Of a stretch of 39,487 nucleotides of DNA, positions 1 to 39,487 are shown piece by piece (the first letter of the stretch is position 1; each line of letters opens with the position of its first letter). The DNA is taken from contig JAAZKG010000006.1 in assembly GCA_012799935.1 (NCBI GenBank), positions 1-39,487 on the forward strand, in the 5' to 3' direction. The notes under the pieces are model-generated. The model ran no database searches. It was given only the letters and a program-made list of their open reading frames with translations, and was not told the origin of the DNA. The translations under genes were made by a program, and so were the position numbers. The stretch comes from Erysipelotrichia bacterium (GTDB taxonomy: Bacteria > Bacillota_I > Bacilli_A > Erysipelotrichales > Erysipelotrichaceae).

Positions 1-48
1 ACCTACCGCTTAGGAGGCGGTTGCTCTATCCAACTGAGCTACGGAAAC
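1..48 (-). tRNA. tRNA-Arg (anticodon CCU), partial; 3' end lies left of the window
   Basis: Reverse complement reads GTTTCCGTAGCTCAGTTGGATAGAGCAACCGCCTCCTAAGCGGT: D-arm motif plus anticodon stem ACCGC/GCGGT with loop CTCCTAA. Confidence 0.92.
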
Positions 49-228
49 ATAATTTAAAAATCTATTAAATTTTACTTATAAACTATAATTATGTCAATCT
101 TAGCATTTAATTTATTGGTCATCAATTAACAAAAACATAGAAAAAAATATAACAATCTACTGAAATAATCAGATTATTGTTATAATTATAAAAGAACAAT
201 AGAGTTGTTTATTTGGGAGGGTTTAATA

Positions 229-1152
229 ATGCCAAAAAAACTAAAAATGCCAAGGTTAGAAGATAATTTAATAACAGGAAAACTTGATAATTTTTTAAAA
301 GAAAGAGGCAAAAGGCATAGGCACTATAGAATTTATGGTACCATACCAAGGCTAATTGATAATCACTATCATCTTAATAGACTTTATTTAAGTGATGGCA
401 GTAACTGGAATGATAAAATAGATGCTAACACCTTCTCAAATACTTCCAGTGGTTTAAAATATTATGGTGCTTGTTTTTCTTTTTCTTCTGAAGAAAGTGT
501 TGCTATGTGGATGCTTTATGGCGGTTTATATGATGAGGGTGCAATGTTTAACTTTACAAACAAATATATGAATACTATTGTGGAGTTATGTGATTCTATT
601 TATTTTGGAAATTTTAATAAGGGTAATTTCGAAATTAAAAAAACCTTAACAAGAAAAGATTATAATATATATTTAAAAGACGTTTTATACTACACAAAAA
701 ACAAAAATGGAACCTATAATTTTTTACATGATAAAACCGCAAAAAGAGGCATAGGAAATAACATTATAAATGATGCTCTTCCCGCATTTAAAGAAATGCC
801 TTGGAGTTATGAAAATGAAGTAAGACTAATTATTGAAGTTAAAGACCCTAATCTAGTTTCAGACTGTAAATTTGTCTATATTGATTTAAATAAAATTGAA
901 AATCAATATAAAAAAAATACAAATAAGTCTTTATTTAAAGCAAATAACTCGCTGTTTTGTTCTCCAAAATTCTTAATAGAAAATTACTATAAAAATTGCA
1001 CTGTTTATGTCAATGTCCCAAATAAACGAAATGTAAAAATTAAAAGAAGTTCATTGACTGGTCGTATAAATTGGCAATTAACACAAGCTTTAAAAAATCC
1101 TTCTTCTTATTATGCGAAAATTACAAAAGATAAAGTAATCATTACAAAATAA
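229..1152 (+). CDS. Hypothetical protein, DUF2971-like
   Basis: ORF; ATG at 229 with GGGAGG SD (the track's TTG at 205 lies upstream of that SD). Motifs YYGACFSFSSEESVAMWMLYGG and PWSYENEVRLII resemble DUF2971. Confidence 0.6.
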   Translation: MPKKLKMPRLEDNLITGKLDNFLKERGKRHRHYRIYGTIPRLIDNHYHLNRLYLSDGSNWNDKIDANTFSNTSSGLKYYGACFSFSSEESVAMWMLYGGLYDEGAMFNFTNKYMNTIVELCDSIYFGNFNKGNFEIKKTLTRKDYNIYLKDVLYYTKNKNGTYNFLHDKTAKRGIGNNIINDALPAFKEMPWSYENEVRLIIEVKDPNLVSDCKFVYIDLNKIENQYKKNTNKSLFKANNSLFCSPKFLIENYYKNCTVYVNVPNKRNVKIKRSSLTGRINWQLTQALKNPSSYYAKITKDKVIITK

Positions 1153-1199
1153 ATATACAAAATCATATATTGTGCTAAAATGAATAAGGTGATTTAAAA

Positions 1200-1835
1200 A
1201 TGGAAAAGATATATTTAAATATGATTGTTGATATGACCGATCCTAAATGTGATTTTATCAATACTGTTGATAAAGAAATTAAAAACTATGGGGCTATCGT
1301 TTATAACTATCAGTCTAATTCTTATCAATTCATTCGTAAGTTTTCACATATCGATTATAAAGCTGAGGTTTTACCTGATTTTATTAAAATTGAAAACTCT
1401 GATGCTTTACTTAATGGGTTAAATCTTTCTATTCATTATGAATTTGACCCAGAAACTGAAGAAGATGAAGAAAACCTTGATATTTGGTATAACGATATTT
1501 CTCAGATTGAATTGCCGGTTTACAATTATGATGACGATGGTGATATATATTTAGAAAAATATCTTCCAATAGATACCTCTGTCAGCAAACATACTCTTTG
1601 GTACTTGAGCAAGGATAGTTATGACTATATATTAGATATAGATTTATTAATGCTCACTCCAGTAATTAAAAACATTAATATTGCTAGAGAATTAATAAAA
1701 AAATATTGCGTTCATCCTTTTGAATTTAAATTTGATGAACACCATCAATTGCCTGATAATTTAGAAGGAGTTTATGGTCATCACCAACACGATAAAGATT
1801 GTCAATGCGATGACTGTCTGGATGATTTAGATTAA
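1200..1835 (+). CDS. Hypothetical acidic protein with His/Cys-rich C-terminal tail
   Basis: ORF with AAGGTG SD; C-terminus GHHQHDKDCQCDDCLDDLD; followed by a hairpin terminator. Confidence 0.6.
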   Translation: MEKIYLNMIVDMTDPKCDFINTVDKEIKNYGAIVYNYQSNSYQFIRKFSHIDYKAEVLPDFIKIENSDALLNGLNLSIHYEFDPETEEDEENLDIWYNDISQIELPVYNYDDDGDIYLEKYLPIDTSVSKHTLWYLSKDSYDYILDIDLLMLTPVIKNINIARELIKKYCVHPFEFKFDEHHQLPDNLEGVYGHHQHDKDCQCDDCLDDLD

Positions 1836-1851
1836 CAATCTTTTAACTGTA

Positions 1852-1875
1852 AAAAAGAACATTAAAGTTCTTTTT
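1852..1875 (+). terminator. Intrinsic terminator
   Basis: AAAAAGAAC attaaa GTTCTTTTT. Confidence 0.75.
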
Positions 1876-2017
1876 GTTTGTCTTTTGCTGATACCTATCT
1901 ATAGCAATTAGTTTTTCTAATGGCCTATTTCTGGTTCAGTTGTAGTGCAGCTAGAAAAAGTGTGTTGTTGCTAAAGTAATTTTTAGAAGATAAAACAGAA
2001 TGTTCATTCTTCATAAA

Positions 2018-3463
2018 TCAACTCATTTTTCTTCTTTTAACAAGAGAAATAACTTCATTAAATGTTTCTCTTTGAAATACATAAACTAATAATACATAAA
2101 CAACTACACCAACGAAAACTTGCGCTAACAATAAAATGATTAAGTTTATATTGATATAGTTCATTGAAATAACAACAACACCCATTATCGATGCTAGAAC
2201 AAATGCTGGAAGCATATCTTTTATTTGCTGGCTGTAACTATAATCCAACAACTTTTTATTTGGAAAAATATTAACAAATGTCGCTACTACTGTTTGCATA
2301 GCCCCACCTAAAGCAATTGCAAATACTCCATGTTTAACTGCAAGCAAGAGAAATAAAATTCCACAACCTTTTTTAATAAACTCCATAATTAAAATGAGAT
2401 CACTTCTTCCCATGCTTTTAATAGCTTGAAGATTTGTTACCTGAATTGGTTCAAAACCACCTTGTATGCATGCTATCCATAAAAATGGTAAACAAGGGAG
2501 CCATTTTTCTGTTAAAACAATTAAAATAAGATTTTTAGAAACTGCAAGCAGTCCAATCATTATTGGCCAAATAATTATAGAAGAAATAGAAAGTGATTTA
2601 CTTACTAAGGTTTTCAATTCTTTCTTATCATCTTGTTTTTTTGACATTACCGGAAATAATACCGAATCAACTGTTACATTAACGTTAGTCACAAATATAC
2701 CAGGTATCTTATATCCCTGATTAAAAAAAGCCAAATCATTTGGAGTATAAAATTTTCCAATAACTAATCCCCTTAAATTCATATAAATAGAATGCAATAT
2801 TGAAGCAAATAATATCTTCCATCCATAGTTAAATAATGGTAATAAAACTTTGAATGAAAAATATAATTTTGGTCTCCAATCAATAGCAAACCATAGTACA
2901 ACGCTAGCTATGAAAGCATTAGTCAAATATTGAAAAACTAAAGCCAGAGGACCATACCCTGAAACTGCTAAATAAATTCCTAATGCCGCTGAAACAATAG
3001 TTCCTGTTACTGTTGAAAAGAAAAAAATCTTAAACAACATATTTTTTTGAACATAAGCTTGTTGAGTCAAACTAAATCCAGATATTGGTATTTTTAAGGC
3101 TAATAATCGCAAATAAAACCCAAGTTTACTTATTTCATAAAAGGCTTCAATTTTTGGAGCAAGCAAAAAGATGAATAAATATACAAAAAACGAAAAAACA
3201 ATATTAAAGAAAAATATTGTTGAATAATCTTCATCGGTCGGATTCTTTTTTTGTACCAAAGCAGATCCAAAACCTGTAGTAACAAAAACATTAGCTACAT
3301 CGATAAAAATTAATATTATCGCAACAACTCCAAAATCATGAGTAGTTAGTAATCTTGCTAAGATTAAAGAAACCACAAAAGAAACGCCTTGAGCGCTTAT
3401 TCTTTCCGCAAAACGCCAAAACATTCCAGATACAATTGTGTTTCCTTCATTCTTTTTATTCAT
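2018..3463 (-). CDS. Polysaccharide flippase, Wzx/TuaB-like (MOP superfamily)
   Basis: 481 aa multi-TM protein; N-terminus SGMFWRFAERISAQGVSFVVSLILARLLTTHDFGVVAI is typical of polysaccharide transporters. Confidence 0.9.
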   Translation of the reverse strand: MNKKNEGNTIVSGMFWRFAERISAQGVSFVVSLILARLLTTHDFGVVAIILIFIDVANVFVTTGFGSALVQKKNPTDEDYSTIFFFNIVFSFFVYLFIFLLAPKIEAFYEISKLGFYLRLLALKIPISGFSLTQQAYVQKNMLFKIFFFSTVTGTIVSAALGIYLAVSGYGPLALVFQYLTNAFIASVVLWFAIDWRPKLYFSFKVLLPLFNYGWKILFASILHSIYMNLRGLVIGKFYTPNDLAFFNQGYKIPGIFVTNVNVTVDSVLFPVMSKKQDDKKELKTLVSKSLSISSIIIWPIMIGLLAVSKNLILIVLTEKWLPCLPFLWIACIQGGFEPIQVTNLQAIKSMGRSDLILIMEFIKKGCGILFLLLAVKHGVFAIALGGAMQTVVATFVNIFPNKKLLDYSYSQQIKDMLPAFVLASIMGVVVISMNYININLIILLLAQVFVGVVVYVLLVYVFQRETFNEVISLVKRRKMS

Positions 3464-3473
3464 TTTTTATCAC

Positions 3474-4607
3474 CTATAAATGATAGTTATCTTTTAGATA
3501 TTCATATACTCGCTGAGTAAATAAATCTTCATATTTATGAAATCTTTTTTTTGCTTGTAATCTTATTTCTTTAGTCTTGTCGTTACCATTAGCGATATCT
3601 TCAATAAAATCAATTAGTTGTTCAAAATTATGAATATGTTGACCTACAATGTTTTTTTCAAAATCATCATATATAATATTATAGACATTTTTAAACTCAT
3701 CAATATCATTTATTGTTAGTCCTATTGGTTTATCTGTCAGTAAATAATCATAATAAATTGAAGAATAATCAGTAATTAAAGCATCTGTTGCTGATAGAAT
3801 TTGATACAACTTTATTTCTTTCTCTTTTAAATATTCATCATTGGCCAAATGTATATTTTTAATATCAATATCTTTTAGCAAAGAAGTGTTTTGAGCTGGA
3901 TGTAATCTAATTAAAAGAAGTACATTGTTTGTTAAAAGAATTTGTTCTAATTTTTTTAACTGTTCAACATCACTAACACAAGGCAGCCCAAACTCAGATA
4001 TTATATCTAAGTCAGCTGTTTTATATTGATGCTGACGATATGTTGGCATCCAAACAATAACTTTTTTTCCTTCAAACTGCTTCACTGCAATTTTTTGACA
4101 AATATAGTCATTTCTTGGTAGCCCCAAACTTAAAACATGCTTATCTTTAACCATACATTTTTTCATATAGTGTTCTCTAAATACATCAGAAGTTACCAAA
4201 ACACCATCAACTTCACCTAAATTTTTAGAATATTCAGCTGAATACTTAAGCGGCATGCCATGTCCCAAGTGGATACGAATTTGGCTGTTTCTTTTCTTGT
4301 AAATATAATCGTTACTATCAAATATATATTTTGCGGTATTTAATATATAAGTAATTTTAACTTTTTCAAAAAGACTAGCATTTCTCTTGTAATAATAGAC
4401 ATTATTTCCTTTAGGATAGTCATTAGAGTTAATTTCTGACAAAATCCAAACAATTTTATATTTTTCATCAACTTTTTTTTCAAGAAAATATTTAAATAAA
4501 ACTTCAGAACTATCACTTACATCAGGATAACTTTCAAAAATTATCGTATTAGTTAAAGGAAATCTGGAAAATATAGACTCAATTGCTTTCTTTATTAATT
4601 CTTTCAT
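3474..4607 (-). CDS. CDP-glycerol glycerophosphotransferase family protein (TagB/TagF-like)
   Basis: Motifs HLGHGMPLK, RLHPAQN and ATDALITDYSSIYYDYLLTDKPI; ATGA overlap with the upstream gene. Confidence 0.9.
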   Translation of the reverse strand: MKELIKKAIESIFSRFPLTNTIIFESYPDVSDSSEVLFKYFLEKKVDEKYKIVWILSEINSNDYPKGNNVYYYKRNASLFEKVKITYILNTAKYIFDSNDYIYKKRNSQIRIHLGHGMPLKYSAEYSKNLGEVDGVLVTSDVFREHYMKKCMVKDKHVLSLGLPRNDYICQKIAVKQFEGKKVIVWMPTYRQHQYKTADLDIISEFGLPCVSDVEQLKKLEQILLTNNVLLLIRLHPAQNTSLLKDIDIKNIHLANDEYLKEKEIKLYQILSATDALITDYSSIYYDYLLTDKPIGLTINDIDEFKNVYNIIYDDFEKNIVGQHIHNFEQLIDFIEDIANGNDKTKEIRLQAKKRFHKYEDLFTQRVYEYLKDNYHL

Positions 4608-5344
4608 CTTATTTTTCCTGTCTCTCTAACAACTATATTATTAAAAACTTCACCGACTTTTTCTTTTATTACTAAATCTGCCATTCCATCTTGAGATGTT
4701 GCTGACAAATTGATAAGCACCAAATATTTTCCATTAAAATAATTTACTAAACCCGCAGCTGGATAGACAATTAGAGATGTGCCAGCAATAACTAGACAAT
4801 CAGCTTTTCTAATTGTTGAAATTGCTCCATATAAAGTAGTATCATCCAATCCTTCTTCATATAAAACCACATCTGGCTTAACTATTGACCCACACTCACA
4901 AAGTGGTATTCCATCACTCTTAATAATATAATCTAAGTCATAAAACTTATGACAACTTGTACAATAGTTACGATGAATTGAACCATGTAATTCATAAACG
5001 TTTTTGCTTCCTGCTGCTTGATGCAAGCCATCTATATTTTGAGTTATCACTCCTAAAGATTTCCCTTTAGCTTCAAATTCTGCCATTTTTTTATGAGCCA
5101 TATTTGGTTTGGCATCAGGAAAAATCATTCTATCTTTATAAAAACGATAAAACTCCTGAGGGTTATGTTGGTAAAATGAGTGAGAAATTATACTTTCTGG
5201 AGAGTGCTTGTATTTTTGATTATATAAGCCATCAACACTTCGAAAATCAGGAATTCCACTTTCAGTTGAAACTCCTGCTCCGGTAAAAAATACAATTTTG
5301 TTAGATTCATCTAAAATCTTTTGAAGTGTTTCTATTTTATTCAT
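4604..5344 (-). CDS. cobB: NAD-dependent protein deacylase, Sir2 family (CobB-like)
   Basis: GAGVSTESGIPDFRS, TQNIDGLHQAAGS, ELHGS, CxxC...CxC zinc ligands, IAGTSLIVYPAA; start taken as MNKIET at 5344. Confidence 0.95.
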   Translation of the reverse strand: MNKIETLQKILDESNKIVFFTGAGVSTESGIPDFRSVDGLYNQKYKHSPESIISHSFYQHNPQEFYRFYKDRMIFPDAKPNMAHKKMAEFEAKGKSLGVITQNIDGLHQAAGSKNVYELHGSIHRNYCTSCHKFYDLDYIIKSDGIPLCECGSIVKPDVVLYEEGLDDTTLYGAISTIRKADCLVIAGTSLIVYPAAGLVNYFNGKYLVLINLSATSQDGMADLVIKEKVGEVFNNIVVRETGKIR

Positions 5345-5345
5345 C

Positions 5346-6422
5346 TTAATAAACCACCAATGCATCGATAGCATTTCTTTCGCCTGCTCCTTGGTATGAA
5401 ACTGGTGTATTTAACAATTTGCCATTTTCAACCATTGCTGAAGAACCACCACCATCAAGATTACAAGCATTATAAGCTCCATAGCGCATCATAATATCCA
5501 CTAAATCAGCAAAACTAGCTCCCATTGAACCTTCACCGCCTCTACCATTAATAACTACCATTAATACAATACCATCCTTTCTTTGTCCTATGCATGTTCT
5601 AGGATGAAGCCCTCCTCCACCATCACCAGTATAAGTAGAAGGTTGACCGTTTACTACTAAAAATGGTCCAAATTCAACCCCCCAGTACATCCCAGCTTCA
5701 ACAGCTCTAGTAGCAGTAGAATTCATTAACATCAAAATGCCCTCTTTATTCATACCAACAATTGGACCATTTTTACCTGAATCATAATAAACTTCGCCAT
5801 TAGCAATCAGACTATGTGCTGGCCATTTTTCATAAGTGACTTGATTTATAAAATAGCCACTAGCATTTGTAGCAACTATTGCTCCTGCTTCCTTGGCTAA
5901 TTGTGGTATTGTGTTTCCATATCTACTTTTTGATAGATATAAATTGATTCTTTTTGAATCATATATTACTGCCATATAGCCATTATATGAACCTTCATTT
6001 ATTCTAACTATTTTATATAAATCATTACCTTCATTTTTCTTTAAAACTGCTTCTTCATATTCATTGGCGTATACTACCTTATCTGAATAATCAACAAAAA
6101 CAATATCATCAATATTTGAACTCTCCTCAGCAGCTGTAATGGTATACTTGTCAGCAATCTCTTGAGCATATTCTTCCGAATATAGGACATAAGCCAAATA
6201 TTGATGCGAATTAGTAGATAAAGCTGTTAGAATAAATAACTCTCTTAACTTACCATATGGGCCATAAGCTAAAAAGAAACAAACTAATGCGCAAATATCC
6301 ACAAAAATTAAGCAATACGTATACCAATTTGGTTTTTTCTTTTTTCGACTTCTAATAAAGACTGTTTGAATTTGCTTATCTTCAAGATTTTTCATCACTT
6401 CTTGTTTATATTTTTCACTCAT
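5346..6422 (-). CDS. Phosphodiester glycosidase family protein (NAGPA/DUF2233-like), membrane-anchored
   Basis: N-terminal TM; VATNASGYF, HPRTCIGQRKDGIVLMVVINGRG, ACNLDGGGSSAMV motifs. Confidence 0.9.
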   Translation of the reverse strand: MSEKYKQEVMKNLEDKQIQTVFIRSRKKKKPNWYTYCLIFVDICALVCFFLAYGPYGKLRELFILTALSTNSHQYLAYVLYSEEYAQEIADKYTITAAEESSNIDDIVFVDYSDKVVYANEYEEAVLKKNEGNDLYKIVRINEGSYNGYMAVIYDSKRINLYLSKSRYGNTIPQLAKEAGAIVATNASGYFINQVTYEKWPAHSLIANGEVYYDSGKNGPIVGMNKEGILMLMNSTATRAVEAGMYWGVEFGPFLVVNGQPSTYTGDGGGGLHPRTCIGQRKDGIVLMVVINGRGGEGSMGASFADLVDIMMRYGAYNACNLDGGGSSAMVENGKLLNTPVSYQGAGERNAIDALVVY

Positions 6423-7788
6423 TACTAATAACCTCCAAAACAAATGGATTATCTTCAGTTCCTATTCCTGAAGTTATCATAACCTGGCCATTTAAACAAA
6501 TCACTGCTTTAACATTGGCGGTTTCATTGGTGTTAATGTATTTAATCAAATTTTCATTAATTATACAAACTAAATTATCAGATTGAGTGCCATTATTAGC
6601 CAGATAAATATTTTCGTTACCTGTTAAATGTTTGAAACTAATATTAGGTATTGCGACATAACACTCTATTTCATTATCATAACAACTTGCCCTATAATCA
6701 TATTCTCCAATATATGGGAAAGTTCCATATTTCCACTTTTTAATCACTAAATAATCTTCATAATTTGTTAGTTCATTTATAAATTCATTATTCAAATAAT
6801 GACCTAAACCACTTTTTAAATTTAAATAATTATGTGAACCAAATTTAATGGCATAATCTTGACCGTCTTTTTGAATTACACCAGACATAATAAGAATGAC
6901 ATTTCTATTCTCATCAATAGATTCTACTCGCCATTTTATACCAGCATATTGAATATAAGAACCAATAGGCGCATCAAGTGCTTTTTCAATTTCACTATTC
7001 AATAATATAAATGGATCTTCCTTAGTTCCATCACCACTTACGGCAGTAGTAGAACCACTTAATGTAAACACCGGTCTAACACCTATTGTTAGTGAATCAG
7101 AATAAGAAATACCGATAGCTCCTTCTTCGTTGATTAAGTAATATTTACCCTCGCCGTTTCTATTGCCTAGCCAAAAACTGGTTCCATTATTTAAATACGA
7201 ATTTTGCCCTCCAGCTGCTAAATATTCTTTTAAAGAAAGCAAACCGAATTTATTTAGATCTAAGGCTTCATTACAAATGTGATTTTCAAAGCTTTCTAAT
7301 TGACAAATACAACTTGAATTTTTAACTAAAAAACTTGAATTTTTAATTGTTTTCTCATAAATTCCTGTGTTTTCTAACTCTAATTTGTTTAACCAATGAC
7401 TAATAGAAGTATTGTTGAAAACATCTTTTTCAAATAAAGGCATTACAGTTATTGCTTCTTGAGCAATAATTTTAATATTATTATTAGCATCTATTGACAT
7501 AATGCGATATAAATTTCCTGAAACTGAGATGTAGTTATTATTAACATTTCCAACATAAGTATAGGTGCCATCTTCATTTTCCATTAGTCTATCTTTAGAA
7601 GAATAGTCTATTCTATCCACCAAAACTGTAGATAAATATGAATAGTTAACATTGTGGTAAATGATGAAAAGTTTCTTTTTAAAATAAATCAATCTGCCAA
7701 AATAAAAAGTTATAATACCTAAAATAATTATTGTGTTAATTATTTGGAATCTCTTTTCTTTTGTCATTTTGAATCTTTTTTTTGCCAT
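6415..7788 (-). CDS. Membrane-anchored extracellular protein with two DUF6273-like modules
   Basis: N-terminal TM; two copies of a W/Y-R-hxSID...-shxxWLN-like module ending GDGTKEDPFIL and GIGTEDNPFVL; IGVRPVFTLSG motif. Confidence 0.65.
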   Translation of the reverse strand: MAKKRFKMTKEKRFQIINTIIILGIITFYFGRLIYFKKKLFIIYHNVNYSYLSTVLVDRIDYSSKDRLMENEDGTYTYVGNVNNNYISVSGNLYRIMSIDANNNIKIIAQEAITVMPLFEKDVFNNTSISHWLNKLELENTGIYEKTIKNSSFLVKNSSCICQLESFENHICNEALDLNKFGLLSLKEYLAAGGQNSYLNNGTSFWLGNRNGEGKYYLINEEGAIGISYSDSLTIGVRPVFTLSGSTTAVSGDGTKEDPFILLNSEIEKALDAPIGSYIQYAGIKWRVESIDENRNVILIMSGVIQKDGQDYAIKFGSHNYLNLKSGLGHYLNNEFINELTNYEDYLVIKKWKYGTFPYIGEYDYRASCYDNEIECYVAIPNISFKHLTGNENIYLANNGTQSDNLVCIINENLIKYINTNETANVKAVICLNGQVMITSGIGTEDNPFVLEVISNE

Positions 7789-7830
7789 AATAAACATACC
7801 TTTATTTACCAAGAAATAATAACATAAATG

Positions 7831-7850
7831 AAAAAGCGTTTCCACTTTTT
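7831..7850 (-). terminator. Terminator-like hairpin in the 5' leader of the envelope cluster (candidate attenuator)
   Basis: Minus strand AAAAAGTG GAAA CGCTTTTT: 8-bp stem with one G.U, GAAA tetraloop, U-rich 3' side; about 43 nt upstream of the ATG at 7788. Confidence 0.55.
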
Positions 7851-7944
7851 AGGATATTTCACATTACATCCCATAGATTAGGATTTAATTTAATTTTTTC
7901 TTTTATATACTCCAAACGGATTATCAACTGAACTTTATATATCC

Positions 7945-7974
7945 ACTATAAATAATTTTCTCTAAAAAAGTCAA
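7945..7974 (-). promoter_or_regulatory. Sigma-A-like promoter for the envelope cluster
   Basis: Minus strand TTGACT-N18-TATAGT. Confidence 0.5.
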
Positions 7975-7980
7975 CATTTT

Positions 7981-8027
7981 AAAAAACAGCCTAAATCAAT
8001 TCAGGCTGTCTTAGATAGCTGTTTTTT
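7981..8027 (-). terminator. Intrinsic terminator of deoD
   Basis: Minus strand CAGCCT gaattgattt AGGCTG TTTTTT; alternative outer pairing AAAAAACAGC/GCTGTTTTTT. Confidence 0.8.
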
Positions 8028-8057
8028 AATCAATTAATGACATTTTATGTCACTATA

Positions 8058-8783
8058 CTATACATACTTTTCAGCTAAACCTAAAGCTACTTCCATCATT
8101 CTGGTAAATGAATTCTGTCTTTCTTCAGCTGATGTTTCTTTGCGAGTAACAATATTATCGGAAACGGTTAACAAACATGCTGCTTTTTTTCCTAATTTTT
8201 TAGCATTGGCAAACAAAGCAAATGATTCCATTTCAACACAAATACAGTTATATTCATCTACTGTTTTGGAAAAATTAGCTTCTTTAACATTATCAGCATA
8301 ATAGAAAACATCACTTGAATGGATTCTTCCCTCAATTAAATTATATCCTAATTTATTTGCTGATTCTTTAATTTGTAAATTTAGCTCTTCATCTGGATAA
8401 ATAACTTTCTCTTGATAACCACAAAATTCTCTAGCAAATGTTGATTGAGAATAAGCACTATCTCCTAAGATTACTTCATATAAATCAATATCTGCCTTCA
8501 TAGCTCCAGTAGAACCAATACGAACAATTGCTTCTACTCCATAGAAAGAAAATAATTCATATGAATAAATGCCAATTGAAGGCATACCCATACCAGAACC
8601 CATAACTGAAACTCTATGTCCTTTATATGTTCCAGTAAAACCCAGCATTCCTCTAATACCATTGAATTGAACAACATCTTCTAAATATGTTTCCGCTACA
8701 ACTTTTGCTCTTAATGGATCTCCTGGCATTAAGACCAGTTTAGCGACATCGCCCATTTTTGCGCTAATATGTGGTGTACTCAT
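8058..8783 (-). CDS. deoD: Purine-nucleoside phosphorylase, DeoD type
   Basis: STPHISAKMGDVAKLVLMPGDPLRAKVVAETYLE and VEMESFALFANAK; full-length family match by eye. Confidence 0.96.
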   Translation of the reverse strand: MSTPHISAKMGDVAKLVLMPGDPLRAKVVAETYLEDVVQFNGIRGMLGFTGTYKGHRVSVMGSGMGMPSIGIYSYELFSFYGVEAIVRIGSTGAMKADIDLYEVILGDSAYSQSTFAREFCGYQEKVIYPDEELNLQIKESANKLGYNLIEGRIHSSDVFYYADNVKEANFSKTVDEYNCICVEMESFALFANAKKLGKKAACLLTVSDNIVTRKETSAEERQNSFTRMMEVALGLAEKYV

Positions 8784-8852
8784 TTTTTAAATCCTCCTTA
8801 ATGACTGTTCTTTTTAAATATTTTAGCAATCTATACTATTAATTTCAATTGC

Positions 8853-10211
8853 TTAACTCTTATCTGCTTTTCTTTTTTCTTGTTTAGGTTTATTTTTTGC
8901 TTCAACTCTAAAAATAACACCTTTTTCTAAATTTTCAGCTACAATCGAATAATCATAGGCATTACAAACTTTATAGCAAATACTTAGACCTAAGCCAAAC
9001 TTTCCCTTATCTCCTTTTTCAAATGGTTTGAAAAGGGTTTTAACTCTCTCTGTTGAAAGTGATGGACCATCATTGGCTATTGAAAAATAATATGGTTCTA
9101 ACACAATATTAATCTTATTTTCAGCATATCTTAATGCATTGTCCAATAAATTGGAAATTACAACTAACCAACTTTCTTTGTCTCCCTTAAAGACTGCTGG
9201 GCTTAATTGCAAGTCAATTTTAAGTTCTGGTCTAATCATCTTAAATGAAACCAAAACCTCATTGATAAGTTTATACATATCAGTTGTTTTATCCGTTTCT
9301 TTTTCTTGTTCCATCATATAATCAAGACGATTTAAGAACAGTAAACTATAAACTTTTCTTTCTAATCTATCAGCATTTTCGACAATTACATCAACACTCT
9401 TTTCTAAAGTATCATAAGGATAAACCCCATCTTTAATACTTTCAGCATAAGATTTAATTGTCGCAATAGGGGTTTTCAAATCATGAGAAATATTTTGAAT
9501 AATTTCTTCTTTAGTTTCTTCTTGACGTTTAATTTCGCTATGCATATCAACCAAAGCTTTAGCTAAATCACCTAATTCATCTTTTCTTTCAATGTTTAAA
9601 ACGACATTATCTTCTCCCTGTCTAATTTTTTCTATATAACTCTGCATCTGCAAAAGCGGAGTTATAATAGTGGCTACCCAAATAGTAAGCAAGATAAAAA
9701 TAACACTAAATACTATGGCACTGGTATTAGAAACATTACTTAACAAATCGTTTTCAATCGCATTACCATAGGCTTCACCAATAATAGAAATCACTTCAAA
9801 TTTCCCTTCAGTATTTGAATAGTAATAAAAATATTTTTTATCGTTTGCTTCAAAACTGCTTTCTTTCCAACCAGAATCATTTTCCAATGCAATCTCATTT
9901 ACTTTGCTGATAAACTCATCTGTTACTCTACCACCATAATATTTAATACATTTATTTTCAGAATAAACAAAATGAATAACATCAGCATCATAAGCTAAAT
10001 CAGAAAACCCACTATCCTCATTTAACGTTTTAACCAAACTCTCTTGTGAGCGATGTAAAAGTGACATAACTTGATTTATCACAAAATCATCGATATTACC
10101 TCTTAAATAAACCGAGAAGAAAAAGATCAGCACTACACCAAATGTTACAATAATAAGGCTGACCTGTTGGAATAAAGAAACATCTGTTATTGATTTTAAA
10201 AATCTTCTCAT
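8853..10211 (-). CDS. Sensor histidine kinase (HAMP, HisKA, HATPase_c)
   Basis: Two TMs; NISHDLKTPIATIKSYAESI H-box; NLLDNALRYAE N-box; GLGLSICYKV G-box. Confidence 0.95.
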   Translation of the reverse strand: MRRFLKSITDVSLFQQVSLIIVTFGVVLIFFFSVYLRGNIDDFVINQVMSLLHRSQESLVKTLNEDSGFSDLAYDADVIHFVYSENKCIKYYGGRVTDEFISKVNEIALENDSGWKESSFEANDKKYFYYYSNTEGKFEVISIIGEAYGNAIENDLLSNVSNTSAIVFSVIFILLTIWVATIITPLLQMQSYIEKIRQGEDNVVLNIERKDELGDLAKALVDMHSEIKRQEETKEEIIQNISHDLKTPIATIKSYAESIKDGVYPYDTLEKSVDVIVENADRLERKVYSLLFLNRLDYMMEQEKETDKTTDMYKLINEVLVSFKMIRPELKIDLQLSPAVFKGDKESWLVVISNLLDNALRYAENKINIVLEPYYFSIANDGPSLSTERVKTLFKPFEKGDKGKFGLGLSICYKVCNAYDYSIVAENLEKGVIFRVEAKNKPKQEKRKADKS

Positions 10212-10867
10212 TATCCTAATTTATAACCATATCCGTGTAAGGTATTAATATTTAGTTTAGGCATTTTCTTTCTTAATCTTCTTAATGTATCATCAACAAC
10301 TCTATCTGAACCATAATATCCTTCGCCCCAGACAGCAGTAATGATACCTTCTCTTGATAAAGCCACTCCTTTTTTATGCACAAACAACATCAATAAATCA
10401 AATTCTTTTGTTGTTAAATCGATAATTTCCTCACCATCACTGATTGTTCTTTGAGTTTCATTGATTGCATAACCATCAATGATAAATTTTTCTTCTTCAC
10501 GATAAAATCTCTGTATAATTTTATTGACTCTTAAAACAACTTCTTTCATATTAAAAGGTTTAGTAATGTAATCATCACTACCCTTTTCAAGGCCAATGAT
10601 TCTATCAAATTCCTTATCTCTTGCACTAATAAAAATCATAGGCACATCATCTCTTTGACTTTTAATAACCTCAAATAAATCGAACCCGCTTTTTTCATCT
10701 AACATTATATCCAATAACCATAAATCAATGTCTTTATCACCCGTGTGTTGCAAAGCTGATTCATATGTATAAAATGACTTGACCAAGTACCCCTCTTTTT
10801 CAAGATACCTTTTCATTAATTCGTTCAAATCTTTTTCATCTTCGACGATTGCAATTGTTCTTTTCAT
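10211..10867 (-). CDS. OmpR/PhoB-family response regulator
   Basis: Receiver (VEDEKDL, LLDIMLDEKSGFDL, ISARD, ITKPFN) plus winged-helix DNA-binding domain; adjacent to the HK. Confidence 0.95.
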   Translation of the reverse strand: MKRTIAIVEDEKDLNELMKRYLEKEGYLVKSFYTYESALQHTGDKDIDLWLLDIMLDEKSGFDLFEVIKSQRDDVPMIFISARDKEFDRIIGLEKGSDDYITKPFNMKEVVLRVNKIIQRFYREEEKFIIDGYAINETQRTISDGEEIIDLTTKEFDLLMLFVHKKGVALSREGIITAVWGEGYYGSDRVVDDTLRRLRKKMPKLNINTLHGYGYKLG

Positions 10868-11018
10868 TAACATCACCTACTTAAGAATATTGTATCATAA
10901 AATAACTATTGAAAAAATTCTTTTACCTTCAACATTTAAAACTTCATTTTATTATTTCTATTTATTTTCCATAATCCAACAGAAGATAAACTGAGAAATA
11001 AAGTGGCCATTAATTACC

Positions 11019-11050
11019 AAATCATCAAAGTCTTCATTTGATGATTTTTT
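11019..11050 (+). terminator. Hairpin with plus-strand T tail in a gene-poor gap
   Basis: AAATCATCAAA gtcttca TTTGATGATTT TTT. Confidence 0.45.
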
Positions 11051-11394
11051 AAAAATAAATATAACAATAATAACGAAACTATACCTTTTTCAACTTCTGC
11101 AATTACATAATGCTGAATTGCTATATGTGGAAAAATGATAAAATTGCTTTCTAATAAAGTTGCTTGGGCAAAAATAATGACTTGCGGCTTATAAAATAGA
11201 GTCTGTGAAGAAAATATTTGATGATAAAATACTGGTATTTTCCCACTATAGTCATAAATTATTATTGTTTTAAGAAGTATTATTTCTGTTACAAGATATT
11301 TACTGTCAATATCACGGCAAAAGAAAAACATCAAATATTGCTATTCAATTTTTTCTTTTTCGATTAAATCAGCTTAAATATTATTTAATTTGTT

Positions 11395-12288
11395 TTATTC
11401 TTTTTCAATTGTTTCTATTTTTTCAACTTTTTCCTTTTTAGGAGCATTCTTTCTTTTTTTAATAATGTAATAAACCGCTCCACCAACTGGTAACCAAATA
11501 GGAATACCAGCAATAACCAAAATCAGCGCATATTGAATGATAGAAACCAAAGCACTTGTACTTCTTACTATTCCTGATTTCAGATAATACAAGAAATCTT
11601 CAAAACTTAAAGCTGTAAACTTGATTTCTTGTGATGTTTGAATAACATCATCATATTCTGAAATATCTAAGTTAATTGTAGAATAAGCAATTAAAGAATC
11701 CCAAAAATTTAACTGCCCTTTTAAAATTTCAATTTCAGTAGTTGTTCTGTTAATTTCATACTGAATCTGCAGCATCTCTTCTACAGTATTCGCTTTATCA
11801 AAAAACTCTTGATATTTAGCTAGTTCTTTTTCCAGTTGTCTTAATCTAATGTCAGAATCAAAATATTCCTTAGTGATATCTTGAGTAAAAACATTAAGAT
11901 ATTTAACATCTTCTCCTTTATTAAGTTTGTCTAAAAAAGCATCAAGATTGTCAGCAGGAATTTTAAACTCCACTCTAATTGTGGTGTAATAATCGCCCTC
12001 ATTTCTGCTAATATCTGTTTGATAACCATCAAATTCTTTAACTAAATCTAAAATGTTTTGATAAGATTCATTAACATTTTTTGTTTTAATCGTAGCTGCT
12101 CCATTTTTAATTAATTTTAGGTTATTGTTAATTGGTGTTTTTGTTGTTTGTTCACTATTCTTATTATATCCGTCAGCTTGATTTTGCCATTCAGAATCAA
12201 TATAACCTGTATCTTTTGATGGTTCAGATTTACTACAACCAACAAGCATCAAAACTAGCAATACCATAATCCAAAACTTTCTCTTCAT
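11395..12288 (-). CDS. DUF4349-family lipoprotein
   Basis: Lipobox LMLVGC; TKNVNESYQNILDLVKEFDGYQTDISRNEGDYYTTIRVEFKIPADNLDAFLDKL; C-terminal TM. Confidence 0.88.
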   Translation of the reverse strand: MKRKFWIMVLLVLMLVGCSKSEPSKDTGYIDSEWQNQADGYNKNSEQTTKTPINNNLKLIKNGAATIKTKNVNESYQNILDLVKEFDGYQTDISRNEGDYYTTIRVEFKIPADNLDAFLDKLNKGEDVKYLNVFTQDITKEYFDSDIRLRQLEKELAKYQEFFDKANTVEEMLQIQYEINRTTTEIEILKGQLNFWDSLIAYSTINLDISEYDDVIQTSQEIKFTALSFEDFLYYLKSGIVRSTSALVSIIQYALILVIAGIPIWLPVGGAVYYIIKKRKNAPKKEKVEKIETIEKE

Positions 12289-12409
12289 TTTTTTCTCCTC
12301 GTTTACCTCTTCTAGGTTTTTGGCTTTGTAATTAATACAAAAAGCCACTTAAAAAGTTTGTTTTCCCTTCTTCATTATTATAAAAATTTATCCCCTTAAA
12401 AATATACTA

Positions 12410-12464
12410 AAAAGATAACCCATTTATTCTGATTTATTTACAAATTACATCAGAATTATCTTTT
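12410..12464 (-). terminator. Bulged stem-loop terminator of the thiT-ntdP operon
   Basis: Nested pairs AAAAGATAA/TTATCTTTT and ATTCTGAT/ATCAGAAT, ending in a T-rich tract on the minus strand. Confidence 0.5.
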
Positions 12465-12514
12465 ACAACTAATTTAACTTAACCACTATGGCTAATACTA
12501 TTTTACATAAAAAA

Positions 12515-13048
12515 TTATTGATTGGTCAACTGTTCTAAGTATTGTTGGAAATGATTTTCCACATATTCACGATTAAAAGGTCTTCTTTGATTTTCAATAT
12601 CTTCCAATATCTTTTGCATTTCGTTTTTTATTATTTGATCAATCTCCTTAGGGTATTTCATCAATTTGCGATGTTCTGTATATTCTTCTTGATCTAAAGT
12701 AATAATTGTATTATCAGAAAAAATTTTGTAGTCCAAATCATAATCAATATACTTAACTGCTTCACCATCATATAAAGCAGGTGAAGCTAAATTACAATAA
12801 TAATAAATGCCATCACTTCTAATCATAGCAATTACATTAAACCATCTGTTATTGTAAAAATACCCTATTGCTGGTTCTCGTGTAAACCATTTTCTTCCAT
12901 CTTGTTCAATTACCCAGGTTTTATTAGTGACAATAACACAATGATTCTTATCACTTTCCAAAACAAAACCCTGATCCCATGTTCGATATAGGGAACCATC
13001 ATGTTTGAAAGATTGGATATAAACGGAAGAATTTTTTGCTGGAAACAT
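12515..13048 (-). CDS. ntdP: DUF402 protein, nucleoside tri-/diphosphate phosphatase (Ntdp-like)
   Basis: SFKHDGSLYRTWDQG, TREPAIGYFYNNRWFNVIAMIRSDGIYYYCNLASPALYDGEAVKYIDYDLDYKIF: strong resemblance to the Bacillus/Staphylococcus Ntdp family. Confidence 0.92.
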   Translation of the reverse strand: MFPAKNSSVYIQSFKHDGSLYRTWDQGFVLESDKNHCVIVTNKTWVIEQDGRKWFTREPAIGYFYNNRWFNVIAMIRSDGIYYYCNLASPALYDGEAVKYIDYDLDYKIFSDNTIITLDQEEYTEHRKLMKYPKEIDQIIKNEMQKILEDIENQRRPFNREYVENHFQQYLEQLTNQ

Positions 13049-13055
13049 CTTTACC

Positions 13056-13562
13056 TCACTTTTTAAATAATGGAGCCAGTTTTTCGTATAGCAGTGGTAC
13101 AATAATTAAATCCATCAGCATTGTTGGGATAATATATGATCCATTATAAGTTAATGAACCCCAAAATGGTGTCTGCCATACAACAATCCCTGATATTGTT
13201 GAAAACATCAATCTAATTAGACTAGTAATTATAATACCACAATATAACTTTTTATAGTTAGGAACAAGGCTACTTAATCCGTATGCTCCATAAGCTAATA
13301 AATAGTCAAATAGAAAACTAAACATCCCATAGTAGTTAACTGAACCTGTCACTAACATTAGAATAACAGCTACAACACAAACAACTACTCCTTTTTTCCA
13401 TCCTAAATGATAGCTTGCCAACAGTAAAGCAATCGTTCCAAGTGATAATCTGCCACCTTGTGGCATAACAAATAAATTAAATGTATTAGCAATAAAATCT
13501 AACACCACAAACAAAGCTCCATATAAAGCAATGTGTACTAATCCTTTAATATTCTGATTCAT
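13056..13562 (-). CDS. thiT: Energy-coupled thiamine transporter ThiT
   Basis: Small multi-TM protein; LGTIALLLASYHLGWKKG and SVNYYGMFSFLFDYLLAYGAYGLS; downstream of a TPP riboswitch. Confidence 0.93.
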   Translation of the reverse strand: MNQNIKGLVHIALYGALFVVLDFIANTFNLFVMPQGGRLSLGTIALLLASYHLGWKKGVVVCVVAVILMLVTGSVNYYGMFSFLFDYLLAYGAYGLSSLVPNYKKLYCGIIITSLIRLMFSTISGIVVWQTPFWGSLTYNGSYIIPTMLMDLIIVPLLYEKLAPLFKK

Positions 13563-13585
13563 AAAAAAACACCTTTCTACAGGTG
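13563..13585 (-). terminator. Riboswitch expression-platform terminator overlapping the thiT SD
   Basis: Minus strand CACCT gtagaa AGGTG TTTTTTT ATG; AAAGGTG is also the SD, 7 nt before the ATG. Confidence 0.8.
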
Positions 13586-13586
13586 C

Positions 13587-13666
13587 CAAGAAACTTAGAT
13601 CTTCCTACGCTAGTACTAACTAGATCAGGTCTAAGGGTATTTCTCAGCTTTCGCACCCCTGTCTTG
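13587..13666 (-). ncRNA. TPP riboswitch (THI element) aptamer
   Basis: Minus strand CAAGACAGGGGTGCGAAAGCTGAGAAATACCCTTAGACCTGATCTAGTTAGTACTAGCGTAGGAAG: hallmark CTGAGA, ACCTGATCTAGTTAGTACTAGCGTAGG. Confidence 0.97.
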
Positions 13667-13671
13667 TTTTT

Positions 13672-13700
13672 ATTATAGATTGTTTATTTTTAATTGTCTA
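13672..13700 (-). promoter_or_regulatory. Sigma-A-like promoter of the thiT operon
   Basis: Minus strand TAGACA-N17-TATAAT just upstream of the aptamer. Confidence 0.65.
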
Positions 13701-13723
13701 TAATTAATAAAGAGGTATCAATA

Positions 13724-14170
13724 ATGAAACTGGAAGAAAAACTACAATCTTTAATAGCTGATGAAAAGTATTTAATTACCTTGCTTTCAAATACTAGCGC
13801 TTTTTTTAATGAGCATTTAGATAATATAAACTGGGTAGGTTATTATCTTTTCAAAGATAATCAGTTGATATTAGGCCCTTTCCAAGGGAAAGTAGCTTGT
13901 GAAGTCATACCTCTTGAAAAAGGTGTTTGTGGTTATTGTGCAACAACTAGACAAACCATTGTTGTTGAGGATGTTCACCTGTTTGAAGGACATATCGCTT
14001 GTGACAATGCTTCAAATAGCGAAATCGTATTGCCTATTATTATCAACAATGAATTATTTGGTGTTTTAGATATCGATTCACCAATTAAATCCAGATTTAA
14101 AAAAGAAGACAAAAAAATGTTAGAAAAGTGTGTACAAATTTTGCAAGGCAAAATAAAACAGCTGCTTTAG
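13724..14170 (+). CDS. msrC: Free methionine-(R)-sulfoxide reductase, GAF domain (fRMsr)
   Basis: INWVGYYLFKDNQLILGPFQGKVACEVIPLEKGVCGYCATTRQTIVVEDVHLFEGHIACD: conserved catalytic Cys pattern. Confidence 0.93.
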   Translation: MKLEEKLQSLIADEKYLITLLSNTSAFFNEHLDNINWVGYYLFKDNQLILGPFQGKVACEVIPLEKGVCGYCATTRQTIVVEDVHLFEGHIACDNASNSEIVLPIIINNELFGVLDIDSPIKSRFKKEDKKMLEKCVQILQGKIKQLL

Positions 14171-14177
14171 CTGTTTT
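14155..14177 (+). terminator. Intrinsic terminator of the fRMsr gene
   Basis: AAAACAGC tgcttta GCTGTTTT; overlaps the stop codon. Confidence 0.8.
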
Positions 14178-14264
14178 TATTATATTTCAATAATTTTTAA
14201 AACTTCCATTACACAAATATTTCCCCAGAAATATTGTTGTTTACATCTTATATTTATCAGTTTT

Positions 14265-15518
14265 TTAGTACCATCCTCTAAGTTTCATTGCATCAGCCAC
14301 TACTTTAATTGAATACATATAAGCTGCTTCTCTCATCGAAATATCACTATGTTGTTTGTATAAACCCCATATATTTTCAAATGCTTTTCTCAATGTAGCT
14401 TTGGCTTCATTTAATACTCTTTCTTCACTCCAAGAGTAACCATATAAGTTTTGTACCCATTCAAAATAAGAAACCGTTACACCACCAGCATTAGTCAAAA
14501 TATCAGGTGAAACAAAAATATTCCTTTCCTTGAAGATTTTATCAGCTTCAATTGTTGTTGGACCATTGGCAGCTTCAATTACTGCTTTAGCTTTTATATT
14601 TCTTGCAATTTCTTCATCTATCGCATTTTCAAGGGCAGCAGGAATTAAAAGATCAACATCTAAACTCCAAAAATCATCCATATCAATTACTTCAACACCT
14701 TCAAACTCTGCTAAATTCATATTTGACTCTTTAAATTTCATCAGCGATTTAACATCAATGCCATCTTCTTTATAAATCGCATAAGCTTTCCCATTATAAA
14801 ATTCAGCAATTGATACAACTTTTATTTTTTCATCTTGAAGTGATTTACATGTAAAACTGCCCACATTGCCAAAACCTTGAACAGAAGCACTTGCTTCTTC
14901 AGCTTTTTTTCCAATTTTTTCTAAATAGCACTTGGCAATTTCTACGATACCAACCCCCGTTGCCTGAGTCCTGCCCAAAGAGCCACCTAGCAAAATAGGT
15001 TTGCCCGTAATAAAGCCAGGCTGCTGATAACCATTAATCCTTTCATATTCATCCAGCATCCAAGACATTATTTGAGCATTTGAGCCCACATCAGGAGCAG
15101 GAATATCAATATGATCCCCTAAATATTTATGAGTTTTTTCAATATAACCCCTTGCTAATTGTTCAAGTTCATTCAACGATAATTCTAATGGGTTCACCGT
15201 AATACCGCCCTTGCCACCGCCATAAGGAATCCCAACAACCCCACACTTAAAAGTCATCAGAATTGAAAGAGCCTTCACTTCCTCTAAATTCACACTTTGA
15301 TGAAAGCGAACCCCTCCTTTATAAGGTCCGACTGCATTATTATGCTGAGCTCGATAACCTTTAAATGTTTTAATAGTTCCATCATCCATCTTAACAGGAA
15401 TACTCACCTCTAAAACTCTTTGAGGCTCTTTTAAAAGCTCGTAAACCTCCTTTGGTAACCCCAGCTTATCAACTGCAAATCTGATTTGAGTTTGAGCATT
15501 TTTTAATATTTCAGGCAT
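14265..15518 (-). CDS. gdhA: Glu/Leu/Phe/Val family glutamate dehydrogenase
   Basis: GYRAQHNNAVGPYKGGVRFHQSVNLEEVKALSILMTFKCGVVGIPYGGGKGGI; DIPAPDVGSN; VQGFGNVGS. Confidence 0.95.
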   Translation of the reverse strand: MPEILKNAQTQIRFAVDKLGLPKEVYELLKEPQRVLEVSIPVKMDDGTIKTFKGYRAQHNNAVGPYKGGVRFHQSVNLEEVKALSILMTFKCGVVGIPYGGGKGGITVNPLELSLNELEQLARGYIEKTHKYLGDHIDIPAPDVGSNAQIMSWMLDEYERINGYQQPGFITGKPILLGGSLGRTQATGVGIVEIAKCYLEKIGKKAEEASASVQGFGNVGSFTCKSLQDEKIKVVSIAEFYNGKAYAIYKEDGIDVKSLMKFKESNMNLAEFEGVEVIDMDDFWSLDVDLLIPAALENAIDEEIARNIKAKAVIEAANGPTTIEADKIFKERNIFVSPDILTNAGGVTVSYFEWVQNLYGYSWSEERVLNEAKATLRKAFENIWGLYKQHSDISMREAAYMYSIKVVADAMKLRGWY

Positions 15519-15654
15519 ATAAATCCTCCTCATTGATAATCTAAATCAAAATTATATTTATATCTTACATCAAAAACACAATAAAGAAAGCAAAATATTC
15601 AAATATAAATAAAATTAAACCCTACTGATAACAGTACTTTTCTTAAGCGAACTG

Positions 15655-16092
15655 CTATTCAAATGCTATTAATTTTGCATCTTTAACCTGTTTTAAAACT
15701 TTTAACTCTTCAATTAATTCACTCATACTTATGTTTATATCTGCAATATCTATTGACATTATTACATTTGCTAATTCGTTTATTGGCAATGACTGAGATA
15801 TTGTAAGTATACTAATTTTATTATTTTTAAGAACATTCAGTACACTTGATAAACTTCCTGAACGATGAATCAAGTCCACACTTAAAATTGCTTTTCTTGT
15901 AATTTCGCTTTCTTCTGGCAAAAACACATAATCTTTATATTTATAGTAGGTGCTTCTTGAAATACCCATCGCTTTAACAGCTTCACTTATATTTGGGTAT
16001 TTTTTTTCTTTTATCATTTGATTTACTTCTATTACTTTCATGAAGTAGTCAGGTAATACCTTTTTATGAATAATTAAATAATCTTTAGACAT
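15655..16092 (-). CDS. HTH + ACT domain protein, ThrR/PheB-like
   Basis: N-terminal HTH-like ISEAVKAMGISRSTYYKYKDYVF; C-terminal ACT-like HRSGSLSSVLNVLKNNKISILTISQSLP; third gene after thrC-thrB. Confidence 0.85.
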   Translation of the reverse strand: MSKDYLIIHKKVLPDYFMKVIEVNQMIKEKKYPNISEAVKAMGISRSTYYKYKDYVFLPEESEITRKAILSVDLIHRSGSLSSVLNVLKNNKISILTISQSLPINELANVIMSIDIADINISMSELIEELKVLKQVKDAKLIAFE

Positions 16093-16962
16093 TTACAATT
16101 CCTCCACTTCAATTAATGTTTTATGGATTTTACAATCTATTAATTTCCAACTGTTTTTAGTTTTTGATACATCTATTTTCCTAGAAAAATTATCATCATT
16201 TGATATTGCTAAACAGGTCGGTCCTGATCCACTTATCATAAATGTGTAGGCTCCTTTATTTAGACACTGCTGTTTCAACAAGTCAAAATCTGGTATTAAC
16301 ATTTTTCTATATGGCTCATGAATTTTATCATTGTTTGATAATTTAAGAATATTATCATCTCCATCATTTAATGCTAAGCATAAACTGATAATGTTAGATA
16401 AATTAGAAACGGTATCTTCTTTTGAATATGAACAAGGTAAAACCGCTCTAGCAAGGCTAGTTGAAACTTCAAAGTCTGGAATTAATACCATAAATCTATA
16501 TTTCTCATGCACATCTATTTTTTTGCAATAAGGAATATTATTGTCCATAAAACTGGCAGTTAATCCTCCAAAAATAGCAGGAGCAATATTATCTGGATGT
16601 CCTTCTATGGCTGTACATATTTGAAATATTTCCTGAATTGTCAGTTTATTATTATTTAAATGGTTCGCAGCTATTGCGCCAGCCACTATTAAAGAAGCAC
16701 TAGATCCTAAACCTCTAGCTATTGGAATATTAGTTTCAATTTTTAAATGAATGTTTCTAAAAGTGTTTGATATCTCATTCACCTTATCAAAAGCTATCAT
16801 AAAAAGATTATTTCTATTTTGATATTTTTTATCTACTCCTTCTATAAATAGTAAATCGCTTTCTTCTATGTAGAAAGTATTATAAATATTTAATGCCAAA
16901 CCTAAAGTATCATAACCTACCCCAAGGTTTGCACTGGTTGCAGGAACTTTAATCTTAATCAT
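16093..16962 (-). CDS. thrB: Homoserine kinase
   Basis: VPATSANLGVGYDTLGLAL, IPIARGLGSSASLIVAGA, MISGSGPTCLAI (GHMP kinase). Confidence 0.96.
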   Translation of the reverse strand: MIKIKVPATSANLGVGYDTLGLALNIYNTFYIEESDLLFIEGVDKKYQNRNNLFMIAFDKVNEISNTFRNIHLKIETNIPIARGLGSSASLIVAGAIAANHLNNNKLTIQEIFQICTAIEGHPDNIAPAIFGGLTASFMDNNIPYCKKIDVHEKYRFMVLIPDFEVSTSLARAVLPCSYSKEDTVSNLSNIISLCLALNDGDDNILKLSNNDKIHEPYRKMLIPDFDLLKQQCLNKGAYTFMISGSGPTCLAISNDDNFSRKIDVSKTKNSWKLIDCKIHKTLIEVEEL

Positions 16963-18430
16963 TTAACTCTTTAATCCTTTCTATTACATAGTTTCTTCCT
17001 TCATCAATATTTATTGTCTTATCGTGTAAAATTTCTAATTTATATATTTCTTTTAAATTTGATGGAACTTCTTCTTTAGATAATTGTGCTAATTCTCCGA
17101 TTGCTATTTTTTCATCTTTTACAAACTTATCAAAAATAGAACTTAACACACTGTTTGGAAATTTAAAAGGTGAAGCTGTCGCAAGGATGATATTTTTATA
17201 ATTATCCATGTATTTATTACTTGCATGGTAGGCAATTGCAGTATGAGGATCGATTAATCTGTTGTCTTCATGAAATGCTCTGTACATAGCTTTGCTGCAC
17301 TCAATTTCGCTTGCATATATCCCTACAAATGACTGTTGTAGTTTATTTAACATTTCTTTATCTATTTCATATCTTCCTTTTGTCTTTAAATCATCCATGT
17401 ATTGCTTAATTTTTTTATCATCAAAATTACTTAACATGAATAATAATCTTTCTAAATTACTTGATATTAATATATCCATAGAAGGAGACATTGTATTATA
17501 AAATTTTCTATTTATATCATAAATACCAGTATTAATAAAATCGACTAAAACACTGTTTTTATTGGAAGCACATACCAGTTTATTTATTGGACAGCCGATT
17601 AATTTTGCGATATATCCTGCTAAGATATCTCCAAAGTTTCCTGTTGGTACAATAAAATTTACTTTCTCAGCAAATTTAATAGATTTATCTTTCACCAAAC
17701 TGCTGTAGGCTTTAAAATAGTAAACAACCTGTGGTATCAGTCTGCCTATATTGATTGAATTTGCACTTGATAATTGTACATTTTTATAAATTTCATGGAT
17801 TTCACTGTCTTCATATATTGTTTTTACTAATTTTTGACAATCATCAAAATTGCCTGCAACTGATACAACATCAACATTGTTTCCTTTAGTGGTATTCATT
17901 TGTCTTTTTTGAATTTCGCTTACTCCATCTTTGGGATAAAATACTGTGATATAGGTATTTTTTACATCTTTAAAAGCTTCTAATGCAGCTTTGCCTGTAT
18001 CTCCGCTTGTGGCAGTTAAGATGTATATTTTTTTGTTTTTATTGTAATCTTTATAAGCTGCACTCAATAAATGAGGGAGAATTGTTAAAGCCACATCTTT
18101 AAAAGCAGAAGTTGGTCCATGATAGAGTTCTAATAAAAAATCCTTTCCTATTTTAGTTACTGCAATAACATCATCTTTTTTAAATGAATTAGTATAGGCA
18201 TTAGATACACATATTCTTATTTCTTCTTTAGTAAAATCATCAAAGATTTTTGAAAGTATATATGTTGCTAGTTGATGATAATTGAAATCTAAACATTTGT
18301 TTAAATCTATTTTTATATCATTTAATTCTCTAGGCGTATATAGACCACCATCTTTTGCCAGTCCTTGAATTATAGCCTCTTTAGAACAAACAACATTCTC
18401 TTTATTTCTTGTGCTTACAAATAAACGCAT
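16955..18430 (-). CDS. thrC: Threonine synthase
   Basis: YHGPTSAFKDVALTILP (PLP lysine), TATSGDTGKAALEAF, SSANSINIGRLIPQ. Confidence 0.97.
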   Translation of the reverse strand: MRLFVSTRNKENVVCSKEAIIQGLAKDGGLYTPRELNDIKIDLNKCLDFNYHQLATYILSKIFDDFTKEEIRICVSNAYTNSFKKDDVIAVTKIGKDFLLELYHGPTSAFKDVALTILPHLLSAAYKDYNKNKKIYILTATSGDTGKAALEAFKDVKNTYITVFYPKDGVSEIQKRQMNTTKGNNVDVVSVAGNFDDCQKLVKTIYEDSEIHEIYKNVQLSSANSINIGRLIPQVVYYFKAYSSLVKDKSIKFAEKVNFIVPTGNFGDILAGYIAKLIGCPINKLVCASNKNSVLVDFINTGIYDINRKFYNTMSPSMDILISSNLERLLFMLSNFDDKKIKQYMDDLKTKGRYEIDKEMLNKLQQSFVGIYASEIECSKAMYRAFHEDNRLIDPHTAIAYHASNKYMDNYKNIILATASPFKFPNSVLSSIFDKFVKDEKIAIGELAQLSKEEVPSNLKEIYKLEILHDKTINIDEGRNYVIERIKELND

Positions 18431-18440
18431 AAAATTCTCC

Positions 18441-18488
18441 TTGATTACATCTTGAAAGAATGATACTATGTTTCTAAGACAAAAACAA
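18441..18488. promoter_or_regulatory. Overlapping divergent promoters of hom (+) and thrC (-)
   Basis: Plus TTGATT(18441-18446)-N17-TACTAT(18464-18469); minus TTGTTT(18488-18483)-N17-TATCAT(18465-18460). Confidence 0.55.
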
Positions 18489-18516
18489 GTGTTTTTCTAG
18501 GAAGGACAGTTAAATT

Positions 18517-19662
18517 ATGAAAATTGCGTTATTAGGACATGGAAATGTTGGCAGAGGGGTATCTTATATTATTGATAATGGTAAGACAAGTTTTATTAAA
18601 CACTTAGAAATTAAAAAAATTCTGGTAAAAGATGAAAGTGAAGCTACTGATGAAAGAATGGTTTTTAATATTGATGATGCCTTAGATGATGATATTGATA
18701 TTGTAGTTGAATGTTTAGGTGGATTAGACTTTCCTTTTGTCTGTATCTCCAAGGCATTAAATATGAAAAAACATGTGGTTACCAGCAATAAAAAAGTCAT
18801 GGCAACTTATTATGATGAACTAGTTAACTTAGCCAAGAAAAATGGTGTAAACATTATTTTTGAAGGTAGTGTTGGTGGGGGAATTCCAGTAATGTCTAAT
18901 ATCAGACATACAAAAAGAGTTGATGAAATCAGTGCTTTTAGCGGAATTTTTAATGGAACTACCAACTTTATCTTAGATAAAATGACTAAAGAAGGAAAAT
19001 GTTTCAATGATGTATTGACCAAAGCTCAAAAACTAGGCTATGCGGAAAGCGATCCTGGTGATGATATTGATGGTCATGACGTTAGATATAAATGCTGTTT
19101 AACTGGCAATATGGTTTGGGATACATCTTTAAACTTGGATGATATTACTACTTTTGGGGTAAGAACTGTTAATCAAAAAGATATTGATTTTGGCCAAAAA
19201 CATCAATCAACACTAAAACTGATCGGTAGAGGCATAAAAACAGATGAAAATGTACAGGTTTTTGTTTTACCTGAGTATATTACCAATAATGATACTTTAG
19301 CTCACATCCCTTCTAATTTAAATTGTATTGTTTTTAAAAGTGAAAATTTAAATGTTACATCCTATATTGGACAAGGTGCAGGAACCTTCCCTACCGCTCA
19401 TGCGGTAGTTCAAGATATTGTTTCTTTATTAAACAATGAAGACTTAACAATAGAAAATAATAATAAAATTGAAATCAATAATAAGAATTATAAAAGCAAG
19501 TTTTATGTAAGAACAGAAAACTTAGAATTTTTTAAAAATTACATTTATAAAAAAATTGATTCAGATGTAATTATCACTGAACCTATAGATTTATTTAAAT
19601 TAAAAGATTTAATGGAAAAAACAGAGGATAAAAAGATGTTTGTGGCAGGAGTTTCGTTATGA
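18517..19662 (+). CDS. hom: Homoserine dehydrogenase
   Basis: LLGHGNVGRGVSYII; VTSNKKVMATYYDEL; FEGSVGGGIPVM; FSGIFNGTTNFILDKM; YAESDPGDDIDGHDVRYKCCL. Confidence 0.96.
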   Translation: MKIALLGHGNVGRGVSYIIDNGKTSFIKHLEIKKILVKDESEATDERMVFNIDDALDDDIDIVVECLGGLDFPFVCISKALNMKKHVVTSNKKVMATYYDELVNLAKKNGVNIIFEGSVGGGIPVMSNIRHTKRVDEISAFSGIFNGTTNFILDKMTKEGKCFNDVLTKAQKLGYAESDPGDDIDGHDVRYKCCLTGNMVWDTSLNLDDITTFGVRTVNQKDIDFGQKHQSTLKLIGRGIKTDENVQVFVLPEYITNNDTLAHIPSNLNCIVFKSENLNVTSYIGQGAGTFPTAHAVVQDIVSLLNNEDLTIENNNKIEINNKNYKSKFYVRTENLEFFKNYIYKKIDSDVIITEPIDLFKLKDLMEKTEDKKMFVAGVSL

Positions 19663-20996
19663 TTAAAGTAGTTAAATTTGGTGGAAGTTCAGTCGCCAGT
19701 GCGACTCAATTTAAAAAAGTTAAAAATATTATAGACAGTGATAAGGACAGAATTTTCATTGTCACAAGTGCTTGTGGCAAATCTGGTAATGAAGATCATA
19801 AAGTTACTGACTTGCTTTATTTGTGTCATGCCCATATAAAGTATGGGGTACCTTTTGATGATTTGTTTAACATGATTTATGACAAATATATGGGAATTAA
19901 AAAGGATCTTAATTTAGAAATAGATTTAGAAAAAGAATTTAAAATTATCAGAGATTTAATGGATAAAGACATTAGTCTTGATTATCTGGTTTCTAGAGGA
20001 GAATACTTAACTGCCAAGTGTTTAGCTGAATATTTAAACGGGCAGTTTATTGATGCCAGTGAAGTTATTGCGTTTAATTATAATGGCGAAATCAATTTTG
20101 AAAAAAGTGAACAAAATTTAATAAGCAAGATAAAAAATGGCAGAAGAATTGTAATTCCTGGATTTTATGGTGCTTTACCTAATGGTACAATAAAGGTTAT
20201 GTCTAGGGGAGGCAGTGATATTAGCGGTTCAATTTTGGCTAATATTGTAAATGCGGATGTTTACGAAAATTGGACAGACGTTTCTGGTTTATTGATAGCT
20301 GATCCTAGAATTGTAAGCAATCCTAAGACTATTAATTACATTACTTATAGCGAACTTAGAGAGCTCAGTTATATGGGCGCTAATGTCCTTCATGATGATG
20401 CAATTTTTCCAGTAAGTCAAAAAAATATTCCAATTAACATTAGAAATACTAATAAACCAGAACATCCTGGCACCATGATTTTAAACGATTGCAGTAAACA
20501 GGATGCTATAGAGCCACCTCATTTTATCACTGGGATTTCTGGCAAGAAAAACTTTTCTGTAATTACTATCAACAAGTTTCAGATTTCTAATGAAGTTGGC
20601 GGTTTAAGAAAGGCTTTACAAGTATTTGAGGACTTTAAAGTTTCTATTGAGAGTGTTCCTTCAGGCGTTGATTCCTTTAGTATCGTGGTTGAAACTGAAG
20701 CAATCGAAAAAGTCGTTTATGAAATAATTGCCAAATTAAAAAAGGATTTGGACTGTGATAATATTACAGTTATTGATAAAATGGCTTTAATTGCGGTGGT
20801 CGGTAGAAGTATGAGAAACAAACCTGGAATGTCAGGACTCTTGTTTGGTGAACTTGGCGCAAACAATATTAATATTAGAATTATTAATCAAGCAGCTGAT
20901 GAGATTGATATCATTATCGGTGTTGAAAATAAAGACTTTGAAAAAACAATTAGATGTATCTACGATAAATTTATTACAAGGAGTGACTCATTATGA
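19659..20996 (+). CDS. lysC: Aspartate kinase
   Basis: KVVKFGGSSVAS; SRGGSDISGSILA; C-terminal ACT domains; ATGA overlaps with hom and asd. Confidence 0.96.
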   Translation: MIKVVKFGGSSVASATQFKKVKNIIDSDKDRIFIVTSACGKSGNEDHKVTDLLYLCHAHIKYGVPFDDLFNMIYDKYMGIKKDLNLEIDLEKEFKIIRDLMDKDISLDYLVSRGEYLTAKCLAEYLNGQFIDASEVIAFNYNGEINFEKSEQNLISKIKNGRRIVIPGFYGALPNGTIKVMSRGGSDISGSILANIVNADVYENWTDVSGLLIADPRIVSNPKTINYITYSELRELSYMGANVLHDDAIFPVSQKNIPINIRNTNKPEHPGTMILNDCSKQDAIEPPHFITGISGKKNFSVITINKFQISNEVGGLRKALQVFEDFKVSIESVPSGVDSFSIVVETEAIEKVVYEIIAKLKKDLDCDNITVIDKMALIAVVGRSMRNKPGMSGLLFGELGANNINIRIINQAADEIDIIIGVENKDFEKTIRCIYDKFITRSDSL

Positions 20997-21976
20997 AAAT
21001 AGGTATTTTAGGGGCTACTGGGGCAGTTGGTCAGCAGATGATGCAGTGTTTAGTTGAACAAAACATTAAGGTTGATGAACTAAGGCTTATGGCTAGCCAT
21101 AGAAGTGTTGGAAGAGAATTTGAGTTTAAAGGCGAAATTTTAAAAGTTATTGAAACTAAGGAAGATAGTTTTGAAGGATTAGATGTAGTATTAGGTGCGG
21201 CGGGGGCGAAATCTTCCAAATATTTTGCGCCTTTTATAAAAAAAGCAGGAGCTGTATTAATTGATAATAGTAGCGCTTTTAGATTGGATGATGATGTTCC
21301 TTTAGTTATTCCTGAAATTAATGGCGAAGATGCCAAAAAGCATAATGGAATTATTGCCAATCCCAATTGCAGTACCATTATTGCTTTTATGGCTTTATAT
21401 GGCATTAATAAAAAATCCAAACTTACTAAGATAATTGCTAGCACCTATCAAGCTGTCAGTGGTGCTGGCATAGAGGGAATAAGTGAACTTGAAAAGCAGA
21501 TTGAAGCGATTGCAAATGGTAAAGAAATAGAAAAAAATATCTTTGCCCATCAAATTGCCTATAACTGCATTCCGGCAATTGGAACATTTCTAGCAGATGG
21601 TTACACTGATGAAGAAATGAAAATGCAAAACGAAGGAAGAAAAATTATGCATTTGCCTGCTTTGGATGTGACTTGTACTTGTGTTAGAGTCCCAATAATT
21701 AGAAGTCATAGTATTTCTATTAGTTTTGCTACTGAAAAAACATTGACAATCGAAGAAATCAGGCAGGCTATTTCTAGCAGTAAAGGGGTTAAATTAATGG
21801 ATGATGGTAAAAATAACATTTACCCTATGCCAATAAGTACCAGTGATAATGATATTATCGAAGTTGGTAGAATTAGAGAAGATAAAACCATAGGCGGTTA
21901 TTCTTTATTCTGCAGTGGTGATCAAATTAGAAAGGGTGCTGCTAGTAATACCGTAGCTATAATTAAGTGTTTATAA
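20993..21976 (+). CDS. asd: Aspartate-semialdehyde dehydrogenase
   Basis: ILGATGAVGQQMMQCL; GIIANPNCSTIIAFMAL; STYQAVSGAGIEGI. Confidence 0.96.
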   Translation: MKIGILGATGAVGQQMMQCLVEQNIKVDELRLMASHRSVGREFEFKGEILKVIETKEDSFEGLDVVLGAAGAKSSKYFAPFIKKAGAVLIDNSSAFRLDDDVPLVIPEINGEDAKKHNGIIANPNCSTIIAFMALYGINKKSKLTKIIASTYQAVSGAGIEGISELEKQIEAIANGKEIEKNIFAHQIAYNCIPAIGTFLADGYTDEEMKMQNEGRKIMHLPALDVTCTCVRVPIIRSHSISISFATEKTLTIEEIRQAISSSKGVKLMDDGKNNIYPMPISTSDNDIIEVGRIREDKTIGGYSLFCSGDQIRKGAASNTVAIIKCL

Positions 21977-22126
21977 TTGCTAATTTTAATTATTTTTGTA
22001 TTATCACACAATTTCACACCATGATTTGATATTTTTTCACATCTTTGTTAGTATTATAAACTTGCAAGTAGAAAATTACTTGTACATATATATCCTTTCT
22101 ATTTCAAAAATATTTTATCCCCCCAG

Positions 22127-22156
22127 AAAATAAAGCAGGATTTCCTGCTTTATTTT
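22127..22156. terminator. Strong bidirectional intrinsic terminator
   Basis: Perfect 14-bp inverted repeat AAAATAAAGCAGGA tt TCCTGCTTTATTTT between convergent genes. Confidence 0.88.
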
Positions 22157-22950
22157 TACATATTAAACAATTTAAAATATGGTACTATTGGAATCTCACT
22201 TATATAACTTTTCGCAAAAATTCTTTGTTGAGATACCTTACCAAAATGTCTTTCATTTAAAAGGTGTTTATTTGACATATATCTAACATATAAGGCTTTC
22301 TTAAGAAGAAAAGCTCTGGCAATTGCTTTATCAATGTATGGTTTTCTTTCACCTGATTCTAAAGGCAAAATTGTTTCTATCGTTTCTTCAAAAATATCTT
22401 GACTAATTTTTATGCACTGTTCCTTCATCAAATCAACATCATTTATATATTTGTTATCTAACTTTCTTTGAATTGATACTGTTGCATGTTTTCCATTAAG
22501 CATTTCTTTGAACACTTCAATTACCTCATCTCTATTGTCTTGATTTAAATAAACTGCTATTAAATCATTTTTGTCATCTTCAAAATAGTTATCTACTTCA
22601 GTCAAACTAAAAAACATGCCTTTAGCTTCAATGTAACTATTGGTATTAATTACTAATGCCCTTTGAAGATCTTCGTTTTTCCAGTAAATAATGTAAGGAA
22701 CTTTAAGGCTATTGTCATCTATTTTTTTTGCATCTTTATAACCTATCTGTTTATTAGCAATTAAAGCCATATTAAATTTTAGGCCAAAATTTGTATAAAC
22801 ATACAGATTCTCGTTTTCTTCAAGCATCATTTCTAATAATTTTCGGTTTTTTTCATTAGCATAGATATTTAAATAATCTTTTAATTGACCATTAAAACTC
22901 ACTAAAGAATCAAACTGACCATAACTAATCAAATAATCATAAATTGCCAT
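22156..22950 (-). CDS. Hypothetical protein, no family recognised
   Basis: 264 aa ORF with AGGAGAT SD before MAIYDYL; no motif recognised. Confidence 0.7.
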   Translation of the reverse strand: MAIYDYLISYGQFDSLVSFNGQLKDYLNIYANEKNRKLLEMMLEENENLYVYTNFGLKFNMALIANKQIGYKDAKKIDDNSLKVPYIIYWKNEDLQRALVINTNSYIEAKGMFFSLTEVDNYFEDDKNDLIAVYLNQDNRDEVIEVFKEMLNGKHATVSIQRKLDNKYINDVDLMKEQCIKISQDIFEETIETILPLESGERKPYIDKAIARAFLLKKALYVRYMSNKHLLNERHFGKVSQQRIFAKSYISEIPIVPYFKLFNM

Positions 22951-23019
22951 TGTCTTATCTCCTGTTGCAAACATATCTTAATATAATTAATAAAAACTGT
23001 AAATGCTTACCTTTTTAGT

Positions 23020-23047
23020 TTAACAATTAATGTTTTTTTTGTATAAT
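23020..23047 (+). promoter_or_regulatory. Sigma-A-like promoter upstream of rsmG
   Basis: TTAACA-N16-TATAAT. Confidence 0.5.
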
Positions 23048-23086
23048 CATAATTGACTGAAGATTATTAAAAAAGGAGAAATATTA

Positions 23087-23776
23087 GTGGATTATAAAAA
23101 GTTTTTTTTAAGCCATCAAATTGATTTAACTGAAATACAACTGCAGCAGTTAAATGAATATGCTGATTTATTAATCCAGTGGAATAAGAAGTTTAACTTA
23201 ACAGCCATTACTGATAAAAAAGATATTTATGTTAAACATTTTTTAGATTGTCTATTACTAGGAAAATTGTTTAATCCCAACGATAATCTAATTGATGTTG
23301 GAACTGGAGCGGGATTTCCAGGACTAGTATTAAAAATATATAATCCTAATCTTGAAGTGTGTTTATTAGAACCAAACAATAAAAAAATCTCTTTCTTAAA
23401 TGAAGTTATTTCAGCACTAAACCTAAAAAAAGTTTATGTTTCTAACCAAAGAGCAGAAGATTTTGCTAAAAAGAATTTTGAAACTTTTAAATTTTCTACT
23501 GCTAGAGCTGTTGCTTCTTTAGATATCTTATCTGAACTATGTTTACCACTAGTACAAGTAGGGGGGCACTTTTTGGCAATGAAAGGACCAAAAGGATATG
23601 AAGAATTAAAACAGGCTGAAAAGGCTATTGAAATTCTAGGAGCAGAAATAAACAAAATTAGTGAATTCGGTTTAGATGAAGATAATGTACGTTTAATTAT
23701 TGATCTAAAAAAAATCAGAAATACCCCAAATCAATATCCAAGAAATTATGGACAAATTAAAAAGAAACCATTATAG
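23087..23776 (+). CDS. rsmG: 16S rRNA (guanine527-N7)-methyltransferase
   Basis: GTG start with AAAAGGAG SD; WNKKFNLTAITD; LIDVGTGAGFPGLVLKI; AMKGPKGYEEL. Confidence 0.96.
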   Translation: MDYKKFFLSHQIDLTEIQLQQLNEYADLLIQWNKKFNLTAITDKKDIYVKHFLDCLLLGKLFNPNDNLIDVGTGAGFPGLVLKIYNPNLEVCLLEPNNKKISFLNEVISALNLKKVYVSNQRAEDFAKKNFETFKFSTARAVASLDILSELCLPLVQVGGHFLAMKGPKGYEELKQAEKAIEILGAEINKISEFGLDEDNVRLIIDLKKIRNTPNQYPRNYGQIKKKPL

Positions 23777-23784
23777 GAGGAATT

Positions 23785-24549
23785 ATGACACAATATCAAC
23801 TTATTAACATTGATGAAATAAAACCAAATCAATATCAACCAAGAAGTAATTTTGATAATGAAACAATCGAAGAATTAGCTCTTTCAATTAAAGAACACGG
23901 ATTAATTCAGCCAATCACTGTCAGAGAATCTTATACGGGTTATGAATTAATTGCTGGCGAAAGAAGATACAGAGCTTGTAAAAGTTTAGGTCATAAACAG
24001 ATTAATGCTATTGTAATAAAAGCTAATGAAGTTCAGGCAGCCACTTTATCTTTGATAGAAAATATTCAAAGAGAAGATCTATCGCCAATTGAAGAAGCTA
24101 ATGGTTACTTACAAATGATTCGCTTAACTGGTCTTACTCAACAACAGTTAGCTCATAAAATAGGCAAAAAGCAAACCACAATTTCCAATAAAATAAGGTT
24201 GTTGAATTTAAATAACGAAGTTCAAGATGCCATAAATGCTAAAGAAATTACTGAAAGACATGGTCGAGCAATGTTGTCGCTTAACGAGAAGCAACAAAAG
24301 GAAGTTCTTCAAGCTATCTTGAATAAGGATTTAAATGTGAAAGAAACAGAAAGTTTTATTGAAACTAATTATGTTAAAGAAACTAAAAAGAAAAAAGGAA
24401 GCATTAAATGTTTTGGCATTTCTGCTCAATTAATTATCAATTCTTTTAGAGATACTTTTAAAAAAGCCAAAGCTTTTGATCGTAGCATTCAAATGGCTGA
24501 GCAAGATAATGATGAAGATTACATTATTACGATAACTATCAAAAAATAG
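23785..24549 (+). CDS. noc: Noc-like nucleoid occlusion protein (ParB family)
   Basis: NQYQPRSNFDNETIEELALSIKEHGLIQPI; ELIAGERRYRA; HTH GKKQTTISNKIRLL and ITERHGRAML match Noc rather than Spo0J; gene order rsmG-noc-soj-spo0J. Confidence 0.88.
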   Translation: MTQYQLINIDEIKPNQYQPRSNFDNETIEELALSIKEHGLIQPITVRESYTGYELIAGERRYRACKSLGHKQINAIVIKANEVQAATLSLIENIQREDLSPIEEANGYLQMIRLTGLTQQQLAHKIGKKQTTISNKIRLLNLNNEVQDAINAKEITERHGRAMLSLNEKQQKEVLQAILNKDLNVKETESFIETNYVKETKKKKGSIKCFGISAQLIINSFRDTFKKAKAFDRSIQMAEQDNDEDYIITITIKK

Positions 24550-24586
24550 TTTCTTTATGATAAAATGATTATTGAGGTATACATGT

Positions 24587-25351
24587 ATGGGAAAAATTAT
24601 TGCATTAGCCAACCAAAAAGGTGGCGTTGGAAAAACTACAACAAGCATCAACCTTTCTGCAGGTTTAGCATATTTAGGCAAAAAAGTTTTATTAGTGGAT
24701 TTAGACCCGCAAGCTAACTCAACTCAAGGAGTTGGAGCTAGAAATTCTATAAAATATAGCACTTATGATTTGCTGCTTAAAGACGTTGAAACTGAAAAAG
24801 GAATTATTTCTCTTAAAATTCCACCAATTGATTTAATTCCTGCCACCATAGATTTAGCAGGAAGTGATATAGAAATGGCGAATTACCAAGAAGGTAGAGA
24901 AAGATTATTAAAAAATAAGCTAGAGCCTATTAGGCATAACTATGATTTTATAATCATTGACTGTCCACCTTCACTAGGATTATTAAATACCAATGCTTTA
25001 ACTGCTGCTGATTCTGTAATTATCCCTGTACAATGCGAATACTATGCCTTAGAAGGATTAACTCAGCTTCTTTCAACAATTAGACTGGTTCAAAAACTTT
25101 ACAACCCTCATTTGTATATTGAAGGTGTCTTATTGACTATGTTTGATGGAAGAACTAATTTATCTATTGAAGTTCAACAAGAAGTTAGAAAATATTTTAA
25201 AGAAAGAGTTTATCGTTCTTATATTCCTAGAAATGTTCGTTTATCAGAAGCTCCTTCTTATGGAAAGAGCATCTTTGAACATGATATTAAATCTGATGGA
25301 GCTAGAGCATATGCTGCTTTAGCTAAGGAAGTTATTACTAAAAACTCATAA
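24587..25351 (+). CDS. soj: Chromosome partitioning ATPase ParA/Soj
   Basis: MGKIIALANQKGGVGKTTTSINLSAGLA deviant Walker A; DLDPQANSTQGVG; DCPPSLGLLNTNAL. Confidence 0.96.
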   Translation: MGKIIALANQKGGVGKTTTSINLSAGLAYLGKKVLLVDLDPQANSTQGVGARNSIKYSTYDLLLKDVETEKGIISLKIPPIDLIPATIDLAGSDIEMANYQEGRERLLKNKLEPIRHNYDFIIIDCPPSLGLLNTNALTAADSVIIPVQCEYYALEGLTQLLSTIRLVQKLYNPHLYIEGVLLTMFDGRTNLSIEVQQEVRKYFKERVYRSYIPRNVRLSEAPSYGKSIFEHDIKSDGARAYAALAKEVITKNS

Positions 25352-25362
25352 GGAGGTAAAAG

Positions 25363-26238
25363 ATGGCAAAGAAAAAAGAAAACAAAGAACGTTTAGGAAC
25401 TGGTTTGGCTGCTATTTTTGGCGATGATGTTATATCAGTCATTGATGAGATACAAAACAGTGCTAGAGCTGATGAGTATGGTCGTAGAGCCAGTTTGAAA
25501 TTAACTGATATTCGTTCTAATCCATATCAACCAAGAAAAGTTTTTGACCAGGAAAAATTGGAAGAACTTGCTCAATCAATTAGAGAAACTGGTGTTTTTA
25601 CTCCTATCTTAGTAAGAGAGGCAACTGGAGGGTATGAATTAATTGCCGGAGAAAGAAGAGTTAAAGCTTCTGTTTTAGCTGGGAAAGAAGAAATACCAGC
25701 TATTATCATGGATTTCAATGATACTCAAATGATGGAAATTTCTTTATTAGAAAATATTCAAAGAGAAGACCTAAATGTACTAGAAGAAGCAAGTGGCTAT
25801 AAAAAATTAATCAAAGCTCTTGGTTATACTCAGGAACAACTGGCTAATAGAATTGGCAAAAGTAGAGAGCATGTTTCTAATACTTTAAGATTATTAAAAC
25901 TTCCTAAGGATGTTCAAAAATTAGTCGAAGAAAATAAATTATCAATGGGACATGTAAAATGTTTACTTACACTAGATGATAAAATCATTAGTGAAATCGC
26001 ACATAAAGCTGTTAGCGAAGGATTATCAGTAAGACAGGTTGAGGCTTTAGCATCAGATAAAAAGGCTTCTAAACCTGTTAAAACAAAGGCAGAAGACCCA
26101 TATTTAGTAGATTTACAAAATTCTCTACAAAGAAAATTTGGTTCAAAAGTAAAAATTACCAAAAACTCAATTAACATCTTTTACCAAGATAAAGATGAGT
26201 TGAATAGACTGTTAGAATTGTTGGATATTATTGATTAA
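25363..26238 (+). CDS. spo0J: Chromosome partitioning protein ParB/Spo0J
   Basis: N-terminal RLGTGLAAIFGDD ParA-interaction motif; ELIAGERRVKA; LLENIQREDLN; HTH GKSREHVSNTLRLL. Confidence 0.96.
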   Translation: MAKKKENKERLGTGLAAIFGDDVISVIDEIQNSARADEYGRRASLKLTDIRSNPYQPRKVFDQEKLEELAQSIRETGVFTPILVREATGGYELIAGERRVKASVLAGKEEIPAIIMDFNDTQMMEISLLENIQREDLNVLEEASGYKKLIKALGYTQEQLANRIGKSREHVSNTLRLLKLPKDVQKLVEENKLSMGHVKCLLTLDDKIISEIAHKAVSEGLSVRQVEALASDKKASKPVKTKAEDPYLVDLQNSLQRKFGSKVKITKNSINIFYQDKDELNRLLELLDIID

Positions 26239-26262
26239 CCCCTCATTGTTGAAGGGGTTTTT
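26237..26262 (+). terminator. Intrinsic terminator of the rsmG-noc-soj-spo0J cluster
   Basis: AACCCCT cattgttga AGGGGTT TTT, directly after the spo0J stop. Confidence 0.85.
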
Positions 26263-26275
26263 GTATATTAATATT

Positions 26276-26839
26276 ATGTGTGGTAGATACTATTTTGATG
26301 AAAGCATCGATATTTCTAAAATCCTACAAATACTAGAAAAGAAATATAATCAAGATACTTTAGATTTATTATCAACTGGTGAGATCTTTCCTTCTAATAT
26401 ATCTTTGGTATTTGCTAATAATGATTATCAATTAATGAAGTGGGGTTATTCATTAAACAAGAGAAATTTAATTAATACTAGAATTGAAACCATAAGAGAT
26501 ACTAATATTTATAATAAAGACTATCAAGATCATAAATGTGTTATTATTGCCTCAGGGTTTTATGAATGGGATAAACATAAAAAAAGACACTATCTTCATA
26601 CCAATGAAGACATTATTTACTTCGCTGGCATCTATCAAATAGATAGTCCCATCTATAACTATTCCATCATTACCACTGAAGCAAGTTCAACTAGAAACAT
26701 TCATAATCGTGTTCCTATTGTATTAAATAAAAATGAAGTTGATGATTATTTAAATGGTAAATACTCAATTGAGCAATTAATTGATTTACAGCCAGTATTC
26801 ATTAGCGAAACTGATTATGAGATTTTCTCTCTTTTTTAA
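26276..26839 (+). CDS. SRAP (SOS response-associated peptidase, YedK/HMCES-type) abasic-site DNA-protein crosslink protein
   Basis: MCGRYYF (catalytic Cys2), KWGYS, LINTRIETI, ASGFYEWDK, IHNRVPIVL. Confidence 0.93.
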   Translation: MCGRYYFDESIDISKILQILEKKYNQDTLDLLSTGEIFPSNISLVFANNDYQLMKWGYSLNKRNLINTRIETIRDTNIYNKDYQDHKCVIIASGFYEWDKHKKRHYLHTNEDIIYFAGIYQIDSPIYNYSIITTEASSTRNIHNRVPIVLNKNEVDDYLNGKYSIEQLIDLQPVFISETDYEIFSLF

Positions 26840-26862
26840 AAATATTCGATTCTTCAAATAAT

Positions 26863-26892
26863 AAAGAGATAATTTTTTAAAACTATCTCTTT
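26863..26892. terminator. Bidirectional terminator between convergent genes
   Basis: AAAGAGATA ... TATCTCTTT. Confidence 0.7.
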
Positions 26893-26914
26893 TATTTCAT
26901 TTAATTAATGTTTT

Positions 26915-27442
26915 TTATGTGCCTTTATCTTTTAAAAGTATTGAGTGATTATATATTTCGTATAAAACAGCCATCAAAGAAATTGTTGCTGCTATCCAGC
27001 AATAGCTATTGGCAAATTCAGTATTTATTATAAATGGTATCCCAAAAAGGCCTACTGAAGTCATTTTATTTAACAGGCTGTGAGTTGAAGAAAGTTCTCC
27101 AAATTTGAAAGCAAAATACAAATAATCAAATAATCTTAGCATCACTACTACTGTTACCAAAATCCAAATCTTTTTTGAGAGCCTAGCCCATAAAAGAGGC
27201 ATAAGTTTAATTATTGTTACTGTATAATATACAAAATCTGCTGCAGTATCCAACTTTGAACCTAATACACTTTCAGCATTTAATTTTCTAGCTAAATAAC
27301 CATCTAGAATATCGCTAAAACCTGTAAAAGCATAAATGAAAAGAAAAACATCAGTATTTATATCTAATGGCAGTAAGATAATAGTTCCAATGATTCTTAA
27401 AATTGTAACAAAATTTGGAATATGCCTTTTAATATTTTTCAT
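26915..27442 (-). CDS. CDP-alcohol phosphatidyltransferase family protein (PgsA-like)
   Basis: DILDGYLARKLNAESVLGSKLDTAADFV matches DG(X)2AR(X)8G(X)3D(X)3D. Confidence 0.92.
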   Translation of the reverse strand: MKNIKRHIPNFVTILRIIGTIILLPLDINTDVFLFIYAFTGFSDILDGYLARKLNAESVLGSKLDTAADFVYYTVTIIKLMPLLWARLSKKIWILVTVVVMLRLFDYLYFAFKFGELSSTHSLLNKMTSVGLFGIPFIINTEFANSYCWIAATISLMAVLYEIYNHSILLKDKGT

Positions 27443-27510
27443 ACTAATATTATAGCAAATTAAACTGATTGTGCACGAAAAAACAAACCAAAAATTAAAG
27501 CAATTCTTTT

Positions 27511-28329
27511 TTAATATGACAAGATTTCGTAACCATCTTCAGTTACTAAAACCATATGTTCCCATTGAGCCGAAGGTCTTTTGTCTTTAGTGTAAGCAGT
27601 CCATCCATCGATTGTCGAAATTCTAATGGCACTTTTTTTCATATTAAGCATTGGTTCAATGGTAAAAATCATCCCTGGCGCTAATATCATACCACTATTC
27701 TTTTTCCCATAATGGAAAACAAATGGTTCTTCATGAAATTCTAAACCAATACCGTGTCCACCAAAATCTCTTACAACTTTGTAGCCATTTTTTAAAGCAT
27801 GTCGTTCAATGTAATAACCAATATCTCCCAAGTAACCATAAGGTTTAACTTGTTCAAGTCCAATTTCTAAGCATTCTTTACAAACCCTAACAAGTCTTTC
27901 TTTTTCAGGAGTTGTTTGACCAATAATAAACATTCTACTAGCATCTGAATAATAACCGTTGTAGATTGTTGATACATCGACATTGACAATCATTCCTTCT
28001 TTTAAAACCGTATTTTTATTAGGAATTCCATGACAAACAACATCATCTATTGATACACAGACATGCTTTGGAAAGCCACCATATTTGTATGGTGCACAAA
28101 TTGCTCCTTGTGATTCAGTGTATTCTTTAACCCAATTATTTATTTGTTCAGTTGTAATTCCTTCCTTTATTCTTTCAGCAACATAATCTAATACTGCTGT
28201 ATTTATTTTGGCACTTTCTCTAATGCCTTGAATTTGTTCTTCTGTTTTAATTAGTTCATCTCTAGGTACATTTAAATGACCTTCTTCTCTGAGCTGCTGT
28301 AGTTTTTTTAAAACCTTTTCTCTATTCAT
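27511..28329 (-). CDS. map: Methionine aminopeptidase type I
   Basis: CVSIDDVVCHGIPN; NVDVSTIYNGYYSDASRMF; FGGHGIGLEFHEEPFVFHYG; FTIEPML. Confidence 0.95.
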   Translation of the reverse strand: MNREKVLKKLQQLREEGHLNVPRDELIKTEEQIQGIRESAKINTAVLDYVAERIKEGITTEQINNWVKEYTESQGAICAPYKYGGFPKHVCVSIDDVVCHGIPNKNTVLKEGMIVNVDVSTIYNGYYSDASRMFIIGQTTPEKERLVRVCKECLEIGLEQVKPYGYLGDIGYYIERHALKNGYKVVRDFGGHGIGLEFHEEPFVFHYGKKNSGMILAPGMIFTIEPMLNMKKSAIRISTIDGWTAYTKDKRPSAQWEHMVLVTEDGYEILSY

Positions 28330-29122
28330 TAGCAGGCTCCTCTATGTAGTAAGAACCATTAACTCCAAAAAGTGTAACTCCCCTTTTAATATTGCCAGTG
28401 ATTAAATTAGGTTCACCTTTTATAACTAAATCATCCACAATATAGACGCCTTTTGAAATTTTATAATCAGCAGCTGATGGAACAATTGTCGTCAAACCAT
28501 TATAAGTTGGAATTGTTCCAGTAATTAATTGTCCATTAACATATGCTGTATATCCTTTTAGAATATCTGCTTCTGTCGCTGTTGCATTTGTGGTGTCGAT
28601 ATCTTTCATTGTTCCAGCAACTAATTGTCCACGAATATATGCTGTTTTTCCTTCTTTGATATCAGCTGCTGTTGCGGTACAACCAGTTGTCAACATATAA
28701 CCATTTTGTTCATATGCTGTTTTAATATCTGCTGCCATTTTATTTTTAAAGACGAAAAATGAAATAGTTGCTCCAACAAGCACGCATATTAATCCTAAGG
28801 TAAAAGCATTTTTGAAATAGCTTGGTGTAACGTATTCGTATTCGTCGTCAGCATCATAATATTCTTCGTATTCTTCGGTCTTTTCAGGTTCTATTTTTTC
28901 TTCTTTAGCCAAAGGTGCCATTTCTTCAACAACTTCTTCAGTTTTTTCTTCAATTGTTTTTTCTAATATTTCCTCATTTTCAGTTGAATATATTTGGACT
29001 CCAAACTTTTCTCTAACATCATCAATTTCTCTGGTTTCTTCACTTGAAAGTACACGATAGTTTTTAGCCTCATCGTTTTCAACTTTTTTAGCAACATTTC
29101 TTCCTTTTTTAAAAAATCTCAT
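28322..29122 (-). CDS. Type II membrane protein with phage-tail-like ATA.AD..KGKTAY.NGQL..GT repeats
   Basis: Glu-rich N-terminus, TM LGLICVLVGATISFFVF, two repeats, and C-terminal LITGNIKRGVTLFGVNGSY. Confidence 0.75.
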   Translation of the reverse strand: MRFFKKGRNVAKKVENDEAKNYRVLSSEETREIDDVREKFGVQIYSTENEEILEKTIEEKTEEVVEEMAPLAKEEKIEPEKTEEYEEYYDADDEYEYVTPSYFKNAFTLGLICVLVGATISFFVFKNKMAADIKTAYEQNGYMLTTGCTATAADIKEGKTAYIRGQLVAGTMKDIDTTNATATEADILKGYTAYVNGQLITGTIPTYNGLTTIVPSAADYKISKGVYIVDDLVIKGEPNLITGNIKRGVTLFGVNGSYYIEEPANE

Positions 29123-29133
29123 ATTGCTACCTC

Positions 29134-29643
29134 CTAATGTCCATCATAAGTTCCAACAATGTTGAAAATCATGACACCTTTTTTAATATTTTTAGGCAAT
29201 AAGTTACTATCCCCTTTGACTATTAAGTCACTGCTCAAATACCCCCCACCTTCAAATGAAATTGGTCTACCAGTAGGAGAAATTGTTCTGCCAGAAATTT
29301 TAGGAAGTGTACCAACTACTAACTCTCCGTTAACATATGCTGTTTTACCTTGCAAAATTACATTTGAAGTAGCTGTTGCTCCACTGGTATCAAAAACAAC
29401 CGCTGTACCATTTAAAAGTTCTCCATTAGAATAAGCTGTTTTACCAAGCGCAATATCTTCTGGAGTAGCTGTTGCATCAGTTGTTAAGACATATCCTTCA
29501 TCAAGCATTTCATTTAAAACTGTTTTCTCTAAAATAATATGAGTCAAATAATAGCCACCACTTATTCCTAACAAAAGCGCTGAAACAGCAATAGTTATCA
29601 TTCCAATAATAATCTTTTTATTCGCGAATTCTAAAGCATCCAT
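29134..29643 (-). CDS. Paralogous membrane protein with phage-tail-like repeats
   Basis: TM IIIGMITIAVSALLLGISGGYYL; TDATATPEDIALGKTAYSNGELLNGT and ATATSNVILQGKTAYVNGELVVGT; C-terminal NLLPKNIKKGVMIFNIVGTY. Confidence 0.75.
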   Translation of the reverse strand: MDALEFANKKIIIGMITIAVSALLLGISGGYYLTHIILEKTVLNEMLDEGYVLTTDATATPEDIALGKTAYSNGELLNGTAVVFDTSGATATSNVILQGKTAYVNGELVVGTLPKISGRTISPTGRPISFEGGGYLSSDLIVKGDSNLLPKNIKKGVMIFNIVGTYDGH

Positions 29644-29729
29644 AAATAACACTCTCCTTGCAGGTTTAATTATAATACAATTAGTTTAAAAAATGAATAA
29701 ATCCCATTTAATCACATAATCACAAGAAA

Positions 29730-29749
29730 AACGGCTTTAAATAGCCGTT
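29730..29749 (-). terminator. Intrinsic terminator after the AAA ATPase gene
   Basis: AACGGCT ... AGCCGTT with T-rich tail on the minus strand. Confidence 0.78.
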
Positions 29750-29761
29750 ATTTTCATTAAC

Positions 29762-30862
29762 CTAAAATTTTTGTGATTTAGCTAAATAATAGTTTTTATA
29801 ATTTATATCATCTGTCACATCTTTAATAACATTGAAATATTCTGGAATAATTACTTCCTCATTTTCACTTGGAATTTGAACACTCAATAATGCTTTGGTT
29901 TTATCAAAGGCAAAGATATCCAACTTAAAGAAACGACTTTTTTCAATAAAACCATATCTTTCTTTATCCACGATATTTAATTGATGGTTAATTTCAACCG
30001 AATAATCTGTATATTGTTTTTCTGAGATAATCCTATCTCTTTTTATTCTAGTATTGGGAGTTAATTGAGTTGCTTCGGAATAATAGAAAATTGTATTGCC
30101 ATCTTTTTCTCTTCTTCGAATTCTCTTTTCAATTCCTTCAGGTGATTTAAGATAATGTTGAAGAATATGAACATAAGAAACATTAGTTTCACTTTTAACT
30201 TTTTCAATTATTTCATCATTTATTTCTACTAAATATTTTTTAAATATTTCAATTGGTTTTTCATCACCTAAATAGGTGAAGACTGCTTGAATTGCTTTTC
30301 TAAGCTTTACTTCAAAATCAGTTTCATTAGTAATAACTACTCTGTTAGGATGAGCTGACCAACTTTTTAAAATTGTATCATCAACTTTTCTAGCATCCTC
30401 AATAGATTCATATCTAGCTGCGTTATTAGAAAGAGTATAAGCTTCTTCGGCGCCTTTAGCACTAGTTACTAAATGCATTACTAAATCATATCTATCAAGT
30501 ATCTGTTGTTCATTTAAATTAAATCCTTTTAATATTTCAGCAAACTCGTTTTCTGAAACATAACCTTTATTATCTAAAATACCTCTATCAATAAAGACTA
30601 ATACTTTTTCTCCTTCAATTTCTTCAGCTGCTTGATTGCATAATTCTTCCTTTTTTAACTGTAAAGCAATGCAATACTTTTGAAATTGATACATTCCCAT
30701 AGTTGCTGGTGAAATACCACCTGAGATTAAATCGGTAGCTGATTCATTGGCAATTATTACACGATAACCCCTTTCAGCAAAAACTTCTTCTGCTCTACTC
30801 ATAAAAGTTGTTTTTCCACTACAAGGCCCACCTGTAAATACTATTCTCTTAATACTTTTCAT
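29762..30862 (-). CDS. AAA_28 P-loop ATPase/GTPase fused to a CYTH-like domain
   Basis: Walker A FTGGPCSGKTTF; FIDRGILDNKGY; C-terminal RIRRREKDGNTIFYYSEATQL...TRIKRDRIISEKQYTDY is CYTH-like. Confidence 0.8.
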   Translation of the reverse strand: MKSIKRIVFTGGPCSGKTTFMSRAEEVFAERGYRVIIANESATDLISGGISPATMGMYQFQKYCIALQLKKEELCNQAAEEIEGEKVLVFIDRGILDNKGYVSENEFAEILKGFNLNEQQILDRYDLVMHLVTSAKGAEEAYTLSNNAARYESIEDARKVDDTILKSWSAHPNRVVITNETDFEVKLRKAIQAVFTYLGDEKPIEIFKKYLVEINDEIIEKVKSETNVSYVHILQHYLKSPEGIEKRIRRREKDGNTIFYYSEATQLTPNTRIKRDRIISEKQYTDYSVEINHQLNIVDKERYGFIEKSRFFKLDIFAFDKTKALLSVQIPSENEEVIIPEYFNVIKDVTDDINYKNYYLAKSQKF

Positions 30863-30963
30863 CCGTTTTTCTCCTAACACTATCAATTTTATAACAAATC
30901 CCCATTATTTCAAGATAATCAGTCATCTGGATATTCATAGTAGTCTATTATCATTATATTTTT

Positions 30964-31854
30964 CTAATGCTCTTCACATATTATTTCTATCGCTTTTTCC
31001 ATAACTTCTATTTTTGCATTTTGTGGATCTCCCCCATATTCACCATCTAAAGTCCATGGTACTTGTTCATCAAAAATAAATTCTATGTTATTAGTTTTAA
31101 ATATTTTAACTAAATCATTATCCCCTTTACCAGAAACAAGATAGGTTGTTATATTGCTTAATTCAATCAAATCCTTTGGCGCTTTTACTAGTGTCACTTC
31201 AAAAAGACCATCATCTAATAATACATCTTGATTTGATAAATTATACAGACTTCCAACTGACAAAGTATTTGTTACCATACCAAAGATATATTCATCTTCA
31301 GAAATGCTATCATCTACTACTATTTTCACTTTGTAAGTTTTCATTGAAGTTAATGAATTTATTCCTTGCAAAAAATAAGCCACCTTGCCTAAAAGATTTT
31401 TCATTTCCTGAGTAGTAACATACGATACATCAGTAAACACCCCAAAAGCAGCCACATAAAGAAAATATTCATTATTAAATTTACCTATATCTATTTTCCT
31501 AGGTTTTCCTTTCATTGCTAATATTGCAGCCTTTTTCATATCTTTTGGCAAATCTAAGCTAGTCGCAAAGTCATTAACTGATCCTGCTGGAATATAACCT
31601 AAAGTTTTATTGTAGTTTGATTTTATCAATCCATTTATTACTTCATGTAAAGTGCCATCTCCACCAGAACAAATAATTTTGTCATATTTATTTGCTCGTT
31701 TTCTCACTATTTTATATGCTTCTTTAGCTTTTTGAGTAGCATGAACTGTCAATTTAACCTTTTTTTCACTACTAAAATAGTTGAGTATGCTCCACAAATT
31801 ATTTTTGATTTGTAGTTGACCTGCAACGGGGTTATAAATAAATAATATTTTCAT
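30964..31854 (-). CDS. Diacylglycerol kinase family lipid kinase
   Basis: FIYNPVAGQ; ICSGGDGTLHEVINGL; YIPAGSVNDFATSLDLP. Confidence 0.93.
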   Translation of the reverse strand: MKILFIYNPVAGQLQIKNNLWSILNYFSSEKKVKLTVHATQKAKEAYKIVRKRANKYDKIICSGGDGTLHEVINGLIKSNYNKTLGYIPAGSVNDFATSLDLPKDMKKAAILAMKGKPRKIDIGKFNNEYFLYVAAFGVFTDVSYVTTQEMKNLLGKVAYFLQGINSLTSMKTYKVKIVVDDSISEDEYIFGMVTNTLSVGSLYNLSNQDVLLDDGLFEVTLVKAPKDLIELSNITTYLVSGKGDNDLVKIFKTNNIEFIFDEQVPWTLDGEYGGDPQNAKIEVMEKAIEIICEEH

Positions 31855-31917
31855 AATACTCTCCCTAGTTCTATTCTATTTCTTTTTTTTGCTTATTACA
31901 AACTTTATCTCGATATA

Positions 31918-31926
31918 TGATAAAAT
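31918..31926 (+). promoter_or_regulatory. Extended -10 promoter of the barnase/barstar operon
   Basis: TG-A-TAAAAT. Confidence 0.45.
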
Positions 31927-31957
31927 GTAAGAGATAGCTATTAGGAGGAAAAGTTTT

Positions 31958-32449
31958 TTGAAAAATTCAACAATAAAAAATTTAAAGAAAATTATTATCT
32001 TTGTTGTTGTTCTGTTTATTGTCTGGGGAGTATTTTGGCTTCAAAACAATTTTGATAAGTTTTTTGAAAAACCTAATATTCCAAAACAAACTCAAACATC
32101 AATTGATGAAAACCAAAGTTATTTTGACAAAGAAAATGTCGCCCTTTATATTCACACTTATGGGCACTTACCAAATAACTATGTAACTAAAAAAGAAGCA
32201 ACTGAAGCTGGTTGGAGTGGTGGTTCAATAGAAGAATATTTGCCTGGAAAAGCAATTGGGGGTGATGTTTTCTCTAATAGAGAAAAACTGCTTCCAATAA
32301 AAGATGGTCGTATCTATTATGAATGCGACATCGACACCAATGGTCAAAGTTCTCGAGGAGCAAAACGAATTGTTTTTTCTAACGATGGTCTAATTTATTA
32401 TACCGATGACCATTATGAATCATTTGAATTATTATATGGAGAAGAATAA
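31958..32449 (+). CDS. Barnase-family ribonuclease, N-terminally membrane-anchored
   Basis: TTG start with AGGAGG SD; TYGHLPNNYVTKKEATEAGWSGG...PGKAIGGDVFSNREKLLP...YYECDIDTNGQSSRGAKRIVFSNDGLIYYTDDHYESF retains barnase E73, R83/R87 and H102 equivalents. Confidence 0.95.
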   Translation: MKNSTIKNLKKIIIFVVVLFIVWGVFWLQNNFDKFFEKPNIPKQTQTSIDENQSYFDKENVALYIHTYGHLPNNYVTKKEATEAGWSGGSIEEYLPGKAIGGDVFSNREKLLPIKDGRIYYECDIDTNGQSSRGAKRIVFSNDGLIYYTDDHYESFELLYGEE

Positions 32450-32451
32450 CT

Positions 32452-32721
32452 ATGAATATATATATATTAAATGGGAAAATGTTTACTACTAAAAAAGAAG
32501 CATATTCCTATCTAAAAAGGATTTTACCCTTACCTACTTACTTTTCAAATAATCTTGACAGTTTATATGATTGTTTAGTAGATTATCTTCAAAATGCTAC
32601 TATCATTTTAATTAATCAAAAAGACCTTCTTGATAATTTGAATGACTACGGGAAAAATATCATTGATGTTTTTGAAGATGTGACTAAAAATGTTGAAAAC
32701 TTTACCTTTATAAAACAATAA
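32452..32721 (+). CDS. Barstar-family ribonuclease inhibitor
   Basis: LPTYFSNNLDSLYDCLVDYLQ matches barstar LPEYYGENLDALWDCLTGW (Asp35/Asp39 equivalents); 2 nt after the barnase stop. Confidence 0.94.
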   Translation: MNIYILNGKMFTTKKEAYSYLKRILPLPTYFSNNLDSLYDCLVDYLQNATIILINQKDLLDNLNDYGKNIIDVFEDVTKNVENFTFIKQ

Positions 32722-32742
32722 AACCAAGCGCTGCTTGGTTTT
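32720..32742. terminator. Bidirectional intrinsic terminator
   Basis: Perfect AAAACCAAGC gct GCTTGGTTTT. Confidence 0.88.
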
Positions 32743-32754
32743 AGTCTTTTAAAG

Positions 32755-33822
32755 TTATTCTTCAAATAATTTTTTAAGATTTACATCAAATGGAGGATAA
32801 ACAATTCCTTTCTCTGTAACAAATCCGGTTAATAGACTATGTTCAGTTACATCAAAAGCAGGATTGTAACACTTCACTTTTTTTGGAGCCATTGGTTGCT
32901 GATACCACTTTTCTGCTATCTCACTAGGGTCTCTTAATTCTATTTCGATATGATTGCCATCAGGACAATTCATATCAATTGTACTTGTTGGACCCAGTGA
33001 ATAGATTGGTATCCCATAATGCTTGGCCAAAATAGCTAATGTGCTTGTGCCGATTTTATTGGCAAAATCTCCATTAGCTGCAATTCTATCACAACCAACA
33101 AAACAAACATTAATCCAGCCGTTTTTCATCACGATACTAGCCATACTATCACAAATTAATGTTACATCTACTCCTGCTTTTTGCAGTTCTAGAGTTGTAA
33201 GTCTTGCCCCCTGTAGTAAAGGTCTAGTTTCATTAGCAAAAACTTTAAAATCATATCCTCTTTGTTTTCCCAAAATTAAAGGTCCAATAGCTGTTCCCCT
33301 ACTAGTAGCTAACGGTCCAGTGTTACAAATAGTTAAAACTCCATCACCATCTTCAAGTAAAGTCAATCCATACTCACAGATTTTCAAACACATTTCTTTG
33401 TCTTCGCGATGAATTTCTTTAGCTTCTAAACCGATTAATCTTACTATTTCCTTAACATCTTTATCCTTATTTTCCAAAACCACTTTATCAATTCTATTTA
33501 AGGCCCATGGCAGGTTTACTGCTGTTGGCCTAGAAGAATTTAAATATTCTTTATCTTCGGTAAATTTTTGATAAAACTGTTCAAAAGGTAAATTGTCATA
33601 TTGTTGAGTTAAAACATACATTGAATATCCCGCAAAAATTCCAATTGCTGGAGCTCCTCTAATCTGAAGTTTTTTTATCGCTTGATATAAATCTTCTAAC
33701 TGATTTAAGTGTAAGTAAACTTCATTGTTTGGAAGTTGTACTTGGTCAATGATAATTATTTCTTTTTCATCTTCACTTAACTCAACATTTTCAAAAAAAC
33801 TCCCTGGTTTTAAATCAATCAT
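32755..33822 (-). CDS. mtnA: S-methyl-5-thioribose-1-phosphate isomerase (or related aldose-1-phosphate isomerase)
   Basis: [78 protein letters not shown]. Confidence 0.93.
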
Positions 33823-33823
33823 A

Positions 33824-34594
33824 TTACTCCTTTTCAATCAATAACTTAATAGCTTCAATAGCTACTCTGATTGCCAAATCTGTGTCATGATGTTGAATAT
33901 TTTCCAGATTGGCTTTAGCTCTTTCTTGGTTAGCAACAACTAGAAAACAAGACCCAACTTTTACTTTCAAATAATTAGCAACGATAAATAAGGCTGCCGA
34001 TTCCATTTCTGAAGCAACAGCACCAAGTTTTAACCAAGCGTCCCACTTTCTTAATAGTTCTTGACCATTTGGCAAAGTTTCAGGACGATGTTGACCATAA
34101 AAAGAATCTTTACAATGAACTACACCTGCATGATAAGTAACACCTAAATTTTTACTAGCTTGAATTAAGGCATTTGTAATATCTAAGTCAGCTACTGCTG
34201 GATATTCTATTGGTGCATATTCTTTAGTTGTTCCTTCTGATCTTATTGCTCCAGTTGCTACAACAACATCTCCACCCATAACATCAAGTTGCATACCGCC
34301 ACAAGTACCAACTCTAATAAAAGTCTTAGCTCCACATTTTACCAACTCTTCTAAAGCAATTGAAGCACTAGGACCACCAATTCCAGTAGAAGTTACTGAT
34401 ACTTTTTTACCATTAATATAACCTGTGTAAGTAACATATTCTCTATTATCACCAACAAGTTTAGCATCATCAAAATATTTGGCTATTTTTTCACATCTTT
34501 TTGGATCACCAGGCAAAATTACATATTCTCCAACATCACCTAAACCTACGCCAATATGGTACTCTTTACCCGTTCCTTTTGCATAATTAGTCAT
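33824..34594 (-). CDS. Nucleoside phosphorylase, uridine phosphorylase-like
   Basis: [59 protein letters not shown]. Confidence 0.9.
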
Positions 34595-34715
34595 AAGATT
34601 ATCTCTCCTTTATATTTTTTTAGTACTTATTAATTATATCACATATTACAAAATGAGATATAATAAGTATATAGTTGATTAATATACAAATATCAATAGA
34701 TAAGGAGGGCAAATT

Positions 34716-35465
34716 ATGCATAATAATATTCTTTATCAAATGATTTTTAAAAGAAAATCATTTCACTTATTTAGATGCGAGACTTTTCCTATCAGCAAAC
34801 AAGAAATTGATGATATTTACAATTTTTATAATTCACTAACCCCCTTAATGGAAAATATAAAAACAGAAATCAATATAATTGAATCTCATACTTCTGGTTG
34901 TAAAGTAGGAAATGAATACACTATCATGTTTTATAGTGAAACTAAAGATAATTATCTGACAAATATTGGATATCTTGGAGAAATGTTAGATTTATACCTT
35001 GTTTCAAAAAACATCGGAACTCTTTGGTATGGTTTGGGGAGAACCGGTGAAAAGAAATTGAATGATTTAGATTTTGTCATTATGATGGGTATTTCTAAAG
35101 TCAGTGATGACAGTTTTAGAAAAAATATTTTTAATGCCAACAGAAAGCCTTTAGAGCAAATTTGGACTGGTGAATATCTTCCAATTTCCAATGTTGTGAG
35201 GTTTGCTCCTAGTGCCTGTAATAATCAGCCTTGGACAGTAGAAAACATTGATAATTGTCTTAATGTCTACCGTAACCATAAAGGACGAGTGTTTGGAATT
35301 CTGCCTCCAAAATTTTCATTTTTCTTTACTAGAATTGATATGGGAATCTTTCTTGCCTTTATAGAAGTCTGTTTAATCCACGAAAAAATTTCCTTTGAAA
35401 AAGAAATCTTTGTTGATGAAGAAGTAGTTGATAGGGCATTACTTGCTAAATACTACCTAAAGTAA
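34716..35465 (+). CDS. Nitroreductase-like protein (putative TM nitroreductase family)
   Basis: FKRKSFHLFR start; LGEMLDLYLVSKNIGTLWYGLGR; RFAPSACNNQPW; GIFLAFIEV. Confidence 0.75.
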   Translation: MHNNILYQMIFKRKSFHLFRCETFPISKQEIDDIYNFYNSLTPLMENIKTEINIIESHTSGCKVGNEYTIMFYSETKDNYLTNIGYLGEMLDLYLVSKNIGTLWYGLGRTGEKKLNDLDFVIMMGISKVSDDSFRKNIFNANRKPLEQIWTGEYLPISNVVRFAPSACNNQPWTVENIDNCLNVYRNHKGRVFGILPPKFSFFFTRIDMGIFLAFIEVCLIHEKISFEKEIFVDEEVVDRALLAKYYLK

Positions 35466-35468
35466 AGA

Positions 35469-35486
35469 GAGAATCAATTGATTCTC
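35469..35486 (+). terminator. Palindromic hairpin after the nitroreductase-like gene
   Basis: GAGAATCAATTGATTCTC followed by a T-rich stretch. Confidence 0.55.
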
Positions 35487-35496
35487 CCTAGCCTTT

Positions 35497-38100
35497 TTAT
35501 TTTTTAAGTATTATTGTTTGATATGGATTTAAAATTATACTATCAACTTTTCCTTGATAGATATTTAAAGTATCTAAGTACACTTCACAACCTTTACAGT
35601 TGTAAGTATAATTATTAACCAAACCATTACCATGAATAACAACATAATGGTTGACGCCATCACTTAACTCATATCTAAATATCGCTCCATTTTGTTCTCT
35701 AACAACATCAATATAACTATTGTCTTGATGTAAATCGGTTACTTTTTGTTTGAATTCGATTAATTTTTGATAAACTTCAAAGACATCTAGATGTTTTACT
35801 TTTAAACGATAATCCAAACCATTAATCTCATCACTAGACATATACGAATTGAAGTCACCTTGTTTAGTTCTTAGCATCTCTTCTCCCGCCAACATAAATG
35901 TTGTGCCATTTGAAGTAAATACCACCGAATTGGCTAAGACACACATTTTTTTAATGACTTCTTCATCCTCAATTTTTGCTGCTTTACACCTATCATACAA
36001 TGTGTAGTTATCATGACATGTTACATAATTAACTGTCTTATTACTATCACTTATGGTATATGTTGCACTATAAGTAATACCATTAATACCATTTTGAATT
36101 GCTTTTAAATCAATTTCAGTAAGCGTTTCACCTGTCACCCATCCTTTTTCATGAGCTCCTGATAAACCACCTTTAATTAAGGCATCGCGCATTTGATCGT
36201 TAAATTGTCCATATCCTACAAATGCGTTGGCATTAGCTTGTTTGGCTTGTTTGTCAGCTTCAAGAGGGGTGCTGCCACCTGTCCAAGGTTCACCATAAAT
36301 AACGATGTAAGGATTTATCTTTTTAGCACTTTCAGCTACCATATTCATTGTTTCGATATCATGTAAGCCCATTAAGTCAAATCTAAATCCACCAAGTTTA
36401 TACTCTTTAGTCCAGAAGTTAATACTATCAATAATAAACTTTCTCATCATCGCATTTTCACTAGCTGTCTCATTTCCACAACCTGAACCATTGGCCAGCG
36501 TTCCATTTTCATTATATCTAAAATAATAATTTGGCATTAATACATCAAAATTAGAGCCCATTGCACCAGCCACATGATTATAAACAACATCCATAATAAC
36601 GCTTACCCCTATTTCATTGAAGGCTAATACCACTTTTTTAAACTCTCTAATTTTTGTGTAACCATCATATGGATTACTACTATACATACCTTCTAAAGCA
36701 TTATAGTTTAATGGATTATATCCCCAGTTGAAGGTATATCTTGTTTCATCATTTGCTTGGTCATAAATAGGAATAAACTGAATAGCATTGATACACAACT
36801 CTTTAAGATGATCAAAACCAGTAGACACTGTAACACCATTTTCAGTATATGATGTTCCAGTTTCGATAACTCCTAAATACTTTCTTCTATTTTCTTCTTT
36901 GCCCTGCCAAGAAGGATTAGAAGTCATATCAGCAATATGGGTTTCCCATACTGTTAATTGCTTTCTGTCAGTGCTTAAATATTTAACCTTATCCCATTCT
37001 TCTGGATTAGTTAATGAAAAATCAACAACCATTCCTCTTAAACCATTTATCCCTGTACTTCTTGTGTAAGGATCAACAATTTCTTTACCTTCAGGATAAA
37101 AACTATTGTAAACAACATAAGTATAGTATTTACCTTGATTATCTCCTGATAGAACATATTCAAAAACGCCTTTATCTTTTTTAATCATTTGATATTGTTG
37201 GTAATTATCATTGCCTATTTCCTTGGAAATAGAAGTTGGTGTACCACTTTCGTAAACTCTTAATTCGATATTAGTCGATACAGGTGACCACACTTTAAAT
37301 ATTGTTTCGTTTTTAGAATAGATAGCTCCTAATTGACCACCATAATAATATAAGTTATTAAACATCTCACTATCATATAAATTAGACATTGAAACATCTG
37401 CTTTTAATGTCTGTTTTGATTCTCTAAATAAAATTTCAACTTGATAATTTTTTGTAAAATCTGCCTTTTCTTCCATCTTGTGCGAAAAGAAACTCTTTCC
37501 AGCATTAGAGTTTTCTGCTACCAATGTACCATCACAATAAATCTTATATGTTTCAATTGGATTTGAACAAACAACATAAATTAACTCTTCATTATAGAAG
37601 GTTGAAATCTTAATTGAATCGGTAATAATTTTTTCAGGGGTTGTATACAAGTTGGGGTCATCTCCAGCCAAATAGATATGGTAAACATTATTTTCATCTT
37701 TTGTCAAAGTTGAAAAATCAATAAATCTATCCGCTTCAGTACCATCTTTAGTCCAAGAACCTTTTGTTTTTACAATGATACCTAATTTGTTTGATGATAA
37801 TTCTCCAAAAAGAGAAAGTGGATAATGGGCAATTACTCCATAATCATCTTGATAATTAAAGTCATTTTCCTCATTATCGTCAACACCATCAGGATCCCAC
37901 AACCAAAGTGTCCATTTTTCATATTTGTGATCATCCCTTTGATAATGGATTTGAATTGAATCTTCTTGCATTGTTTTTAATTCTGTTGGTAAATCAATAT
38001 CTCTTTCTGGATATGCTGGTCCTTTAGGTCCACAGCCAAAAAAAGAAAAAAATATAACCAAAACCATCAGCAAACCCAACATTTTTTTATATTTAGACAT
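35497..38100 (-). CDS. pulA: Type I pullulanase, lipoprotein
   Basis: Lipobox FFSFFGC; FNWGYNPLNYNALEGMYSSNP; DVVYNHVAG; GFRFDLMGLHD; YGEPW; YVTCHDNYTL. Confidence 0.95.
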   Translation of the reverse strand: MSKYKKMLGLLMVLVIFFSFFGCGPKGPAYPERDIDLPTELKTMQEDSIQIHYQRDDHKYEKWTLWLWDPDGVDDNEENDFNYQDDYGVIAHYPLSLFGELSSNKLGIIVKTKGSWTKDGTEADRFIDFSTLTKDENNVYHIYLAGDDPNLYTTPEKIITDSIKISTFYNEELIYVVCSNPIETYKIYCDGTLVAENSNAGKSFFSHKMEEKADFTKNYQVEILFRESKQTLKADVSMSNLYDSEMFNNLYYYGGQLGAIYSKNETIFKVWSPVSTNIELRVYESGTPTSISKEIGNDNYQQYQMIKKDKGVFEYVLSGDNQGKYYTYVVYNSFYPEGKEIVDPYTRSTGINGLRGMVVDFSLTNPEEWDKVKYLSTDRKQLTVWETHIADMTSNPSWQGKEENRRKYLGVIETGTSYTENGVTVSTGFDHLKELCINAIQFIPIYDQANDETRYTFNWGYNPLNYNALEGMYSSNPYDGYTKIREFKKVVLAFNEIGVSVIMDVVYNHVAGAMGSNFDVLMPNYYFRYNENGTLANGSGCGNETASENAMMRKFIIDSINFWTKEYKLGGFRFDLMGLHDIETMNMVAESAKKINPYIVIYGEPWTGGSTPLEADKQAKQANANAFVGYGQFNDQMRDALIKGGLSGAHEKGWVTGETLTEIDLKAIQNGINGITYSATYTISDSNKTVNYVTCHDNYTLYDRCKAAKIEDEEVIKKMCVLANSVVFTSNGTTFMLAGEEMLRTKQGDFNSYMSSDEINGLDYRLKVKHLDVFEVYQKLIEFKQKVTDLHQDNSYIDVVREQNGAIFRYELSDGVNHYVVIHGNGLVNNYTYNCKGCEVYLDTLNIYQGKVDSIILNPYQTIILKK

Positions 38101-38254
38101 ATTTCCTCCATAATTAATAATTTTTTACATTTTTATTATATTACATAATTACTTAATTATTCAAAAGAATCAATTTTATAGATACTTCTTGATATGACAA
38201 TAATAAATAGTATAATATAATGTTACCAACCCACACGATACTAGGAGGATTTAA

Positions 38255-39487
38255 ATGTCTATCAACAAAGTTCTTTCATTTCTCAGAAAACAAGGCGTTT
38301 TAGCAATTTCAAACAACAAAAGAATCGACACAGAATTAGCCACATCGTATCTTGCAATTCTTTTTGAATCAGACAAATACTCAGACCAACATGTCAGCAA
38401 CAAAGATTATTTTGCTAAATCAGTTAAAAATGCTTTTTTGTATTTTGACTGTAATGGCTTTGTATACAAGATTTATACTTCATTATGTTATTTCTTTGAT
38501 GAATTGTTGAGTAAAGAAGATTATTATTTACTCGCAGACAAGCTTATTCATAAAATTAGTGGTACTAAACATTTATCTAAATACATTAATATGATAGCTT
38601 TCGCAAAAAACTGTAAGCTTGATTTTGACCCATCATTAATTGAGTTTAAAAAAACAGAAGGAATGATTTTAAAAGATGAAAAATCATTTTTATCTGCTCT
38701 AAAAAGAGATTTCCATTTCAAAAGAATTGTTTTATGTTATGACCAACTACCTGGTTTATTTATCTTTGATACTTCAAAAACATTTTTAGATTTAGATAAA
38801 GACATCTATGTTTATTTCTTTGATGTTAAAGGTGAAACATACCAATTTGATGATGAAGGTGTTCAAATCAATAAAAGAAAGAAAACTATTACTGTTTCTT
38901 TGCCGATGAGATCTAATGTTCTCATAAGCAATAGTCCAATCGTTAGAAGAGTTGTACAAACGCTTGATGATAAAACTAGAGAACTTGAAAAAGCAAAGGC
39001 GCAAGAAAATAAAACTGATAAAGAGCACAATTTATTTAATGTTAAAAAACAAGAAACTACTAGTCAAACTCAAGCTAAACAAGCAATTAAGAAAGAGCAA
39101 ACAGCAATTAAACAAGAGCAAAAACCTCAAGAGGATATTAAAAGAAAAATATTTACTTCTAAAGAAATTAGAGCTAATAATAAGCTTTTAGCTATTGAAA
39201 AAGAAGGTTTAAAAAAGGCAATCACTTCCATTTACTCTGGAAAATTCTTCTTCTATCCTGCAATAAGTGCTGGAAGATATAAATTATCCAATGATCATTT
39301 AAAAACTTTAGATTTAACTCATGGTTTCTTTATGAAAGGATTTAAGTTACAAACCTATGAACTATTAAATGATAAAGTAAAAATATTAGGCAAATTAGCT
39401 GATGGAACTATTGCCTATGAAGTAAAACAAGATTGTCACGTTGTTGTTTTCGCAAGGAAAAATCCAAAAGTTAGAGTAAGGAAAAAA
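38255..39487 (+). CDS. Large hypothetical protein, open at the right window edge (411 codons, no stop)
   Basis: AGGAGG SD and ATG at 38255; continuous frame MSINKVLSFLRKQGVLAISNNKRIDTELATSYLAILF... to the last base; Gln/Lys-rich linker; missing from the ORF track because it is truncated. Confidence 0.8.
   Translation, partial: MSINKVLSFLRKQGVLAISNNKRIDTELATSYLAILFESDKYSDQHVSNKDYFAKSVKNAFLYFDCNGFVYKIYTSLCYFFDELLSKEDYYLLADKLIHKISGTKHLSKYINMIAFAKNCKLDFDPSLIEFKKTEGMILKDEKSFLSALKRDFHFKRIVLCYDQLPGLFIFDTSKTFLDLDKDIYVYFFDVKGETYQFDDEGVQINKRKKTITVSLPMRSNVLISNSPIVRRVVQTLDDKTRELEKAKAQENKTDKEHNLFNVKKQETTSQTQAKQAIKKEQTAIKQEQKPQEDIKRKIFTSKEIRANNKLLAIEKEGLKKAITSIYSGKFFFYPAISAGRYKLSNDHLKTLDLTHGFFMKGFKLQTYELLNDKVKILGKLADGTIAYEVKQDCHVVVFARKNPKVRVRKK

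Follow-up and report, generated by a model that had tools for sequence, protein, structure and literature searches.

The five genes at positions 2018–7788 of the window (the whole 39,487-nt stretch of DNA that was analysed) are likely to form a composite locus: an old operon of a DUF6273-like gene, an NAGPA-type phosphodiester glycosidase gene and sir2, carrying a general deacetylase as a passenger, would later have been extended by a lineage-specific capsule cassette. Sir2 itself is probably carried along in the transcript as a passenger and not dedicated to the envelope. The window genome is an Erysipelotrichia-like MAG of 163 contigs that is 84% complete, and every gene function at the locus is assigned from family membership.

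ORF calling gave five intact reading frames, all on the minus strand. In the direction of transcription these are the DUF6273-like gene (6415–7788), the NAGPA-type gene (5346–6422), sir2 (4604–5344, with an ATG start), a tagB-like gene of the CDP-glycerol:glycerophosphotransferase family (3474–4607) and a gene for a Wzx/MOP-type polysaccharide flippase (2018–3463). The first two genes overlap by 8 nt (6415/6422), a 1-nt gap separates the NAGPA-type gene from sir2 (5346/5344), the stop codon of sir2 and the start codon of tagB share an ATGA (4604–4607), and 10 nt lie between tagB and the flippase gene (3463/3474). The gene content, order, strand and junctions reported in an earlier, sequence-only reading of this DNA were all confirmed by the ORF calls and the sequence. 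Its flippase, TagB-like, Sir2 and NAGPA labels were upheld by above-cut-off matches to PF13440, PF04464, PF02146 and PF09992, respectively. The sequence-only reading had further described the locus as one functional five-gene cluster with an embedded sirtuin; comparison with related genomes does not support this, as tagB and the flippase gene are missing in all six congeners, where a different gene directly follows sir2.

This gene, o211, is a conserved gene on the plus strand of the window (1200–1835), convergent with the cluster. It lies directly behind sir2 in the six same-genus genomes G001–G006 (60–90% identity) and putatively marks the distal limit of the sir2 locus in its ancestral form. 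The sir2 gene itself is present in each of these genomes, with 72–90% identity. Four of them (G001, G002, G005 and G006) show the order DUF–NAGPA–sir2–o211 with similarly tight junctions. In G003 and G004 the NAGPA position is occupied by a stub (L066:6084-7349 and L067:13754-15610) that lacks the NAGPA domain and keeps the membrane-anchor region alone, behind a long Pro/Gln-rich leader. These two genomes have a complete DUF–NAGPA pair 7–8 kb away, followed by an acyltransferase gene instead of sir2.

A scan with the NAGPA alignment yielded 79 loci (L110–L188). At eight of them sir2 lies directly behind the NAGPA gene, with NAGPA identity down to 43%. Half of these eight are on Erysipelotrichaceae-type contigs outside the six congeners, and these four have a gene of nitroreductase size between sir2 and o211, shown to be a nitroreductase gene in L116. 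In the sir2 tree the NAGPA-linked genes share one part of the tree, with weak support for a single clade. Genes for Sir2 occur throughout the family and, outside the linked clade, lie beside housekeeping genes of no related function, among them those for ECF and PTS transporters, ClpB, NUDIX, MutY, PfkB, an SbcC-like ATPase and rubrerythrin. The distribution is compatible with one origin of the sir2–NAGPA linkage and later loss or erosion, and DUF–NAGPA–sir2 is, as far as gene order tells, an apparently old unit conserved within one clade. In a related genome the same HK–deoD–DUF–NAGPA locus (L121:7568-10983) has a gene resembling ROK-type sugar kinases, judged by its N-terminus, in the place where sir2 would be expected.

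The gene order is accompanied by a conserved upstream region. A block of roughly 60 nt in front of the DUF gene (7816–7876, minus strand) aligns in four genomes and has no second match within three mismatches in the window, where 0.04 would be expected. This putative promoter region contains the element CTATGGGATGTRATGTGAA and a promoter-like site (7844–7816), TGGAAA-N17-TATTAT, with a TG before the −10 hexamer. Promoter-like sites are no commoner across the region than expected by chance; therefore, the conserved block alone was used as evidence. From CTATGGGATGTRATGTGAA to AGTGGAAA the block contains TGGGA/TGTGA units at a spacing of roughly 10 nt, and we assume a resemblance of these units to MraZ-type direct repeats. 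A terminator-like hairpin lies farther upstream, between deoD and the DUF gene (8004–8020); it is listed on the plus strand in the terminator scan and forms a T-tailed hairpin on the minus strand too. Since the order is conserved, the junctions overlap or leave 1 nt and the upstream block is conserved, DUF, NAGPA and sir2 are supported as one transcription unit, and their predicted co-transcription is well supported. Of the tight junctions from which the earlier reading had deduced co-translation, DUF–NAGPA and NAGPA–sir2 are conserved in relatives, and sir2–tagB and tagB–flippase were found in the window genome alone.

The 3′ part of the cluster has a different history. Neither tagB nor the flippase gene is present between sir2 and o211 in any of the six congeners, and no close homologues of either were found elsewhere in these genomes. 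The distance from the sir2 stop to the o211 stop is 15–310 nt in relatives versus 2768 nt in the window. The two additional genes lie between the sir2 stop and a terminator-like hairpin, AAAAAGAACTTTAATGTTCTTTTTT (1851–1875, minus strand), identified by sequence comparison; its counterpart in G002 directly trails sir2. The terminator scan demands three G–C pairs and does not list this hairpin. The simplest explanation, in line also with a Sir2 C-terminal tail unlike those of the relatives, would be that a cassette of two genes entered at the end of sir2. As tagB and the flippase gene adjoin sir2 in the window genome alone, the ATGA junction is derived. Direct repeats flanking the insertion were not found, and the 182-nt spacer behind the flippase gene is no repeat element of the window genome. 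A second lineage-specific difference is seen at the contig edge beyond o211, where a DUF2971-like gene (205–1152) scores under the Pfam cut-off and weakly matches the PADLOC candidate PDC-S31; congeners have other genes at this site, for example FeoB in G002.

It is extremely unlikely that the sir2–tagB–flippase arrangement is an artefact of assembly or a mixture of strains in the MAG. Misassembly around the insert is possible in an 84% complete MAG, the genome is split into 163 contigs, and the insert is known from one genome; against this, both flanks are syntenic with the congeners within a single contig, and the ATGA junction would require a precise chance joining. The base composition of the insert also matches its surroundings, so that GC content provides no mark of foreign origin.

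The TagB-like protein scores 158.4 bits against PF04464 (cut-off 22.1) and falls far short of the TarF equivalog (37.8 bits, cut-off 550); therefore, it is regarded as a member of PF04464, and an identity with TarF is unsupported. The flippase contains a Polysacc_synt domain (PF13440, 308.1 bits, cut-off 23) and remains under the TuaB and PRK10459 equivalog cut-offs. A scan of genome contigs with the TagB protein detected no relatives. Within the class, relatives of TagB share 31–35% identity with it; for the flippase, the best match, in G008, has 36% identity. The class-level TagB relatives mostly adjoin Polysacc_synt flippase genes, together with glycosyltransferase-like and in some cases CTP_transf_like (cytidylyltransferase) genes, which gives the cassette the appearance of a piece of a capsule or EPS locus. 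No match to TagD (TIGR01518) was found in the 84% complete genome.

These relationships also bear on the opposite order of events, in which the five genes would be an old complete operon from which relatives repeatedly lost tagB and the flippase gene. In its favour, the DUF–NAGPA pair of L125 lies near a PF04464 gene, and other pairs lie near glycosyltransferase genes. However, neither the six congeners nor the linked loci of more distant relatives have tagB and the flippase gene, o211 comes next after sir2 in relatives, either at once or behind a nitroreductase gene, and the identity of TagB to its class relatives is just 31–35%. Loss in every congener is possible and less parsimonious than insertion, and we regard an old five-gene operon as very unlikely.

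The Sir2 protein matches PF02146 with 172.3 bits (cut-off 24) and NF001752 with 343.9 bits (cut-off 221), and its best match in the PDB is the Thermotoga maritima enzyme Sir2Tm (1yc5). H120 of the HG motif and the zinc-binding cysteines 128, 131, 149 and 151 are invariant in eight orthologues; the C-terminal tail is unlike that of every relative. By its sequence, Sir2 is predicted to be a standard Sir2Tm-like NAD-dependent deacetylase with no mark of specialisation. No second sirtuin was found in the window genome (a single match in the 84% complete MAG). A role in sirtuin-based anti-phage defence was rejected, as none of the five proteins matched in PADLOC and the Dsr1 score was 15.8 against 1400 bits.

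The sequence-only reading had proposed that the sirtuin could act on an acylated glycan precursor or regulate the polymerase. In such a model, the targets of Sir2 would be TagB, some other pathway enzyme in the cytosol or the precursor, and their deacylation would couple NAD status to the output of surface polymer. The tight DUF–NAGPA–sir2 junctions, the conservation of their order across the clade and the presence of a sole sirtuin in the genome speak for such a dedicated function. A precedent comes from Bacillus subtilis, where acetylation of K296 in the envelope regulator GlmR likely affects function (PMC13046274), so that deacetylation touching envelope synthesis is plausible. Several observations argue the other way. 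The congeners that have the Sir2 unit contain no TagB and no flippase, and in two of them sir2 persists beside an NAGPA-slot protein without the catalytic domain. Most DUF–NAGPA pairs are without sir2, and most sir2 genes are without NAGPA. By prediction, the DUF and NAGPA proteins have their domains outside the cell, beyond the reach of a cytosolic enzyme. To our knowledge, the targets of the sirtuin family are protein lysines and not sugars. As TagB most simply arrived later than Sir2, a dedicated action of Sir2, be its target TagB or a glycan precursor, finds little support, co-location being the sole positive evidence for an envelope sirtuin, and we consider it unlikely. The literature searched contained no precedent for a sirtuin in a teichoic acid operon. 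A conserved neighbourhood, which the sequence-only reading had suggested looking for, was recovered in part: the position of Sir2 next to NAGPA is kept within one clade, and its position next to TagB and the flippase is not.

The DUF protein has no Pfam match, PF19789 included; its paralogue matches PF19789 weakly, with 15.9 bits against a cut-off of 23.5. An AlphaFold model based on 39 aligned homologues (pLDDT 87.3) shows a single N-terminal helix of transmembrane length (residues 10–45) followed by two tandem domains, and the motif GxGTxxxPyvL closes each of the two repeats. In Foldseek the model best matches DUF6273 models of viral proteins and 9qa6, the structure of an IgA protease; together with the weak match of the paralogue, these matches favour the DUF6273-like label given earlier. 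Nine aligned DUF proteins showed too little conservation to serve for a scan. The protease in 9qa6 comes from Thomasclavelia ramosa and has DUF6273 as its N-terminal domain (PMC12402451), and DUF6273 has been described as C-type-lectin-like and as a part of phage receptor-binding proteins, the tentaclins (PMC10743442). We propose that the DUF protein crosses the membrane once and that its two modelled C-type-lectin-like domains would be located outside the cell and may bind glycans.

The NAGPA protein scores 129.6 bits against PF09992 (cut-off 25), has sequence matches to the solved NAGPA structures 6pku and 6ozd and carries an NLDGGGS motif that is invariant in seven homologues. On the basis of this domain and motif, the membrane-anchored protein would, like its family, cleave sugar-1-phosphodiester bonds, presumably in surface or environmental glycans. 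The DUF gene is present at 48 of the 79 NAGPA loci, mostly without sir2, and some of these pairs lie in EPS-type clusters with Alg14, GT28, GT2, CotH-VTC-DUF4956 and PF04464 genes (the last in L125). A predicted link of the pair to the envelope is supported, because homologous pairs occur in EPS/capsule-type clusters elsewhere. Among uncultured gut Bacilli, the DUF6273-like and NAGPA genes are widespread as a pair encoding membrane proteins, at times in the arrangement NAGPA–DUF–NAGPA. The literature searched for DUF6273 held no account of this pair, and that searched for NAGPA with teichoic acid held no precedent.

In our proposal, Sir2 is a cytosolic, NAD-dependent lysine deacetylase of the ordinary Sir2Tm type, whose gene became the last of the DUF–NAGPA unit, most simply once, and was then inherited in this place. 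It probably acts on general proteins of the cell and not on the products of the neighbouring genes. In the window lineage, a TagB-like polyol-phosphate transferase gene and a Wzx-type flippase gene would have entered behind the sir2 stop codon and ahead of the operon terminator, which would put both under transcription of the operon by presumed read-through. A counterpoint to the passenger reading is that the DUF–NAGPA–sir2 order survives divergence of NAGPA to 43–80% identity, which is more than expected for a purely neutral passenger. DUF6273, NAGPA and Sir2 could instead form a functional unit of one Erysipelotrichaceae clade, in which the turnover of surface glycans is co-expressed with an NAD-dependent deacetylase under the conserved 60-nt upstream element, which we judge quite improbable. 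If true, NAGPA would free sugar phosphates, the lectin-fold protein would bind these, and Sir2 would set cytosolic enzymes for the use of the freed, often acetylated, sugars. With Sir2 as a probable passenger, the locus brings out a widespread DUF6273–NAGPA pair and a sirtuin stably joined to it in one clade. It also illustrates how misleading a five-gene cluster with tight, overlapping junctions can be: the Sir2–TagB overlap, which had suggested co-translation, is a lineage-specific junction.

Compared with known systems, the tagB–flippase pair resembles the TagB/TarF and Wzx capsule/EPS clusters in placing a PF04464 gene beside that of an MOP flippase, and differs from them as an isolated two-gene pair with no TagD found and a score far below the TarF cut-off. 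The DUF protein matches in fold, by Foldseek, DUF6273 of the tentaclins (PMC10743442) and of the IgA protease 9qa6 (PMC12402451); unlike these, it has two tandem copies and a membrane anchor, is encoded in a bacterial operon and falls under the Pfam cut-off in sequence. The NAGPA protein has the C-terminal catalytic domain with NLDGGGS of the NAGPA/DUF2233 glycosidases (PF09992; 6pku, 3ohg, 6ozd) and is distinguished from known members by its N-terminal transmembrane anchor and its pairing with a DUF6273-like membrane protein. Sir2 agrees with the bacterial Sir2/CobB/SrtN deacetylases in its full-length domain, catalytic histidine, four zinc cysteines, GAGxS and TQNIDGLH, and its gene neighbourhood alone is out of the ordinary. 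The locus thus adds a modest further case to families already known, here combined in a clade-specific operon with an appended lineage-specific capsule cassette.
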